This document shows, piece by piece, positions 1 to 64,000 of a stretch of 64,000 bases of DNA. The notes below the pieces were generated by a model, which made no database searches, had not been told where the DNA came from, and was given only the letters and a program-made list of their open reading frames with translations. The translations under genes and the position numbers were made by a program. The DNA comes from Propionibacteriaceae bacterium (GTDB lineage Bacteria; Actinomycetota; Actinomycetes; Propionibacteriales; Propionibacteriaceae): contig JAISUR010000037.1 of NCBI GenBank assembly GCA_031271975.1, forward strand, positions 186,001 through 250,000, given 5' to 3'. Positions within the stretch are counted from its first letter, which is position 1. The number at the start of each line of letters is the position of its first letter.

Positions 1-220
1 CCGGGCCCGCCTCGACGACATGCTCGCCGGCTTGGACGCACGTTCCGCCGACGTCATCCGCCGCCGCTATGGCCTGCTGGACGGCCGCCAGGCCAAACTG
101 GCCGACATCGCCGAAGTGTGGGGGATCACCGCCGAGCGGGTCCGCCAGATCGAGCGTCAGGCCATCGCGAAGCTTCGCTCCGGAAAGTTGTCGCCCGCCA
201 AGGTGGGCGCCGCAGCCTGA
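1..220 (+). CDS. Sigma-70 family factor, C-terminal fragment (region 4)
   Basis: Only the last 72 codons are in the window; the reading frame is open from base 2 and ends in TGA at 218-220. The residues form sigma region 4: a helix with RRRYGL, then the helix-turn-helix ending in ERVRQIERQAIAKLR, which contacts the -35 element. The same signature ends the primary sigma factor 2.3 kb downstream, so this is probably a second group 1/2 sigma factor (SigB/Hrd type). The missing N-terminus prevents a firm name. A terminator hairpin follows. Confidence 0.8.
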   Translation, partial: RARLDDMLAGLDARSADVIRRRYGLLDGRQAKLADIAEVWGITAERVRQIERQAIAKLRSGKLSPAKVGAAA

Positions 221-247
221 GCCGCCGCCAACCAACAACCCACCAGG

Positions 248-270
248 CCCTCCGGTTTTCCGGAGGGTTT
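248..270 (+). terminator. Rho-independent terminator after the sigma fragment
   Basis: A perfect 8-bp stem (CCCTCCGG at 248-255, CCGGAGGG at 260-267) encloses a TTTT loop and is followed by TTT. It lies 27 bases after the stop codon of the sigma fragment. Confidence 0.75.
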
Positions 271-332
271 CGTGGTTTCGGCACGCCGGGCCACGTCCAA
301 AGATCCCGAAACGGTTGGCAGCGGGCCGCCGG

Positions 333-2345
333 TCACACGGTTGTGTGGGCGATCAGCCAGGCCAATTCGAAAGCGGCGTCGCGCCAAGCCGCGTAGCGGC
401 CCGACACGCCGGAGTGCCCGGCGCCCTCCACCTTGAAGTGGATTTGCGTCTCGGGTGCGGCGTGCCGCAGCGCGGCCACCCACTTGGCCGGCTCAGTGAT
501 CTCAACGCGGGTGTCGTTGATCCCCGCGGTGACCAGCAGCGGGGGATAGTGCTGCGGGCGGACGTTTTCATAGGGCGTGTAGGACTTCATCAGCCGGTAG
601 ATCTGCGGATCGTGCAGCGGATCGCCCCATTCCTCCCACTCGGTCACGGTGAGCGGCAGGGACGGATCCAAGATGGTGTTCAACGCGTCGACGAAGGGGA
701 CGGCAGCGTGCGCCGCGCCGAAAGCCGCCGGAGTTTGGTTCAACACGGCCCCGATCAACAGCCCGCCCGCGCTGCCGCCGGCGATGGCCAGGCGGTCGGC
801 GGTGGTGTAACCGGCGGCGACCAGGTGCCGCGCGCAGGCGGTGAAATCGGCGAAGGTGTTGGGTTTGGCGGCCATCCGCCCGCCTTCGTACCAAGCGCGG
901 CCCAGTTCTCCGCCGCCGCGCACGTGCGCGATGGCGTAGCTGTAGCCCCGGTCCAGCAGGCTGAGCCGCAGGATGGAGAACGACGGCGAGATCGAAATCT
1001 CGTAGGCGCCATACCCGTAGAGCAGGCAGCCGCCTGGCTTGGTATCGGCCCGGCGCACCAGCGAAATGGGGACCTGCGTGCCGTCTGGAGACGTCGCCCA
1101 CAGGCGTTCTTGGACGTAATCGCCTCGCCGGTAGACGCCGTTGTAGTCGAGCACCGGCCGTTGTTTGAGCAGCACCTTCTCGCCGGTCTCGAGCATGTAG
1201 TCGAAGACCTGCTCGGGCGTCACCAGCGACTGGTATGTGAGCCGTATCCGGTCGGTGCCGGGGTCTTCGGCGCCGTCGGCTTCGAGGGTGAACAGCGGCT
1301 CGTCCCATTCGATTTCGGTGAAGCCGTCCTTGCCGACCGCGACCCGGGTGAGCCCTTCGCGCCGGTAGGAGACGACCAGCGCCGAGTCGTAGGCGGACAC
1401 GCCCAGCAGGCGCGTGCCAGGCACGTGCCCGATGAGGGTGTGGTAGGAAGTTGGGTCGGCGACGCTGGCCCGGGCCAAGGCGAAATCCGGCCCGTCCAAG
1501 TTGTGCAGGATGTAGGCGTCGTCGCCCAAGACTTCAAGTTCGTACTCCACCGACTCGCGGCGGCCCCAAAACGACCGCATGGCCGCACCGTCGAAGAGCC
1601 AGCATTCGCTGGTGTTCTTTGACCCGGCCGTGATGATGACGCGGCGGCGGTCCCGCGACTCATCGACGCTCAGCCAGAAACGCTCGTCGGTCTCGTGGTG
1701 CAGCAGCGTGTCGGCGCCGTCGCGGCTGTGGAAGAACACCCGGTCGGTGCGCCAGGCCGCGTCGGTGCGCAGGTAGCAATAGCCGGTGTTGCCCAGCCAC
1801 GCTCCGCCCGCCGCGACATCGGTTATGGGCTCGCTGGGCCGGCCCCCGAGGGTCAGGAAATACAGGTCGTAGTGCTCGTCGCCGCTGTAGTCGACCGAGT
1901 AGGCCAACTGGTTTCCGTCCGGGGAAATGTCGAGGGTCCCCAGCGCGAAGAAGCCATGTCCGTCGGCTTCCGCGTTGGCGTCCAGCAGCAGTTCTTCGCC
2001 GGGGAACTCGCCGGGTACATCGCGGCTGCTCGCGGGTGCGCGGTAGAAGGCCGGGTATTCCAGGCCAGCGGTGGTGCGGGCGTAATACCAGAATGCGCGG
2101 CCGTCGTCGTGCGTGACGTAGTTGGGGACGCTCAGGTCCGTCTGCAGCGTGCGTCCCAGCACTTCGGAGTAGATCTCGTCTGCCAAGCCCGCGATGTCTG
2201 CGGTCTCGGCCAGGCAATAGGCTGCTTCCGCCTCCAGATACCCGGCCAGTTCGTCCGGGTCGCGCATCCAGGCGTACGGATCGTCAAACACGTCGCCGTG
2301 GATGACGCGCCTGCTGGTGCGCCGGGGTGCGACAGGTGGCTGCAT
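333..2345 (-). CDS. ptrB: Oligopeptidase B / prolyl oligopeptidase family (S9A)
   Basis: A 670-residue serine peptidase expected to cleave short peptides after basic residues in the cytoplasm; no signal peptide is visible. The N-terminal motif DDPYAWMRD is typical of S9A enzymes and is followed by a roughly 400-residue beta-propeller gate. The C-terminal alpha/beta hydrolase domain carries the triad: Ser525 in GGSAGG, Asp611 in GINDTR, His644 in GAGHSG. Length fits oligopeptidase B (about 680-720). It is transcribed divergently from sigA. The ATG start has only an AAGGG abutting it, so the start is slightly uncertain. A second S9 peptidase lies at 5759-7627. Confidence 0.9.
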   Translation of the reverse strand: MQPPVAPRRTSRRVIHGDVFDDPYAWMRDPDELAGYLEAEAAYCLAETADIAGLADEIYSEVLGRTLQTDLSVPNYVTHDDGRAFWYYARTTAGLEYPAFYRAPASSRDVPGEFPGEELLLDANAEADGHGFFALGTLDISPDGNQLAYSVDYSGDEHYDLYFLTLGGRPSEPITDVAAGGAWLGNTGYCYLRTDAAWRTDRVFFHSRDGADTLLHHETDERFWLSVDESRDRRRVIITAGSKNTSECWLFDGAAMRSFWGRRESVEYELEVLGDDAYILHNLDGPDFALARASVADPTSYHTLIGHVPGTRLLGVSAYDSALVVSYRREGLTRVAVGKDGFTEIEWDEPLFTLEADGAEDPGTDRIRLTYQSLVTPEQVFDYMLETGEKVLLKQRPVLDYNGVYRRGDYVQERLWATSPDGTQVPISLVRRADTKPGGCLLYGYGAYEISISPSFSILRLSLLDRGYSYAIAHVRGGGELGRAWYEGGRMAAKPNTFADFTACARHLVAAGYTTADRLAIAGGSAGGLLIGAVLNQTPAAFGAAHAAVPFVDALNTILDPSLPLTVTEWEEWGDPLHDPQIYRLMKSYTPYENVRPQHYPPLLVTAGINDTRVEITEPAKWVAALRHAAPETQIHFKVEGAGHSGVSGRYAAWRDAAFELAWLIAHTTV

Positions 2346-2405
2346 CCCTTAAGCATGCCCTACTTGATACCGGTTTGCCCGGCATGTAATACTTGCTTCT
2401 AGCTA

Positions 2406-2438
2406 TTGACAACAGCCGGTTGTTTTGCGCCCTGATAG
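2406..2438 (+). promoter_or_regulatory. Possible sigA promoter
   Basis: A perfect -35 hexamer TTGACA (2406-2411) lies 49 bases before the GTG start of sigA. The best -10 candidate, TGATAG (2433-2438), is 21 bases away, longer than ideal, so only the -35 box is convincing. Confidence 0.35.
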
Positions 2439-2459
2439 CGGGTAGTCGAAAGGTAGTTC

Positions 2460-3920
2460 GTGTCACCACGTGCCAAGAAAGCCGTCGCAGAAGTTTCGGA
2501 AGTAGAAGAAGCCGTCGAGCCCAAACCTCAGTTGAAGCTCGTCGAGTCCAAGCCCAAGAAGCAGCCTGCCAAACCGCGTAAGAAGGCTGCCAAGCCCGAG
2601 CCCACCCCCGCCGTGGAGGAAGCCGTCGAAGAAGCGGCCGAACAAGATGACGACGAGTTGGAACCGGATTTGGAGTCGCTGGAGGACGAGGACCTCGAAG
2701 CGGAGTCCGACGGCCTCGATGACGACCTGGAAGGCGAAACGGCCGACTTGGAAGAGGGCGACGAAGCCGCGGCCGACTTGACGGTCGAGGATGTCGTCAC
2801 GCCCGGAGCTGTCGACGTGAAGTTCGCCCGCGAAGGCGACGACGTGGTGTTGACGGTGGGCGGCGGCAAGCGCTCGCTGGATGATGTCGACGATTCCGGT
2901 TTCGAGCCCGCGGAAGAGGCCAAACTGGAAGCGGAGTTGACCGAAGACGAGGGCTTCTCGCTTTCCGACACCGACGACGCCGACGAGCCGGAACAGCAGG
3001 TCATGGTCGCCGGCGCCACCGCGGATCCGGTCAAGGACTACTTGAAGCAGATCGGCAAGGTGGCGCTGCTGAACGCCGAGATGGAAGTCACTTTGGCCAA
3101 GCGCATCGAGGCCGGCCTGTTCGCCGAGGAGACGCTGAGCGTCGACCAGTTCGACGAGTCCATGCGGGAAGACCTGGAATGGATCCGCGACGACGGCCGC
3201 AAGGCGAAGAACCACCTGCTGGAGGCCAACCTGCGCCTGGTGGTGTCGCTGGCCAAGAGGTACACGGGCCGCGGCATGCTCTTCCTCGACTTGATCCAAG
3301 AGGGCAACCTGGGCCTGATCCGGGCGGTCGAGAAGTTCGACTACACCAAGGGGTACAAGTTCTCGACCTATGCCACCTGGTGGATCAAGCAGGCCATCAC
3401 CCGCGCCATGGCCGATCAGGCCCGCACCATCCGAATCCCGGTGCACATGGTGGAGGTCATCAACAAACTGGCCCGCGTGCAGCGGCAGATGCTGCAAGAC
3501 TTGGGCCGCGAGCCGACTCCCGAAGAACTCGCCAAAGAGCTGGACATGACGCCGGAGAAGGTCGTCGAAGTGCAAAAGTACGGCCGCGAGCCGATTTCCC
3601 TGCACACCCCGCTCGGAGAGGACGGCGATTCCGAATTCGGCGACCTGATCGAGGATTCTGAGGCTGTAGTGCCGGCCGAGGCGGTGAACTTCACCCTGCT
3701 GCAGGAGCAGTTGCACGACGTGCTGGACACGCTGAGCGAGCGCGAGGCGGGCGTGGTTTCCATGCGCTTCGGGCTCACCGACGGCCAGCCGAAGACGTTG
3801 GACGAGATCGGCAAGGTCTACGGCGTGACGCGCGAGCGCATCCGGCAGATCGAATCGAAGACCATGTCCAAGTTGCGCCACCCCTCGCGTTCCCAGGTGT
3901 TGCGCGACTATCTGGACTAG
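2460..3920 (+). CDS. sigA: Primary RNA polymerase sigma factor (SigA/HrdB)
   Basis: A 486-residue group 1 sigma factor that directs RNA polymerase to housekeeping promoters. Residues 1-60 are Lys/Ala/Pro-rich and 60-175 strongly acidic, the usual actinobacterial extension. The conserved core starts near residue 187 ([13 protein letters not shown], region 1.2). Region 2.3-2.4 lies near 297-330 ([17 protein letters not shown]), and region 4.2 near 447-479 (TRERIRQIE). The GTG at 2460 is preceded by AAAGG at 6-nt spacing. The gene stands alone, with a divergent peptidase upstream and an ECF sigma gene 74 bases downstream. Confidence 0.97.
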
Positions 3921-3994
3921 GAGATGCCCGAAAGTCCCTCTCGTCGTCGCCACGAATCGGCGCCCAACCGCATGTTAATGGCATGAGGTAGGCC

Positions 3995-4477
3995 ATGGCT
4001 GGGCAAGAGGAGACGTTCGACTCGTTCGAGGCGTTCATGGCCGCGAGTTCTCCAGGGCTGCTCCGCTTCGCCTATCTCATAACGCACAACGCGGAGGATG
4101 CGGCAGACGCCGTTCAGGACGCCTTGTTGGGGCTGCTCCCGAAGTGGGAGCGGGTCATCTCGGCCGGGAACCCGCTGGCGTACGTGCGGCGTTCGATCGT
4201 GAACGCCTCGCACATGCGCTACCGGCGTTTCGGCAGGGAGACCCCCAGTCAGACGCTTCCTGAAACTGCCGGATCCGACGCCTATCAAGCGGTGGAGGAT
4301 GTCGAATTGGCCGAGAAAGCGTTCGCGCTGATGAACAAGAAGCAGCGTGTGGCTGTGACTTTGCGCTTTTACGAGGACCTCTCTTTCGCCGAGATCGGGG
4401 AAGTGCTCGGCTGCAGCGAGGCCACCGCGAGGTCGATTGTACACCGGGCACTCGGCGCCGTTCGGGAAAGGATGTAG
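3995..4477 (+). CDS. ECF sigma factor, SigE-like family (copy 1)
   Basis: A 160-residue extracytoplasmic-function sigma factor. Region 2 is visible at about 15-75 (FAYLITHNAEDAADAVQDAL) and region 4 at about 105-160, with the HTH around LSFAEIGEVLGCSEATARS. The sequence resembles the SigE/SACE-type family common in actinobacteria. GAGGTAGG precedes the ATG. The next gene begins 3 nt after the stop and encodes a single-pass membrane protein in the position of an anti-sigma factor. A related pair occurs at 49576-51898. Which promoters it reads is unknown. Confidence 0.9.
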   Translation: MAGQEETFDSFEAFMAASSPGLLRFAYLITHNAEDAADAVQDALLGLLPKWERVISAGNPLAYVRRSIVNASHMRYRRFGRETPSQTLPETAGSDAYQAVEDVELAEKAFALMNKKQRVAVTLRFYEDLSFAEIGEVLGCSEATARSIVHRALGAVRERM

Positions 4478-4480
4478 GAA

Positions 4481-5719
4481 GTGGACGAGTTCAGCAAGCA
4501 GCAGCGCGCTGAAGCTGCCTTCCGCGAGTTCTTGAACCGGGATGCGGCCGACGCCCCGACCGGGCCGGTGACGATGTTGGATCTCAAACGGCGCCAGCGC
4601 GCCTCCCGGGGACGCCTCGTCGCCGCTGTCGCCATCGCGGTGACGTTGGTGGCGGGCGCCGCGGCGATCACAGTGCCGAACTTGGCTCCGCGCCAGGACG
4701 CGTTGGGCGTGCCATCGGATGCCGGTTGGACACCGATCGCGGCGGTGCCGGCGGGCTTTACCGGCTGGGATGTTTGGATCGACGGCGTTGGTTACGCGAT
4801 GTTCGCCGACGGGGAGGCCAGTTACAGCTACGACGCCGCATCAGATACGTGGACTGCGCTCCCGGCGGCTGCGGAGACCGCAGGTGGGCGCGGGGTCCAG
4901 GTGGCCGCGGACGAATCCAAGGTTTATGTGCTTTTCGACGGGGCAGATGAGGACGCTTCCCCGGTGATTCAGGCGTACGACATCGCGAGCGCGGCATGGG
5001 AGTCGGTGCCCGCGAGGGTCAAGGGCGGCGCGAAACTGCCCGCCACGGGCACTTTCGAGTCGACCACCGACGGCTTGGTGTATTCGGGTTGGGACGACAA
5101 CAGCGGCATCGACACCATCTATTACTGGTACAACGTCCGCACCTCGGCGTGGGAGCCGCGCAAAGTGGGCGACTACGCGCTGTGGGATCCGTATGGGCCG
5201 CAGGCCAACTATCCGATTCTGGCGGCGGGCATCAGCGCGGACGGCGGCGAAGACCTGATTGCGGTGACGCCCAGCACCGGCGAAGTGGCAAGACTGGGCA
5301 CCATCGACGCCGAATGCCATGATTCGCCAGCTGTGACGTTGAGCGGGCACGCCATCTTCAATGGCGAGAAGTTCTGCGACTTGGACCTGGCCACCGGCTT
5401 GTGGCGCAAGCTGCCATCGGTGACGGAGTTCCTGGCCAGCGAAGACTTGCCGCCCAGCGACGCCGCCTGGGTGAAGGCCTACTACCCGGCGGACGCGGGA
5501 GACTACGCCAACCTGGGCGTGGACTCGGAGTACTTGTACGCCGCCACCGAGTCGAAGTGGTACGCAGTTCGCATACCCGACCTGCCGGCGGATGTCACCG
5601 ACCCGGAATGGGAGGCCGCTAGCGGTTTCCTCGCCGTGTGCGAGCTGGACGACCAGACCGTGTGCTACCAGCGCGACATGGGCCCGCTCAAAGACTGGCT
5701 GGAGCCCATCGAATCCTGA
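4481..5719 (+). CDS. Single-pass membrane protein with kelch-like beta-propeller, probable anti-sigma partner (copy 1)
   Basis: A 412-residue protein starting at GTG 3 nt after the ECF sigma gene. Residues 1-45 are a short cytoplasmic part (AEAAFREFL), 46-64 a transmembrane helix, and the remainder an outer domain rich in repeats of the form YDAASDTWTALP, typical of kelch/galactose-oxidase-type propellers. No HxxxCxxC zinc anti-sigma motif is present. The layout matches the protein at 50078-51898, including the short N-terminal motif. By inference it holds the sigma factor at the membrane and senses an external signal; there is no direct evidence for either role. Confidence 0.65.
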   Translation: MDEFSKQQRAEAAFREFLNRDAADAPTGPVTMLDLKRRQRASRGRLVAAVAIAVTLVAGAAAITVPNLAPRQDALGVPSDAGWTPIAAVPAGFTGWDVWIDGVGYAMFADGEASYSYDAASDTWTALPAAAETAGGRGVQVAADESKVYVLFDGADEDASPVIQAYDIASAAWESVPARVKGGAKLPATGTFESTTDGLVYSGWDDNSGIDTIYYWYNVRTSAWEPRKVGDYALWDPYGPQANYPILAAGISADGGEDLIAVTPSTGEVARLGTIDAECHDSPAVTLSGHAIFNGEKFCDLDLATGLWRKLPSVTEFLASEDLPPSDAAWVKAYYPADAGDYANLGVDSEYLYAATESKWYAVRIPDLPADVTDPEWEAASGFLAVCELDDQTVCYQRDMGPLKDWLEPIES

Positions 5720-5758
5720 GTTGGACCAGATCCGGACCACGCCACTATGGCGGTTGGG

Positions 5759-7627
5759 TCAGGTGACGAAGAGCCGCTGGAGAAACTCTTGTGTGGCTTG
5801 GGTGGCGGCGATGATGTTCTCCGCTTTTCGGAAACCGTGGCCCTCGCCCTCGAAGACCACCAGTTCGGCTTCCAGGCCGTTCGCGCGGACCGCCGCCGCC
5901 ATGTCATAGGCCTGCTGCGGCGGCACGATCGCGTCTTCAGAGCCCTGCAGTATCAACATGGGGCAACTCAACCGGCCCAGGTTGTGGACCGGGGAGCGGT
6001 CGATCCAGGTCTGGCGCTCGGCGGGGTACGGGGCCACCAAACCGTCTAGATAGCGGCTCTCGAACTTGTGGGTGTCATTGGCCAGCGCTTCCAGGTCGCC
6101 GACGCCGTAGCTGGAGACGCCGGCGGCGAACACGTCGCTGGTCACCAGCGCCTGCAGCGTCGTGTAGCCCCCGGCGGAAGCCCCCTTGATGGCGATTCGC
6201 CGCGGATCAGCCAGTCCGCGGGCCACCAGCGCCTTGGCCGCGTCGGCGCAGTCGCGCACGTCGGCGATTCCCCAGGCTCCGCGCAGGCGCTCGCGATAGG
6301 CGCGCCCATAGCCGGTCGAACCGGAGTAGTTCACGTCGACGATCGCGAAGCCGCGCGTCGTCCAGAACTGATAGGACTCGCGATACTCGGGTCCGGAGTT
6401 GGCCGTCGGCCCGCCGTGGCTGAGCACGATCGCTGGGGGCAGGTCGCCGGGCGGAGCGGCGAATTTGGGATTCTTGGGTGGGTAGTACCAGGCATGGACT
6501 TGCCCGTTGTCGCCCTCCCAATCCAGCGGCACGGCAGTCGACACGTAGCCGGGGTCAATGGCTTCGCCGTCGGCGGCCAGCAGCGTCGTCTCGCCGGTGA
6601 GCCAGTCCAAGATGACCAGCTCGGGTGGGCGGTCGGCGTAGCCCAGCATGGCGACGCAGCGTTCGCCATGGCCGAAAATCGTGGCCGCGACCGCCGCGCT
6701 GGGCAATTGGCGCAGTTCGCCGCCGTGTAGCACGCCGAGTTTGGAACAGCCGCCGTCGAACCACGAGCAACCGATGGAATCTCCGAAAAGCGAATAGGGG
6801 ACGGCGTCGATGGACCAGATCGGCCCGCAGAAGTCGTGTGCGGCGGCGGGGGAGTCAGGTGGCAGCAGCGGGAGCGGCGGAGCCTCCGAGTCGGGCGACC
6901 AGGCGCGGAAGCCCCAATACCCGTCCGCGTCGCTCAAGTACACCAGCGTCTGCCCGCGCCAAGCGGGATAGACGGCCGACTCGGCCCCCCCGGTGCTGAC
7001 CAGGCGCGCGGCGGGGCGTTCGCCGAATTCGGCGGCCATGATCCGGGTGGAGTCCCAGGGCATGTTGGGGTGGTCCCATTCCATCCAGGCCACCAGGCCG
7101 TCGTCGCCGAGCGTTGGGTACGCGTAGAAGTCGGCTCCGGCCGCCACGGTCGTCACTTCCAGCCGGGCGATGTCGAGGGCGAAAATGCTTTGGACCGGCT
7201 CGCCAGACCCGGTGTGGTCTTCGCGAACTCCCAATACCAGGCGTTGGGCCGGGTAATAGGAAAGGCAGCCGTAGCGGATCGCGTTGTCTTGTCCCGAGAG
7301 CAGCAGGGAGTCCTCTCCGGCGATGGCGCGCAAGTCCCCGCTGGGCCAGTCGGAGTACACCACGACGCCGCCGGCGACCGTCCATTCGCCGCCGCCATAT
7401 TCGTTGACGGAGTTGCGCACGTAGCGGCCGGGCGTGATTTCGGTTGCCGCCTGGTTGGGCTCGCGCCTAAAGATCGTAGTCCTCCCGCCCTCGGCGGCCA
7501 GCGCCTGCGACCAGTAAGCCACGTCGCCGTCCAGCAGGCCGTGCTGCCAGTGGAGGCCGTTCGAGTTGCCGACGAGGCTTGCCGCGTCGATGGGCGATGT
7601 CCAGGCACCGTAACCAGCGGTAATCAT
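5759..7627 (-). CDS. S9 family peptidase (dipeptidyl/acylaminoacyl peptidase type)
   Basis: A 622-residue cytoplasmic serine peptidase: an N-terminal beta-propeller (about 1-370) then an alpha/beta hydrolase domain. The triad is Ser484 in KGASAGGY, Asp565 in GSEDAIVPP and His597 in GEGHGF. The frame stays open far upstream, but similarity begins at the ATG at 7627 (MITAGYGAW), which has GGAAG about 10 nt before it. It is convergent with the propeller gene and divergent from the hydrolase gene at 7739. Distinct from oligopeptidase B at 333-2345. Confidence 0.88.
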   Translation of the reverse strand: MITAGYGAWTSPIDAASLVGNSNGLHWQHGLLDGDVAYWSQALAAEGGRTTIFRREPNQAATEITPGRYVRNSVNEYGGGEWTVAGGVVVYSDWPSGDLRAIAGEDSLLLSGQDNAIRYGCLSYYPAQRLVLGVREDHTGSGEPVQSIFALDIARLEVTTVAAGADFYAYPTLGDDGLVAWMEWDHPNMPWDSTRIMAAEFGERPAARLVSTGGAESAVYPAWRGQTLVYLSDADGYWGFRAWSPDSEAPPLPLLPPDSPAAAHDFCGPIWSIDAVPYSLFGDSIGCSWFDGGCSKLGVLHGGELRQLPSAAVAATIFGHGERCVAMLGYADRPPELVILDWLTGETTLLAADGEAIDPGYVSTAVPLDWEGDNGQVHAWYYPPKNPKFAAPPGDLPPAIVLSHGGPTANSGPEYRESYQFWTTRGFAIVDVNYSGSTGYGRAYRERLRGAWGIADVRDCADAAKALVARGLADPRRIAIKGASAGGYTTLQALVTSDVFAAGVSSYGVGDLEALANDTHKFESRYLDGLVAPYPAERQTWIDRSPVHNLGRLSCPMLILQGSEDAIVPPQQAYDMAAAVRANGLEAELVVFEGEGHGFRKAENIIAATQATQEFLQRLFVT

Positions 7628-7738
7628 GGGAACAGTCTTCCACGAAACGCCGCCAACCGTTGACAAAGCCGCCGCCGCGCCTGAGAATGTTGCCACGACC
7701 TTCGTGATAAGATCGTTATATACCAGATTGGGTAATTG

Positions 7739-8830
7739 ATGCGTGGCGCAAGCGCAATTCCTCAACTTGCCCCAAGCGAAATGGCGGCTTCGGGCAGAAA
7801 GGGAAGGGTGCGGCCACGAAGAGTTTTTCAGGCGCTGCGCTGTGTCTGCGTGATAATCGCGGTTGTCGCCTTTGTTCCATTGTTGATCGCCGATATCGCC
7901 GTGTCGCACAACGCGATTCTTCCGATGGAAACCCCGACGCTGCGCGTCTTCGATCCTGGGGTGGTCTGGCCCGCGGACGCCGGTGTGGATGCGATCCAGG
8001 CCGCGCAGTTCATGGCCGACGACCCGCAACTGGTCACTGACTGCCGCATGAGCCGTTGGGCGGTGATTCACCTGAGCGGCACCGGCATGGAGACGTCGCA
8101 CTACGCCGCCGGCATGCTGGACCCGGTCGTGCGCTCGCTGGGTGGCTGCTCCATGTACTTGTGGTACGGGCGGCGCTACGACGCCGACGCGGCCGCGCGG
8201 GTGATCGCCGAGCAAGTGGAGCAGTGGGCGTATCCCTGGTGGCACAAGGAACTGGTGCTCGCGGGGGCCAGTTTTGGCGGCATCGCCGCCGAAGAGATCG
8301 CCGCCAGCCAGATTCTGGCCGACGCCGGCATCGTGGTGCGCGGCGTCATCATGGAATCAACGCCGACCGACCTCAGCGACGTCTCCGACGCGAGCCTTGC
8401 GACCAGCCTGGTCAAATGGGCGGGCACCAACTTTGAGATTCAGGACGCGCCCGGCGATTATGTCCCAGTGATCATGGCAAATGCCATGGGGCAACGCCAA
8501 CTTGGAAAATATGAGTTGCGGGATTTCGAGGATAGTTGGCGTAATACTGTCAAGACATATCCGCAATTGATGTGGAGCCAAATCGCGGGCATCAAGCGCG
8601 GCATGACCCAATTGCGGGCGGATGTCCCGGTGGCATATATCTTCTCCGACTCCGACCAGACGGTGAAGGTCGCGCAGGCCAGCGGCAAGGTGAAACAACT
8701 GTTCGCCGAGGTCACCGCCGTGCAGACCACAGCGGTGCCGCACGCCGGCTGCTGGCTTGCCGAATCGCGGGAGCAGTGTTGGGCCGCTTACGGCCAAGCA
8801 TTGGAAGTGCTGGCGCCGCTGCACCGTTGA
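7739..8830 (+). CDS. Membrane-anchored alpha/beta hydrolase-like protein
   Basis: A 363-residue protein of no recognised family. A TTG sits directly before the ATG and either could start. A basic N-terminus is followed by a transmembrane helix (about 34-56). The rest, probably outside the cell, has a nucleophile elbow GASFGG (Ser near 178), a possible acid in YIFSDSDQT and a possible His in VPHAGCW, matching the triad order of alpha/beta hydrolases. Four or more cysteines in the outer part could form disulfides. No close lipase or esterase family is evident, so substrate is unknown. Confidence 0.6.
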   Translation: MRGASAIPQLAPSEMAASGRKGRVRPRRVFQALRCVCVIIAVVAFVPLLIADIAVSHNAILPMETPTLRVFDPGVVWPADAGVDAIQAAQFMADDPQLVTDCRMSRWAVIHLSGTGMETSHYAAGMLDPVVRSLGGCSMYLWYGRRYDADAAARVIAEQVEQWAYPWWHKELVLAGASFGGIAAEEIAASQILADAGIVVRGVIMESTPTDLSDVSDASLATSLVKWAGTNFEIQDAPGDYVPVIMANAMGQRQLGKYELRDFEDSWRNTVKTYPQLMWSQIAGIKRGMTQLRADVPVAYIFSDSDQTVKVAQASGKVKQLFAEVTAVQTTAVPHAGCWLAESREQCWAAYGQALEVLAPLHR

Positions 8831-8839
8831 CCTAGCTGG

Positions 8840-9037
8840 TCAGCGCAGTTTGTCGGTCTCGTCGTGGATCCGCAGCGCCACTTGGTGCAGCTTGCTGGAA
8901 TGTGCCTTGGAGTGGTGCGCGCAGAAGAAGAGCTGCCCGCCAGAGGGCAGATCGACACGCACGTAGGCCTGGGCCCCGCAGCGGTCACAGCGGTCGGCGG
9001 CGGTCAGGCTCATCGTGTTGGCAATGTCGGTCTTCAT
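8840..9037 (-). CDS. Small zinc-ribbon-like protein (DUF7455-type)
   Basis: A 65-residue protein with CDRCGAQA, then FFCAHHSKAH, so Cys17/Cys20 and Cys39 with His41/His42 can bind zinc. Such proteins (LTAADRCDRCGAQAYVRV at the N-terminus) are widespread in actinobacteria next to topoisomerase or sigma genes. Function unknown. The ATG at 9037 has GGAG 5 nt upstream; an in-frame GTG lies two codons earlier. It ends 10 bases from the hydrolase gene and is divergent from parE. Confidence 0.75.
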   Translation of the reverse strand: MKTDIANTMSLTAADRCDRCGAQAYVRVDLPSGGQLFFCAHHSKAHSSKLHQVALRIHDETDKLR

Positions 9038-9094
9038 CTTCACTCCGTCGTTCGGTTGCTTCACTAACACATCCCAGGCTGGTTCTATTCCCCA

Positions 9095-9114
9095 CCAGTG
9101 TATGCATACCCTGG
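9095..9114. promoter_or_regulatory. 20-bp palindrome in the DUF7455-parE divergent region
   Basis: CCAGTGTATG/CATACCCTGG pairs at 9 of 10 positions around a GTATGCATAC core. It lies 63 bases before the parE start and 58 before the DUF7455 start, a place where a dimeric regulator could act on both. The regulator is not known, and it does not match a LexA box. Confidence 0.4.
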
Positions 9115-9176
9115 TAACCGAACACGCCAGGCGCGTCATGTTTTACCAGGTTGAAACTCGCCGGTACGCTGCTTTG

Positions 9177-11249
9177 GTGGACACTGCGAAGGTTGCCGTC
9201 GGGCACGACTACGAGGCGCGGCACCTGCTCGTGCTGGAAGGTTTGGAAGCCGTCCGGAAACGCCCGGCGATGTACATCGGCTCCACGGATACCCGCGGAT
9301 TGATGCACTGCCTGTGGGAGATCATCGACAACGCCGTGGATGAGGCCCTGGCCGGGTTCGGGCGCAACATCGAGGTGCTGTTGGCCGCCGACGGCTCGAT
9401 CAGCGTCTCGGACCACGCCCGCGGCATCCCGGTGGACGTGGAGCCCAAGACCGGGTTGTCAGGCGTGGAAGTGGTGTTCACCAAATTGCATGCGGGCGGG
9501 AAGTTCGGCGGCGGGTCGTACAACGCCGCCGGCGGCCTGCACGGCGTGGGCGCGTCAGTCGTCAATGCCCTGAGCGCCCGCCTGGACGTCGAAGTGGACC
9601 GCTACTCGGCGACGCACGCGATGAGTTTTCGGCGCGGCGTTCCGGGCGCGTTCGACTCAGACGGGCCGAATGCGGCCTTCACCCCCGGCTCTGGGCTGCG
9701 CAAGACCGGCAAGGTCTCGAAGAACACGACCGGCACCCGGGTGCGCTACTGGCCCGACCGGCAGATCTTCCTCAAAGACGCCCAACTCTCGCTCAAACAC
9801 CTGCTTGACCGGGCCCGGCAGACGTCGTTCCTGGTGCCGGGGCTGGAAATCTCCGTCCGCGACGAGCGGACGGCCGAAACGTATGCCGAGTCCTTCAAAC
9901 ACGAAGGCGGCATCTCCGAGTTCTGCGACTTCCTGGCCCCCGATCCGCCCGTGACGGACGTGCTGCGCTTGAAAGGCCGGGACCAGTTCACTGAGACCGT
10001 CCCGATGCTCGACGACAAGGGCGCCATGACCCCGACCGACGTTGAACGTGAACTTGAGGTTGACATCGCACTGCGCTGGGGAACGGGCTACGACACTACG
10101 TTGCGCTCCTTCGTGAACATCATCGCCACACCCAAGGGCGGTACCCACGTTTCGGGCTTTGAACGCGGCCTGACCAGGGCTTTCGTCAAGTCCCTGGAGG
10201 GCACGCGAATCCTCAAGTCCGGTGAGGAAGTGCTGAAAGAGGACGTGTTGGAGGGCCTGACCGCGGTGGTGACCGTGCGCATGGACGAGCCGCAGTTCGA
10301 AGGGCAGACCAAAGAGGTGCTGGGGACGCCGCCGGTGACGCGTTTGGTGGCGAAGATCGTTGAGGGCGAGCTGACAGACTACCTGACCTCCAACAAGGCG
10401 GCCACGCGGGCGATGGCGCGCACCGTGATGGAGAAAGTCGTCGCCGCTTCCCGGACCCGGGTCACCGCGCGGGCGCACAAAGAGGCGCAGCGGCGCAAGA
10501 ACGCGCTGGAGTCGTCCACACTGCCGGCGAAACTCGCGGACTGCCGCTCCAGTGACCTGGACCGCACGGAACTGTTCATCGTGGAGGGCAACTCCGCGTT
10601 GGGCACTGCCAAACTGGCGCGAGATTCCGAATTCCAGGCGCTGCTGCCGATCCGGGGCAAGATCCTGAACGTGCAGAAGGCGTCCGTGACCGACATGTTG
10701 AAGAACGTCGAGTGTGCCTCGATCATCCAGGTCGTCGGGGCGGGCTCGGGACGTTCCTTCGACATCGACCAGGCCCGCTACGCGAAAGTAATCTTCATGG
10801 CGGACGCCGACTCGGACGGCGCGCACATCCGCTGCCTGCTGGCCACGCTGTTCTTCCGGTACATGCGGCCCATGATCGAAGCGGGCCGCGTGTTCACCGC
10901 AGTCCCGCCACTGCACCGCTTCGAGCTGATCAACCCGAAGAAGGGCCAGGAGAAATACCTGTACACCTACTCGGACGCCGAATACCGGCGCAAACTGGCC
11001 GAGTTGACCAAGAAAGGCCAATCGTTCAAGGAACCGCAGCGCTACAAAGGCCTGGGCGAAATGGACGCGGACCAACTCGCCGAGACCACCATGAACCCCA
11101 GGTTCCGCACCCTGCGCCGCATCACCATAGACGAAGCCGAAGTGGCCGAAGCCACCTTCGAGAAGCTGATGGGCAACGACGTCGCCCCCCGCAAGGAATT
11201 CTTGATCGAGGGGGCCTACACGTTGGACGCGGACCGCATCGACGCCTGA
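9177..11249 (+). CDS. parE: DNA topoisomerase IV subunit B (ParE)
   Basis: A 690-residue type IIA topoisomerase ATPase subunit. The GHKL ATPase is visible (Glu48/Asn52 in EIIDNAVDEA; GGLHGVGASVVNALS), then the transducer, then a TOPRIM domain with EGNSALGTAK and DADSDGAH and the C-terminal YKGLGEMDADQL. It decatenates DNA together with ParC. The GTG at 9177 is chosen because TACGCT lies 6 nt before it as a leaderless -10 and homologues start there; an in-frame ATG at 9138 has no clear ribosome site. Convergent with the orphan ParC-tail gene, 3 nt away. Confidence 0.93.
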   Translation: MDTAKVAVGHDYEARHLLVLEGLEAVRKRPAMYIGSTDTRGLMHCLWEIIDNAVDEALAGFGRNIEVLLAADGSISVSDHARGIPVDVEPKTGLSGVEVVFTKLHAGGKFGGGSYNAAGGLHGVGASVVNALSARLDVEVDRYSATHAMSFRRGVPGAFDSDGPNAAFTPGSGLRKTGKVSKNTTGTRVRYWPDRQIFLKDAQLSLKHLLDRARQTSFLVPGLEISVRDERTAETYAESFKHEGGISEFCDFLAPDPPVTDVLRLKGRDQFTETVPMLDDKGAMTPTDVERELEVDIALRWGTGYDTTLRSFVNIIATPKGGTHVSGFERGLTRAFVKSLEGTRILKSGEEVLKEDVLEGLTAVVTVRMDEPQFEGQTKEVLGTPPVTRLVAKIVEGELTDYLTSNKAATRAMARTVMEKVVAASRTRVTARAHKEAQRRKNALESSTLPAKLADCRSSDLDRTELFIVEGNSALGTAKLARDSEFQALLPIRGKILNVQKASVTDMLKNVECASIIQVVGAGSGRSFDIDQARYAKVIFMADADSDGAHIRCLLATLFFRYMRPMIEAGRVFTAVPPLHRFELINPKKGQEKYLYTYSDAEYRRKLAELTKKGQSFKEPQRYKGLGEMDADQLAETTMNPRFRTLRRITIDEAEVAEATFEKLMGNDVAPRKEFLIEGAYTLDADRIDA

Positions 11250-11252
11250 GCC

Positions 11253-12257
11253 TCATCCCAGGGCGCGAGACCCTATTGCCGCCAGGCGCAGCGTGCCTTT
11301 TACGCCGGCGCCGTCGCGTTTGGGGTCGGCCGGTGGCAGGTTGGACGGGGAACCGGTCTTGGTGGCTGCGATGGCGGGGGGATTGCCGACCCAGGCGAGC
11401 AACAGCGTGTCTTCGCCCTTCAGGAAGCGGTGGGCGCGCACTCCGCCGGTGGCGCGGCCTTTTTCCGGGAAGGCACTCAAAGGGGTGACTTTGACCGAGC
11501 CGGGCGCGTCGGAGCTGAAGTTCGACTTGCGGCCCGCATTGGTCACGACCACCGCTTCGGCGACGCTCGCCGCGCCGAAGAAGATGGCTTCTTGTACCGG
11601 ATCGAGTTTGATGCCGACCATTCCGCCGCCCGCGCGGCCCTGGGGACGGACGGCGGTCGCGGGATAGTGCAACAGTTGCGCGTCGTTCGTGATGAAAACC
11701 AGATGTGGGTGGTCGTTCGGCAACTCGACAGCGCCTACCACTTCGTCGTCGCCTTCGAGGCGGATGATCTCCCAGGAATCCTGGCCGCGCGGCATCTCCG
11801 GGTTGGTGCGCTTCACCACGCCGTTGCGGGTGCCGAGTGCCCAGCCGAAGGTGCGGGCCGTCAGTGTCGTCAACGCGATGACACGCTCGAAGGGGGCCAG
11901 GCCGACCGCGTTGGACGCCAGGATCGCACCCTGCAAATTCGGGGCTTGGTCGGTGACGGGGACTTCGGGAAGGGCGCTGGCGGACATGCGGTAGATCCGG
12001 CCCAGGTTGGTGATCACGCCATACTCGTCGTCGCAGTTGACCGCGGAGATGATCACGTCGTGGGTGGTGCGCCCGCCCTTGGCGGGCAGTGGGCCTGCAG
12101 ACTCCCAACGGCCGAGCAGCCCGGCCGAACTCAGCAGGACCCAGCGCGCCCCGGCCGCGGCCGGCGCAGGAGAAGAGGGCCGAGTGCCCAAGATGGCGTC
12201 GATTTCAGCGATGCGGGCTACCAGCCGGGCCCGTTCCGCAACCAGGTCTTCACTCAC
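11253..12257 (-). CDS. Orphan ParC/GyrA C-terminal beta-pinwheel protein
   Basis: A 334-residue protein that matches the tail of the neighbouring ParC (12892-15327) almost end to end: WVLLSSAGLL, FGWAxGTRNGVVKRTNPE, VRPQGRxGGGMxGIKL, GRATGGVRxxRFLKGEDTLLLAW. Residues 1-22 also resemble the end of ParC's coiled coil. The winged-helix, tower and catalytic Tyr are absent, so it cannot cut DNA. Beta-pinwheels wrap DNA and set the enzyme's substrate choice, so it may bind DNA or modulate topoisomerase IV (inference). TAATCT lies 7 nt before the GTG, suggesting a leaderless transcript of its own. Confidence 0.85.
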   Translation of the reverse strand: MSEDLVAERARLVARIAEIDAILGTRPSSPAPAAAGARWVLLSSAGLLGRWESAGPLPAKGGRTTHDVIISAVNCDDEYGVITNLGRIYRMSASALPEVPVTDQAPNLQGAILASNAVGLAPFERVIALTTLTARTFGWALGTRNGVVKRTNPEMPRGQDSWEIIRLEGDDEVVGAVELPNDHPHLVFITNDAQLLHYPATAVRPQGRAGGGMVGIKLDPVQEAIFFGAASVAEAVVVTNAGRKSNFSSDAPGSVKVTPLSAFPEKGRATGGVRAHRFLKGEDTLLLAWVGNPPAIAATKTGSPSNLPPADPKRDGAGVKGTLRLAAIGSRALG

Positions 12258-12282
12258 GCAGCCCAGATTATCGCGTTTGGGT

Positions 12283-12305
12283 GGGGCGGCCCGGTGGGCC
12301 GCCCC
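12283..12305 (-). terminator. GC-rich hairpin after the Ig-like secreted protein gene
   Basis: A perfect 10-bp stem GGGGCGGCCC/GGGCCGCCCC with a 3-nt loop lies 10 bases beyond the stop of the 12315-12755 gene. There is no T run, so it is an unclassical terminator. Confidence 0.55.
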
Positions 12306-12314
12306 AAACAGCCG

Positions 12315-12755
12315 CTACTTGTGCCCGACCTTGGCCGTCGGCAGCGAATAACGTGTCTTGGCGCGGTAGCCGGACTTGGTAGCCGTGGCGTGCACGGTGA
12401 GACGGTGGCCGACATCCGCCTTGGTCAGCTTGTAGGTGGCTCCGGAACCGACGGACTTCGACTTGCCCGAACGGAACCACTGGTACCGGACTTTGCCCGG
12501 TTTCGGCGACCAGCCGGACACAGTGGCCTTCAATTCCTGGCCCTCGGTCGCCTTACCCGTCACCTTCGGCCGCGGCGTCTTGGTGAACGCCTTGGACGTG
12601 GGCTTGGACTTGGCTTTGGCCACGGGTTTGGCCGTCGTAACCCGGATGTGGCGGACCGGGTCGGGCACTTTCGCCTGTGCGGGCATGGCGCCGGCGACGG
12701 GCAGGACGGCCAGGGCCGCGACGGTGGCCACGGCGCGCAGCAAATTGCGTTTCAT
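12315..12755 (-). CDS. Small secreted protein with one Ig-like repeat
   Basis: A 146-residue protein. Residues 1-28 form a signal peptide (MKRNLLRAVATVAALAV..., likely cut after AQA). A Lys/Thr/Pro linker follows, then one repeat of about 75 residues with the pattern PKVTG...GQELKATVSGW...VRYQWFRSG...YKLTKADVGHRLTVHATATKSGY. This Ig-like module is frequent in actinobacterial cell-wall and surface proteins and is usually attached to another domain; here it is alone. GGGAG lies 6 nt before the ATG. Role unknown; it sits between the orphan pinwheel and parC. Confidence 0.7.
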   Translation of the reverse strand: MKRNLLRAVATVAALAVLPVAGAMPAQAKVPDPVRHIRVTTAKPVAKAKSKPTSKAFTKTPRPKVTGKATEGQELKATVSGWSPKPGKVRYQWFRSGKSKSVGSGATYKLTKADVGHRLTVHATATKSGYRAKTRYSLPTAKVGHK

Positions 12756-12891
12756 TGTTATCTCCCTTGTTTGGTTGGGGTGGACTCAACCCAAACTAGG
12801 AAACGGCCGCCGCTTGCTGAGTAGGCGTAGCGGCCCGAGACCAGTGTTCTGGCCGCCGGGGCAGGTGCTCCAATCAGCCCTGGGGCGAGGT

Positions 12892-15327
12892 TCAGGAGTG
12901 GTATCTAGTGCCAATCGCGGCAATCGGCTGCGAGCCTGGGGCACCGGACGCGTCACGCCGCGGATCCTTGGCCGGCAGGTCGACCGGGGAACCGGACGAC
13001 GCGGCCGCCACCGCCGGCTCAGGGCCCGCCCAGGCGAGCAGCAAGGTGTCCTCGCCCTTAAGGAAACGCTGGCAGCGCACACCGCCGGTGGCGCGGCCCT
13101 TGCCGGGATACAGGTCGAAGGCGGTCACCTTGACCGTTCCGGCGTCAGTGCCGGGCAGGGCGCTTGACGAACCGGCGTTGGTCACAACGACCGCGTCATT
13201 GGCCGCGGTGACCCCGAAGAAGACGACGCGTGCCCCCGCCGCGAGCTTGATGCCGGCCATGCCACCGCCAGAGCGGCCCTGCGGGCGCACGGACGCGACC
13301 GGGAAGTGCAGCAGTTGCGCGTCTGAGGTGATAAACACGAACTCGTCCAAATCGTGCTGCAACTCAACCGCGCCGACCACCTCGTCGCCGTCGCCGAGGC
13401 GGATCAAATCCCAGGCGTTCTTGCCGATGATCTCCGGATTGGTGCGTTTCACGACGCCGTTCCGGGTGCCGAAGGCCCAGCCGAAAGTGTCGTCGCGCAG
13501 CGTGGTGAGGCCGACGATCCGCTCCCCGGACTCCAACTCGATAAGCTCGGAAGCCAACGAGCCACCCGCCAGGTTGACGGCCTGCGCGGTGATCGGGACG
13601 CTGGGCAAATCGAGCACCGACGCCCGGATCACCCTGCCCGCCGACGTCAGCGCGCCATACTCGCCGCGGGCGGTCACGCGGACGGCCGAAACCAGGACGT
13701 CGTGCACCGCCCGGGGCCCGGAACTCGGCAGTGGATCGGCGCTGTCGGTGCGGGCCAGCAACCCAGCCGAGCTGAGCAGCACCCAGCACGGATCGTCTGG
13801 GATCTCCAATGGCGTCTGGGCGACCGCCGTGACGGCCACTCCGGCCGAAGCCAGGAGCACGGTCCGCCGCGGCGTGCCATGCGCCCGGGCCACCTCGTCC
13901 AATTCCTCGCAGACCACTTCGCGCAAACGGGCGTCCGAACTCAGGATCGCCTCATATCCGGCGATGGTCTCCAGGAGCTTCTCCTTCTCCGCTTCCAACT
14001 CGATGCGGGAGAACTTCGTCAGGCGCCGCAACTGCATGTCGAGGATGTAGTTGGCTTGCGTCTCGGTCAACTCGAAAGCCTCCATCATGCGCAGCCGGGC
14101 CGTGGGCACGTCGTCCGAGGTGCGGATGATGGCGATCACGTCGTCGATGTCGACAATGGCGATCAGCAGGCCGTCCACCAGGTGCAGCCGGTCGCTGGCC
14201 TTGCCGAGCAGATAGGCCGAACGCCGCCTGGTGACCTCCAGCCGGTGCGACAGGTAGACCTCCAGCATCTGCTTGAGCGGCATCGTGGTGGGCTGCCCGT
14301 CGACCAGCGCGACCGCGTTGATGCCGAACGAGTCCTCCAGCTTCGTCACTTTGTAGAGCTGCTCCAGCAGCGCCTCGGCGTTGATGCCGTTCTTCACCTC
14401 GATGACGAGCCGGGTGCCGTTGGCGAGGTCCGTCAAATCCTTGACGTCAGAGATACCGGAGATCTTCTTGGCCTGGTGCAGCGCTTTGAGCTGCTCCATG
14501 ATTTTCTCCGGCCCGATCATGTACGGCAGCTCGGTGATCACGATGCCCTTGCGCCGGGGCGAAACCTGCTCGATGCGGGCGTTCGCGCGCATGCGGAACG
14601 TGCCCCGGCCAGTCTCGTAGGCCTCCTTGATGCCGTCCAAGCCGACGATCTTGCCGCCGGTGGGCAAGTCCGGGCCGGGAATGTACCGCATCAAGTCTTC
14701 GGCGCTGGCGTCCGGGTGCGCGATCAAGTGTTTGAGGCCCTGCACCACTTCGATCAGGTTGTGCGGCGGGATGTTCGTGGCCATGCCCACCGCGATGCCT
14801 GTGGTGCCGTTGACCAGCAAATTGGGAAAAGCGGCCGGCAAGACGACCGGTTCGGAGTCTTTTCCGTCGTAATTCGGCCGGAAATCGACGGTGTCCTGGT
14901 CCAGCCCGGCGGTCATCGCGACGGCCGCCTTGGCCATGCGGCATTCCGTGTAGCGCATCGCCGCGGCGGACGAGTCCAGCGAGCCGAAGTTGCCGTGGCC
15001 GTCGATGACCGGCAGCCGCAGCGCCCAAGGTTGGCCCAAGCGCACCAGCGCGTCGTAGATGGCCGCGTCGCCGTGCGGGTGCAATTGGCCCATGACCTGG
15101 CCCACGACGCGGGCGCACTTCACGTGGGCGGTGTCGGGCCGCAAGCCCATCTGGGCGGCGGTGTAGAGAATCCGGCGTTGCACCGGTTTCAGGCCGTCGC
15201 GGGCATCTGGCAGCGCCCGCGAATAGATGACCGAATAGGCGTACTCCAAATAGGAAGACTCCATTTCGGCGGAGACGTCAATGTCGAGGATCCGTTCCTC
15301 AAAATCGTCGTCGGTCTTGGCAGCCAT
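12892..15327 (-). CDS. parC: DNA topoisomerase IV subunit A (ParC)
   Basis: An 811-residue type IIA topoisomerase cleavage subunit. The winged helix has catalytic Tyr126 in AAMRYTECRM; a tower and coiled coil follow, then a six-blade C-terminal beta-pinwheel (about 500-811). The quinolone-determining loop reads HPHGDAAIYD: Ala88 stands where quinolone-sensitive gyrases have Ser. The pinwheel has QGRSGGG, a degenerate GyrA box, favouring ParC over GyrA. The ATG at 15327 has GAGGAG 5 nt upstream; the preceding gene stops inside that ribosome site, so the two are probably co-translated. Confidence 0.9.
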   Translation of the reverse strand: MAAKTDDDFEERILDIDVSAEMESSYLEYAYSVIYSRALPDARDGLKPVQRRILYTAAQMGLRPDTAHVKCARVVGQVMGQLHPHGDAAIYDALVRLGQPWALRLPVIDGHGNFGSLDSSAAAMRYTECRMAKAAVAMTAGLDQDTVDFRPNYDGKDSEPVVLPAAFPNLLVNGTTGIAVGMATNIPPHNLIEVVQGLKHLIAHPDASAEDLMRYIPGPDLPTGGKIVGLDGIKEAYETGRGTFRMRANARIEQVSPRRKGIVITELPYMIGPEKIMEQLKALHQAKKISGISDVKDLTDLANGTRLVIEVKNGINAEALLEQLYKVTKLEDSFGINAVALVDGQPTTMPLKQMLEVYLSHRLEVTRRRSAYLLGKASDRLHLVDGLLIAIVDIDDVIAIIRTSDDVPTARLRMMEAFELTETQANYILDMQLRRLTKFSRIELEAEKEKLLETIAGYEAILSSDARLREVVCEELDEVARAHGTPRRTVLLASAGVAVTAVAQTPLEIPDDPCWVLLSSAGLLARTDSADPLPSSGPRAVHDVLVSAVRVTARGEYGALTSAGRVIRASVLDLPSVPITAQAVNLAGGSLASELIELESGERIVGLTTLRDDTFGWAFGTRNGVVKRTNPEIIGKNAWDLIRLGDGDEVVGAVELQHDLDEFVFITSDAQLLHFPVASVRPQGRSGGGMAGIKLAAGARVVFFGVTAANDAVVVTNAGSSSALPGTDAGTVKVTAFDLYPGKGRATGGVRCQRFLKGEDTLLLAWAGPEPAVAAASSGSPVDLPAKDPRRDASGAPGSQPIAAIGTRYHS

Positions 15328-15335
15328 TCCACTCC

Positions 15336-16385
15336 TCACATGTGCAGGCTTCTATGGTCCCGCAGCGCGTCTTTGAGGCCCGCCCACAGGCCCCGCCCGT
15401 CCGCCGCCTGCACTGTCGGGACGACATCGGGGATGACGACGTGCTCGTCCAGCGATGTGAACGTCCCGTGGGCGAGGACCTGTTCGGCTGGGGAAAGCTG
15501 GCGGATGGCGACGGCCCGCACATAGTCGGGCGCCACCGCCGCGAAAGTCGAGTAGATCTCCAAGTCGTGTTGGCCGTCGTCTCCGACCAGCACCCAGGAG
15601 ATATTGGGGTAGTCCTTGGTCAACTGGTACAGCGAATCGGCCTTGTGGGCGTGGCCGGAGCGGAACCAGCCGGTGTTGGTCGGCCCCCAGTCCGTCAGCA
15701 GCATCGGCCCGGGCGGGAAGCCGTGCCGCGCCAGGAAGCGGCTGAGGAACGGGTGGGTGTTCCACGCGCCGGTCGAAATGTAGACGATCGGGGCGCCGGG
15801 ATGTTCGGACAGCAGCCGCTGGTACAGCCGGGCCATCCCGGGCGGGGCTTGCCGGGCGGACTCGTCGCGGATGAAGGAGTTCCAACCTGCGATCAGCAGG
15901 CGGGGGAGCATGGTCGAGATGATCGTGTCGTCGATGTCGGAAACGATGCCGAAATTCTGATCCTCGGCGGCCACATGCACCTGCGCGGGCACCAGCTTCG
16001 AGCCGCGCGAGTTGACCATGACCTGGCGCCAGCCCGGCTGGAGGCCGTGGTCGCGGATGCGGAAGTCGATGTAGCCGCCGCGGTCTGTCACGCCGCGGTA
16101 TTCCCGGTCGCCGACTGTGATGTTGAACGGGATGCGCACACAGCCGACCACATAGAAGTTCCGGAAACCGCGCCGCTTGACGAACTCGCCCACGTCTTTG
16201 GCCAAACCGGTCGAGGCGCGGCCCGGGATGAGCACCACCCGGCCCAGGATCCGGATCGAATCCGGCGTGCCGTAGCCGGTGTAGCAAATGACCTTCTCCC
16301 GCCAACCGATGCCGCGGAGCAACTGCTCGATGCGGCGGTCGAAAACCTCCTCGACGCGCGCGGCCAGAAACGGACGGGTGCTCAT
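15336..16385 (-). CDS. App1-type phosphatase domain protein (DUF2183)
   Basis: A 349-residue protein. An N-terminal beta-rich region is followed by an App1/DUF2183 domain beginning near residue 145 with the HAD-like signature SDIDDTI (Asp150, Asp152, Asp153, Thr154). In yeast App1 this domain is a Mg-dependent phosphatidate phosphatase; in bacteria the substrate is unproven. The ATG at 16385 is used because TAGTCT lies 8 nt before it; a longer in-frame start 14 codons upstream is possible. Its stop overlaps the parC ribosome site. Divergent from DUF5998. Confidence 0.8.
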   Translation of the reverse strand: MSTRPFLAARVEEVFDRRIEQLLRGIGWREKVICYTGYGTPDSIRILGRVVLIPGRASTGLAKDVGEFVKRRGFRNFYVVGCVRIPFNITVGDREYRGVTDRGGYIDFRIRDHGLQPGWRQVMVNSRGSKLVPAQVHVAAEDQNFGIVSDIDDTIISTMLPRLLIAGWNSFIRDESARQAPPGMARLYQRLLSEHPGAPIVYISTGAWNTHPFLSRFLARHGFPPGPMLLTDWGPTNTGWFRSGHAHKADSLYQLTKDYPNISWVLVGDDGQHDLEIYSTFAAVAPDYVRAVAIRQLSPAEQVLAHGTFTSLDEHVVIPDVVPTVQAADGRGLWAGLKDALRDHRSLHM

Positions 16386-16459
16386 AACGCCTAAGACTAA
16401 CGCGTGGTGGTTGGTTGTCGGCCGCACCGGGCGCGGAGATTCCGGAATAGGATGGACCG

Positions 16460-17026
16460 GTGAGCAAGCCAGTGTTGCCCGCCCAGTTGCGGGAAGAGAT
16501 CGTCGAGTGTGGGTACTTCCCGGAGTTTGTGATGGCCTCGATCGCCCGGGCGATCGGCGGGGAGGAAGTCGTCGGGCACCTGGTGCACCATGAGGCCACC
16601 TTCAACCACGAGGCGGTAGGGCGGCACCTTTCGGTGATGGTGCTGACGCCGACCAGGCTCATCCTCACGCACACTGATGAAGGCGCGTTGCCCGGCGAAG
16701 CGCCGCATGCGATAACGACCGTCGAATCGGTGGCGTTGCGGCAGGTGTGCGCCGTCGCCGTCAGCGAATTGGCTTCCGACCCAGAGGAATACACCCTCGG
16801 CGACGTGCCCGCCGAGGCCTGGATGTCGATCGGCTGGGGCACCATGCGCCGCATCGAACTGGAGCCCGCCGGCTGCGGAGATCCGGAGTGCGAGGCCGAC
16901 CACGGCTACTCCGGGGCGTTGGCGACCGACGACTTGCTGGTGCGCATGTCCGTGGCCGCGGATGGGGCCGAGAAAGTGGCGCAGTTGATCGAATTCGGCA
17001 CCCAGTTGCAGGTGGCCGCCAGGTGA
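16460..17026 (+). CDS. DUF5998 family protein
   Basis: A 188-residue cytoplasmic protein of a family found next to parC and the phosphatase gene across actinobacteria (motifs EEVVGHLVHHEATFN, VLTPTRLILTHTDE). Biochemical role unknown. It has CGDPECEADHGYSG, a small Cys/His cluster. TAGGAT lies 6 nt before the GTG start with no ribosome site, so the transcript is probably leaderless. Its TGA overlaps the GTG of the next gene, indicating one operon. Confidence 0.8.
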   Translation: MSKPVLPAQLREEIVECGYFPEFVMASIARAIGGEEVVGHLVHHEATFNHEAVGRHLSVMVLTPTRLILTHTDEGALPGEAPHAITTVESVALRQVCAVAVSELASDPEEYTLGDVPAEAWMSIGWGTMRRIELEPAGCGDPECEADHGYSGALATDDLLVRMSVAADGAEKVAQLIEFGTQLQVAAR

Positions 17027-18078
17027 GCCTGCCGGACCTGCTGGTCTCAATCGGCGCCCACCTCGGGATGCCCGGCGAAGACACGTTGGGCTTGCCGGAC
17101 GCTCCCAGCTATGTGCTGCTGGTCGCCGACGGGCTGGGCTGGAACCAACTCGAACAATATCCGGTCGCCGACATCCTGCGCGGTCCGAAACTGCGGGTCG
17201 GCTTGCCGAGCACCACCGCGACGTCCCTGACAAGCCTCGGCACCGGCCTGGCCCCGGGCCGGCACGGCGTCGCCGGGTACTCCTTCCGCTTCAACGGCGA
17301 ACTGCTACCCGTGCTGCGCTGGCCGCGGCGGCTCAGCGGGGTGGACGTGCAGCCGCAACTGACATATCTGGAACGCATGGCCGCCGCCGGGGTGCATGTG
17401 GCCAAGGTGATGCCCGCCAGTTTCGAGAAGTCCGGGCTGACGACCGCCGCGCTGCGCGGGGGAGAGTTCTGGGGGTTGCCGGACGAAGCGGCACCCGCGC
17501 GCATCGCCGCGCTGGCCGCCGCGGCCGTCTCACAACGTTCGTTCACCTATGTGTACGACCGCGAGCCAGACCATGCCGGGCACGCCCACGGCGTCGGGTC
17601 GGCCCAATGGATCGCGGGAGTGATCCGCATCGCCGAGTTGGTGCGGCTGTTGCGGCGGGACTTGCCGCCCCAGACCGTCCTGGTGGTCACCGGGGACCAC
17701 GGCATGGTCAACGTCCCCAAGTCGCATCACATCAACTTCGAAGACCATCCAGAACTTGCCGAACAGGTGGTGTTGCTGGGCGGAGAGGCCCGTTTCCGGC
17801 AGGTCTACACGTCCGAGCCGGAAGCCGTGGCGGCGCGCTGGCGCGAAGTGCTGGGCGAGCGCGCGCTGGTGGTGACGCGCGAGCAGGCGATGGCTGAGCG
17901 GTGGTTCGGGACTGTCGAGCCGCGCAACGCCGACCGGTTCGGGGACGTGCTGGCGGCCGCGCTCGACGATTGGGCGATCATGACCAAGGCATTCCCGAAA
18001 GAGCACTTCTTGGTGGGAATGCACGGCTCGGTCACCGACGCGGAGCGGGAAGTGCCGCTACTGGTTCTGCCGGGGTGA
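17023..18078 (+). CDS. Alkaline phosphatase superfamily enzyme (nucleotide pyrophosphatase/phosphodiesterase-like)
   Basis: A 351-residue metalloenzyme. Metal and catalytic elements appear in the expected order: Asp36 in VADGLGW, the nucleophile region STTATSLTSLGTG near 63-75, the DHAGHAHG metal cluster, and GDHGM. It should hydrolyse a phosphodiester or pyrophosphate bond; the substrate is unknown. The frame is open upstream, but the GTG at 17023 overlaps the DUF5998 stop (GTGA) and gives the normal N-terminus. Its 3' end overlaps the convergent sepH by 21 bases. Confidence 0.85.
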   Translation: MSLPDLLVSIGAHLGMPGEDTLGLPDAPSYVLLVADGLGWNQLEQYPVADILRGPKLRVGLPSTTATSLTSLGTGLAPGRHGVAGYSFRFNGELLPVLRWPRRLSGVDVQPQLTYLERMAAAGVHVAKVMPASFEKSGLTTAALRGGEFWGLPDEAAPARIAALAAAAVSQRSFTYVYDREPDHAGHAHGVGSAQWIAGVIRIAELVRLLRRDLPPQTVLVVTGDHGMVNVPKSHHINFEDHPELAEQVVLLGGEARFRQVYTSEPEAVAARWREVLGERALVVTREQAMAERWFGTVEPRNADRFGDVLAAALDDWAIMTKAFPKEHFLVGMHGSVTDAEREVPLLVLPG

Positions 18079-18951
18079 TCCGAAGACGATCTCATCCCAA
18101 CTGGGCACTTTGGCGCGCTTGCGCTTGGGCTTCGGAGCGGGCAGCGGATCGGGCGCCTCTGGAGCGGCGGCCTCGTCCAAGGCGGGTTGCGCCGGCTCGG
18201 CGAGCGGCTGGACTCCAGCCGGGTTTTGCTCGGCGACCAGGCCGGTGTAGATACGCACGGAATCCTCATCCAGCCCGGACAGAATGTCGTAGAGCACGTC
18301 CATGTCCGACTTGGCGTTGGTATCGTACGCGAACACGCCGTTGGGATCCTCGACCAATTCGCCCTCGGTATAGGCGTCGTACGCCGCCTCGTCGAGATAG
18401 TCGTCGGTTTCTTGCACGACGCGGACCAGATCCAACTCCGGGTTCAACTCGACGGTGTTCTCGTCGGGGCGGCGCCGGCCCGGCTGCGGGCCGTGTGAAG
18501 CGGAATGCAAGCCGAGCAGCCAGCGGGCGTCCTCGTTGTCGGGGACTGAGAAGCGGCCGTCCTGGTCGTAGGCGAAAATCGCCTCGCGATGCGCCTTGCC
18601 AGACTCGTAAGAGACCTTGACCGACCATTTGCGCCGGGCGGTCTGCCAGGCATCCCAGGACAGCGCCTTCGGATCGATGCCGCGGCTGGATAGCCGGTCG
18701 GCGACGACCTCTTCGAGGCTGCGGTGCGCGATCGTCTCGGAGCCGCGGCGGACATGCTGCGCGCGGGCTTGGCTCGCGATGTAGTCACGCTCGGCGAGCA
18801 CCGGCACCGCGAACGGCTCAATGTTCTCCAGCGGCACGCCCGCGGCTTTGGCGACGTCGGCGACGGCCTCCCCGGCGCGAATCCGCGCCTGGATCTCCCG
18901 CGGGCTGAGCGCGCTCTCCATGTGAATCTCCAAGGAATCGGCCATCTTCAT
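18058..18951 (-). CDS. sepH: Septation protein SepH, N-terminally short
   Basis: A 297-residue homologue of SepH (DUF3071), a cell-division regulator that interacts with FtsZ in Streptomyces and mycobacteria. The conserved helix-turn-helix segment LSPREIQARIRAGEAVADVAKAAGVP lies within residues 15-40; the C-terminal tag PSWDEIVFGSP is intact. Typical SepH proteins have about 50 more N-terminal residues before this segment, but an in-frame TAG lies six codons upstream of the first ATG, so that part is missing. An ATG two codons later (18945) is an alternative start. Confidence 0.85.
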   Translation of the reverse strand: MKMADSLEIHMESALSPREIQARIRAGEAVADVAKAAGVPLENIEPFAVPVLAERDYIASQARAQHVRRGSETIAHRSLEEVVADRLSSRGIDPKALSWDAWQTARRKWSVKVSYESGKAHREAIFAYDQDGRFSVPDNEDARWLLGLHSASHGPQPGRRRPDENTVELNPELDLVRVVQETDDYLDEAAYDAYTEGELVEDPNGVFAYDTNAKSDMDVLYDILSGLDEDSVRIYTGLVAEQNPAGVQPLAEPAQPALDEAAAPEAPDPLPAPKPKRKRAKVPSWDEIVFGSPRQNQ

Positions 18952-19146
18952 TCCAATCTGCCAAGTAACCTACCAAGCCGAGCCCGCAGCCCGCGACATC
19001 ACAGGGCGATTTGAGGTGAAATCTTCAGCGAGAACGGATACTCTTAGCTACCCGTTTGGACCCGTATGGTATAAAGCGGCTTGCAGGTTGACAATCGCAG
19101 GCAGCCGCGGCTGCGGCGAATGGCGGTTACATGGATTGGGGTGAGC

Positions 19147-19443
19147 ATGGCCACTGACTACGACGCTCCGCGTAAGACGGACGAGGAGAGCGAAGACAGT
19201 ATTGAGGAACTCAAGAACCGGCGGAACGACAAGAACTCCGGCAAAGTCGATGAAGACGAGGTGGAGGCCGCCGAATCCTTCGAGTTGCCCGGAGCCGACC
19301 TGTCGCATGAAGAATTGACCGTCCGGGTGCTGCCCAAGCAGGCCGACGAGTTCACCTGCGGATCCTGCTTCCTCGTGAAACACCGCAGCCAGATCGCCAA
19401 GATCCGGAACGGCCAGTCCTATTGCGTGGACTGCGCGGGCTGA
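19147..19443 (+). CDS. DUF4193 family protein
   Basis: A 98-residue acidic cytoplasmic protein with a C-terminal zinc ribbon (FTCGSCFLVKHRSQ ... YCVDCAG, two CxxC pairs). The family is conserved in actinobacteria beside dut; function unknown. The ATG at 19147 follows GGGGTGAG and gives the usual start MATDYDAPRK. A TATGGT/TATAAA element near 19065-19073 could be its promoter. Confidence 0.88.
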   Translation: MATDYDAPRKTDEESEDSIEELKNRRNDKNSGKVDEDEVEAAESFELPGADLSHEELTVRVLPKQADEFTCGSCFLVKHRSQIAKIRNGQSYCVDCAG

Positions 19444-19447
19444 AGAG

Positions 19448-19687
19448 CTAGCCCAGCGCCTTCTTGGCCCGCACGCTGACGCGGGTGGCGAGCACTTGCG
19501 CGATCGCGACCGTCAGCCCGCTTATCGCGGCCCACAGCACAGCTTGCCGGGTGGAAGCCTCCGGATCGTCCGCCGCGGGCGGCTCCGCGCCCGTGACTTT
19601 GCGCCAGCTGCCGCTGGCCGCTTTCGTCATTGCTCCGGCCAGGGCCGCCGCCAGCGCGCCGGTGAGGATTTTGATCACGAGATTCAC
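19448..19687 (-). CDS. DUF4235 family small membrane protein
   Basis: A 79-residue protein with two hydrophobic helices (about 3-22 and 52-70) separated by a loop with [10 protein letters not shown], the pattern of DUF4235. Function unknown. The GTG at 19687 is chosen over an upstream ATG because TAGGAT (19700-19695 on this strand) stands 7 nt before it. It is divergent from dut and convergent with DUF4193. Confidence 0.8.
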
Positions 19688-19694
19688 GTGTCCA

Positions 19695-19739
19695 ATCCTA
19701 TCGGGAAACACTTGCCTGGCCGACGGCCCCCGCTAGGAT
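19695..19739. promoter_or_regulatory. Back-to-back leaderless promoters of DUF4235 and dut
   Basis: Two identical TAGGAT elements face outward, at 19700-19695 (minus) and 19734-19739 (plus), each exactly 7 nt before a GTG start. For dut, TTGCCT (19712-19717) sits 16 nt upstream as a -35. Confidence 0.65.
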
Positions 19740-19746
19740 CGGGCAG

Positions 19747-20223
19747 GTGACGTCAGAACGGATCCGTGTGCCGCTGTTGCGGCTCGATCCCGGCGTTCCG
19801 CTGCCGCGCTACGCGCATGACACCGACGCGGGAGCCGATCTTCCGCTGGCCGCCGACATTGTCATCGGCCCCGGGGAACGCGTGCTGGTGGGCACTGGCA
19901 TCGCCGTGGCGATACCGGCCGGCTGGGTGGGCTTGGTCCATCCCCGCTCAGGTTTGGCGGCGCGCGCCGGCCTGACCATCGTCAACGCGCCCGGCACCAT
20001 CGACGCCGGCTATCGCGGCGAGGTCAAGGTGTGCCTGCTGAACACCGACTCGGCCACGCCGATAGTCCTCAAGCGCGGCGACTACATCGCGCAGCTGCTG
20101 TTGCAGCGTGTCGCGCAGGCCGACTTCGACGTCGTGGCAGACCTCGGCGGCTCACAACGTGGCCCGGGCGGGTATGGTTCCACAGGCGGAGTGGCTAGTC
20201 TGGACTTGGAGGAACAAGGATGA
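19747..20223 (+). CDS. dut: dUTP diphosphatase
   Basis: A 158-residue trimeric dUTPase that hydrolyses dUTP to dUMP and pyrophosphate, keeping uracil out of DNA. The five family motifs are present: [44 protein letters not shown] and [13 protein letters not shown] (the flexible C-terminal lid). The GTG start is set by the TAGGAT element 7 nt upstream. The stop overlaps the next start (ATGA). Confidence 0.95.
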
Positions 20224-20996
20224 TCTTTGGTTTTGGCCGCAAGCGCGGCGCAGACGACGTAGCCGGCGATTCGGCTGAGGGCGCGGACGACGCCGCGGAG
20301 CCCTACGCCGACGGCGCCGACTTCGATCCGGACGAAGCCTACGACGAGGCGCTGCAGGCGGCCGAGGAAGCCGAAGAATCGGAAGACCTCGCCGACGACC
20401 TGCTGGACGACTACGAGGAGGAACACTCCGATTGGCGCGCCGACGGCCCGTTCGACATCGACGAGGTGGACTTGGGCGACGCCGAGCGCATAGATCTGGG
20501 CGCGCTGATCGTCACCGGGTTCGACGGACTGGAGTTGCAACTGCGCGTCAACAAGCAGACCGGCAAGGCCGAGGCGGTGGCGGCCGTGTGGCAGAAATCA
20601 GCCCTGGAGGTGGCGCTGTTCGCGGCAGCCGCCAAACGCGGCCATGCCGCGACCCGCCGGCTGGACCTGACCGCGGAAGCCGAGTCCGCCGATGGCACCG
20701 TCGAAGTCGCCGACGGGCCTTTCGGGACAGAACTGCACCGCGAAGTGCCGGTGGAAGGCAACAAGAAGAAGGGCCTGGTACACGTGTCGCGGATCTGGCT
20801 GGTGGACGGCCCGCGCTGGACGCTGCAGGGCACCCTGATGGGGCAAGCCGCCCTCGGTCCGGACGACGACCCGACGGTGGCCGTGTTCGAAGGGTTCTTC
20901 CGCAACCTGGTGGTGCGTCGCGGCGAGAAGCCGATGGCGCCAGGGGATAGGATTCCACTCACCATCCCTGGAGGTACGTTAGATGGCAAAGGATAA
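20220..20996 (+). CDS. DUF3710 family protein
   Basis: A 258-residue protein: acidic N-terminal 70 residues, then a domain with [19 protein letters not shown] and [18 protein letters not shown] characteristic of DUF3710. Always found after dut in actinobacteria; function unknown. Translation is coupled to dut (ATGA) and its end overlaps the next gene by 14 nt. Confidence 0.88.
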
Positions 20997-21351
20997 CCCG
21001 CTCTGGCGGGCGCTCAAGCGCTGGGGGGCGGCCGCGTCGGCCGAGGCCGAGGACTTGGCTGCTCCCGAAGGTGACATCAAGCCAGTTGTGGCGATCTCCG
21101 AGGCCAAAGGCCGGGCCGTCGTGCGGCTGCGCGGCGTCGTCGGCGAGATGGAGATGAAACCGCGGCACGGCGCTCCGTGGCTGGAAGCTGAATTCCGCGA
21201 CGACACCGGTGAAATGACCCTGATCTGGATGGGGCGCAAGGAAATCCCCGGGATCTCCAAGGGGCGCGAACTCAAAGTGGAGGGGCGGCTCGCCATAGTG
21301 AACGGGAAGCGCTGCCTTTACAACCCCAGATACGAACTGTTGGTGAACTAG
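20983..21351 (+). CDS. OB-fold nucleic-acid-binding protein
   Basis: A 122-residue protein with an OB-fold at about 40-120 (RAVVRLRGVVGEMEM, EAEFRDDTGEMTLIWMGRKEIPGISKGRELKVEGRL). The strand pattern is like the anticodon-binding/RecG-type OB folds. It overlaps DUF3710 by 14 nt, placing it in the dut operon. Its TAG and the stop of the convergent trkA gene share a CTAG. Confidence 0.85.
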   Translation: MAKDNPLWRALKRWGAAASAEAEDLAAPEGDIKPVVAISEAKGRAVVRLRGVVGEMEMKPRHGAPWLEAEFRDDTGEMTLIWMGRKEIPGISKGRELKVEGRLAIVNGKRCLYNPRYELLVN

Positions 21352-22025
21352 TTCGCAGCCGGCTGCACGCGCGGAGCCAAGTATTGGCCCAGCTCCGGCT
21401 CGTAGGCGGGATCGCACACGAACAGCAGTTCGTCTTCCGCCACCAGCGTCGACTCCGGCTCGGGAGGTTGCGCGACGCCGCCGCGGATGATGGCGACCAG
21501 GACCACGTCACCAGGCAACTCCAACTGGCCCACCTGCTGTCCTACGCGCGGCGACGTCTCCGGCAGGCGCATCTCCACCAGGTTGGCGTGGCCGCCCTGG
21601 AAGCTGAAGAGGCGCACCAGGTCGCCGACGGTGACGGCTTCCTCAACCAACGCCCCCATCAGCCGCGGAGTGGAGACCATGACGTCCACTCCCCACAAGT
21701 CGTCGAACATCCATTCGTTGGAAGGGTGGTTCACCCGGGCCACCGTGCGCGGCACGCCGAATTCCGTCTTGGCGAGCAGCGAATGGACCAGGTTGGCTTT
21801 GTCGTCGCCCGTCGCCGCGATGGACACGTCGCATGAGTCCATGCCCGCCTCCTCAAGCGACAACAACTCGCAGGCGTCGGCCAGCAGCCACTCTGCCTCC
21901 GGCACGGCGTCGGTCTTGATGGCGGTCGGATCGCGGTCGATCAGCAGCACTTGGTGCCCGTTGCCCGTCAACTCTTTGGCGATGGAACGCCCGACGTTGC
22001 CTGCTCCAGCGATAACGATGCGCAT
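21348..22025 (-). CDS. TrkA-family K+ uptake regulatory protein (second of pair)
   Basis: A 225-residue protein with an N-terminal RCK/TrkA-N Rossmann domain (IAGAGNVGRSIAKEL, then LLIDRDPT) that binds NAD(H) or ATP, and a C-terminal TrkA-C domain near 140-225. It should gate a K+ uptake channel not encoded here. It follows the other TrkA gene with a 10-nt gap. AGGAGG precedes the ATG. Corresponds in position to the mycobacterial CeoC/CeoB pair. Confidence 0.9.
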   Translation of the reverse strand: MRIVIAGAGNVGRSIAKELTGNGHQVLLIDRDPTAIKTDAVPEAEWLLADACELLSLEEAGMDSCDVSIAATGDDKANLVHSLLAKTEFGVPRTVARVNHPSNEWMFDDLWGVDVMVSTPRLMGALVEEAVTVGDLVRLFSFQGGHANLVEMRLPETSPRVGQQVGQLELPGDVVLVAIIRGGVAQPPEPESTLVAEDELLFVCDPAYEPELGQYLAPRVQPAAN

Positions 22026-22035
22026 GGCCCTCCTA

Positions 22036-22698
22036 TCAGTGATCCGCCGGGGGATTGCCGAAAACCGACTCGACTTCGGGCACTTGCTCGTTGGCGACCG
22101 CCGCGTAGAGCAGATCGCCGTCCTGGAAGACGGTCTCCGCGTCCGGCACCGCGCCGGCGCCGAAACGTACCAGGAAAGGAATGATGCAGTGCGCCTTGCG
22201 CTGCATTGTGACCAGCTTGGTGCCCACCCAGTTGGGATCGACTTGCACCTCGATCAGGCGGACATTGCCCGACGGATCCTTCCACTGCGGCTCGGAACCG
22301 GACGGGAGCAGGCGCCGCATGATCTGGTCGGCCGCCCATCGGACGGTGGCCACCGACGGGATGCCGAGCCGCTCGTACACCTCGGCGCGGCCCTGGTCGT
22401 AAATCCGGGCCACCACGTTGTCCACTTCGAAAGTCTCGCGGACCACCCGCGCGGCGAGGATGTTGGAGTTGTCGCCCGAAGACACCGCGGCGAATCCGTC
22501 GGCCTTTTCGATGCCGGCGCGCCGCAAGATGTCCTGGTCGAATCCGACGCCCTTGACCGTCTTGCCCTGGAAATCCGGGCCCAGTCTGCGGAACGAATCC
22601 TGGTTGATGTCGATAACCGCGACGGTGTGCCCGCGCCGTTCCAAACCGCGGGCCAGGGACGAGCCAACCCGCCCGCAACCCATGATGACGATGTGCAC
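22036..22698 (-). CDS. trkA: TrkA-family K+ uptake regulatory protein (first of pair)
   Basis: A 220-residue RCK protein with IMGCGRVGSSLARGLERRG (dinucleotide loop) and VIDINQDS, followed by a TrkA-C domain. It acts with the adjacent TrkA protein on a Trk/Ktr-type K+ transporter. The start is GTG at 22698, preceded by GGAGG at 5-nt spacing. First gene of a two-gene operon; divergent from the small Cys protein gene. Confidence 0.9.
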   Translation of the reverse strand: MHIVIMGCGRVGSSLARGLERRGHTVAVIDINQDSFRRLGPDFQGKTVKGVGFDQDILRRAGIEKADGFAAVSSGDNSNILAARVVRETFEVDNVVARIYDQGRAEVYERLGIPSVATVRWAADQIMRRLLPSGSEPQWKDPSGNVRLIEVQVDPNWVGTKLVTMQRKAHCIIPFLVRFGAGAVPDAETVFQDGDLLYAAVANEQVPEVESVFGNPPADH

Positions 22699-22876
22699 TC
22701 ATGCCTCCGCTACGTACTACTCCAAGAAAATCTACATCACATCAGGGCATATGCGCCCGCGGCCGCCCAAATGCGGTCATGCGGGCAAAAGTATGCGCAT
22801 TACTGCGCACTCCTAGCAGGTGAGATGAACCGTTTCCGCGTTGGGATTGTCGGCAATCCGGCATAGAGTATTTCTT

Positions 22877-23083
22877 GTGCAGGAACTAAAGACGACACGG
22901 GTTCGCCCGAAGACCAAGGCCAGGTGCCCCCTGCGGCCGAAGGAGTACTGCGCTGTCTGCCAATATGGCGTGACCGGGCCGCAAGATTGCCCCATAGTGT
23001 ATGTTGCCCTAGCCGATTATGAAACTCGCGTCGAATGGGCGAAGCGGCGCATCAGCGAGCAGAAATCCGTCGGCGTGGCCTGA
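22877..23083 (+). CDS. Small four-cysteine protein
   Basis: A 68-residue protein with Cys17, Cys25, Cys28 and Cys38 (RCPLRPKEYCAVCQYGVTGPQDCP), a probable zinc site. It resembles small actinobacterial proteins of unknown function (perhaps the DUF6767 group; unsure). The GTG at 22877 is chosen from a good leaderless promoter: TTGGGA (22841-22846), 17-nt spacer, TAGAGT (22864-22869), then 7 nt. It lies 39 bases before acnA and may be co-transcribed with it. Confidence 0.65.
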   Translation: MQELKTTRVRPKTKARCPLRPKEYCAVCQYGVTGPQDCPIVYVALADYETRVEWAKRRISEQKSVGVA

Positions 23084-23122
23084 CATTCGGTAACCTGCTG
23101 ATGGCGAACATCAGGAGGGAAC

Positions 23123-25780
23123 ATGGCTGTGAACAGCTTTGGCGCGGCCGCCACATTGGAAGTTGCGGGTCGGCGCTACGAGATATACCGGATTGCGGCG
23201 GTGGAGGGATCCGCGACGCTGCCATACAGCCTGCGCGTCCTGCTGGAGAACCTGCTGCGCAACGAAGACGGCGCGAACATCACCCACGATGACATCGCCG
23301 CGCTGGGGGCCTGGGATCCCTCAGCTGAGCCTGACCGGGAAATCCAGTTCACGCCGGCGCGCGTGGTCATGCAGGATTTCACCGGTGTGCCCTGTGTGGT
23401 GGATCTGGCCACCATGCGCGAGGCGATCTCGGCGTTGGGTGGGGACCCGGGCAAGGTCAATCCGCTCTCTCCGGCTGAAATGGTCATCGACCACTCGGTC
23501 ATAGCCGACGTTTTCGGCACCAGCGACGCGTTCGAGCGCAACGTCGAGCTGGAGTATCAGCGCAACCAGGAGCGCTACCAGTTCCTGCGCTGGGGTCAGA
23601 CGGCTTTCGACGACTTCGCCGTGGTGCCGCCCGGGACGGGGATCGTGCACCAGGTCAATATCGAACGCCTGGCCCGCGTCGTTTTCGAGCGGGCCTCCGG
23701 CGGCGTCCTGCAGGCCTACCCGGACACCTGCGTGGGCACGGATTCGCACACCACGATGGTCAACGGCCTGGGCGTCGTGGGCTGGGGTGTGGGCGGCATC
23801 GAAGCCGAGGCAGCCATGCTCGGCCAGCCGGTGTCGATGCTGATCCCGCGCGTCGTCGGGTTCAAACTCAGCGGCCGCCTGCCCGAGGGTGCCACCGCCA
23901 CCGACTTGGTGCTGACGATCACCGAAATGCTGCGCGAGCACAAAGTCGTCGGCAAGTTCGTGGAGTTCTATGGCCCCGGAGTCGCGGCGGTGCCGCTCGC
24001 GAACCGCGCCACGATCGGCAACATGAGCCCCGAATATGGCTCCACCGTGGCGGTCTTCCCGATCGACGAGTCGACCATCGACTATCTGCGCCTCACCGGG
24101 CGGACTCCGGGCCAGTTGGCCCTGGTGGAGGCCTACGCGAAGGCTCAAGGGCTGTGGCACAACCCGGCGGTGGAACCGAGATACTCGGAATACCTCGAAC
24201 TGGACTTGGGCACGGTCGTGCCGTCGATCGCTGGCCCCAAACGCCCGCAGGACCGCATCGCGCTCGCCGACGCCGCCGGGGCTTTCGCTTCCGACGTGGC
24301 CGCGTACACCTCCGGGTCCGGGCCCGCCGCCGTGACGCTCGCAGACGGCGCGTCCTTCCAGCTTTCCGACGGTGCGGTGGTGATCGCGGCGATCACGTCT
24401 TGTACGAACACCTCGAATCCATCCGTGATGATCGCGGCGGGATTGCTGGCAAAGAAGGCCGTGCTGTTGGGCCTGACACGCAAGCCGTGGGTCAAGGCGA
24501 CGCTGGCGCCCGGCTCGAAGGTGGTCACCGACTACTACGCCAAGGCGGGATTGTCCAAGTACTTGGACGCGCTCGGCTTCAACTTGGTCGGCTATGGGTG
24601 CACGACCTGCATCGGCAACTCGGGCCCGCTGCTGCCGGAGGTTTCCGCGGCGGTCAACGAGAACGACTTGGCGGTGGCCGCGGTGCTGTCCGGCAACCGC
24701 AACTTCGAGGGCCGCATCAACCCGGACGTCAAGATGAACTACCTCGCCAGCCCGCCGCTGGTGGTCGCCTACGCCATCGCGGGCCGGATGGATATCGACA
24801 TCACTGCCGAGCCCATCGGGCAGACGCCGGACGGCCGCGACGTGTACTTGAAGGACATCTGGCCCAGCCAGGCGGAAGTGGACCAGGTGATCAGTTCCGC
24901 CATCACGGCCGAGATGTTCGCCACCCGGTATGCGGACGTGTTCGCCGGGGATCAGCGCTGGCAGTCGCTGCCCACGCCGACCGGCGAGGTGTTCGCGTGG
25001 GACGCGGATTCGACCTATGTCCGCAAGGCGCCCTATTTCGACGGTATGCCGGTGCGGCCCGCGCCGGTCGGCGACATCAGCGGTGCGCGCGTGCTGCTGA
25101 AGTTGGGCGACTCGGTCACCACCGACCACATTTCACCGGCCGGAGCCATCAAGGCAGATTCCCCGGCCGGCCTGTACCTGGCCGAACACGGCGTCGCCCG
25201 GGCCGACTTCAACTCCTACGGCTCGCGGCGCGGCAACCACGAGGTGATGATCCGCGGCACGTTCGCGAATATCCGCCTGCGCAACCAGTTGGCTCCGGGC
25301 ACCGAGGGCGGTTTCACGAGAGACTTCGCCAGCCCCGGCGCCCCTGTAACGACGGTCTATGACGCGGCGCGCAGCTACGCGGCGGCCGGCGTGCCCCTGG
25401 TGATCCTGGCCGGCAAGGAATACGGCTCGGGTTCGTCGCGGGACTGGGCGGCCAAGGGGACGGCGCTGCTGGGCGTGAAAGCGGTGATCGCGGAGAGCTA
25501 TGAACGGATACACCGCTCCAACCTGATCGGCATGGGCGTGTTGCCGCTGCAATTCCCGCAGGGGCAAGACGCCGCATCGCTGGGCTTGACGGGCCAGGAG
25601 ACCTTCTCGATCACCGGCATTGCCGCGTTGAACGCGGGCGCCACGCCCAAGCACGTCGCGGTGCGGGCGGGCGACGTGAGTTTCGACGCCGTCGTGCGCA
25701 TCGACACACCCGGTGAGGCCGACTACTACCGCCACGGCGGCATCATGCAGTACGTGCTGCGGAACCTCGCGGGAGTATGA
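23123..25780 (+). CDS. acnA: Aconitate hydratase A
   Basis: An 885-residue aconitase that interconverts citrate and isocitrate in the TCA cycle. The 4Fe-4S ligands are Cys427 (SCTNTSNPS), Cys493 and Cys496 ([10 protein letters not shown]). The swivel domain carries [17 protein letters not shown]. Length fits the AcnA/IRP class (about 890-930). AGGAGGG gives a strong ribosome site before the ATG. Its stop overlaps the start of the next gene (ATGA). Confidence 0.97.
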
Positions 25781-26259
25781 ACTCGATGAGCGCGGAATTG
25801 CCCCAACACCCGCCCGGCGCGCGCGTCGCCTACGGCTACCTGGTGATGATGGGCGCGTCGGTGGTGGGTTTGATCGTCGGGGTGATCGCGTCCACCGCGT
25901 TGAACGGCGCCATGTGCCCTGGCACCCAAGATGAGACCACCAACTGCGGCATCTATCCGCTGGTGCTGGGCGTGGTCGTCGGGGTGCTGGCCTTGGTCGG
26001 GGCCGTGGCAGGTCTGGGCAAACTGGCGAAGCTCGACGCCTGGTTCACCGTGGCCGCCGCGGCGGCGGTGGTCGGAGTGTGCATCCTGTCGTTGCTGTTC
26101 CTCGACTGGTTGGTCCCCGCGATCGCCGCGCTGGTGACACCGGCGATCGCCGCGCTGGCAAGCCATGCCTGGGTGCGGCCGCGGCCCGCTGGCCAGAAGG
26201 TTGCGTTGTTCGGCGCCTTGCTGGCGGCCGTGTTCTACGCATTGCTGCTGTTGTACTGA
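25777..26259 (+). CDS. Multi-pass membrane protein of unknown function
   Basis: A 160-residue protein with four or five predicted transmembrane helices (about 19-42, 60-80, 89-109, 111-132, 141-159). Cys47 and Cys57 lie in a loop between helices 1 and 2 and could form a disulfide. No family recognised. It is translationally coupled to acnA (ATGA); dxs follows 46 nt later with its own promoter. Confidence 0.7.
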
Positions 26260-26305
26260 GCTGGGCCTGAGTTTGGGACAACAACCAGGCGGTACACTCG
26301 CAGTT

Positions 26306-28222
26306 GTGTTGGAGTCGATCCGAACCCCTGCCGATCTCAAGGGGCTGAATGCGCGGGAATTGAGCGAACTCGCCGCGGAGATCCGGGCGTTTCTGATCAC
26401 CCATGTGACCAAGACCGGTGGGCATCTGGGGCCCAACCTGGGAGTGGTCGAGCTGACTTTGGCGCTGCACCGGGTATTCGACTCCCCGCGTGACGCCATC
26501 ATCTTCGACACCGGGCATCAAAGCTACGTCCACAAGATCGTCACCGGGCGGCAGGCCGGGTTTGAACGCCTGCGGGCTTGGGGCGGCCTGTCCGGCTACC
26601 CGAGCCGGGCCGAGTCCGAGCACGATTGGCTGGAAAACTCGCACGCCTCGGCATCGCTGTCGTGGGCGGCCGGCTTGGCCAAGGCCTTCCGGCTGCGGGG
26701 TGAGGACCGCTATGTCGTGGCTGTGATCGGAGATGGGGCGCTGACCGGCGGCATGGCCTGGGAGGCCCTGAACAACATCGCCGCGGACGAAGATCTCAAG
26801 CTGATCATCGTGGTCAACGACAACGGGCGATCATACACGCCGACCGTGGGCGGGCTGGCCACGCAGTTGTCCGGCCTGGGACAGCAGTTGGCGGCCATCC
26901 GCACCGACAAGCGCTACGAGCGCGGGCTGCGCTGGATCAAAGAACGGCTGCGCCGGCTGCCGCTGATCGGGCAACCGGTTTACGGGCTGCTGCACGGATT
27001 GAAAATGGGTGTGAAAGACGTGTTGGCCCCGCAAGGGATGTTCTCCGACTTGGGCCTGAAGTACGTGGGCCCGATCAACGGACACGACGTCGCCGCCGGG
27101 GAGTTGGCGCTGCAGCAGGCAAAGCACTTCGGGGGGCCTGTGATCGTGCACTGCATCACCGAAAAAGGCCGCGGCTATGCGCTCGCCGAAGAGAACCAGG
27201 ACGACCGGTTCCACGCGATTGGACGCATCGACGAGACCACAGGCGAGCCGCTCGACCCGGACACGGCGCCGGGTTGGAGCGAGGCCTTCGGCGACGAGTT
27301 GGCCCGCATCGGAGCCTCTGACGAGTCGGTGGTGGCCATCACCGCCGCCATGTTGAATCCGACCGGGCTGGGCGCGTTCGCCAAGCACTTCCCCGGCCGG
27401 GTATTCGACGTCGGCATCGCGGAACAGTACGCGGTCGCCTCGGCCGCCGGGCTTGCGCGCGGCGGGATGCACCCGGTGGTCGCCGTCTACGCCACATTCC
27501 TGAACCGCGCGTTCGACCAGGTGCTGATGGATGTCGGGCTGCACAAGCTGGGTGTCACGTTCGTGCTGGACCGAGCCGGCGTCACCGGGCCCGACGGGCC
27601 GAGCCACCACGGCATGTGGGATGCATCCCTGTTCGGATTGGTGCCGGGCCTGAGCTTGGCCGCGCCGCGCGACGAGCAACGGCTGCGGGAAGCCCTGCGG
27701 GCTGCGGTGGCGGTGGATGACCATCCCACGCTCATCCGCTTCCCCAAGGGGCCGCTGCCGCCCGCCCTGCCAGCCGAGCGGCAAGTCGGCGGCGTCGACG
27801 TGTTGAGTCAGGACGAGCATGCGCAGGTGCTGATCGTGGGTTATGGGGTGTTGGGGTTGGCCGTCCAGACGGCCGATTTGCTGCGTGCCAGCGGCGTAAG
27901 AGTGACCGTGGTGGATCCGGTGTGGGCGCTGCCTTGCCCCGCGGCGTTGTCTGAGTTGGCCACCGAACATGACTTGGTGGTTTCCATCGAGGACAATCTG
28001 CTCGCGGGCGGTCTGGGATCAAAGCTGGCCGCCCGGTTGGACGCGGACCAGGTGGCCACGCAGCTCCGCTGCTTCGGGTTGCCGGACGAATTCCTCGCGC
28101 AGGGCGGTCGCGGCCAAGTCTTGGAGTCCGTCGGGCTCAGTGCCGACGCCATCGCCGAGCAGACGCTCAACTGCTACGCGCGTGTGCTCCTGGGAAGCCC
28201 GGTCACCACGCGGCCAGCATGA
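26306..28222 (+). CDS. dxs: 1-deoxy-D-xylulose-5-phosphate synthase
   Basis: A 638-residue thiamine-diphosphate enzyme that condenses pyruvate and glyceraldehyde 3-phosphate, the first step of the MEP isoprenoid pathway. Visible: [10 protein letters not shown], the ThDP motif [16 protein letters not shown], and the transketolase pyrimidine-binding region ([16 protein letters not shown]). The frame is open further upstream, but the GTG at 26306 gives the normal N-terminus and has TACACT 7 nt before it. The 3' end overlaps convergent rnd by 20 bases. Confidence 0.95.
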
Positions 28223-29444
28223 CCGGCACGATCAGCTCGCGCTGCCATTGACGCACTTGCTGGCCGGCCAACAAGGCGTCCAAACCAGACGCGTCGATTG
28301 CCGCCGGCGCCTCCCACAAGACGTTGCGCATCGCATCGGGAGACAGCAGATTCTCGACCGGTACCTGGACTTCTTCCGCCTTGGCGACCACGGCCGGGCG
28401 GACACGCTGCCAACGGTCGTACGAGGCCGGTGAACGCCGCTCCCAGTTGCGTGGGTGCGGAATGCCGGTGGGTTTCGACGCCCGGGGCGGCAATTCCTTT
28501 GGGCTCAGCGCCGCCGCCTCCCGGAGTGCGGCCAGCCACACCGCTTCGTATTGCCGTGCCGCGGTCTTGCGGAAGTACCCCATCGAGCGCAGCAAGTTGG
28601 CGTTGATCGCCGGCGAGCCGTCGTCGAAGCGCATGGCCATGTCGGTGATGGCGGCGTCGCGCAGAATCCGCCCGGGGGCGATGTCGGTGGCGGCGGCAAG
28701 CTGTTCGCGGGCTTCCCAGAGCGAGCGCACCACGGCCATCCCGCGGGGTGTGCGCACGTTGTGCAGTCCGGAGGTGCGCCGCCACGGATCGGGGCGTTTG
28801 GACGGGGGATCGGCGCCGTGTTTGACCAGGTGGGCAAACTCTTGTTCAGCCCAGTCCAGCTTTCCGGCCCCTTCCAATTCCGCCCGCAGGCAGTCGCGTA
28901 GGTCCGCCAGCAGTTCCACGTCCAAGGCCGCGTAGTTGAGCCACTCGGGCGGCAGTGGCCGTGTGGACCAGTCGGCCGCGGAATGCTCCTTCAGCAGTGA
29001 AACCCCCAACAACGACTCGGTCATGGCGTTGAGGTTCACCAGCGGGTAGTTCAGCAGCCTGCCGGCCAGTTCGGTGTCGAAAAGGCGTTTCGGCAGCAGC
29101 TGCACCTCGGCCAGCGCCGGCATGTCCTGGGCGGCGGCGTGGATTATCCACTGGGTTTGGGACAGGCCGGCGGCCAACTCGGAAAAGTCGGCGCGGCTCT
29201 TGGCGTCCGGCTCGAATGCGATTGGATCCAGCAACACCGCCTGCCCGGGACCGCGGCGCAACTGGATCAGATAGGCCTTCGGGGCGTAGCGGAATCCGTG
29301 TGCCCGTTCCGTGTCGATGGCGAGCGGCCCGGAGGCCGCCAGCAGGCGCTCGGTGGCGGCGGCCAGTTGCGCCACGGTGCGCGTGACACCGGGGACGCCA
29401 GCAGAAGGCGCCGTCAACAAGGTGGTGGGGAGTTCTGCCGTCAC
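28203..29444 (-). CDS. rnd: Ribonuclease D family 3'-5' exonuclease with HRDC domain
   Basis: A 413-residue protein. The DEDD exonuclease domain shows Exo I ([12 protein letters not shown]), Exo II ([13 protein letters not shown]) and Exo III ([12 protein letters not shown]); an HRDC domain follows near 220-300 and a second helical region completes it. Expected to trim tRNA or other RNA 3' ends. The GTG start at 29444 overlaps the stop of DUF3000 (GTGA), which fixes the start although the frame is open upstream. Confidence 0.9.
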
Positions 29445-30031
29445 CGGTTCCACGTTCCCGGGCGGCGCTGGATCGGCACCACCCCTTCTGGCAGCGGCGG
29501 CAACCCCGCCGTGAGGCAGAGCAACTCGGACCAAGCTTGTAGATGCGGGACGATGTCGGGGCCGAACTCCACCAGCGGCGTCCAGGAGGCTCGCAACTCC
29601 ACCTGCGAGCGCTGCGGCTGCTCCGCTATAGCGCCGAAGCTCTTGGAGGAAACCGCGGTGACGGTGCCGCTGGGGGCCACATAGCGGGCGTTGTTGCGGT
29701 CCAGCGCGTCGAGCAGCCAAGACCAGCCGACATCGACCAGCAACGGGTCGGCGACCATCTCCGGGTCGACATCCGCGTGGGAATACGTGACGCAGCGGAA
29801 CTCGCCCTCCCAGGAGTCGTTGCCCGCCGGGTCGTAGAGCAAGACCAACTGCCCGTTGCCCAAATCGTCGTCGCCAACGGACAAGTCGGCCGCGATCGCC
29901 ACCGCAAACGGCGCGATTTTGGCCGGGGCCGGGATTTCCTCGATCGTCAGCTCCGCGCGCCACGTCTGCGCCTTTATGGCGGCGACCACAGAGTCAAAGA
30001 GCCGAGGTGCCCGCTCCATACGTGCTCTCAC
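29441..30031 (-). CDS. DUF3000 family protein
   Basis: A 196-residue actinobacterial protein (ELTIEEIPAPAKIAPFAVAI, then WSWLLDAL and a C-terminal SWTPLVEFGPDI). Always placed before the RNase D gene; function unknown. The GTG at 30031 is favoured by TAGCCT 6 nt upstream; an ATG four codons later is the alternative. Coupled to rnd by a GTGA overlap. Confidence 0.85.
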   Translation of the reverse strand: MRARMERAPRLFDSVVAAIKAQTWRAELTIEEIPAPAKIAPFAVAIAADLSVGDDDLGNGQLVLLYDPAGNDSWEGEFRCVTYSHADVDPEMVADPLLVDVGWSWLLDALDRNNARYVAPSGTVTAVSSKSFGAIAEQPQRSQVELRASWTPLVEFGPDIVPHLQAWSELLCLTAGLPPLPEGVVPIQRRPGTWNR

Positions 30032-30102
30032 GACACGAGGCTAACCTGCTCGGGCCGCAGAACGGTGGCAGGCACGCCGTCATATCTGGGAGACTGGGGC
30101 GC

Positions 30103-30969
30103 ATGGCTAAGAAGAAGCACCACTCCACGAAGCCCTTGGACAAACTGCTGCGCGTACCCGACGGCCCGGTGCGCCTGGCGGACCACGACTCGGCGGCCAC
30201 GCCGGGCTATCCCGGGAAGGGAAAACAAGATGCCCCCGCGCTTACGGCGGCCCTCGTCCCGGAACTCTCCGACCTGCAAGAGCGGCTCTACGCCAATTCG
30301 AAGTTCGACGCCGAGGCGCCGAACGTGCTGCTCATCCTGCAAGGGCTCGATACCGCCGGGAAGGGGGGTGTTATCCGCCACGCCATCGGCTTGGTGGACC
30401 CGCAAGGGGTGAAAATCCACGCCTTCAAGACGCCCAGCGCCGAGGAGCGCAAACACCACTACCTGTGGCGGGTGCGCAAAGCGCTGCCGGAGCGCGGCAT
30501 CATTGGGATCTTCGACCGCTCCCAATACGAGGATGTCCTGGTGGTGCGCGTGGATTCGCTGGTCGGCGAAGACGTGTGGAGCCAACGCTACGCGGAGATC
30601 AACGAATTCGAGGCCGAGTTGGCCGCCGCCGGCACCAAGATCATCAAGTGCATGCTGCACGTTTCCCAAGATGAGCAGGCAAAACGCCTGGAGGCTCGGT
30701 TGTTGGACCGCACCAAACACTGGAAATACAACCCGTCGGACTTGGACACGCGGGCCAAGTGGCCGGCATACCAGGAGGCCTACGAGGCGGCGCTGACGCT
30801 GTGCAATACCGCAGCCGCCCCCTGGCACATCGTCCCGTCTGACCGCAAGTGGTATCGGAATTGGGCGGTGGCCGAACTGCTGCGCGAGGCCCTGGCATCC
30901 TTGAACCTGGAATGGCCGAAGGCCACCTATGACGTATCGGCCGAGTTGGAGCGGCTGCGCGGCATGTGA
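30103..30969 (+). CDS. ppk2: Polyphosphate kinase 2 family protein
   Basis: A 288-residue PPK2 domain protein that transfers phosphate between polyphosphate and a nucleotide. The Walker A loop GLDTAGKGG is at 81-89, the Walker B/lid region GIFDRSQYED near 140-150, and KHWKYNPSDLDTRAKW toward the end, typical of the PPK2-related group acting on ADP or AMP. Whether it makes ATP or GTP cannot be read. Convergent with the chelatase-like gene, one base apart. Confidence 0.88.
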   Translation: MAKKKHHSTKPLDKLLRVPDGPVRLADHDSAATPGYPGKGKQDAPALTAALVPELSDLQERLYANSKFDAEAPNVLLILQGLDTAGKGGVIRHAIGLVDPQGVKIHAFKTPSAEERKHHYLWRVRKALPERGIIGIFDRSQYEDVLVVRVDSLVGEDVWSQRYAEINEFEAELAAAGTKIIKCMLHVSQDEQAKRLEARLLDRTKHWKYNPSDLDTRAKWPAYQEAYEAALTLCNTAAAPWHIVPSDRKWYRNWAVAELLREALASLNLEWPKATYDVSAELERLRGM

Positions 30970-30970
30970 G

Positions 30971-31768
30971 TCAGGCCGTTACGGCGATCATCTCGTCGGC
31001 GTCGGCCGCGGCGTCGGGTTCGCCGAAATCGAAGTCGAGCAACTCCATGGCGGCGAAGGCGTAGCGCGCCAGGATGACGTCCACCACCTCGCGGGCGGCG
31101 CCGATGGGTTCTGAGACCGACACCGCTCCATAGTGGTAGGCCTGCTCGGCTTGGGCCAGATAGTCCTCGTCGGGGGCGAGGAAGAAGGAGCCGACCGCGA
31201 TGTGGCGGCGGCCCTGGGAACGCAGATTGAGGATTGCCTGCGCCACGGAAGGCCCGGACTCGTCGGTGACGGCGGTGACGCAGGGAAGGCGGTGGTGGGT
31301 GGCCCACTGGCGGGCCCGCCGGGCCAGTAGGGAACTGCCGCGAACGTCGCCGCTGGCGGGGCTGGAGAGCACGAGCCCGTCCAACTCCAGGCAGCGGGCG
31401 TGGCTGAGCGCGGCGCGCAGGCGGGTGTCGAGCACATTCAACAGCGAGACTTCCGGGCCGACCGGCCGGGCGGCGGTACATCGCAGGTCGGGGTATTGGG
31501 AGCGGCTGCGGCGCAGCACATTGTCCAACGCGGCGGGGATCTGAATCGCGGAGTTCAACTCCAGCGGCACGAAGACGATTTCCTTGTCACCCTGGGCCGC
31601 CAAGTGGTCGATGACTTGGACGCAAGTGGGGGGATTTCCGTGGAAAGCGGCGTGAACCTCCATGGTCGGCCGCAGCGCCGCCACTCCTGTCCGCAGCGAA
31701 TGCACCACCTGCGCGACCCGGGGGTCATGGCCAGTGCCACTCACGAGGACCAAGGCGGGGGCAGACAC
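30971..31768 (-). CDS. CbiX/SirB-like two-lobe protein, active-site His not evident
   Basis: A 265-residue protein built like sirohydrochlorin ferrochelatase/cobaltochelatase CbiX: two related lobes (ALVLVSGTGHDPR and RRHIAVGSFFLAPDEDYLAQA). The usual first active-site motif (HGS/T-R) reads SGTGHDPR and the second metal-binding His is replaced by LELNSAIQIPAAL, so chelatase activity is doubtful. GTG at 31768 has GAGGTG 5 nt upstream; GTG codons further 5' are possible. No other sirohaem or B12 synthesis gene is nearby. Confidence 0.7.
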   Translation of the reverse strand: MSAPALVLVSGTGHDPRVAQVVHSLRTGVAALRPTMEVHAAFHGNPPTCVQVIDHLAAQGDKEIVFVPLELNSAIQIPAALDNVLRRSRSQYPDLRCTAARPVGPEVSLLNVLDTRLRAALSHARCLELDGLVLSSPASGDVRGSSLLARRARQWATHHRLPCVTAVTDESGPSVAQAILNLRSQGRRHIAVGSFFLAPDEDYLAQAEQAYHYGAVSVSEPIGAAREVVDVILARYAFAAMELLDFDFGEPDAAADADEMIAVTA

Positions 31769-31859
31769 GATCACACCTCGCAAGTGAGCGCGGCGATTGT
31801 TCCCATATGGCCAGCCTTGTCGTTATCAAGTTGTGATGCAAAATCGGATGGGTCATATC

Positions 31860-31876
31860 GTGAGACGGGTTCTCAC
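31860..31876. promoter_or_regulatory. Inverted repeat, candidate operator
   Basis: GTGAGA-CGGGT-TCTCAC is a perfect 6-5-6 inverted repeat in the 236-base divergent region between the CbiX-like gene (92 bp away) and the MFS gene (129 bp away). It suits a dimeric repressor; none is encoded here. The rest of this region holds nothing else recognisable apart from the MFS -10 element. Confidence 0.45.
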
Positions 31877-32004
31877 TATTCGGAATACATGTTCGGCTAC
31901 GCGCATTTTCCCGAGAGTGGGCGTGGGCGGTGGTCTTATGTTCACGCTCACCGTCGCGGTCCGGAATTCGTTAGAGATCCCGGTGAGGCGTAAAGTCTGC
32001 GGCG

Positions 32005-33213
32005 ATGGCCAGTCCCGACGATGAAGATCCCCCCATCGCTTGGGGGCGGTTGGCCGTGTCGGCGTACGGGCCGGTGATGCTGTCGTCGATTGGCTTTGGC
32101 GCGGCGACACCGCTCATCGCGCTGTCCGCTTTGGACCTGGGAGCCAGCGTCGAGGTTTCGGCGCTCGTGATCGGGCTGACCGCGATCGGGCAGCTTTGCG
32201 GCGACCTGCCGGCGAGCTGGCTGGCGACGAAACTCGGTGAGCGTTGGGCGATGTGCGCGGCATGCTTGTGGGACGCGGTGTTCTTGTTCCTCGCGTTCCA
32301 GGCGCGAGAGCTTTGGCTGCTGGGCCTGGCCGTGTTCGCCTTCGGGCTTTCCGGGGCGGTGTTCGGGCTGGCGCGGCAGAGCTACCTCACCGAGGCCATC
32401 CCGTTCGCATACCGCGCGCGGGCGTTGTCCACTTTGGGCGGGGTGTTCCGGGTGGGGCAATTCCTCGGTCCGCTGGCGGGGGCATTTGTGGTGGCGGTTG
32501 CGAACTTGTCGGCTGCCTACGGCTTCGCCGCCGTAATGTCGCTGGCAGCCGCGGGTGCGACGGCGCTACTGCCCGAATTGCCCAGCGATCGCCCGTCTGC
32601 GGCCCCGCGCGACCCGGACGCGGCCAGACTGTGGCACGTGCTTTGGGAGCATCGACGCGTGTTCGCCACCTTGGGGACCGGAATCATGGTGATCTCCACG
32701 ACGCGTTCGGCCCGGCAGGCCATACTGCCGCTGTGGTGCGAATCGATCGGCCTGGACGCCTCGGCCACCTCGCTGGTCTACGCGGTGTCCATGGCGGTGG
32801 ACATGTCGCTGTTCTTCCTCGGCGGATCGATCATGGACCGCTTTGGGCGGGTGTGGGTCGCAGTCCCGTCCCTGGTCGTGCTCGGAGCCGGATTGATCGC
32901 CCTGGCCTTCACCAGCGATGTGCCCGCGGTGGTAGCCGTTGCCGTGCTGTTGGGCCTGGGCAACGGGGTGGGCGCGGGCATCGTCATGACGCTCGGGTCG
33001 GACCAGTCTCCCGAAGTGGGCCGGGCGCAATTCCTGTCGGGCTGGCGGCTCATGGGCGACGGCGGACACCTAGTGGCCCCTTTGGCGATCAGCGGCATCA
33101 CCGCGCTGGCCACCCTCGGCGCGGCGGCCATGGCCATGGGCGCGTTGGCGTGGACGGGGTGCGTGTGGCTGGGGTACTGGATACTGCACACTCCGCCGCG
33201 GGCAGCCCGCTAG
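32005..33213 (+). CDS. Major facilitator superfamily transporter
   Basis: A 402-residue membrane protein with about 12 hydrophobic helices, an intracellular loop near residue 75 (LATKLGERWAM) in place of the usual MFS motif A, and a central hydrophilic loop near 190-210. The family moves small solutes or drugs using proton motive force; the substrate is unknown. TAAAGT lies 8 nt before the ATG and no ribosome site is seen. Convergent with glgB, 4 nt apart. Confidence 0.87.
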   Translation: MASPDDEDPPIAWGRLAVSAYGPVMLSSIGFGAATPLIALSALDLGASVEVSALVIGLTAIGQLCGDLPASWLATKLGERWAMCAACLWDAVFLFLAFQARELWLLGLAVFAFGLSGAVFGLARQSYLTEAIPFAYRARALSTLGGVFRVGQFLGPLAGAFVVAVANLSAAYGFAAVMSLAAAGATALLPELPSDRPSAAPRDPDAARLWHVLWEHRRVFATLGTGIMVISTTRSARQAILPLWCESIGLDASATSLVYAVSMAVDMSLFFLGGSIMDRFGRVWVAVPSLVVLGAGLIALAFTSDVPAVVAVAVLLGLGNGVGAGIVMTLGSDQSPEVGRAQFLSGWRLMGDGGHLVAPLAISGITALATLGAAAMAMGALAWTGCVWLGYWILHTPPRAAR

Positions 33214-33217
33214 GCCA

Positions 33218-35110
33218 TTAGTCCACGGGTTCGAAGAACACCGCGCCGAGCGGCGGGACCACGATGGTGGCGTGGGCCGGGAAACCACCCCACGGCTCAG
33301 GCTCAGCGATGATCTGCCCCAAGTTGCCGTAGGTGTCCGTGCCGTCGTACAGGCCCGAATCGGAGTTGAAGATCTCCTTCCAGGCGCCCGCCTTCGGCAA
33401 ACCGATGGGATAACTCGTCCACGGCTCGGAACTGAAATTCACCACGGCGGCGATCTGGTGGCCCTCCGAGTCGGAACGCACCCAGGAGTAGGTGTTGCCG
33501 CCGGAGTCGTCGGCATTGATCCAGCGGAACCCGGCCGGATCCGAATCCAGCTCCCACAAGGCCGGATGCGCACGGTACAGCTCGTTGAGGTCTTTGATGA
33601 GCTGCTGCAGGCCGTGGTGGCCCCACAGGTCGGTGACCCACCATTCCAGGGACACTTCTTCGTTGAACTCCGGACGTTGGCCGAACTCGCACCCCATGAA
33701 CAGCAGTTGCTTGCCGGGGAAAGCCCACATGAACGAATAGAACGCGCGCAGCGTGGCAAACTGCCGCCAAGCGTCTTGTGGGACCTTGTTGATCATCGAA
33801 CCCTTGCCGTGCACCACCTCGTCGTGCGAAATCGGCAGGATGAAATTCTCCGAGTAGGCGTAGACCATGGCGAACGTCATCTCGTTGTGGTGGTACTGCC
33901 GGTAGATCGGCTCCAAGGCGAGGTAGCGCAGGGAGTCGTTCATCCAGCCCATGTTCCATTTGAAACCGAAACCCAACCCGCCCGCGTCGACCGGAGCGGT
34001 GACACCGCCGAAAGCGGTGGATTCCTCGGCGATCATCATGACGCCGGGCACACGCTCATACAGGTGGCGGTTGACGTAGCGCAAGAAATCGATGGCCTCC
34101 AGGTTTTCGCGGCCGCCGTACTTGTTGGGGACCCATTCGCCGTCCTTGCGGGAGTAGTCCAGGTACAGCATGGACGCGACGGCGTCCACGCGCAGACCGT
34201 CGATGTGGAATTCCTGGCACCAGTACAGCGCGTTGGAGACCAAGAAGGACTTCACCTCGTTACGGCCGTAGTTGAAAATGTAGGTGCCCCAATCCTTGTG
34301 TTCCCCTTGGCGCGGGTCGGCGTGCTCGTACAAGGCGGTGCCGTCGAAGCGGCCCAGCGCCCAGTCGTCCTTGGGGAAGTGGCCCGGCACCCAGTCCAGG
34401 ATGACGCCGATGCCGGCCTGGTGGAGTTTGTCCACCAAGTAGCGGAACTCGTCGGGGCGGCCCAAGCGGGATTCCGGGGCGAAATACCCGGTCACCTGGT
34501 AGCCCCAGCTGGGTTCGAACGGATGCTCGCTGACCGGCATCAACTCGACGTGTGTGTAGCCCTGCCACTGCACGTATTCGACCAACTCGTCGGCCAACTC
34601 CAGATACGTCTTGCCGCGACGCCAAGACCCCAGATGCACCTCGTAGATGGACAGCGGGGAGCGGTGCGGCTGCGTGTTGGCGCGTTTTTCCAGCCACGCC
34701 GCGTCAGCCCACTCGTACTTGCTGGTGTAGACGATCGAGGAGTTGGCGGGGGCCTGCTCGCAGAAGAAACCGACCGGGTCGACCTTCTCATGCCATTGCC
34801 CGTCAGCGCCGAGGATGTTGTATTTGTAGAGCGTGCCGGTGCCGATGCCCTCGACGAACAGCGCCCAGACTCCCGAGCCGGGCACCAGGTGCATGGGGTC
34901 GCCCGTCCACCAGTTGAAGTCCCCGTTGACGCGCACTTCGCGGGCATTGGGGGCCCACACCGCGAAACGCGTGCCGTGGATCTCGCCGCGCTCGTCGTCC
35001 AGGATCGTGACCTCGTGGGCGCCCAAGCGCCGCCAGCATTCGGTGTCGCCGCCGTTGTGGAAGCCTTCCAGATCCCAGCCTGTGAGGCCGCCGGACAGGT
35101 CGTAAGTCAT
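33218..35110 (-). CDS. glgB: 1,4-alpha-glucan branching enzyme
   Basis: A 630-residue GH13 enzyme that makes alpha-1,6 branches in glycogen or the GlgE-made glucan. An N-terminal CBM48 ([20 protein letters not shown]) precedes the barrel. Catalytic residues: nucleophile Asp309 (GLRVDAV), acid/base Glu362 ([10 protein letters not shown]), and Asp in [16 protein letters not shown] at 35110 has AAGGAG 6 nt upstream. It is last in the glgX-glgE-glgB row, 73 bases after glgE. Confidence 0.95.
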
Positions 35111-35183
35111 CGCAACTCCTTCGTCTGGTCTCATCATGTCTTGAAATTGGCGAGTTGGTGGGAGATTTCAGCAGATTTCGGAT

Positions 35184-37262
35184 TCACCGGCCCACATGCA
35201 GGATGTGGGCGGGCGCGGCGGGCGGCAAACGGACGAAATTGCGTTCTCCCCAAGTGAAAGTGTTTTCGGTCAACTCGTCGCGCACGACCACCGAACTGCC
35301 GGGCTCGACCCCCAGCGCCCCCAGGTCCAGGTAGACCTCGGATTCCGGCGTCGTGTCGGGATCGAGGGAGCACACGACCAGCACGGTGTCGTCGTCATCG
35401 CGCTTCGAATAGGCGATGATCCGGTCGTGCGGCACGTGGTGGAAGTGGATGTCGCGCAGTTGCTGCAGGGCGGGGTGCGCGCGGCGGATGCGGTTGAGTT
35501 TGCCCAGCAGCTCGCACAGGTTCGGTTGGTTGTAGGAGCGCGGGCGGTACTCGTACTTTTCCGAGTGCAGGTACTCCTCGCCGCCCAGCTTCAGCGGTTC
35601 GTGTTCGAAAAGTTCGAAGCCGGAGTAGACGCCCCAGGACGGGCTGAGCGTCGCGGCCAGGATCGCGCGGATGGCGAACGCGGCCGGGTTGCCCGATTGC
35701 AGGAAGAACGGGTTGATGTCGGGCGTGTTCACAAAGAAATTGGGCCGGTAGTAGGCATCCGTGCCGCCGGCCAACTCGCCGAGGTATTGCTCCAGTTCCC
35801 ATTTCTCGTTGCGCCAGGTGAAATAGGTGTACGACTGGTGGAAGCCCACCTTGCCCAGGGCCCCCATCATGGCCGGCTTCGTGAACGCCTCGGCCAAGAA
35901 CAGCACGTCGGGATCGGTCTTGCGCACCTCGCTCAGCAGCCACGCCCAGAAACGGACGGGTTTTGTGTGCGGGTTGTCGACGCGGAAGATGCGCACCCCA
36001 TGTGAAATCCACAGCTTCACGATGCTCAGGACCTCCGCGTAGATGCCCGCCGGGTCGTTGTCGAAGTTCAGCGGGTAGATGTCCTGGTACTTCTTGGGCG
36101 GGTTCTCCGCATAGGCGATGGATCCGTCAACGCGCTTGGAGAACCATTGTGGATGGGCGGTGGCCCAGGGATGGTCCGGCGAGCACTGCAGGGCCAAGTC
36201 CAGGGCCACTTCCATGCCCAACTCGTTGGCTTTGGCCACGAAGCGGTCGAAGGCGTCGAAGTCCCCCAAGTCGGGGTGTATCGCGTCGTGGCCGCCCTGC
36301 GGCGAGCCGATGGCCCAAGGCGAGCCCGGATCGTTCGGCCCGGCGTGCAGCGTGTTGTTGCGGCCTTTGCGGAAAGCCTTGCCGATGGGGTGGATCGGCG
36401 GCAGATAGACGACATCGAAACCCATGGACGCGACCAACTCCAGCAGCCAGTGGCAAGTGTCGAACGTGCCGGAGGTCCACTGCTTGGTCTTCGGTTCGTA
36501 CTGGGCGCCGACAGAGCGCGGGAAGAATTCGTACCACGCCGAGAACAGCGCTTTGGGCCGATCCGCGTACACGGGAAACTCGCGGGTGGGGGAGACGAGT
36601 TCGCGCGGGCCGTAGGCTTCCATGGCGCGGTGCAGGCCTTCTTGGTGCACGACTTCCAGGAGTTCTTCGGCGGGCCGCTGTGGGATGAGCAGTTGGGCTG
36701 TCGCGCGCAACACCGAAGCTTCGACCGGATCCGGTGTGGCGGCGGCGGTGCGTTCGAGCAGGGCTTTCCCCTCGGCGCAGACCAACTCGATGTCCACGCC
36801 GGCTTCCAGCTTCGCCTCGGCGGTGTGCAGCCAGGTCCGCCACGGATCCGACCAGCCTTCGATGCGGAAAGTCCATGGGCCCGGCTTGTCCAGGCGGACG
36901 TGCGCCAGCCAGGGGTCGAGGCCGGCGGGTTCTATGGGTCGCATGTCCACGCGGGTTTCTTCGCCGGCGGGGTCGGTCAGGATCACCGAGGCGTTTACGG
37001 CGTCGTGGCCCTCGCGGAATACGGTTGCCCGCACTGGGAACAACTCGCCCACTACGGCCTTTGCCGGATAGGCGCCGCCCTCAATGACGGGGGACACGTC
37101 GATCACCGGGATGCGGCCCAGCGATCCCGGGTGGACCGGTGCTGCCGGTGCGGGCGATGCTGCCGGGGCCTTGGCGGCCCGCTTGGCCCCGGTGGCTTTC
37201 TGGGACGTGGCCCGCTTTGCCGCGGCAGGGGGCCGTTTGCGTGGCGTGTCAGGAGTGGTCAC
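35184..37262 (-). CDS. glgE: Alpha-1,4-glucan:maltose-1-phosphate maltosyltransferase
   Basis: A 692-residue GH13 enzyme (GlgE) that extends alpha-glucan from maltose-1-phosphate. Catalytic Asp429 (RIFRVDNPHTKP) and Glu458 (LFLAEAFTKP) are present. The first 42 residues are a Lys/Ala/Pro-rich tail not found in all homologues. The GTG start is 9 nt after the glgX stop. TAGCGT lies 6 nt before it and its TAG is the glgX stop, so an internal leaderless promoter is possible. Confidence 0.94.
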   Translation of the reverse strand: MTTPDTPRKRPPAAAKRATSQKATGAKRAAKAPAASPAPAAPVHPGSLGRIPVIDVSPVIEGGAYPAKAVVGELFPVRATVFREGHDAVNASVILTDPAGEETRVDMRPIEPAGLDPWLAHVRLDKPGPWTFRIEGWSDPWRTWLHTAEAKLEAGVDIELVCAEGKALLERTAAATPDPVEASVLRATAQLLIPQRPAEELLEVVHQEGLHRAMEAYGPRELVSPTREFPVYADRPKALFSAWYEFFPRSVGAQYEPKTKQWTSGTFDTCHWLLELVASMGFDVVYLPPIHPIGKAFRKGRNNTLHAGPNDPGSPWAIGSPQGGHDAIHPDLGDFDAFDRFVAKANELGMEVALDLALQCSPDHPWATAHPQWFSKRVDGSIAYAENPPKKYQDIYPLNFDNDPAGIYAEVLSIVKLWISHGVRIFRVDNPHTKPVRFWAWLLSEVRKTDPDVLFLAEAFTKPAMMGALGKVGFHQSYTYFTWRNEKWELEQYLGELAGGTDAYYRPNFFVNTPDINPFFLQSGNPAAFAIRAILAATLSPSWGVYSGFELFEHEPLKLGGEEYLHSEKYEYRPRSYNQPNLCELLGKLNRIRRAHPALQQLRDIHFHHVPHDRIIAYSKRDDDDTVLVVCSLDPDTTPESEVYLDLGALGVEPGSSVVVRDELTENTFTWGERNFVRLPPAAPAHILHVGR

Positions 37263-37271
37263 GGGAAAACG

Positions 37272-39410
37272 CTACCGCGAAGTGGTGGTGGCTGGGTCCT
37301 CCGACTCGGGGAGAGCGGGCACTTGGGTGGCGTCACACGCCACGGTGGCCTGCAGCACGGCTACGGTGCGTGCCGGGAGGTTGAACTCCGCGCCCGGGAA
37401 GAGCGGCTCCATGGGGAGTTCGGCGGCGTTGCCGGTGTGGGCGAGTACCCGGTATTCCGATCCCCAGGTAATGCCGGGCAGGGCGAATTCGATGGGCTGC
37501 CAGCCGGAGTGGACCACGATCAGGAAGGCCTCGTTCAAGTCGGACAGGTACAGCGCCAGGGTCGAACGTCCCTGATCGTGCCACTGCTCGTCGATCATGG
37601 GCGTGCCGAACTCGTTGAACCACGCGGTCTGGGTACGTCCCAGGCCCCGTCCGGCGCGGTCGCGCACTTCGTCGTTCACGCGGAACTTGGCGGCGCGGAA
37701 GACCGGGTGCGCGGCGCGCAGTTTCAACAGCACGCGGGTCAGTTCCGTCAGGGACGACCAGTCGGACACGTCGAACCAGTTGACCCAGCTCACCGGCGAA
37801 TCTTGGCAGTAGGCGTTGTTGTTGCCGCCCTGGGTGCGGCCCAATTCGTCCCCGGCGGTGATCATGGGCACGCCGGTGGAAAGCAGCACCGTGGCCATCA
37901 TGTTGCGCGCGGTGCGCAAGCGGGAGGCGATCACATCCGGATCGGCCGTCTCGCCTTCATAGCCGTGGTTCCAGGACCGGTTGTCATTGGCCCCGTCGCG
38001 GTTGCGCTCGGCGTTGGCCTCGTTGTGTTTCAGGTCGTACGTGACCAGGTCGCGCAGCGTGAAGCCGTCGTGGGCGGTGATGAAATTCACCGAGGTGGTC
38101 GCCAGGCGCCCGTCGTGATCGTAGATGTCGGCCGAACCGGTCAGCCGGGTGGCCAACTCCTGCACTCCGCGGGTAGCGCCGCGCCAGAAATCCCGCACGT
38201 AGTCGCGGTAGGGGCCGTTCCATTCCGACCAGCCCGGGCCCCAAGCGCCCACCTGATAGCCGTACGGGCCGACATCCCACGGCTCGGCGATCATCACGAT
38301 GTCGCGCAGCACCGGATCGGCCGCCACCAGTTGCTTGAAACGGTGGTTCTGGTCGACGTAGTGGCGCTGGTCGCGCACCAACGTGGTCGCGAGGTCGAAG
38401 CGGAAGCCGTCCACGCCCATCTCTTGCACCCAATAGCGCAGCGAGTCCATGATGAGCCGCAGCGCTGCCGGGTGCGCGGAATCGACTGCGTTGCCGCAGC
38501 CCGTGACGTCGTAGTCGTTGCGCTGGTCGAAAGTGAGTCGGTAATAGGCGCCGTGGTCAATCCCGCGGAAGCTCAGCGTGGGGCCCTCGTGGCCGCCCTC
38601 ACCGGTGTGGTTGTAGACGACATCGAGAATGACCGCGATGCCGGCCTCGTGCAGGGCCGAAACCATGGCTTTGAATTCCGTGACCTGCTCGCCGGTCGTC
38701 CCGGATGACGAGTAGGGTCCATGCGGTGCGAAGAAGCCGAGCGTGTTGTAGCCCCAGTAGTTGACCAGGCCGCGGCCAATCACGAACGGCTCCGAGATGA
38801 AATGGTGTACCGGCAGCAGTTCCACCGCGTTGACGCCGATGGTTTGCAAATGCTCGATGACGGCCGGGTAGGCCAGCCCGGCGTATGTGCCGCGCAGGTG
38901 CTCGGGGACGGCCGGGTGCTGGCGGGTGTAACCGCGCACATGCGTTTCGTAGATGACCATGTCCGCCAGGGGTATCGGCTTGGCCATTTTGGCCGGGGCG
39001 GGCGACTCGCCGACGACGACGCTGAGGGGCACCGCCGCGAAGGAGTCGGCCGCGTCGGGTTGGAAGTTCGACTCCGCCGTGTGGTCGAAGATCGGGCCGG
39101 AATAGTCGACGCCGCCGGTGATGGCGCGCGCGTACGGATCCAGGAGCAGTTTCGCGGGGTTGAAACGCTGGCCCTGGTCCGGATCCCACGGGCCGTGGAC
39201 GCGGAAGCCGTAGAGCTGGCCGGAAATGGCGTCTTCGATCCGCGCGGACCAAATTCCCTCGTCGGAAAGGACCATGTCGTGGTTGGTCTGCGCGCGGTTC
39301 GCGTCGACGAGGGCCAACTCGACTCGGCTGGCCCGCGGGGCCCAGATGCTGAAATCCGTCCCCGTACCGTCACACCGCGCGCCGAGCGGTGTCGACGACA
39401 GCTCATCCAT
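37272..39410 (-). CDS. glgX: Glycogen debranching protein
   Basis: A 712-residue GH13 isoamylase-type enzyme that removes alpha-1,6 branches from trimmed glycogen. CBM48 at the N-terminus (DFSIWAPRASRVELALVDANR), then the barrel with GFRFDLATTL (nucleophile Asp), IAEPWDVGPYGYQVG (acid/base Glu) and FITAHDGFTLRDLV. First gene of glgX-glgE-glgB, divergent from the cysteine desulfurase gene. ATG at 39410 with AAGG upstream. Confidence 0.94.
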   Translation of the reverse strand: MDELSSTPLGARCDGTGTDFSIWAPRASRVELALVDANRAQTNHDMVLSDEGIWSARIEDAISGQLYGFRVHGPWDPDQGQRFNPAKLLLDPYARAITGGVDYSGPIFDHTAESNFQPDAADSFAAVPLSVVVGESPAPAKMAKPIPLADMVIYETHVRGYTRQHPAVPEHLRGTYAGLAYPAVIEHLQTIGVNAVELLPVHHFISEPFVIGRGLVNYWGYNTLGFFAPHGPYSSSGTTGEQVTEFKAMVSALHEAGIAVILDVVYNHTGEGGHEGPTLSFRGIDHGAYYRLTFDQRNDYDVTGCGNAVDSAHPAALRLIMDSLRYWVQEMGVDGFRFDLATTLVRDQRHYVDQNHRFKQLVAADPVLRDIVMIAEPWDVGPYGYQVGAWGPGWSEWNGPYRDYVRDFWRGATRGVQELATRLTGSADIYDHDGRLATTSVNFITAHDGFTLRDLVTYDLKHNEANAERNRDGANDNRSWNHGYEGETADPDVIASRLRTARNMMATVLLSTGVPMITAGDELGRTQGGNNNAYCQDSPVSWVNWFDVSDWSSLTELTRVLLKLRAAHPVFRAAKFRVNDEVRDRAGRGLGRTQTAWFNEFGTPMIDEQWHDQGRSTLALYLSDLNEAFLIVVHSGWQPIEFALPGITWGSEYRVLAHTGNAAELPMEPLFPGAEFNLPARTVAVLQATVACDATQVPALPESEDPATTTSR

Positions 39411-39471
39411 CGCTGTACCTTCCCCATCTAGACTGTTCGACGATGATATCGGCTCGGATCCAAGGACAAGG

Positions 39472-40554
39472 GTGATTTACCTAGACAGCGCCGCCAGCGC
39501 CCCGCTGCGGCCGCAGGCCCGCGCGGCGATGCGGGCTGCCTGGGAGTTGGCCGGGAATCCCAACTCGGCGCACGCGCATGGGCGGGCCGCGCGCGCCCTC
39601 CTGGAGGACGCCCGGGAAGCACTGTCAGCGGTAGTGGGAGCCAGTTCAGGCGAGATCGTCTTCACTTCCGGGGGGACTGAAGCCAACAACCTGGCGCTGC
39701 GCGGTATCGCGGCCGAACGCCGCTTGGTGTCGGCGGTGGAGCATCCGTCGATCGCAAACATCCCGGGCGTAGAAGTACTCCGGGTAGGAGGCGATGGGCG
39801 CGTCGGACTGCCTGGGGCGCCGCTCGCCGGCGCGCTGGTTTCGGTGCAGTGGGCCAACTCGGAGACCGGAGTGGTCCAGGACATTCCTGAATTGGCCGCC
39901 GCCGCCCACGGGGCCGGCGCGCTGTTCCATACCGACGCGGTGCAAGCCCTGGGGCATCTGCCGCTGGACTTCGCCGGCCTGGGGCTGGACGCCATGACGA
40001 TCACCGCCCATAAGATCGGCGGCCCGGTGGGGATCGGCGCGCTCGTGGTGCGACGGGGGTTGGAACTGTGCCCGCAGGCGTTCGGCGGGGAGCAGGAAAA
40101 CAGGCGCCGGCCCGGGACTGTACCCGTGGCTCTAGCCGCCGGGTTCGCCGCCGCCGCCCAAACCCTCAACCAAGAGCTGGCAAGCGAAAACAGCCGGTTG
40201 CGGGGCTTGCATGACCGAGTGGTGGCGGGTGTGCGCGGGTTTGCCCCTCAAGTAGAGGTCAACTGTTCTGAGCCGTGTTCGCCGGCCATCGTGAACTTGA
40301 CCTTCCCAGGCGCCCGCGCCGCCGATCTGCTGTTGCTGCTGGACCGCGAGGGGGTGTCTTGCTCGGCGGGAACAGCTTGCACGGCGGGCATTTCGCGGCC
40401 CAGCCCGGTGTTGCTGGCGATGGGCCGTTCCGAAGCCGACGCGGCGGCCAGCTTGCGGTTCTCTTTCGGCTGGCAGACCACCGCTGACGAGGTGGAGCTG
40501 GCCTTGGCGGCCCTGGAACGGGTGCTGCGGGTGTACCGCGGAGGGCGGGCATGA
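39472..40554 (+). CDS. iscS: Cysteine desulfurase (NifS/IscS type)
   Basis: A 360-residue PLP enzyme that takes sulfur from cysteine as an enzyme persulfide. PLP Lys181 ([12 protein letters not shown]), catalytic Cys303 in [10 protein letters not shown], and the N-terminal [12 protein letters not shown] fit group I NifS/IscS. GTG at 39472 with AAGGA upstream; the frame is open further 5' but that part overlaps divergent glgX. It overlaps mnmA by 4 nt, so its sulfur probably goes to tRNA thiolation. Confidence 0.93.
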
Positions 40555-41636
40555 AGGTGCTGGCGGCGCTGTCCGGCGGGGTGGACTCCGCCGTCGCCGC
40601 CGCGCGCTTGGTGGAGCAGGGCCATGAGGTTACGGGCGTGCATTTGGCCTTGTCGAAGAATCCCGAGACATACCGCAGCGGCGCGCGGGGTTGTTGTTCG
40701 CTGGAAGATTCGCATGACGCCCGCCGGGCGGCGGACGTGCTGGGCATTCCGTTCTACGTATGGGACTTGGCCGCCGAGTTCGACCGCGACGTGGTGGCCG
40801 ACTTCTTAGCCGAGTACGCCGCCGGCCGCACCCCCAATCCGTGCCTGCGCTGCAACGAGAAGATCAAATTCGCCGCCGTTCTGGAGCGCGGGCTGCAACT
40901 CGGTTTCGACGCGGTGGCTACCGGCCACTACGCCTTGCTGGAACGCTCCGGCCAACACGTGCGGCTGTTGCGCTCCAGCGAGGCGGCCAAGGACCAGTCG
41001 TATGTGCTCGGTGTGCTCACCCAGCGGCAGTTGGCGCATTCGCTGTTCCCGCTCGGCCCGGTCCGGTCCAAGGCGGACGTGCGTGCGGAGGCCGCCGAAC
41101 GGGGGCTGTTCATCGCCCGCAAACCGGACTCGCACGACATCTGCTTCATCCCCTCCGGGGACACGGCTGGATATCTGCGCGAGCGGCTGGGAGCGAAGGT
41201 TGGCGACATCGTGGATGCCGCAGGCGAGGTGGTCGGCCAACACGCCGGCGCGTTCCAGTTCACCGTGGGGCAGCGCCACGGCTTGCGGCTCACCGTGCCC
41301 GCGCACGATGGGCGCCCGCGTTATGTGACCGCTGTCGATGTGGAGCGCAACGTGGTGCGCGTGGGGCCTGCTAGCGCGCTGGCCGTACGGGCGTTGCGCG
41401 GCATCAAGCTGACCTGGACCGAAGCCGAGCGCCGGGACACCTGGCGGGGTTTGGCCCAGTGGCGGGCGCATTCGGAACCCGCGGGGGCCGTCTTTAGCTA
41501 CCGGGCGGGGGAGTTGCGCGTGGAACTGGACCACCCGGCCTATGGCATCGCCCCGGGCCAGGCGGTGGTCTGCTATGAGGGCAATGTCGTCGTGGGCTCG
41601 GCGACGATCGCCGAATGCGAGGTGGCCGGGTGTTAG
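40551..41636 (+). CDS. mnmA: tRNA-specific 2-thiouridylase MnmA
   Basis: A 361-residue enzyme that thiolates U34 of Lys, Glu and Gln tRNAs. PP-loop SGGVDS near 8-13; catalytic Cys98 ([12 protein letters not shown]) and Cys198 ([16 protein letters not shown]). Starts in the iscS stop (ATGA) and its end overlaps the next gene by 7 nt, forming the conserved iscS-mnmA-MetE-like set upstream of ligA also seen in Mycobacterium. Confidence 0.95.
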
Positions 41637-42613
41637 TAACTGGCCTGGGGTCGCTGCCGGGCACGGACATGGCGACGGCCATCCGCCGCACCTTCGAGCA
41701 AGTGCCGGACTTCCCCTACCTGCCGGAGTTGCCCGCGCGCGGGCCTTGGGCGGCGATGATCGGGCGGGGCCTGGGGTTGGTGGCGGGCATCGGCGCCGAC
41801 TTCGAGGCGGGTGTTTGGCGTCTGGCGCCCACGGCCGGCGTTGATTTGCGCCGCGCCCGCACCACGCTGCGCGACGATCTGGACATGCTGGAAGAGGCGG
41901 CCCAAGGCTACACCGGCCCATTCAAAGCGCAGGTCACCGGCCCTTGGACGCTGGCCGCGTGTGTGATGGCCGCCCACACCCGGCGCGTCCTGGCGGACCC
42001 CGGGGCGCGGCGGGATGTCGCCCAGGCGGTGGCCGAAGGCGTGCGGCAACTCGTCGCCGGCCTGCGGGCGCGCCTGCCCGGTTGCGAACTGCTGGTTCAA
42101 GTCGACGAGCCCGCCTTACCCGCCGTGCTGGCGGGGGCCGTCCCGACACCTGGCGGCGCGTTCCGGCACACCGCCATTGAGCTACCCGAGGTCGCCACCG
42201 CTCTGGGGTGGGTGGCTGCCGCCGCCGCGCCGGCCGCACCCGCGATCCACTGTTGCGCGCCCGGCCTGCCGATAGCGGCGCTGTGTACACAGGCGGGCTT
42301 TGCGGCGGTGAGCCTCGACGTGGGCAATCTCGCCGGGCCGGACTTCGAAGCGCTCGCGGAACTCTTGGAAGCCGGCAAGTGCTTCTGGATGGGGGCGTTG
42401 CCCACTGGTGGCCTTGATCGGCCCTGTGGCGTTGACGAGTTGCGCGAGCGCGGCCTGCAGACCCTGGAACGGGTGGGCGTAGCCCCGCCGGACCAACTCG
42501 CATTGACTCCGGCGTGTGGCCTGGCAGGCTTCGCCCAGCGCGATGTCGCGGCGGCGTTTGCGGCGCTGCGGAAGGCGGCGGCCCAGGTGGAAGAGGAACT
42601 CGCGGCGGGTTAA
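41630..42613 (+). CDS. MetE/UROD-like methionine synthase family protein
   Basis: A 327-residue protein with the single barrel of cobalamin-independent methionine synthase C-terminal domains ([32 protein letters not shown]). His and the two Cys regions could hold the zinc that activates a thiol. Actinobacterial genomes place this half-length MetE-like protein between mnmA and ligA; its substrate is not established. GTG at 41630 with GAGGTGG 5 nt upstream, inside mnmA. Confidence 0.8.
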
Positions 42614-42791
42614 CCGCCCACCATGAAACACGCGATCGTACATGTCAGTTTCCGGCTTGTAAATGGGAATTGGTCCCCATGGCAGCAGACTTCCACAGGT
42701 GTTAGTTTCCTGATCGGAACCCCCGAATTCCGTTCGGTGGCCGCGTCATCTACCCCGATCGCCAGCCACCGGTGAACTCTTAAGGAGAGTC

Positions 42792-45581
42792 ATGTCCCGA
42801 TTGAAATCCGCGCTGCCTTTGGGCGCGGTCACTGTCGCGTTGCTGGTCTCAGGGCTTGTGGGAAGCCTTCCTGTCGCCGCGGCGCTGCCATCCGAAACAC
42901 CAGAACCAGCTGAGGTGGTCTACTACGACTCCGGTTCCGGCGATGAAGAAGTCGTGGTGGAACCCGACTACGACGCCAACGAGGGCACTGGCCGGATGAA
43001 CGGCTTCGAGGGGAAGAACACCATCAAGGTGGTGTTCCTGTCCCCGGACGGCCAGTCGTTCTGGAATGCCGAGCAATACGAGGCCTTCATGAAGGCCGGC
43101 GTGGACTTCTGGGAGCGCGAGTCGCGCGGCCTGGTGACGTTCAGCTACACGGCGTACAAGTCGGTGCCGATGGTGCAGACGGCCGACTATTGCAGCAAGG
43201 CGCTGAGCAAAGTCTCCGACCTGGCGGCGGTGAAGATGGGCTACAAGGATCGCGCCGATTTCTGGGCGAAGCAGCCCGCTCGCACCCACTTGCTGCTGCT
43301 GCGCCCGGCCGAGTCCAACCCTGCGTTCTGCACGACCTGGTCGGCCACCGATCGCCACGCGATCATCGTCACTGTGGACACCGACGGGCCCGGCTCCAAG
43401 AACTTGCAGACTCTCGCCCACGAACTGGGCCACAACTTCGGCTTGGACCACACCGGTGGCGCGCGCTGCCCCGAGGGTGTGGTGGATGGCCCGTTCGATG
43501 GCAAGACCTGCCAGGTCAAGAGCAGCGCGTTGACGGACGACCACTACAACGACTTCTTGACAATCATGGGCAACACCAATCAGTCGGTTGCCAGGTTCGG
43601 GTTGAGCAGCCAGCAGAAGTCGTTCCTGGGGATCGTGTCGGAAGGCAAAGGCCAAACCACGGTGAGCAGCGGCGACAAAGTCTATGACCTGGTGCCATCG
43701 GCGCAGCAGATCAAAGCGGGTTCTTCATCCAAGATCCAGGTCTTGCGGGTCTTGGACAAGGTGAGCGGCGTGGACCGCGAGTATTCGATCCAATACGACG
43801 CGGCGGCGGGCGGCATAGCCATCCGGCGCGTGCAGAAGAAGGAAGACCCGACAGCGAACATCACCGCGTGTGACACCATTCTCATCAACCCCGGCCGGAC
43901 CTTGGTGGGCAACCGTATGGTCTTCGGCGCGGGCGAGGTCTTCACTTCGCTTTCCGGCAAGTTCAGCCTGCGGGTCGAGTCGATCACGGCGGAAAAGGCC
44001 CAGGTGCGCGTGAAGTTCGGTGCCAAACTGAGCCCGTTCACAGCGAACGTGGCCGACGACTACGGCTCCTCCAAGGCCGGGGCGTATGAGTGGAATGTGT
44101 CCTCCCAGCCCAAGCTGACGGGCATGTTCGGCAGCCAGTCGGACGAGGATTGGTTCACCTTCGTGGCGCCCAGCACCGGTCAGGTGTTCATCACTGCGCC
44201 GGCTCCAGTCGGCTCCATGTGGCTCACGGAAGTGGTCGGCGTGAACATGAACCAGGTCTTGAGCAACGCCTACACGTATGGCGACCTCGTGTTGCGCATC
44301 GACGCGGTGCAGGGCAACCGTTACTGGGTCAAAGCGGCTCCGAGCTACTCGGCTCCGTCGCTGCTGGGTGCCGCGTACACGCTGGAGGCGCGGATGCCCA
44401 ACAAGGCGACGATCAGCTTGTCGGCCGGCAAGTGGACAGCGCCCGGCGTGGGAGGCTCGACATCGGTCAAAGTGACGTCGAAGGCATCCGGCAAGTGGAC
44501 GGCTTCGGTTGTCGGACCGGTGACGCTGTCCAAGCGGAGCGGATCCTCCGGGGAGAGTGTGACCTTGACGGTGCCCGCCAACGTGGACGCTGACCACACC
44601 GGGAAGTTCCACTACACGGTGTCGTTCACCGGGGCCGACGGCTGGCGAACCGACCTTGACGTCGAACAACCGCTGGCAGCGGTGCCCGTGATGAGGCCAC
44701 TGTCGTCCGGTTTCCGGATGAAGTTCAACGGCCGGGAATTCAACGCGGACACGGCGTGGTCCGAGCCAAAGTGGACGGTGCCTTCTGGTGCAACCACGTT
44801 GTGGGGAACGCTCGCGACGAACCAGACTGGGGACTGGGCGGTCAGCGCTTCCGTGTCGTGGCTGCACGCCACGTACCCGGCGTCTTGGTTCGAGATCAAG
44901 GCCGACGCGAACACCTCCAACGCGAACCGCACAGGCACGGTCACGTTCAAGCGGGGTTCGGTTTCGTACAAGATCACCGTGTACCAACTCGGCAAGCCGT
45001 TGTCCGCGTCGCCGGCGACGGTGAGCGTCGTCGCGGTAGGACAGCAAAGCGAGTTCAAGATCGCAGCCGGCACGCGCTGGGTCGCCTATGTCTCGGGCAA
45101 CTCTTGGCTGTGGTTGGACAAGTCCGGCGGCACCGGAAACGCGACGGTCACGCTGCGCGCGGACAAGAACACCGGCGGCGCCTGCGACGCCAAGATCGTG
45201 ATCTACTCGAACGGCGAATGGTCCGAGGTGACGGTGAAACAGTCCTCAGTCACCGCCAAGGAGGCGAAGGAATTCGCGTTCCTCCCGCAAGGATCGATTC
45301 CGAGCGTGAAACGTGGCAGTTCAGGGGTGATCGACGTGCTGGCCACCAATACCACTGGCGGCTCGGCCACGTTCGCCTTGCTGCGCTCCTGCGGCCTGGT
45401 TCCGTGGCTGCCCTGCCCGCCGGCGCAGGCCATGTGGAAGATCGCCAAGGTTAGCGACATCAGGGCGCAGCTGACTGTGGCCCCGCCCGCCGACTTGGCG
45501 ACGGGCACGTATTCGATGCTCGTGATTGGCAGTGCCGGCGGAGTCGGCGCCAGCCAGGTCTACCAGGTGAAGGTGACATAG
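42792..45581 (+). CDS. Large secreted metzincin-type metalloprotease with BACON-like repeats
   Basis: A 929-residue secreted protein. Signal peptide 1-31. The protease domain has the full zinc motif HELGHNFGLDH (His210, Glu211, His214, His220) and a likely Met-turn in FLTIMGNTN near 258. A PPC-like beta domain lies near 425-535 (DDYGSSKAGAYEW ... SQSDEDWFTFVAP). From about 538 come BACON-like Ig repeats (WTVPSGATTLWGTLATNQTG; LSASPATVSVVAVGQQ) that usually bind glycans or mucin, then a C-terminal beta domain. Strong AAGGAGAG precedes the ATG. Substrate unknown. A long hairpin follows the stop. Confidence 0.8.
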   Translation: MSRLKSALPLGAVTVALLVSGLVGSLPVAAALPSETPEPAEVVYYDSGSGDEEVVVEPDYDANEGTGRMNGFEGKNTIKVVFLSPDGQSFWNAEQYEAFMKAGVDFWERESRGLVTFSYTAYKSVPMVQTADYCSKALSKVSDLAAVKMGYKDRADFWAKQPARTHLLLLRPAESNPAFCTTWSATDRHAIIVTVDTDGPGSKNLQTLAHELGHNFGLDHTGGARCPEGVVDGPFDGKTCQVKSSALTDDHYNDFLTIMGNTNQSVARFGLSSQQKSFLGIVSEGKGQTTVSSGDKVYDLVPSAQQIKAGSSSKIQVLRVLDKVSGVDREYSIQYDAAAGGIAIRRVQKKEDPTANITACDTILINPGRTLVGNRMVFGAGEVFTSLSGKFSLRVESITAEKAQVRVKFGAKLSPFTANVADDYGSSKAGAYEWNVSSQPKLTGMFGSQSDEDWFTFVAPSTGQVFITAPAPVGSMWLTEVVGVNMNQVLSNAYTYGDLVLRIDAVQGNRYWVKAAPSYSAPSLLGAAYTLEARMPNKATISLSAGKWTAPGVGGSTSVKVTSKASGKWTASVVGPVTLSKRSGSSGESVTLTVPANVDADHTGKFHYTVSFTGADGWRTDLDVEQPLAAVPVMRPLSSGFRMKFNGREFNADTAWSEPKWTVPSGATTLWGTLATNQTGDWAVSASVSWLHATYPASWFEIKADANTSNANRTGTVTFKRGSVSYKITVYQLGKPLSASPATVSVVAVGQQSEFKIAAGTRWVAYVSGNSWLWLDKSGGTGNATVTLRADKNTGGACDAKIVIYSNGEWSEVTVKQSSVTAKEAKEFAFLPQGSIPSVKRGSSGVIDVLATNTTGGSATFALLRSCGLVPWLPCPPAQAMWKIAKVSDIRAQLTVAPPADLATGTYSMLVIGSAGGVGASQVYQVKVT

Positions 45582-47786
<2,205 letters not shown>

Positions 47787-47796
47787 GATCGTTGCC

Positions 47797-47997
47797 GTGG
47801 AAGGGCTCAACTCGAATCTGAACCTCAACGAGGGCGCTCCGCCGCGCGTGCGTCCGGGGATAGGGGAGTGGAGCCCGCGCGATGTCCCCGGCACCCGCCA
47901 GAAGAAGCGCGCGCGCTGGCTGGCGGTCCTCGTGTTCACGGTGGCGGCCGTCGCGATCTGCGGCTACGGCTACTGGATGTACACGCTGCTCAGCTGA
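47797..47997 (+). CDS. Small single-pass membrane protein
   Basis: A 66-residue protein: a polar N-terminus (EGLNSNLNLNEGAPPR), basic KKRARW, then one transmembrane helix (about 43-63) near the C-terminus. No family recognised. TAGGAT (47784-47789), whose TAG is the ligA stop codon, stands 7 nt before the GTG start. Its end overlaps the next, convergent gene by 8 nt. Confidence 0.6.
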   Translation: MEGLNSNLNLNEGAPPRVRPGIGEWSPRDVPGTRQKKRARWLAVLVFTVAAVAICGYGYWMYTLLS

Positions 47998-48655
47998 GTT
48001 TCACCCACACCACCATCGCGTAACCGATGCCCTCGAAGGCCTTGGCCGGGTCGGCGATGACGAGGTCGCTGTCTATGGCAGGCAGGGTGTCGCCCTGGTT
48101 GCAAGCCAGCCACAGCAGCGGTCGGTCCACGCCCAATTCGAACGTGGTCGGGGCAAGGACGGTTTCCTGGCAGGTGCTGTCCGAGGTGAGCGGCAGGTTC
48201 AAGTCTTGGATCGTCCCCCGCAGCGGGCCGGAGTCAACGTCGCCGAGTTGCAGAATGGCCTGTGGTTTGGCGCCGGTCTTCCAGGCCAGATTCAAGACCT
48301 GGCGCGAGGGTTGGAACGGCCAACTGTGCTGCAGCGGCGCGCCGTAGTCGAAACTGTGCTCGAAGGCGCGCCCATTCTGCTCGCCGCCGGCGTAGGCGAC
48401 GCCCCAAGTCTCCAGCTTCTGGAAGGAACCGGTGATGGTGAAACGCTCGGTGAAGCGCAGCGCGCCATCTTCGTCGGCCAACGCGACGCCTTGGTCGAAG
48501 TCCGCCGAATCCGGCGCTGGCTCGATGCTGCTACCCGAAAACGAGGGGAGCGCCACGTCCAGCCGCAGCCCTGGCACGAACCCGAAATAGGCCACGACGG
48601 CGATGCCCAAGGTTGCCAGGATGAATCCGAGGAGGAAGGACTTGAATTTCGACAT
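47990..48655 (-). CDS. Membrane-anchored extracellular protein of unknown function
   Basis: A 221-residue protein with an N-terminal transmembrane helix (about 6-26) and a beta-rich outer domain; two Cys (TCQETV and LACNQG) may form a disulfide. No family recognised. The ATG at 48655 has TAGCGT 6 nt upstream. It lies between ligA and lexA, 18 bases downstream of lexA on the same strand, so read-through from the LexA-controlled promoter is possible. Confidence 0.6.
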   Translation of the reverse strand: MSKFKSFLLGFILATLGIAVVAYFGFVPGLRLDVALPSFSGSSIEPAPDSADFDQGVALADEDGALRFTERFTITGSFQKLETWGVAYAGGEQNGRAFEHSFDYGAPLQHSWPFQPSRQVLNLAWKTGAKPQAILQLGDVDSGPLRGTIQDLNLPLTSDSTCQETVLAPTTFELGVDRPLLWLACNQGDTLPAIDSDLVIADPAKAFEGIGYAMVVWVKLS

Positions 48656-48679
48656 ACCCACACGCTAGCGGGTTCGACG

Positions 48680-49423
48680 TCAGATGCGCCGCAAGACGGC
48701 GACGACCTTGCCCAAGATAGACGACTCGTTGCCGTCTATCGGGTCGTAGTCGGGATTCTGCGGCAGCAGCCACACTTGGCCCGGTGTCTTCTTGAGCGTC
48801 TTGACGGTGGCCTCCTCGCCGAGCAGCGCGGCGACGATCTCGCCGTTGTTGGCGTCGCGCTGCTGGCGGATGACCACATAGTCGCCGTCGCAAATGGCGG
48901 CGTCCTTCATGGAGTCGCCGCGGACTTCCAGCATGAACAGCGTGCCGTCGCCGACGATTTGCTTCGGCAGCGCGAAAACATCTTCGACATGCTCCTCGGC
49001 CAGGATCGGCCCGCCCGCGGCGATACGGCCCACGACCGGGACCGCGAGCGCCCCGCTGGCCCCCGGAAGCTCGAGTTCGCGGTCGTCGCGCATGGACGCC
49101 GGCAGGTGTACCACCATGGCCCGGGGCTGGTGGGGATTGCGCTTGATGAAGCCTTTCTTCTCCAGCAGCTTGAGCTGGTAGGCGGCGGACGACGGGGAAG
49201 CCAGGCCGCCGAATTGGGCGATTTCGCGGATGCTGGGCGGATAGCCGCGCGTGTCCAGCATGTCCTTGATGCCGAGCAGGATGGCGCGCTGCCGGTAGCT
49301 GAGGCCGTCTTCGTCTTCGGCTTCACTGGTGATCGCGGATTGCCGCACCCCGAGCGAGGCGGCCAACGTGGCTTTGGAAGGGTGGCCGGGCCGCGGCTGC
49401 GTCTGCTTCTTGATTGTCGCCAT
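48680..49423 (-). CDS. lexA: SOS repressor LexA
   Basis: A 247-residue repressor of the DNA-damage response. Winged HTH near 42-105 ([24 protein letters not shown]); self-cleavage site Ala136-Gly137; catalytic Ser171 (RGDSM) and Lys208 (TVKTL). About 35 extra N-terminal residues precede the HTH. TACCGT lies 6 nt before the ATG, so the mRNA is probably leaderless; a LexA box overlaps the -35, giving autoregulation. Confidence 0.96.
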
Positions 49424-49429
49424 GGTTTA

Positions 49430-49470
49430 ACGGTACGGCTCCAGGCGCAAAGATTCAAACATTTGTTCGA
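49430..49470 (-). promoter_or_regulatory. lexA promoter with overlapping LexA (SOS) box
   Basis: On the minus strand: -35 TTGAAT (49458-49453), 17-nt spacer, -10 TACCGT (49435-49430), start codon 6 nt on. The LexA box TCAAAC-ATTT-GTTCGA (49455-49470) matches the actinobacterial TCGAAC-N4-GTTCGA at 11 of 12 positions and covers the -35. Confidence 0.85.
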
Positions 49471-49575
49471 GCGTGTTGCCACCTCGCCGTTTTCTCCACC
49501 CGCTGGGCGGAATGCGACAGAATCGGGGATACTCGCGTGTTAGAGGGCGTGACGAGTTATGAGGGAACGCTGACC

Positions 49576-50085
49576 ATGGCGAAGGAAAAGGCGCGCGGCA
49601 TATCTTTTGACGAGTATGTCGCCACGCGTTCTGTCGCGTTGCAGCGCTTCGCCTTTCTCGTCACCGGCGATCTGGAGGATGCCCAGGACGCGGTGCAGGA
49701 GGCCTTGTTGGGCGCCTATCCGCGTTGGAATTCGGTGGTGTCGTGGGGCGATCCCACGGCGTATCTGAAGCGAAGCATCGTCAACTCCCATATCTCCAGG
49801 TGGCGCAAGTTCGGAAGAGAGGCCGTTTCGGTGGAAGCCGAGTGGGCCGACAAGCCGGCTCCCGATCAGTTCCAAGCGGTCCTGGACCGGGACGAAGCCG
49901 CGCGCCTGTTCGAGGGATTGCCCCTCAAACAGCGGGTGGCCATAGTGATGCGCTGCTATGAGGGGGCCGACTATGCCGACATCGCCGAGGTATGCCGATG
50001 CAGCAAGTCCAACGCGCGCACGCTGGTGGCGCGGGCGCTGGCGGCGTTGCGGGCCAAGCTGACCCAAGGAGCCCATGATGACTGA
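49576..50085 (+). CDS. ECF sigma factor, SigE-like family (copy 2)
   Basis: A 169-residue ECF sigma factor related to the one at 3995-4477: region 2 (FAFLVTGDLEDAQDAVQEALL), RSIVNSHISRWRKFGRE, and region 4 with the HTH near ADYADIAEVCRCSKSNARTL. Paired with a propeller membrane protein whose gene starts before this stop. GAGGG lies about 10 nt before the ATG; the frame is open further upstream. Divergent from lexA. Confidence 0.9.
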   Translation: MAKEKARGISFDEYVATRSVALQRFAFLVTGDLEDAQDAVQEALLGAYPRWNSVVSWGDPTAYLKRSIVNSHISRWRKFGREAVSVEAEWADKPAPDQFQAVLDRDEAARLFEGLPLKQRVAIVMRCYEGADYADIAEVCRCSKSNARTLVARALAALRAKLTQGAHDD

Positions 50086-51898
50086 CTCTCCCGACGCGCG
50101 CGCCGAGCGCGCCTTCCACGACTACCTGACCGCGCAGGCCGAATCCACCCGGATCGAGCCCTTGGAGTTGGAGCCGCCCACCAAGCGCGGCGGCTGGCAG
50201 CGCTGGGCGGTGGGCGGTTTGGCCGCGGCCGCATCTGTCGTGGTCGCTGTGACCTTGATCGTGCCCAACCTGCCGCTCGGCGCGGACCTGCGCGGTGTTC
50301 CCGAACCGCTGGGTGACGGCACGTGGACGAAAACCGCCCCCATTCCGCTCAGCGGCCGCTATGGCTCCGCGACGGCCTGGGTGGACGGGAAGTTCTACAT
50401 CCTCGGCGGCGTCCTGCCCTGCGGCAGCCAGCCGAGTGCGATGGAGGCCATGTGCCGGAGCATCTTTCCGCAAAGCGGCGACTGGACGTCCGACGGCGCC
50501 AGCTATGACCCGGTGGCTGACAAGTGGGAACAGATCGCGGACGCGCCCTACTCGGTTTCCGGCACGGAAACCGCCGTGGTTGGCGAAACCATTTGGGTGC
50601 TTGGAGCCGCAGACGTGCGTTCAGTGGTGGATCCAGACGAGGTGGATACCGCTGGCCAGCACTTGATGGCGTACAACACGGCCACCGGCGAGTGGTCAGC
50701 CAAGACTGATCCGATTTCCGCCGAGAGGCTGGTTTCCGTGCCTGGGGGGATGTTGGCGCTGCGGGCTGGTGAGGACGCCATCCGCGCCACGGGGGCCGGT
50801 GGGTGCCTGGAACAGTCGGGTTGCCTGGCCACCGCATATCTTGAAACTGACACCTACAGCGGGGTATTCCAGGTTTCGGGCCAGACGTATTTCAGTGCGA
50901 CAGCTCTATACGCGGCATACGTCGCGGACAATCTTGTCTACTTGGTCCGGGAGGGTTATGGAACCTGGGATTCCTCCAGTGATGCGAGCGCCGGGCGAAA
51001 TCAGCAGAGTCAAGGGGAGGCAGACGCCTGGCTGCTTGATCTCGACACCCGTATCGCGTCGGCCAGGTCCCCGGTCACGGAGTACGGCGACCGCCCGCCG
51101 GTTTCCTACGATTCGGCGGTGTATCTGGCTGAGCAGTATGGCTACTATACGTCCGCGCTGTCTTCCTCTTTGAACACTTGGATCTATGACCCAATCCAGG
51201 AATCGTTGCGCGCCATTGTCGGCCCGCTTCCTGTCGCAGACGGCTACGCGACCGCATGGGGCGGCATGAGCTACGAAGACGAGTGGCCCTACAACCGGGC
51301 CCCGTTGGTGGTCGGCGACTACCTGGAGTCGATGGGCAACTTCTACCATGTGCCTTCGAACAAGTGGTACGCGGTGCCGGCAGCGCCCAACAGGGGGCTG
51401 GAGGTGCTGGCGGCGTCTGATAACTCGGTGCTGTCTTGTTTCGGGGATTGGCAGAACGCGGCCTGGCAGGGCCATGGCGGAGTCCGCAACTGCTACCTGC
51501 TCTACGTGCCCGCGCTGGAGGAGATCCCCGACGCGCTCGGCGTGGAACCAGGCGAGGACGAGCAAGACACCGCCTCGCCTGCCGACACGGCGGAACCGGC
51601 CACCGGGGACCGGGAGGCTCCGGATTCCGATCCGCTCGCTCCTCGCGTGGCCGTCTCCCGGGGCGCGGCCTACGACGGGGCTTTCGGCGACGTCTGCGAC
51701 GACTCCTGCGCCTACATCCATGTGAAGACGGGCGGCATGTCGAACAGCTACACCTGCGCTTTGTCGTTCGACGGCGAACTGCAAGAGAGTTGGACGGCTG
51801 AAGGGGATTGGTCCGAGGACTTGACCGCCGTGCTGGGCATTCCGGGCACCGAAGTCGAAGTCGTCTGCGACGGCGTGTCCGGCACGTACGTCTGGTAG
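50078..51898 (+). CDS. Single-pass membrane protein with kelch-like beta-propeller, probable anti-sigma partner (copy 2)
   Basis: A 606-residue protein: short cytoplasmic part with AERAFHDYL (compare AEAAFREFL in copy 1), transmembrane helix about 43-63, then an outer kelch-like propeller (RYGSATAWVDGKFYILGG; YDPVADKWEQIADAPYSV). A Pro/Glu/Asp linker (about 490-520) leads to a Cys-containing C-terminal domain (CDDSCAYIHVKTGG ... TCALSFDG) absent from copy 1. ATG at 50078 has AAGGAG 6 nt upstream and overlaps the sigma gene by 8 nt. The anti-sigma role is inferred from coupling. Confidence 0.65.
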   Translation: MTDSPDARAERAFHDYLTAQAESTRIEPLELEPPTKRGGWQRWAVGGLAAAASVVVAVTLIVPNLPLGADLRGVPEPLGDGTWTKTAPIPLSGRYGSATAWVDGKFYILGGVLPCGSQPSAMEAMCRSIFPQSGDWTSDGASYDPVADKWEQIADAPYSVSGTETAVVGETIWVLGAADVRSVVDPDEVDTAGQHLMAYNTATGEWSAKTDPISAERLVSVPGGMLALRAGEDAIRATGAGGCLEQSGCLATAYLETDTYSGVFQVSGQTYFSATALYAAYVADNLVYLVREGYGTWDSSSDASAGRNQQSQGEADAWLLDLDTRIASARSPVTEYGDRPPVSYDSAVYLAEQYGYYTSALSSSLNTWIYDPIQESLRAIVGPLPVADGYATAWGGMSYEDEWPYNRAPLVVGDYLESMGNFYHVPSNKWYAVPAAPNRGLEVLAASDNSVLSCFGDWQNAAWQGHGGVRNCYLLYVPALEEIPDALGVEPGEDEQDTASPADTAEPATGDREAPDSDPLAPRVAVSRGAAYDGAFGDVCDDSCAYIHVKTGGMSNSYTCALSFDGELQESWTAEGDWSEDLTAVLGIPGTEVEVVCDGVSGTYVW

Positions 51899-51913
51899 GG
51901 CTCAGCGCACAAC

Positions 51914-53173
51914 TCAGCGTTCAGCCAGTTGAGCCTGCCCTTCGGCTGGGTTACCCGCCACGTCGGGGTAGCCAACGAGTTGGTCGGGTGCGCGGAAGCG
52001 GACTTTGTCCAAATAGCTGACCAAGTCGCCGCGGTTCGTGGCCTCCACCGTCAGCGAGTAATGCGAGTCGCCCCACAGCAGCGTCAACTCGTAGCGCTTG
52101 TCGTCGTTCTTGGAGTTGTTCTCCCAGGCCGTACCCACCTCAGTGGCGCCGATAGAGAAGTCGTAGACCGCCCGCACGTCCGAGCTGAACTTCTCGTCGT
52201 AGTGCTTGTCGGCGGCCGCGGTGTCGTCCCAGTAGCGGTAGCGGATCAGGCCGTCCCCGCCGTCGAAAGTGCACTCCCAAGTCTCGGTGGTGGCCCGGTA
52301 GCCGATCCAGGCGCACCTGCCCTCTTCGAGCTGGGTGACCAGCGAAGGGTAGATGTAGGAAAGCCCGGCCGACGGCGCCGAGAGCTTCTTGTCCTTACCC
52401 GGTTTGGCGGTCAAGTCGGCGCAGTCGGACAGTGATTCCACCACTTTGTCATTCCAGCAAAGGTACGTCGTCGGCGGTTCCGGCTCGGGTTCGGGAGCCG
52501 CGCTCGTGGGCTCGGTGGGGGCGGTGGAGACGTCCGGTGGCGGCTCGGACACCGGTTCGTCGGTCACCGTGGGGCTGGCTTGTTGGGAGTTCATGAAGGT
52601 GATGGCCGCGAAAGCGCCCCCGCCGCCCAAGACCGCGAACACGGCGATGATCGCTATGACCAGCGGCAGCCGGGACTTCTTCCGCTCCTGCTGCGCCGGC
52701 TGGTATGGCCCGGGCGCGTAGGGCTGGGGCCCGGTGGCGTATCCGCCGGCCGCATATCCCGCGTTGTAGGCCTCTGATTGGGAGCCGGCGGGTTGCCCGT
52801 AGGACGCCGCCGGGGGTGGCGGCGGCGGAGATCCCTGTGGCCAGGTGGTCTGCAGTTGGGTGGTCGGCAGCGACGACTGGCCGGCTCCGGGCGGAGCCCA
52901 CATGGATGCCTGGGCCGGCGGCGGCGGTGGTGCGGGCTCGTCGCGGAATATTCCGGTCTGGAATTGCGGCTGGGGGGTCGTGTCTTCGGGAGCGGGCGGG
53001 GGCGGCGGGGTACTGACCATGGTTTCGGCGGCGGGCTCGGTCCAATCGTCTTGGGGTGGATTCCAATCCACCGTGTCGTCCGCGACCGGCGTCGGCTGGG
53101 CCAACGCGAACCCGCACTTCGGGCAGAAACGCGCCACGGCGGGAATCTGCGCGCCACAATTCGGGCAAGTCAT
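51914..53173 (-). CDS. Zinc-ribbon, proline-rich, single-pass membrane protein
   Basis: A 419-residue protein of unknown function. N-terminal zinc ribbon (Cys3, Cys6, Cys17, Cys20), a long Pro/Gln-rich cytoplasmic linker (30-165), transmembrane helix about 168-192, an outer Pro/Glu/Thr spacer, then an extracellular domain with Cys239 and Cys251 (YLCWNDKVVESLSDCADL). TACGAT lies 7 nt before the ATG. Divergent from the LRV/propeller gene 89 bases away, so the two may share regulation. Confidence 0.65.
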   Translation of the reverse strand: MTCPNCGAQIPAVARFCPKCGFALAQPTPVADDTVDWNPPQDDWTEPAAETMVSTPPPPPAPEDTTPQPQFQTGIFRDEPAPPPPPAQASMWAPPGAGQSSLPTTQLQTTWPQGSPPPPPPAASYGQPAGSQSEAYNAGYAAGGYATGPQPYAPGPYQPAQQERKKSRLPLVIAIIAVFAVLGGGGAFAAITFMNSQQASPTVTDEPVSEPPPDVSTAPTEPTSAAPEPEPEPPTTYLCWNDKVVESLSDCADLTAKPGKDKKLSAPSAGLSYIYPSLVTQLEEGRCAWIGYRATTETWECTFDGGDGLIRYRYWDDTAAADKHYDEKFSSDVRAVYDFSIGATEVGTAWENNSKNDDKRYELTLLWGDSHYSLTVEATNRGDLVSYLDKVRFRAPDQLVGYPDVAGNPAEGQAQLAER

Positions 53174-53262
53174 GGCTGCAATCGTAGCGGCTACGGCGGC
53201 CCAGGCCAGTGCGGCCCGATTTGTGGCTACCATTGAGCAGGAAATTCTTGGACGGGGACCCT

Positions 53263-55008
53263 ATGGCGGACTTCACCGACTACAACTACGCGGCATGGGC
53301 CGTTTCCAACCCCAATACCCCCGCTGCCGCCCTGGCCGACATCGCGCGGCTGCAGCCCGGGCTGCGCGCGGCCGTCGCCGGGCACCCGGCCGCGTATCCC
53401 GGGTTGTTGGACTGGCTGGCCGGTTTGGGCGACCCGCAGGTGACGCAAGCGGTCAACCAGGCGCGCGGACGGGCACCGGTCGGCTATGCCCCACCGGGCG
53501 CCCCGGCGTACCCCGTCGCGCAGCCTGGGTCCCCGCAGCCGGCCCACCCGGTAGGGCCGAAGCCGAAACGCGGGCGGTTCATCGCAATCGCGGCCGGCGT
53601 GCTGGCCATCGCGCTGATTGCCGTTGGGATCATCTTCGTGCCCACTTTGCTGGGCGGGCCGCGCACCGGCGGCGGCAGTTCCGGGGGCAACCCCGTTGGC
53701 GGCGGGCTATTCCCGGCCGACGGGCCCGCTTGGAAAGACGGCGCGCAAACGACCTTTTCGGTACCACTGGAATCCATCTACTCCGAAGAAGACATCACGC
53801 TGGTGGAAGCCAAAGACTATGGCGACTTTCTGTTCCTGCGTTTCGGCGAGTACGGCGACGGCGGCGCATATGGGGGCGCCTGGGTGGCGGTCGACACCAC
53901 CGGCGCGGTGTTGTGGCAAGCCCCTGGCGAGCAGTTGTGCGCCGACGCGTTGTACAACGGCTTCGTGGCCTGCGTGGCACAGCTCGCCGGTGAAGGCGAC
54001 TGGGGCTGGGAGTACTGGGGGACGCTCAACCTCTACCGCGCCGACGGGCAGACCGAACTCTCACAGCGCCTGGAGTACTACCCGACCGAAATCCTGCCGT
54101 ACTCGGGCGACTTGGTCGTCATCGGATCGGATACCGCTTACCGTGACGAGGAATTCACCTCACAACCGCATTTCGCCCGCTTCGGCCAAGACGGCCGCGA
54201 AGTGTGGGACACGCGCGTTTCGGCTGTGTGCAACCCGTCGGAGTCAGATCCGTACTCGCAGACCGTCCAGGTGGAGTCGGCGTGGATTTCGACTTTCAAT
54301 TCATGTGTGACCGTGGCGTTCAACCCGGACGGCGGAGAGATTTCCGACCAGATGATCTCCGGCGGATTGACCGTCCACGGCGACGTGCTGACCGGCTATG
54401 CGCGAGACTGCACCGATAGCTACGATCCTTGCCCGGCCGAAGTGGACACCAAGGACACGTTGACTTTGCCCAGCGGCAGGCAAATGCGGTTCTTGCCCAA
54501 CGACGACTGGGACAACGGCACTTTCGACGGCACGGCTTGGTACGCGTCGCTGGAATACACCGAGGACAGTTGCTACGCCATGAATGTGCGGCTTGCCGCC
54601 AGCGGCGCGACGGTGTGGAAGGTGGCGGACGGCCTGGCGGACTACCGTATCGCGCTGGGCTCCCACCTGGTGACCATCGTCGACGACCGGCTGTCGAGCT
54701 ACGACCTGGAAGCGGACAAAGAACTGTGGAGCGTCCATTTGCAGGACATAAAGGCGTCCAAGTGCCAGTCGCATCTGTTCATCCTCGACGATGAGACCAT
54801 CCTGGTCGCCGACGAGGAGGGATTGCAGGGATTCGCCCTGCAGGACGGACAGCAGGTCTGGACCAAGGTCAGGCCCTTCCCTTCCGTCGCGTGGAGTTCG
54901 GATGACTACGACACCAACGTCTACTGGCAACCCCTGCCGGGCGGCAACCGCCTCCTGGCGACCATCGGCCTGGGTGATCGGGCCGCGCTGGTCGAGCCGC
55001 TGAAGTAG
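53263..55008 (+). CDS. LRV-domain membrane protein with extracellular PQQ-like beta-propeller
   Basis: A 581-residue protein: cytoplasmic leucine-rich-repeat-variant-like helical domain (5-68; AAWAVSNPNTPAAALADIA, then LRAAVAGHPAAYPGLLDWLA), Pro/Ala-rich linker, transmembrane helix about 106-128, then an outer propeller with WD/PQQ-type strands (GAVLWQAPGEQ, REVWDTRVS, DKELWSVHLQD, GQQVWTKV). No enzyme motif. Start ATG with GGGGA upstream. Role unknown; the layout suggests an envelope sensor. Confidence 0.65.
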   Translation: MADFTDYNYAAWAVSNPNTPAAALADIARLQPGLRAAVAGHPAAYPGLLDWLAGLGDPQVTQAVNQARGRAPVGYAPPGAPAYPVAQPGSPQPAHPVGPKPKRGRFIAIAAGVLAIALIAVGIIFVPTLLGGPRTGGGSSGGNPVGGGLFPADGPAWKDGAQTTFSVPLESIYSEEDITLVEAKDYGDFLFLRFGEYGDGGAYGGAWVAVDTTGAVLWQAPGEQLCADALYNGFVACVAQLAGEGDWGWEYWGTLNLYRADGQTELSQRLEYYPTEILPYSGDLVVIGSDTAYRDEEFTSQPHFARFGQDGREVWDTRVSAVCNPSESDPYSQTVQVESAWISTFNSCVTVAFNPDGGEISDQMISGGLTVHGDVLTGYARDCTDSYDPCPAEVDTKDTLTLPSGRQMRFLPNDDWDNGTFDGTAWYASLEYTEDSCYAMNVRLAASGATVWKVADGLADYRIALGSHLVTIVDDRLSSYDLEADKELWSVHLQDIKASKCQSHLFILDDETILVADEEGLQGFALQDGQQVWTKVRPFPSVAWSSDDYDTNVYWQPLPGGNRLLATIGLGDRAALVEPLK

Positions 55009-55024
55009 CCCGGGGTCTCGCCAG

Positions 55025-55060
55025 CGCGGAAACCTGGCCCTTCCACCGCCGCGATTTTTT
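55025..55060 (+). terminator. Probable terminator after the LRV/propeller gene
   Basis: CGCGG (55025-55029) pairs with CCGCG (55049-55053); the 19-nt loop can form GGAA/TTCC pairs. A run of six T follows at 55055-55060. Confidence 0.5.
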
Positions 55061-55124
55061 GTCCTAGGCGGGTGCTTGACTAATTGGCATGAGGCAAACA
55101 TGCGAAACACCAGTACGAAAGCCC

Positions 55125-55175
55125 TTGCGCGCGGCGGTAGTTTCGAGTATGGTCATGTTTCGTACATATGTTCTA
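55125..55175 (+). promoter_or_regulatory. Promoter with LexA (SOS) box at the transcription start
   Basis: -35 TTGCGC (55125-55130), 17-nt spacer, -10 TATGGT (55148-55153). TCGTAC-ATAT-GTTCTA (55160-55175) matches the LexA consensus at 10 of 12 fixed positions and covers the predicted start, so LexA should repress the gene that follows. Confidence 0.7.
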
Positions 55176-55196
55176 CTGAGCCGGAGGGAGCTGGTC

Positions 55197-55511
55197 ATGG
55201 GCACGTTGGGAACGATCGGGAGCAAGTCCACGAGGCGGCAGGCCGTCCAGTTCGGCGGGCCGGTCGCAAAGCCGCGTGCCCTCGCCGCTCCCGGCGGCCG
55301 GCCCAGGGGAGTGCGGCCGCCGTCGGCGCGGGCCTTGGCGGGCCAGCCGCGCCCGGCGCCCGCCCTCCAGTTGACCCGTCGCGGATTGGCGGTAGTGGTC
55401 GGGTTTTTCGCGGCGCTGTTCGCCGTCGCCGCGGTGGTCGTGGTGGGCAGCTTCCTGTCGGTGTCGGACGCGCCGCTGACGGCCGCCGAGGTTTCTGCGC
55501 TCATTCGCTGA
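55197..55511 (+). CDS. Small SOS-controlled membrane protein (DivS/Rv2719c position, no LysM domain)
   Basis: A 104-residue protein: a basic Pro/Arg-rich cytoplasmic part, LTRRG, one transmembrane helix (about 64-86) and a very short outer tail ending SVSDAPLTAAEVSALIR. Its place before nrdR and its LexA box match the SOS cell-division inhibitors of Corynebacterium (DivS) and Mycobacterium (Rv2719c), but their outer LysM part is missing. GGGAG lies 6 nt before the ATG. Division arrest under DNA damage is inferred. Confidence 0.65.
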   Translation: MGTLGTIGSKSTRRQAVQFGGPVAKPRALAAPGGRPRGVRPPSARALAGQPRPAPALQLTRRGLAVVVGFFAALFAVAAVVVVGSFLSVSDAPLTAAEVSALIR

Positions 55512-55522
55512 GTAATTCGCGA

Positions 55523-55537
55523 GACACGCCGCGTGTC
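55523..55537. promoter_or_regulatory. Perfect 7-1-7 palindrome before nrdR
   Basis: GACACGC-C-GCGTGTC lies 12 bases after the SOS gene stop and 118 before nrdR. Too tight for a normal terminator loop and without a T run; it may be an operator. Confidence 0.35.
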
Positions 55538-55574
55538 GGTTGCGTGGCCGATATCGTAGCCCTAGTCTTCTTGC

Positions 55575-55604
55575 TACTACATCTTGTAGTTACAAGCTTG
55601 TGGT
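55575..55604. promoter_or_regulatory. Overlapping palindromes upstream of nrdR, possible NrdR boxes
   Basis: Three nested symmetries: CTACA-TCT-TGTAG (55577-55589), CTTGTA-GT-TACAAG (55583-55596) and ACAAGCTTGT (55592-55601). NrdR usually binds paired palindromes at ribonucleotide reductase promoters and often at its own. Match to the 16-bp NrdR consensus is only partial. Confidence 0.4.
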
Positions 55605-55654
55605 TTGTCTACCAGTAGTGGTTGGTGGGAATCCGATAACGGAAAGGAGTTGTT

Positions 55655-56113
55655 ATGCATTGCCCGTTCTGCAAGCACAACGACACCCGCGTGCTGGATT
55701 CCCGCGTCGCTGAGGACGGCACGAGCATCAGAAGGCGCCGGCTCTGCCCGGCGTGCGAACGGCGGTTCACGACCTTGGAGCAGATGCAACTGGTCGTGGT
55801 GAAGCGCTCCGGCGCGGTGGAGCCGTTCTCGCGGGAGAAAGTGATCGCCGGGGTGGCCAAGGCCTGCAAGGGGCGCCCGGTCACCGAAGGCGATCTGGCT
55901 CTGTTGGGGCAACAGGTGGAAGAAGCCCTGCGGGCCGCCGGCCTGGCTGAGATTCCGGCCCACGATGTCGGTGTGGCAGTTCTGGGACCGCTCAGCCAGC
56001 TCGATCCCGTGGCGTATTTACGCTTCGCGAGCGTTTACAAGCAATACAACTGCGTGGAGGATTTCGAGGCTGAGATCTCGCAGCTCCGCGCGCAAACGGT
56101 GGCCGTCGGCTAG
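55655..56113 (+). CDS. nrdR: Ribonucleotide reductase transcriptional repressor NrdR
   Basis: A 152-residue repressor: zinc ribbon with Cys3, Cys6, Cys31, Cys34 (CPFC ... CPAC) binding DNA, then an ATP-cone (about 49-139; [19 protein letters not shown]) that senses ATP/dATP. AAGGAG gives a strong ribosome site. nrdJ follows after 30 bases, so it should control the reductase in the same operon. Confidence 0.96.
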
Positions 56114-56143
56114 GCGGTTGGGGAAACACTGAAGGGTTAGAAG

Positions 56144-58984
56144 ATGACTGAGACGATGCCTGTGCGGGGTGTGGCCGCATGCGACAAGTCTGGCAAGGGG
56201 CTCACTATCGAGCGCGTATTCACTACGGCCGGCGTGCACCCCTACGAGGAAATCACCTGGGAGCGGCGCGACATCACGCAAACGAACTGGAAGACGGGCG
56301 AAGTCATCTTCGAGCAGCGCGACGTCGAGTTTCCGGATTTCTGGAGCCTGAACGCGTCCACCATCGTCACCACTAAGTACTTCCGCGGCGCGCTGGGCAC
56401 CGATGCCCGGGAAGGCTCGCTGCGGACGCTGGTCGACCGGGTTGTCGAGAAGTACCGCCAAGCCGGTGAGGAGCACGGGTACTTCGCGACGAGCGAGGAC
56501 GCCGAGATCTTCGCCCACGAGCTGACCTGGATGCTGGTCCACCAGTTCTTCTCCTTCAACTCGCCGGTGTGGTTCAACGTGGGCACGCCGTCGCCACAGC
56601 AGGTGTCCGCCTGCTTCATCTTGTCGGTGGACGATTCGATGGAGTCGATCCTGAACTGGTACAAGGAGGAGGGATTCATCTTCAAGGGCGGCTCGGGCGC
56701 GGGCCTCAATCTGTCGCGCATCCGCTCTTCGAAAGAACTGCTGTCCTCGGGCGGCACCGCGTCGGGCCCGGTTTCCTTCATGCGTGGCGCCGACGCGACG
56801 GCGGGCACTATCAAGTCCGGGGGCGCCACGCGGCGCGCGGCCAAGATGGTCGTGCTCGACGTGGACCATCCCGACATCGAGGAATTCGTGGAGACGAAGG
56901 CGCGCGAGGAGGACAAGATCCGGGCACTGCGGGATGCCGGCTTCGACATGGACCTGGGCGGCAAGGACATCGTCTCGGTGCAGTATCAGAACGCCAACAA
57001 CTCGGTGCGCGTCTCGGACAAGTTCATGCGCGCGGTCGAGGCGGGGGAGCCGTTCGACCTGCTGGCACGCATGGACGGGCATGTCATCGAGACGGTTGAC
57101 GCCCGCGGGCTGTTCCGCAAGATCGCCGAAGCCGCCTGGGAGTGCGCGGACCCGGGTCTGCAATACGACGACACCATCAACGACTGGCACACCAACCCCG
57201 AGTCGGGCCGCATCAACGCGTCCAATCCCTGCTCGGAGTACATGAGCCTGGACAACTCCTCGTGCAACCTCGCCTCGCTCAACTTGCTGAAGTTCTTGCG
57301 GGAGGACGGCGTCTTCGACTCGCAGTTGTTCGTCAAAGCCGTCGAGTTGGTCATCACAGCCATGGACATCTCGATCTGCTTCGCGGACTTCCCGACTCAG
57401 TCCATCGCGGCCACCACCGTTGACTTCCGCCAACTCGGCATCGGCTACGCCAACCTGGGCGCGTTGCTGATGGCCGTGGGCCGCGGCTACGACACGGACT
57501 CCGGCCGGGCTTTGGCGGCGGCGATCACGTCCTTGATGACGGGCGCGGCCTACCGGCGTTCCGCGGAATTGGCGGCCGTCGTCGGCACTTACAACGGTTA
57601 TCCCCGCAACGCCGCCGGGCACCAGCGCGTGATGCGCAAGCACCAGGCGGCCACCGACGACCTGCGGGATTGGGACGAACTCGACGGGGCGGTCCGGCGC
57701 GCCGCCGTGGAGCAGTGGGAGGACGTCGTGAAGCTGGGTGCGGTAAACGGCTTCCGAAACGCGCAGGCCTCGGTGCTGGCGCCCACGGGCACCATCGGCT
57801 TCATGATGGACTGCGACACGACAGGTATCGAGCCGGACTTCTCGCTGGTCAAGTTCAAGAAGCTGGTCGGTGGCTCGTCGATGCAGATTGTGAATCAGAC
57901 AATTCCGCGGGCGCTGCGGCGCTTGGGCTATGCCGAGGAGACGATAGAGGCCATCGTCGCCTACATCGCCGAACATGGCCATGTGGTAGACGCGCCGGGG
58001 CTCAAGATCGAGCACTACGAGATTTTCGACACCGCCATGGGCCGCCGCTCCATCAAGCCGATGGGCCACGTGCGGATGATGGCGGCGGTGCAGCCGTTCA
58101 TTTCGGGCGCCATCTCGAAGACGGTCAACCTGCCCGAATCCGCCACCGTGGAGGACATCGCGGACGTCTACATGCAGGGCTGGAAGCTGGGCGTGAAGGC
58201 GCTGGCGGTCTACCGCGACAACTGCAAGGTGGGCCAGCCGCTGTCCGACAAGAAGAAGGACGACAACGCCCAAGCGGCCGAACCGGAAGTCCGCGTCGAA
58301 TACCGGCCCAAGCGCAAGCGCCTGCCGAAGTCCCGCATCAGCCGCACCACATCTTTCTCGGTGGCCGGCGCGGAAGGCTACATGACCTCTGGGCAGTACG
58401 ACGATGGCGCGCTCGGTGAAGTGTTCTTGAAGCTCGGCAAGCAGGGTTCGACGCTGGCCGGCGTCATGGACGCGTTCTCCATCGCGGTGTCCATCGGCCT
58501 GCAATACGGCGTGCCGCTGGGCACCTTCGCCCAAAAGTTCACCAACTTGAAGTTCGAGCCGGCGGGCATGACGGACGACCCGGACGTGCGCATGGCGCAG
58601 TCGATCATGGACTACATCTTCCGGCGCCTGGCGTTGGATTATCTGCCCTTCGACGAGCGTGCCGAGTTGGGCATCTACACGGCCGCGGAACGCAAGCGCT
58701 ATGTGGAAACTGGCTCATATCTGCCAGAAGAGGAGTCCGAGTTGATCGAGTCCGAGTCGCTCAAGAACGACGCGGCCGACGCGCTGCATCTCGACGGCCC
58801 CGGCCCGATCCAGCCGGCTCTGGTGGAGCCGACCGGCAAGGTCACTTCGACCGCTGACGTGCTCTCCAATCTGACGGGAATGAAGGTCGACGCGCCGCTT
58901 TGCATGACGTGCGGCACGAAGATGCGGCCGTCCGGGTCCTGCTACGCGTGCGAAGGGTGCGGCTCCACGAGCGGCTGCAGCTGA
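56144..58984 (+). CDS. nrdJ: Vitamin B12-dependent (class II) ribonucleoside-diphosphate reductase
   Basis: A 946-residue enzyme that reduces ribonucleotides using an adenosylcobalamin-generated thiyl radical. Redox pair Cys157 (QVSACFIL) and Cys374 (NSSCNLASLN); radical Cys363 (NPCSEYMS). The C-terminal Cys-rich tail (CMTCGTKMRPSGSCYACEGC) accepts electrons from thioredoxin. No B12 riboswitch was recognised upstream. Convergent with rsgA. Confidence 0.95.
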   Translation: MTETMPVRGVAACDKSGKGLTIERVFTTAGVHPYEEITWERRDITQTNWKTGEVIFEQRDVEFPDFWSLNASTIVTTKYFRGALGTDAREGSLRTLVDRVVEKYRQAGEEHGYFATSEDAEIFAHELTWMLVHQFFSFNSPVWFNVGTPSPQQVSACFILSVDDSMESILNWYKEEGFIFKGGSGAGLNLSRIRSSKELLSSGGTASGPVSFMRGADATAGTIKSGGATRRAAKMVVLDVDHPDIEEFVETKAREEDKIRALRDAGFDMDLGGKDIVSVQYQNANNSVRVSDKFMRAVEAGEPFDLLARMDGHVIETVDARGLFRKIAEAAWECADPGLQYDDTINDWHTNPESGRINASNPCSEYMSLDNSSCNLASLNLLKFLREDGVFDSQLFVKAVELVITAMDISICFADFPTQSIAATTVDFRQLGIGYANLGALLMAVGRGYDTDSGRALAAAITSLMTGAAYRRSAELAAVVGTYNGYPRNAAGHQRVMRKHQAATDDLRDWDELDGAVRRAAVEQWEDVVKLGAVNGFRNAQASVLAPTGTIGFMMDCDTTGIEPDFSLVKFKKLVGGSSMQIVNQTIPRALRRLGYAEETIEAIVAYIAEHGHVVDAPGLKIEHYEIFDTAMGRRSIKPMGHVRMMAAVQPFISGAISKTVNLPESATVEDIADVYMQGWKLGVKALAVYRDNCKVGQPLSDKKKDDNAQAAEPEVRVEYRPKRKRLPKSRISRTTSFSVAGAEGYMTSGQYDDGALGEVFLKLGKQGSTLAGVMDAFSIAVSIGLQYGVPLGTFAQKFTNLKFEPAGMTDDPDVRMAQSIMDYIFRRLALDYLPFDERAELGIYTAAERKRYVETGSYLPEEESELIESESLKNDAADALHLDGPGPIQPALVEPTGKVTSTADVLSNLTGMKVDAPLCMTCGTKMRPSGSCYACEGCGSTSGCS

Positions 58985-59036
58985 TGGCTTGGGGGTCGGC
59001 GGCCTGGCTGGGCCGTGAGCCCTGGGCGGCGCGTGG

Positions 59037-59052
59037 GGCGCTGTTCAGCGCC
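59037..59052 (+). terminator. Palindrome between nrdJ and rsgA
   Basis: GGCGCTG-TT-CAGCGCC, 53 bases after the nrdJ stop and overlapping the last rsgA codons; it could end both convergent transcripts. No T run. Confidence 0.4.
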
Positions 59053-60031
59053 AGGCTTTCTCCATGCGTCTGAAGCTCTCCAGGCGTTCGGCGTTGAGGC
59101 GGCCGGCCGCCACGGCTTCGTCGAGGGCGCAGTCGATCGCACCGGCTTCGTGGGTGCAGCCGCGCGGGCAATCGGCGGTGAGCTCGGCCAAATCCGGGAA
59201 AGCGGCGATGATCGAGTCGATCGTCACGTGGCTCAGCCCGAAGGAGCGCACTCCGGGAGTGTCGATGACCCATCCGCCGAACGGCAGGCGTAAAGCTATC
59301 GCTGAGGTCGAGGTGTGCCGCCCACGGCCGGTGACTTCGTTCACATCTCCGGTGGCCCGGTCGACTCCGGGTATCAAAGCGTTGACCAGCGTTGACTTGC
59401 CGACTCCGGAGTGGCCCACGAACACGCTCACCCGGCCCGCGAGCAGTTCTCGCAATGCGGTCAGGTCTGCTCCGGGTTCGGAAGTGACCATACGCAATCC
59501 GAGCGGTGCGTAGATGGCTTCCATGTCCGCCACCGAAGCCAAGTCCGACTTGGTGAACACCAGCAGCGGGTCGAGCCCTCCGTCGTAGGCGGCGACCAGA
59601 ATGCGGTCGATCATTCCCGGACGCGGCGGCGGGTCGGCCAAGGCCGTGACGATGGCCAGTTGGTCGGCGTTGGCCACAATCGGGCGTTCGTAGGGGTCAT
59701 CGTCGTCGGCGGTGCGCCGCAGCACCGTGCGGCGTTCGTCCACTTGCACTATGCGCGCCAGCGTTCCCGCGGCGCCGCTGGTGTCGCCCACGATGCGCAC
59801 GTGGTCCCCGACGATCACGCCGGTTCGGCCCAGGCTGCGGGCCTTGGTGGCCGTCACGGTGGTTTCGCCGACCAAGCAGCGAAAGCGGCCCCGGTCGACA
59901 GTGATGACCAGGCCGGGCTCGGCGTCTTCGTAAGCGGGGCGGTCCTTCGTGCGCGGGCGGGAACGCTTCGCCGGCCTGCCGAACCCGGCGTGCGGGTCGT
60001 CGGTGATGGCTCCGCGGTAGGCGCGCGCCAT
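59045..60031 (-). CDS. rsgA: Ribosome small-subunit-dependent GTPase A
   Basis: A 328-residue circularly permuted GTPase that helps mature the 30S subunit. An N-terminal OB-fold (about 40-100), the G4 motif FTKSDL before the P-loop GHSGVGKSTLVNAL (permuted order), switch DTPGVRSFGL, and the zinc finger CPRGCTHEAGAIDC. Its ATG overlaps the aroA stop by one base (TGATG), so it is translated with aroA. Confidence 0.95.
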   Translation of the reverse strand: MARAYRGAITDDPHAGFGRPAKRSRPRTKDRPAYEDAEPGLVITVDRGRFRCLVGETTVTATKARSLGRTGVIVGDHVRIVGDTSGAAGTLARIVQVDERRTVLRRTADDDDPYERPIVANADQLAIVTALADPPPRPGMIDRILVAAYDGGLDPLLVFTKSDLASVADMEAIYAPLGLRMVTSEPGADLTALRELLAGRVSVFVGHSGVGKSTLVNALIPGVDRATGDVNEVTGRGRHTSTSAIALRLPFGGWVIDTPGVRSFGLSHVTIDSIIAAFPDLAELTADCPRGCTHEAGAIDCALDEAVAAGRLNAERLESFRRMEKAWR

Positions 60032-61302
60032 CAGCTTGCCCTCACCATGGCGGCCCAGCGTTCCGGGAAGTCCGGGATGGTCTTGGACGTTGCCGCGATG
60101 TCGTCGATGACGACGCCGGGGACAGCCAGGCCCAACAGCGCCGCCGCATGGGCGAGCCGGTGGTCGGCGCGCACCGCGAAGACGCCCCCGTGCAGCTTTG
60201 CGGGCTCGATCCGCAGCCCGTTCTCAGTTTGGGAAACCCGGCCGCCGAGGGCGTTGATGCCAGCCTCCAGCGCGGCCAGGCGGTCCGTTTCGTGCCCCCG
60301 GATGTGGCCCACGCCGGTAATCTCGCTGGGGCCGTCAGCCAACGCCGCCAACGCGGCAGCGGCGGGCGTGAATTCGCTGATGGCGCCGAGGTCCAGCCAG
60401 GGCGCCGGTTGCAGGTCGCCGCTGATCGTCACTTCGCCGTCGCGTTGCTGCACGCGCGCCCCGAACGCCTGCAGCGCGTCCAGCAGATCCGCGGCGGGCT
60501 GTATCCAGCGCGGAGCGCCGCCCGCCAGGGAAACCGCCGTGGCTGGCGCAGGCCAGGGCGCGGTGACCGAGCCGCCGGCCACCAGCGCCGCGGCCAGGAA
60601 TGTGGCCGTGGCGGTCAGGTCGGGCTCGATGCGCTCGGTGACCGGAGCGATGTCGCCCGGGGCGACGAACCAGGTGTTGCCGTCGTTTTCGGCACACACT
60701 CCCCGGGCCTGAAGCAGCAGCAGCGTCATGTCGATGTGCGGCCGCGAGGGGAGCGGGCCGCCGCGGTGCATCAGGTGCAAGCCCTCCGGGTAGCGCGCGG
60801 CGGACAGCAGCAGTCCCGAGATGAACTGGCTGGACGCCGACGAGTCGACCACGGCTTCGCCGCGGGTGACCGGGCCGAGGACGCTGAACGGCAGCGAATC
60901 CGAGTCCACTTGGGCACCAAGGGTGCGCAGCGCGCCGAGCAGCGGCCCCATCGGCCGCGCGTGGGCCTGCGTGTCGCCGTGAAAGCGCACCGGCCGGGCC
61001 CCAATCGCGGCCAGGGGCGGCAGAAATCGCATCACGGTGCCGCTGAGGCCGCAGTCCACTGACGCCGCTTGCAAGTCACCCGGCGTGACCACCGCGGTGT
61101 TGCCGCTGGCCGTGATGTCGGCTCCCAACGCGGAAAGGGCGTTCAGCATCAACGCCGTGTCCCGGCCAGTTGGCAGGCCGCTCAGGGTGCTCGGGCCGGT
61201 GGCCAGCGCCGCCAGCACCAACGCGCGCGCGGCGGCGGATTTCGAGCCGGGCAACTCCACCCGGGCCCGCAATGGCCCAGACGTCGGCGCCGCCCAACCC
61301 AT
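60031..61302 (-). CDS. aroA: 3-phosphoshikimate 1-carboxyvinyltransferase (EPSP synthase)
   Basis: A 423-residue shikimate-pathway enzyme that joins phosphoenolpyruvate to shikimate 3-phosphate. Family motifs: PGSKSAAARALVLAALA (with the usual Ser-Asn replaced by Ala-Ala), the LSGTVMRFLPP region and EFTPAAAALAAL. The ATG at 61302 overlaps the stop of the DoxX gene by one base (TGATG) although the frame is open upstream. Confidence 0.93.
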   Translation of the reverse strand: MGWAAPTSGPLRARVELPGSKSAAARALVLAALATGPSTLSGLPTGRDTALMLNALSALGADITASGNTAVVTPGDLQAASVDCGLSGTVMRFLPPLAAIGARPVRFHGDTQAHARPMGPLLGALRTLGAQVDSDSLPFSVLGPVTRGEAVVDSSASSQFISGLLLSAARYPEGLHLMHRGGPLPSRPHIDMTLLLLQARGVCAENDGNTWFVAPGDIAPVTERIEPDLTATATFLAAALVAGGSVTAPWPAPATAVSLAGGAPRWIQPAADLLDALQAFGARVQQRDGEVTISGDLQPAPWLDLGAISEFTPAAAALAALADGPSEITGVGHIRGHETDRLAALEAGINALGGRVSQTENGLRIEPAKLHGGVFAVRADHRLAHAAALLGLAVPGVVIDDIAATSKTIPDFPERWAAMVRAS

Positions 61303-61790
61303 CAGGCCTCGATCGCTTGCTTGGCTTCGCGCTTGGCGATTCTCCTTTGGCGTTTCGAGTCCTGGGCGAGGATCTCGCGCTGCAAACGCAGCTTCCACAG
61401 CAGGCTGGGCTTGCCCTGTGTGTCCGCCGCCGCCAGCAGCGCGCCACCCAGCAGCGAAACGTTGGCGAGCAACTCGTCGAGGTTGTCGCGCCGCGCGGCG
61501 ACCTGCGGCACGAGTGTGGCCGCTACCAAGCCCGCGCCCAGACGGCGTCCGATTCCAGTGGCCAGCATGGCCGCCCCAGCGAGCTGGGTGAGGCCGGCGC
61601 ATTTGACCAACGCGGTGGTGTCCGGTGGAATCTTGTCGGCCAGAGTGGACGGCAACGAGTCACGCGGCAGCAGCTTTTCAATCGCCGCGCCCTGATCGGC
61701 GAAGTCCTGTGGGGAGCGGAATGCCTTCAGCCCGTTCCATGCGAAGTACCCGGCCAGCATCGCCCTGGGTATGAAGTGAAGAATGCTCAT
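61302..61790 (-). CDS. DoxX family membrane protein
   Basis: A 162-residue protein with about four hydrophobic segments, the first at [13 protein letters not shown], and [20 protein letters not shown] typical of DoxX; a basic C-terminus ([14 protein letters not shown]). Mycobacterial DoxX acts with SodA and SseA in redox stress; here it starts the doxX-aroA-rsgA operon and is divergent from sigR, a redox-stress sigma factor. Confidence 0.82.
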
Positions 61791-61863
61791 CGCCAGCTTC
61801 CTATCGTGTGACGGCAGTAGCCTACCGCCTGAACATTCGTGCAACGATCTTGGGCGAATGCCC

Positions 61864-61890
61864 GGAATAGTTGCAGGGTGCGAGATCGTT
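61864..61890 (+). promoter_or_regulatory. SigR-type promoter upstream of sigR
   Basis: GGAAT (61864-61868), 19 nt, GTT (61888-61890) fits the SigR/SigH promoter (GGAAT-N18/19-GTT). The start site would fall near 61896-61898, next to an in-frame ATG at 61900. Confidence 0.6.
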
Positions 61891-61962
61891 CTAGCAGACA
61901 TGGGAGTCGGTTTGCTGGCGCGGCCAGACACCAAGGGCCTTCTACCGCTAGGCTCTTGGTCG

Positions 61963-62556
61963 ATGAGTTCGCCAACTGTGCCCGCCCAGTCCGGGGAACT
62001 GGCGGCGCGCTTCGAGCGCGATGCGCTGGTTTACCTGGACCAGTTATACGCGGCTGGGCTGCGTATGACGCACAACCCGGCAGACGCCGAGGATCTGGTG
62101 CAAGAGACGTATGCCAAAGCGTTCGCCTCCTTCGGCCAGTTCAAGGCGGGAACAAACTTGAAGGCGTGGCTCTACCGGATCCTCACCAACACGTTTATCA
62201 ACACCTACCGCAAGAACCAGCGCCGTCCCCAGACGACGAGCCAGGATGCCATCGAGGACTGGCAGTTGGCCGCGGCCGAGGCCCACTCGCCAACCGGGTT
62301 GCGGTCGGCGGAAATGGACGCGCTGGACAGGCTGCCGGATTCCCGGGTGAAAGAGGCGATGGCCGAGTTGCCGGAGGATTTCCGCCTGGCCGTCTACTTG
62401 GCCGACGTCGAGGGCTTTTCGTACAAGGAGATCGCGGAGATGATGGACACGCCGATCGGCACGGTGATGTCCCGCCTGAACCGCGGCAGGCATCAGTTGC
62501 GGAGCAAGCTGGCAGACCACGCCAGAAGTTATGGAATTCGAGGCAGTGATGAGTGA
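61963..62556 (+). CDS. sigR: Redox-stress ECF sigma factor SigR/SigH
   Basis: A 197-residue ECF12 sigma factor controlling thiol-oxidative stress genes. Region 2 ([36 protein letters not shown]) and region 4 ([29 protein letters not shown]) are intact. TAGGCT lies 8 nt before this ATG. The frame is open upstream with ATGs at 61900 and 61858, so a form 21 or 35 residues longer is possible, as with sigma-R' in Streptomyces. Followed by rsrA, overlapping 8 nt. Confidence 0.93.
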
Positions 62557-62788
62557 ACAGGAAAAGTGCCACAGCATTTTGGCGCGTATTTTCGCGTTCC
62601 ACGACGGCGAGTTGGAGGAGTCCGAAGCCGCCGAGATCAGAGAGCACCTGTTGGGCTGCGAGCCCTGCTTGGGGCACTTCGAGGTGGAACGGGCCATGCG
62701 GGCGCTCATCCGCCGCAGTTGCCAAGAGAAGGCTCCCGAATCGCTGCTGGCCAGGATCAAGGGCCAATTCACGCCTGATTTTGCCTGA
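62549..62788 (+). CDS. rsrA: Zinc-binding redox anti-sigma factor RsrA
   Basis: A 79-residue ZAS-family anti-sigma factor that binds SigR when reduced and lets go when oxidised. Cys7, His33, Cys37 and Cys40 have the spacing of the zinc ligands of Streptomyces RsrA (Cys11, His37, Cys41, Cys44). A further Cys58 lies near the end. ATG at 62549 has GAGG 5 nt upstream and overlaps sigR. Confidence 0.92.
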
Positions 62789-62820
62789 AGATGGCAGTCG
62801 GCGCACGCGCCTGGACAAGC

Positions 62821-62846
62821 AAAAGCCCTCGCCTTTGCGAGGGCTT
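62821..62846 (-). terminator. Terminator of the bL37 gene, shared with rsrA
   Basis: A perfect 10-bp stem AAGCCCTCGC/GCGAGGGCTT with a 4-nt loop; on the minus strand it runs into TTTT. It lies 15 bases beyond the bL37 stop and 32 beyond rsrA. Confidence 0.8.
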
Positions 62847-62861
62847 GACTGCTATTTGCGG

Positions 62862-62936
62862 CTAAGCGTTGGGACGCTTCCCGTGATTGGACGCGTTCTT
62901 GCGGCGCGCCCGGCGTTTCCGGCCACCTTTACCCAT
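62862..62936 (-). CDS. Ribosomal protein bL37 (24 residues)
   Basis: An ATG-started reading frame of 24 codons encoding MGKGGRKRRARR followed by KNASNHGKRPNA, a nearly all-basic peptide that matches the actinobacterial large-subunit protein bL37 first described on mycobacterial ribosomes (conserved ending NHGKRPNA). AGGAG lies 5 nt before the ATG and a strong terminator follows, making a complete small transcription unit. Its position between rsrA and the PdtaS-like kinase gene, on the opposite strand, is easily missed. Confidence 0.88.
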   Translation of the reverse strand: MGKGGRKRRARRKNASNHGKRPNA

Positions 62937-63010
62937 CAGATCTCCTAAGTTCTGGCAACAGCCTCCAAGTCTAGCCCGATTCGCAACATTTTTCCCGCTA
63001 GGGTGGGCGC

Positions 63011-64000
63011 ATGCGCTCAATGGAGGGGATCATCCGGGAACACACCAGCCTGACTGAGGCGGACATCAATTGGCTCAGCCTGCTGGTGGACGAATGGTCG
63101 CTGTTGGCGGATTTGTCGTTCTCAGACTTGATCCTCTGGGTGCCCGACACCGACGACAGCATCTTCTGGGCCTGCGCGCAGGTGCGCCCCACCACTGGCC
63201 CCACGTCGCTGGAGGAAGACGTCGTCGGCGAGGAGATCGTCTACGACGCGGAGCACCTGGTCACCGAGGCTTACCTTTCCCAAGAGATATCGCACACGTC
63301 CGGAAACAAGCTGCACGCTGGGATCCCGGTCGACGTGACGGCCGTCCCGATCTTGGACGGTGAACGCTGTATCGCCGTGTTGGAGGCGCATTCGAACCGG
63401 ATGGGCACCCGGGCGCCGGGTGCCTTGGAGGATACCTATCTGGAAGCGGCCGCGGTCTTGGCCCAGATGGTGCGCAAACGCCTCTTTCCGAGCGGCGGCG
63501 ACAAACCCGAGCCTTGGCTTTCGCCGCGGGTTGGCGACGGGCTCATCCGCGTCCGCAACAACGGCGTGGTCGCTTTCGCCTCGCCGAACGCCCTGAGCGC
63601 CTATCGCCGGCTCGGGCTCGCCGGGGATTTGGAGGGCGAGAACCTGTGGGAAGTGACCTTGCCGCTGCTGCGCGTCAAGCGGCAGCCGGTGGAGCGGCCG
63701 ATGGAGGCGCTGCTGAAGGCCCGCGAGGTGAGGGAGGAAGACCTGGAGTCGGAGACCGCCACACTGCGGATCAGGATCATTCCCCTGGTGGCGGACACCG
63801 GCCCAGCCGGGCTGCTGGTGATGTGCCGCGACACCACCGAACTGCGCTACCGCGAGCGCCAATTGCTCACCAAAGACGCCACCATCCGCGAGATCCACCA
63901 CCGCGTGAAGAACAACCTGCAAACAGTCGCCGCGCTGCTGCGGCTGCAGGCCCGCCGCATCGATGCGCCGGAAGCCAAAGACGCGCTTTCCGACGCCATG
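63011..64000 (+). CDS. pdtaS: PdtaS-like sensor histidine kinase, 3' end outside the window
   Basis: The first 330 codons of a cytoplasmic histidine kinase. A GAF-like domain (about 1-150), a PAS domain (about 180-285), then the HisKA_2 dimerisation motif EIHHRVKNNLQTVAALLRLQARR with the phospho-acceptor His at 296/297. In mycobacteria PdtaS phosphorylates the RNA-binding antiterminator PdtaR. The ATPase domain is beyond the window. TAGGGT lies 6 nt before the ATG, with no ribosome site. Confidence 0.9.
   Translation, partial: MRSMEGIIREHTSLTEADINWLSLLVDEWSLLADLSFSDLILWVPDTDDSIFWACAQVRPTTGPTSLEEDVVGEEIVYDAEHLVTEAYLSQEISHTSGNKLHAGIPVDVTAVPILDGERCIAVLEAHSNRMGTRAPGALEDTYLEAAAVLAQMVRKRLFPSGGDKPEPWLSPRVGDGLIRVRNNGVVAFASPNALSAYRRLGLAGDLEGENLWEVTLPLLRVKRQPVERPMEALLKAREVREEDLESETATLRIRIIPLVADTGPAGLLVMCRDTTELRYRERQLLTKDATIREIHHRVKNNLQTVAALLRLQARRIDAPEAKDALSDAM

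Follow-up and report, generated by a model that had tools for sequence, protein, structure and literature searches.

Positions 11,253 to 12,257 of this DNA raise the question of why a gene for little more than the C-terminal domain (CTD) of ParC stands between parE and an intact parC gene, and whether it is a remnant of a duplication or encodes a protein with a role of its own. We analyzed this gene, designated FSa, within the whole 64,000-nucleotide stretch (hereafter the window) and compared it with relatives in the genus, the family, and the class.

Gene content of the parE-parC interval

The first-pass annotation had described a free-standing ParC β-pinwheel of 334 residues without a cleavage core. 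Open reading frame analysis and Pfam searches bore this description out and assigned the gene to the minus strand (Table 1); the frame contains no internal stop codon, in keeping with the claim that it has been kept open. The product matched DNA_gyraseA_C (PF03989) with 62.5 bits, above the curated membership cut-off of 27, and gave no Pfam match to the DNA_topoisoIV cleavage core (PF00521), which carries the catalytic tyrosine and for which the adjacent ParC scored 506 bits. With NF004044 it scored 73 bits against a cut-off of 654, below the level that defines topoisomerase IV subunit A (ParC). FSa and parE are arranged tail to tail, the intact parC gene is located 0.6 kb upstream of FSa on the same strand, and a separate, normal GyrA is present in the same genome.

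Table 1. Features of FSa and its surroundings, in window positions
Feature	Position	Strand	Remarks
parE, convergent with FSa	9015..11249	+	stop 3 bp from FSa stop
Stand-alone ParC C-terminal domain gene (FSa)	11253..12257	-	334 aa, GTG start; PF03989 only
β-Pinwheel codons (residues ~38-334)	11256..12147	-	conserved R63, R204/R208, R268, R314
N-terminal helix codons (residues 3-24 + linker start)	12183..12251	-	similar to ParC coiled coil 444-468
Putative -10 element TAATCT + 7-nt spacer directly before GTG	12258..12271	-	leaderless promoter layout
GC-rich inverted repeat GGGGCGGCCCaccGGGCCGCCCC	12276..12310	-	between 146-aa gene and FSa; read directly from sequence
146-aa secreted Ig-like (AIR9 domain) protein	12315..12755	-	between parC and FSa
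parC, complete (core + own CTD), 815 aa	12892..15339	-	profile matches

BLASTP aligned FSa with the adjacent ParC at 58% identity and 70% similarity over 295 aa (E 7e-110). An alignment along the whole length with the last ~330 residues of ParC had been claimed; this holds for the pinwheel, where the match is unbroken (ParC 519-812), but the alignment is not continuous, because ~50 ParC residues between the helix and the pinwheel are missing from FSa and a linker of ~14 residues is found instead. The N-terminal helix, LVAERARLVARIAEIDAIL, resembles the final part of the ParC coiled coil (residues 444-468), and a profile of the N-termini of FSa and its orthologs (four sequences, described below) matched one place in many ParCs (SR-LEAER---L). 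A scan of viral contigs returned two short matches only, both to this helix, in the C-terminal ends of small, unrelated phage proteins (L177 1246-1575 and L178 1168-1566, ending in ER--LVARIAEIDAI), a likeness that probably reflects a convergent coiled coil. Since unrelated phage proteins carry similar helices, the sequence of the FSa helix is partly that of a generic coiled coil, and the resemblance is only suggestive of the ParC coiled-coil origin proposed earlier.

The inverted repeat upstream of FSa is a possible terminator lacking a T-run, and it was not picked up by the terminator scan. The gene for the AIR9 domain protein was absent from the corresponding place in two genomes with an FSa ortholog (G013 and G020), and this protein is therefore probably outside the FSa system. 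An Ig-repeat-like protein is encoded near the end of parC in another genome of the genus, G011 (L121 4579-5910).

Relatives, origin, and selection

Among 30 genomes sampled from the genus, FSa orthologs were present in four species, namely the source genome (G000), G013, G014, and G020, with 61-64% identity. The ortholog of G013 starts about 26 bp downstream of parC; that of G020 lies between parC and parE, with its stop codon overlapping the parE stop; and that of G014 is located away from parC and parE and is apparently split over two contigs. The gene adjoins parE in two species. No ortholog was found in the close relatives G017 and G011, and FSa is missing from most of the genus, so its role is dispensable at the genus level. 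A fragment in G011 (C81) was rejected as a fifth ortholog since a contig break divides ParC there and the fragment is its C-terminal end. Contig ends cut off short frames in G005, G190, G139, and G128, as well as the frames C190/C196 in G194/G200; these were read as truncated ParC rather than stand-alone tails. The interval between parC and the ortholog of G020 holds a small toxin-antitoxin-like pair and an SppA-like peptidase (L041 3035-5101; genes called by eye); the parC-parE interval therefore seems to collect insertions.

The four FSa proteins formed one clade (support 100/100) nested in the ParC proteins of the genus and the neighboring Propioniciclava (99/97), with the hosts' own ParC nearest to it, and a placement of FSa outside all ParC was rejected (p-AU 0.0096). 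Because the tree places FSa inside the ParC of the genus, the phylogeny identifies it as a within-genus duplicate of parC. In G017, parE and parC are tail to tail and 182 bp apart, an arrangement from which a tandem duplication with 5' loss in the inner copy would give that of FSa. Such an origin had been proposed by the first-pass annotation, and it agrees with the tree, the layout in G017, and the position of FSa beside parE in two species.

Pairwise codon models yielded ω values of 0.055 (G000-G013) and 0.043 (G000-G014) with dS already high; for the other pairs dS was saturated or at its bound and is unusable as a number, and ω = 1 was rejected in every pair. The dN of FSa was about 1.2-1.8 times that of the CTDs of the hosts' ParC. 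As four species carry FSa with ω of about 0.05 and near-saturated synonymous sites, these data indicate purifying selection rather than a decaying duplicate. Absence from all relatives combined with relaxed selection had been named as grounds for abandoning the original proposal; instead, relatives carry FSa under constraint.

Across 198 genomes of the family, second copies were confined to the genus of FSa and one other genus, g28. In the latter, a stand-alone tail of ~295 aa that lacks the N-terminal helix is encoded by 13 of 19 genomes (partial or of uncertain start in two of them). These genes occupy another location, near bioY/ecf transporter genes in most genomes with comparable flanks, as exemplified by L160 4252-5133 (G095) with orthologs in L158, L159, and L161-L170. 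A TAGACT element precedes six of the 10 examined genes by 32-54 nt, a ribosome-binding site is present before several, and the close pair G194-G200 gave an ω of 0.029 at a dS of 0.72. Joint monophyly of the FSa and g28 clades was weakly rejected (p-AU 0.031), and grouping of the g28 clade with its hosts' ParC also was rejected (p-AU 0.012); with long branches in both tests, two separate origins of stand-alone tails are favored but not proven.

In the class sample, 195 genomes gave a match and only the source genome gave two. No further stand-alone ParC CTD was found in the rest of this sample, a result that copies below the E-value limit or in unsampled genomes would escape. As judged from the match list, no stand-alone tail was identified among phage and plasmid matches, most of which were partial with 24-30% identity and many of which belong to unannotated records. 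The 8.3-kb unannotated record MT837316.1 ("Bacteriophage sp.") showed 49.5% identity over 87% of the FSa query and may be misassigned bacterial DNA.

Promoter layout and predicted fold

The promoter element attributed to FSa in the first-pass annotation, TAATCT 7 nt before GTG, is present. In all four orthologs, TANNNT precedes the start codon by 6-7 nt (TAATCT-7-GTG, TATCCT-7-ATG, TATATT-6-ATG, and TAAGAT-7-ATG), where the spacing in G013 and G014 hinges on the choice between two near start codons. The background frequency is 0.5-1.2%, with 0.5% for this layout before ATG/GTG in the window. The shared -10 layout fits leaderless transcription of FSa from a putative promoter of its own. A sigma-70 promoter scan detected nothing before FSa, as expected for a -10-only layout.

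AlphaFold2 modeling with 39 sequences predicted a confident pinwheel (mean pLDDT 90.4) preceded by a helix at residues 3-24 (pLDDT ∼91) and a disordered linker at residues 25-34; the model of a protein from the g28 clade was also confident (pLDDT 90.5). Foldseek searches with the FSa model returned 20 significant matches, all of them GyrA/ParC tails or holoenzymes. The best were GyrA/ParC CTDs (4g3n, E 9e-17; 1wp5, E 1e-14), and the MukB-topoisomerase IV structure 4mn4 was among the 20.

The QGRAGGG motif of FSa had been taken for a degenerate GyrA box. That assignment is corrected here: the motif aligns with the blade-4 loop of the GyrA from the same genome (RPMGRATSG), and the GyrA box is missing from FSa, in which the blade-1 position reads LPAKGGR versus QKRGGKG in that GyrA. 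In Salmonella GyrA, six arginines have been linked to DNA wrapping (PMC7210945). In an alignment read by eye, FSa has counterparts of the GyrA DNA-path arginines in blades 1, 4, 5, and 6 (R63, R208, R268, and R314, respectively), as does ParC; the blade-2 arginine is missing from both, and blade 3 carries a P[RK] insertion (156-157) peculiar to the clade. A comparison with 51 ParC sequences singled out 13 positions that are invariant in the FSa clade and rare in ParC, including four lineage-specific gains of basic residues in the pinwheel (R/K157, R243, K/R300, and R324). The pI is 6.6-8.8 in the three complete FSa copies versus 5.3-5.9 in the hosts' ParC tails. Net charge is near neutral in these three copies and the incomplete G014 copy is acidic (-11 over 267 aa); as calculated from these sequences, the basic shift is not uniform across copies.

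Candidate functions and known systems

The closest known precedent for FSa is Gac, the free GyrA C-terminal domain of Borrelia burgdorferi (Knight & Samuels 1999, cited by PMC10127594). Gac is made from an internal gyrA promoter, binds DNA, and represses ospC (PMC10127594); whether its separate production is unique to that species is unknown according to the authors of that paper. The reading that we prefer, and to which we give an even chance, is that FSa is a neofunctionalized partial duplicate of parC acting as a Gac-like DNA-bending, nucleoid, or regulatory protein in trans. By this account, parC would have been duplicated beside parE in the ancestor of a few species of the genus, and the copy on the parE side would have lost its cleavage core, kept a coiled-coil helix and the β-pinwheel, and gained its own leaderless promoter. 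In the predicted fold, FSa is a free pinwheel joined by a flexible linker to a short N-terminal helix, which possibly serves self-association; we infer that the protein is expressed and would bind, bend, or wrap DNA as a nucleoid-associated or regulatory protein. Counting against a Gac-like role are the missing GyrA box and blade-2 arginine, the uneven charge shift, and the lack of FSa in most of the genus. ParC CTDs are weaker DNA binders than GyrA CTDs.

FSa could instead modulate topoisomerase IV, as the first-pass annotation had suggested; by competing with the ParC tail, or supplementing it, in contacts with T-segment DNA or a partner (for example, SMC), the free pinwheel would tune decatenation. 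In E. coli, the contact between topoisomerase IV and MukB runs through the ParC tail. The E. coli enzyme is described in PMC8523169 as binding the MukB hinge, and a complex of the two is among the fold matches of FSa. The ParC ancestry of FSa, its 58% identity to the ParC tail, and its retention beside parE in two species are also consistent with this role, but we regard it as rather unlikely given that, where context is visible, the gene is away from parC and parE in G014 and in the g28 clade, that FSa has its own promoter element, and that its helix lacks an antiparallel partner and the linker joining tail to core is missing.

Considerably more doubtful is a function in which FSa, as decoy or antidote, counters a toxin, phage protein, or drug aimed at the ParC tail. 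Stand-alone target mimics are a known general strategy and FSa closely resembles its own ParC tail, but FSa has no defense-family match, no defense or mobile context adjoins it, and its clade-specific changes are unlike those of a faithful mimic; we know of no agent aimed at the ParC tail in this group. Least probable of all is a non-functional leftover of the tandem duplication, open by chance, which could account for the absence of FSa from most of the genus, including G017 and G011, and for its somewhat faster evolution than the ParC tail, but which is largely refuted by intact copies in four species, near-saturated synonymous sites with ω of about 0.05, invariant pinwheel residues, and the common promoter layout.

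The first-pass annotation had counted a published function among the grounds for withdrawing its proposal; a limited search, with subscription literature mostly outside it, found neither such a function for a stand-alone ParC tail nor any publication on a gene of this kind. We consider it possible, at somewhat less than even chances, that ParC tails became free-standing on two or more occasions in related Propionibacteriaceae and gave rise to a new nucleoid-associated or regulatory class, paralleling Gac by way of gene duplication rather than an internal promoter. FSa is an independent case of a stand-alone tail of a type IIA enzyme, in another phylum than Borrelia and with ParC, not GyrA, as its source. 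Being encoded separately, it could be deleted with the topoisomerase left intact, unlike the overlapping Borrelia gene, and the apparent second origin in g28 provides a natural replicate.

Compared with ParC CTDs (1wp5, 1zvt), FSa shares the fold, the identity to its own ParC tail, and the conserved blade loops; it differs from ParC in having no cleavage core, tower, or linker, and in its own gene and promoter element and its clade-specific residues. With GyrA CTDs (4g3n, 5ztj), it shares the pinwheel and four of the six DNA-path arginine positions, whereas identity in structural alignments is 18-21% and the QRRGGKG box is absent. Like Gac, FSa comprises nothing but a type IIA A-subunit pinwheel tail (plus one helix in FSa), accompanies the full-length subunit, and has its own promoter (a putative element in the case of FSa). 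Gac is GyrA-type and read inside gyrA, whereas FSa is a separate parC-derived gene that has neither an internal start nor a GyrA box. Gac has been demonstrated to bind DNA and repress transcription, whereas for FSa the comparison covered the conservation of residues.

Follow-up and report, generated by a model that had tools for sequence, protein, structure and literature searches.

The stretch of DNA analysed here (the window, 64,000 nucleotides of a Propionibacteriaceae genome) contains a small gene that lies between lexA and the nrdR–nrdJ pair (Table 1). Its product, P0001, is a small bitopic membrane protein and a candidate SOS division inhibitor. The translation of lexA shows the segments AAGG, GDSM, and VKTLKK, which we take to be its self-cleavage features. 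The lexA and P0001 genes are 5.8 kb apart, with four genes between them (49576-55008) that encode an ECF-type sigma factor, a Kelch-like protein, a zinc-ribbon protein on the other strand, and an LRV/PQQ protein. The sigma-factor gene is divergent from lexA and adjoins the lexA operator. Downstream, 143 bp separate the P0001 gene from nrdR. This gap holds the palindrome ACTACATCTTGTAGT, which resembles an NrdR box. No terminator-like site was found between the two genes.

Table 1. Features of the lexA to nrdJ region, in window coordinates
Feature	Positions	Strand	Basis
lexA	48680..49423	-	TIGR00498, E 1.6e-65; translation
lexA operator, TCGAACAAATGTTTGA (on - strand)	49455..49470	-	top-scoring site of the window, 24.0 bits
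Probable decayed first LexA box, GCGAAACACCAGTACGA	55102..55118	+	half-sites displaced by one base on inspection by eye
-35 TTGCGC (55125-55130) and -10 TATGGT (55148-55153), 17-nt spacer	55125..55153	+	sequence, weak
LexA box, TCGTACATATGTTCTA	55160..55175	+	lies across the expected start of transcription, 37 nt ahead of the ATG
Gene of P0001 (104 aa), candidate SOS division inhibitor	55197..55511	+	ORF, translation, orthologues upstream of nrdR
LTRRG, cytoplasmic membrane-edge motif (residues 59-63)	55371..55385	+	conservation in alignment A2
Predicted transmembrane helix of P0001 (residues 61-88)	55377..55460	+	AlphaFold2; pLDDT block means 89-99 over residues 61-90
FLSVSDAP, outer membrane-edge motif (residues 86-93)	55452..55475	+	conservation in alignment A2
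Palindromic site before nrdR, ACTACATCTTGTAGT	55576..55590	.	no match in 100 shuffles
nrdR	55655..56113	+	Pfam NrdR zinc ribbon and ATP-cone; TIGR00244
nrdJ, B12-dependent class II ribonucleotide reductase	56144..58984	+	Pfam PF02867, PF08471

The frame encodes 104 residues, as the initial annotation had claimed, and its start ATG is preceded by GGAGG at 55183-55187, a good Shine-Dalgarno spacing. A longer frame of 140 residues from the ATG at 55089 was rejected because the LexA box and promoter would fall inside it and because the starts of relatives lie approximately 30 nt past the beginning of the box. The first 60 residues of P0001 are basic and proline-rich, and the 16-residue tail that follows the helix contains a short helix in the AlphaFold2 model. 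Before the helix there are 12 K/R and no D/E residues, as compared to one K/R and two D/E after it, a distribution that predicts an N-in, C-out topology. P0001 is thus predicted to have one membrane helix and an external C-terminus. Pfam returned no match, and nothing exceeded the cut-off among curated models; NCBIfam NF010723 (cell division suppressor YneA) was not matched. A phage origin was also considered and was rejected, there being no phage match.

The actinobacterial LexA consensus is TCGAAC-N4-GTTCGA. The site upstream of P0001, TCGTACATATGTTCTA, agrees with it at 10 of 12 positions and has one exact copy in the 2.70 Mb genome. Sites with two or fewer mismatches to the consensus number 249 genome-wide versus 131 in a reversed control. 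With so many chance sites, the consensus count was rejected as evidence for the box, and a weight matrix was used instead, trained on 45 boxes from 23 other genomes of the genus with the window genome left out. By this matrix, the box at 55160 scores 20.7 bits and ranks second among all 16-mers of the window, between the lexA operator and a third-best site of 14.9 bits. No site in 30 first-order Markov simulations of 64 kb reached 20.7 bits. In relatives, the box begins 26-43 nt upstream of the start codon. The LexA-like box on the start site therefore stands, both by rank and by its conserved position, and SOS control of P0001, proposed in the initial annotation, is well supported by these sequence features. 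The genome contains lexA, recA, and ftsW, and a weaker LexA box lies approximately 140 bp before recA.

Two or more good LexA boxes are found in 21 of 25 other promoters of the genus, with outer pairs 41-57 bp apart. In the window, the corresponding candidate, GCGAAACACCAGTACGA, sits 57-58 bp before the box at 55160, and a one-base slip has apparently destroyed this first box in the window's species. The full promoter described initially is only partly borne out. Both hexamers and the 17-nt spacer are present, but they are weak, matching 7 of 12 consensus letters, and a sigma-70 scan called no promoter there. Among 26 promoters of the genus, 11, including that of the window, have a TTG-16/18-TA pattern at the corresponding position.

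To place P0001 among its relatives, the lexA–nrdR intervals of 53 further genomes of the family and seven of the same order were compared. Automated calling gave a one-helix protein with a LexA box in 48 of 54 intervals of the family, that of the window included. The intervals that gave no such call end at contig ends (G016, G038, G043), come from genomes with no LexA (G032, G055), or, in the case of G013, encode a similar protein without a good LexA box. Two doubtful proteins (G041, G050) were dropped and that of G016, before which no box is visible, was included after inspection by eye, giving a family set of 47. In G041 (L071), the only LexA-like protein is a diverged one, and a good box is missing. 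Pfam detects LysM in none of the 47 same-locus proteins, which come from Propionicimonas, Micropruina, Propioniciclava, Enemella, and others. Among the neighbouring families of the order, LysM is present in all six aligned outgroup proteins; with the frame of G059, which lacks LysM and was left out of the alignment, the count becomes six of seven proteins called. Propionicimonas belongs to Nocardioidaceae in the NCBI taxonomy, and the record titles of many of its MAGs name Propionibacteriaceae.

The same locus was compared in 80 named records. A boxed protein was called in 47 and none in the other 33, which are mainly from Streptomyces. Three proteins (L139, L145, L160) were dropped before the Pfam scan, and of these L145 has a LysM frame by a home-made profile. 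Pfam found LysM in eight of the 44 scanned proteins; a profile derived from the outgroup proteins gave nine. The profile-positive carriers are from Aeromicrobium, a Propionibacteriales MAG, Nonomuraea, Williamsia, and Gordonia. All proteins called in records of Propionicimonas, Micropruina, Propioniciclava, Enemella, Arachnia, and Tessaracoccus are without LysM. Outside the family, LysM is missing from proteins of Rhodococcus (L182, L184) and Segniliparus (L187). Because these proteins and the published DivS of C. glutamicum, as described in the available text, all lack the domain, repeated loss of LysM within Actinomycetota is probable. NF010723 matches nine of the 44 named-record proteins (E up to 0.1; best 5.4e-10). 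The family and LysM-bearing outgroup profiles align by hhalign with a probability of 90.5 and an E of 1.3e-6 over 43 columns, which span the membrane helix together with its LTxRG edge. This profile match, the same locus, and the same regulation support common descent with the LysM-bearing proteins. A literature search, largely of papers outside subscription, returned nothing describing the protein in Propionibacteriaceae.

The presence of LysM at the same place in neighbouring families raises the question of whether P0001 is what truncation or a frameshift has left of a LysM-bearing ChiZ/YneA-like protein. Using the outgroup-built LysM profile, no trace of the domain was found in six frames of 55501-55700 or in three frames of 54901-55700. 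The decayed or frameshifted downstream frame that the initial annotation had considered was thus not found, and its description of a protein without LysM agrees with the Pfam result. The whole genome, which is 99.86% complete, gives no LysM match; 10 of 14 control genomes have one. Substitution rates were obtained for nine ortholog pairs of the genus (NG86). The dN/dS ratio is approximately 0.12-0.5, with dN of 0.06-0.39 and dS of 0.18-3.2; dN is smaller than dS wherever dS is usable, pairs that include the window gene being near saturation and one pair having no usable dS. As judged from these substitutions, the P0001 gene is under purifying selection. A remnant is hardly credible given that dN is below dS in every usable pair, that no trace of LysM persists downstream or in the genome, and that the domain is missing from the entire family set. 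On these comparisons, P0001 is no truncated relic, and the absence of LysM characterizes the bacterial family as a whole and is no peculiarity of this protein.

What the family conserves was examined in an alignment of 19 diverse members (alignment A2). T60, R62, A65, and F86 are invariant; G63, L87, and P93 are each kept in 18 of 19 sequences, and V83 is likewise nearly invariant. Only N, D, or E occurs at position 91. The inner LTxRG and outer FLxVSxxP edges are kept, and the central part of the helix is variable. The LTxRG edge is also found in the LysM-bearing outgroup proteins. No conserved face was detected along the helix (permutation p 0.73), which weakly disfavors a specific helix–helix partner. 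The initial annotation suggested that the protein might work through its membrane helix alone. Conservation instead marks both edges of the helix, whereas its core varies. Between 5 and 43 residues follow the best helix window across the 47 family members, and proteins of some other genera (G030, G033, G034, G035, G047, G049) have only 5-11. These short tails count against a need for the outer tail, although the conserved outer FLxVSxxP does not suggest a helix acting alone. In four loci of the genus (L037, L042, L045, and L048, from G006, G011, G014, and G017), a shared C-terminal LPxEG-like pattern replaces FLxVSxxP and the hydrophobic tail. This type of ending possibly represents a different outer signal.

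The gene order around P0001 was compared in the same way. The lexA–nrdR interval of most genus members measures approximately 0.7-2 kb and contains the P0001 orthologue; it reaches 3-4 kb in some relatives. The orthologue is close to lexA in most relatives, and for most of the genus nrdR is the next gene downstream. Several other genera have the boxed gene beside lexA, with further genes ahead of nrdR. The initial assignment to the place of DivS/Rv2719c therefore holds in that P0001 lies between lexA and nrdR, as in relatives, but not in the sense of adjacency, as lexA is 5.8 kb away. In six loci from other genera of the family (L063, L064, L070, L072, L074, L076), a membrane-protein gene lies immediately ahead of nrdR, between it and the boxed gene. 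Its product carries a CPxxxxTGxxCPxCGxTR-like motif and is presumably DUF2752-like.

Because no terminator-like site was found around ACTACATCTTGTAGT, SOS read-through into nrdR–nrdJ is possible. The promoter could even serve mainly for such read-through, with damage raising nrdR–nrdJ transcription and P0001 being a minor passenger, and the short gap and the gene's place as the immediate upstream neighbour of nrdR in most of the genus would fit this explanation. We consider it improbable, however, since nrdR has its own NrdR-box-like palindrome, P0001 is under purifying selection, and several genera place the boxed gene by lexA with other genes before nrdR. The link between LexA and the box can also be followed in two complete genomes of one genus (g4), G032 (L062) and G055 (L085), in which two models detect no LexA. 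The corresponding interval contains no LexA box, and nrdR is still preceded by a one-helix membrane protein, but one with another sequence. By these models, LexA and its box are lost together in both genomes.

Our preferred reading is that P0001 is an SOS-induced division inhibitor of the DivS/ChiZ/YneA/SosA kind, in a LysM-less form that is standard for its family; we regard this as fairly likely. The start-site LexA box, the basic N side, the short acidic C side, and the conserved helix edges all point in this direction. The protein is probably made only upon DNA damage, most likely to pause cell division. The reading is limited by a box that matches at only 10 of 12 positions and by the decay of the second box in the window's species. 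P0001 could instead serve the damage response in a different way under LexA control, for instance by reducing membrane energy, an activity of some small SOS membrane proteins, or by changing how the envelope is synthesized. No curated family matches P0001, and its division role is backed by regulation, topology, and place only. Moreover, YneA without LysM is inactive in B. subtilis according to the available text of its description (PMC13396833), so loss of the domain could mean a changed job. We nevertheless regard a different job as unlikely. P0001 shares its place and helix-edge homology with relatives that bear LysM, the YneA model matches some of these relatives, and the outer edge of P0001 is conserved. 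In addition, DivS and ChiZ, the characterized proteins of the same place, inhibit division, as stated in the available part of a review (PMC3989709). A role for P0001 in division therefore remains the likely one.

These comparisons allow us to propose how such an inhibitor would act. LexA would repress the P0001 gene, and DNA damage would release it from repression. The protein would then insert N-in/C-out, and its helix, together with the inner LTxRG and outer FLxVSxxP edges, would bind FtsW, perhaps together with FtsI, in the septal synthase complex. Septum synthesis would stop until LexA returns, and a membrane protease would remove P0001 via its hydrophobic C-terminal tail. The target is probably the FtsW/FtsI complex; the genome has two FtsW-like genes, one of them above the cut-off. 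We read the active part as the helix plus a short outer segment, not the helix alone, on the basis of the edge conservation, the SosA layout, the binding of FtsW by YneA and its need for LysM, and the dispensability of LysM in ChiZ, as far as these are described in the available texts. More tentatively, and with the balance somewhat against it, the family's LysM-less proteins may be a natural deletion series in which a minimal unit of helix, LTxRG, and FLxVSxxP blocks FtsW directly, unlike YneA. In the sources available, SOS division inhibitors differ in their need for a wall-binding domain: LysM is required in YneA, reported as dispensable in ChiZ, and absent from DivS and SosA. Throughout the family, the damage switch is retained along with the helix and a short outer motif, and never LysM. 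Its many short natural variants are a means to locate the minimal part that stops the septum.

The gene for ChiZ (Rv2719c) of M. tuberculosis, we assume, lies between lexA and nrdR, like those of the P0001 family. ChiZ has one helix and a basic N-terminal side, as does P0001, and differs in having an outer LysM domain. This domain seems unnecessary for function in the review's available portion (PMC3989709). The initial annotation assumed that DivS carries LysM as well; this premise is contradicted by the accessible text of the SosA paper, in which C. glutamicum DivS is named as an exception that lacks the domain (PMC6851548). The absence of LysM from P0001 is therefore not new for its kind, as LysM-less SOS inhibitors, DivS and also SosA, are already known elsewhere. 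As is predicted for P0001, DivS (cgR_1759/cg2113) is LexA-controlled and has one helix and an outer C-terminus, and it likewise has no LysM in the available descriptions (PMC6851548, PMC3989709). Its gene is beside lexA in these sources, a position close to that of the P0001 orthologue in most relatives. DivS has been demonstrated to suppress division, and P0001 is likened to it by these features rather than by direct sequence comparison.

SosA of S. aureus resembles P0001 in being LexA-linked and small, with one helix and no LysM (PMC6851548). As reported in the portion available, SosA blocks division without LysM, requires conserved membrane-proximal outer residues, including the acidic D44, and uses its far C-terminus for turnover (PMC6851548). 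The layout of the P0001 family is similar, with a conserved membrane-proximal outer segment and N, D, or E at position 91. SosA, at 77 residues, has a longer outer part than P0001 and comes from another phylum, and no common ancestry of the two is known. YneA of B. subtilis is an SOS-induced one-helix division inhibitor, as is proposed for P0001, and its helix binds TM7 of FtsW in the available text (PMC13396833). LysM is present and required in YneA, whereas P0001 has no LysM and does not match NF010723.
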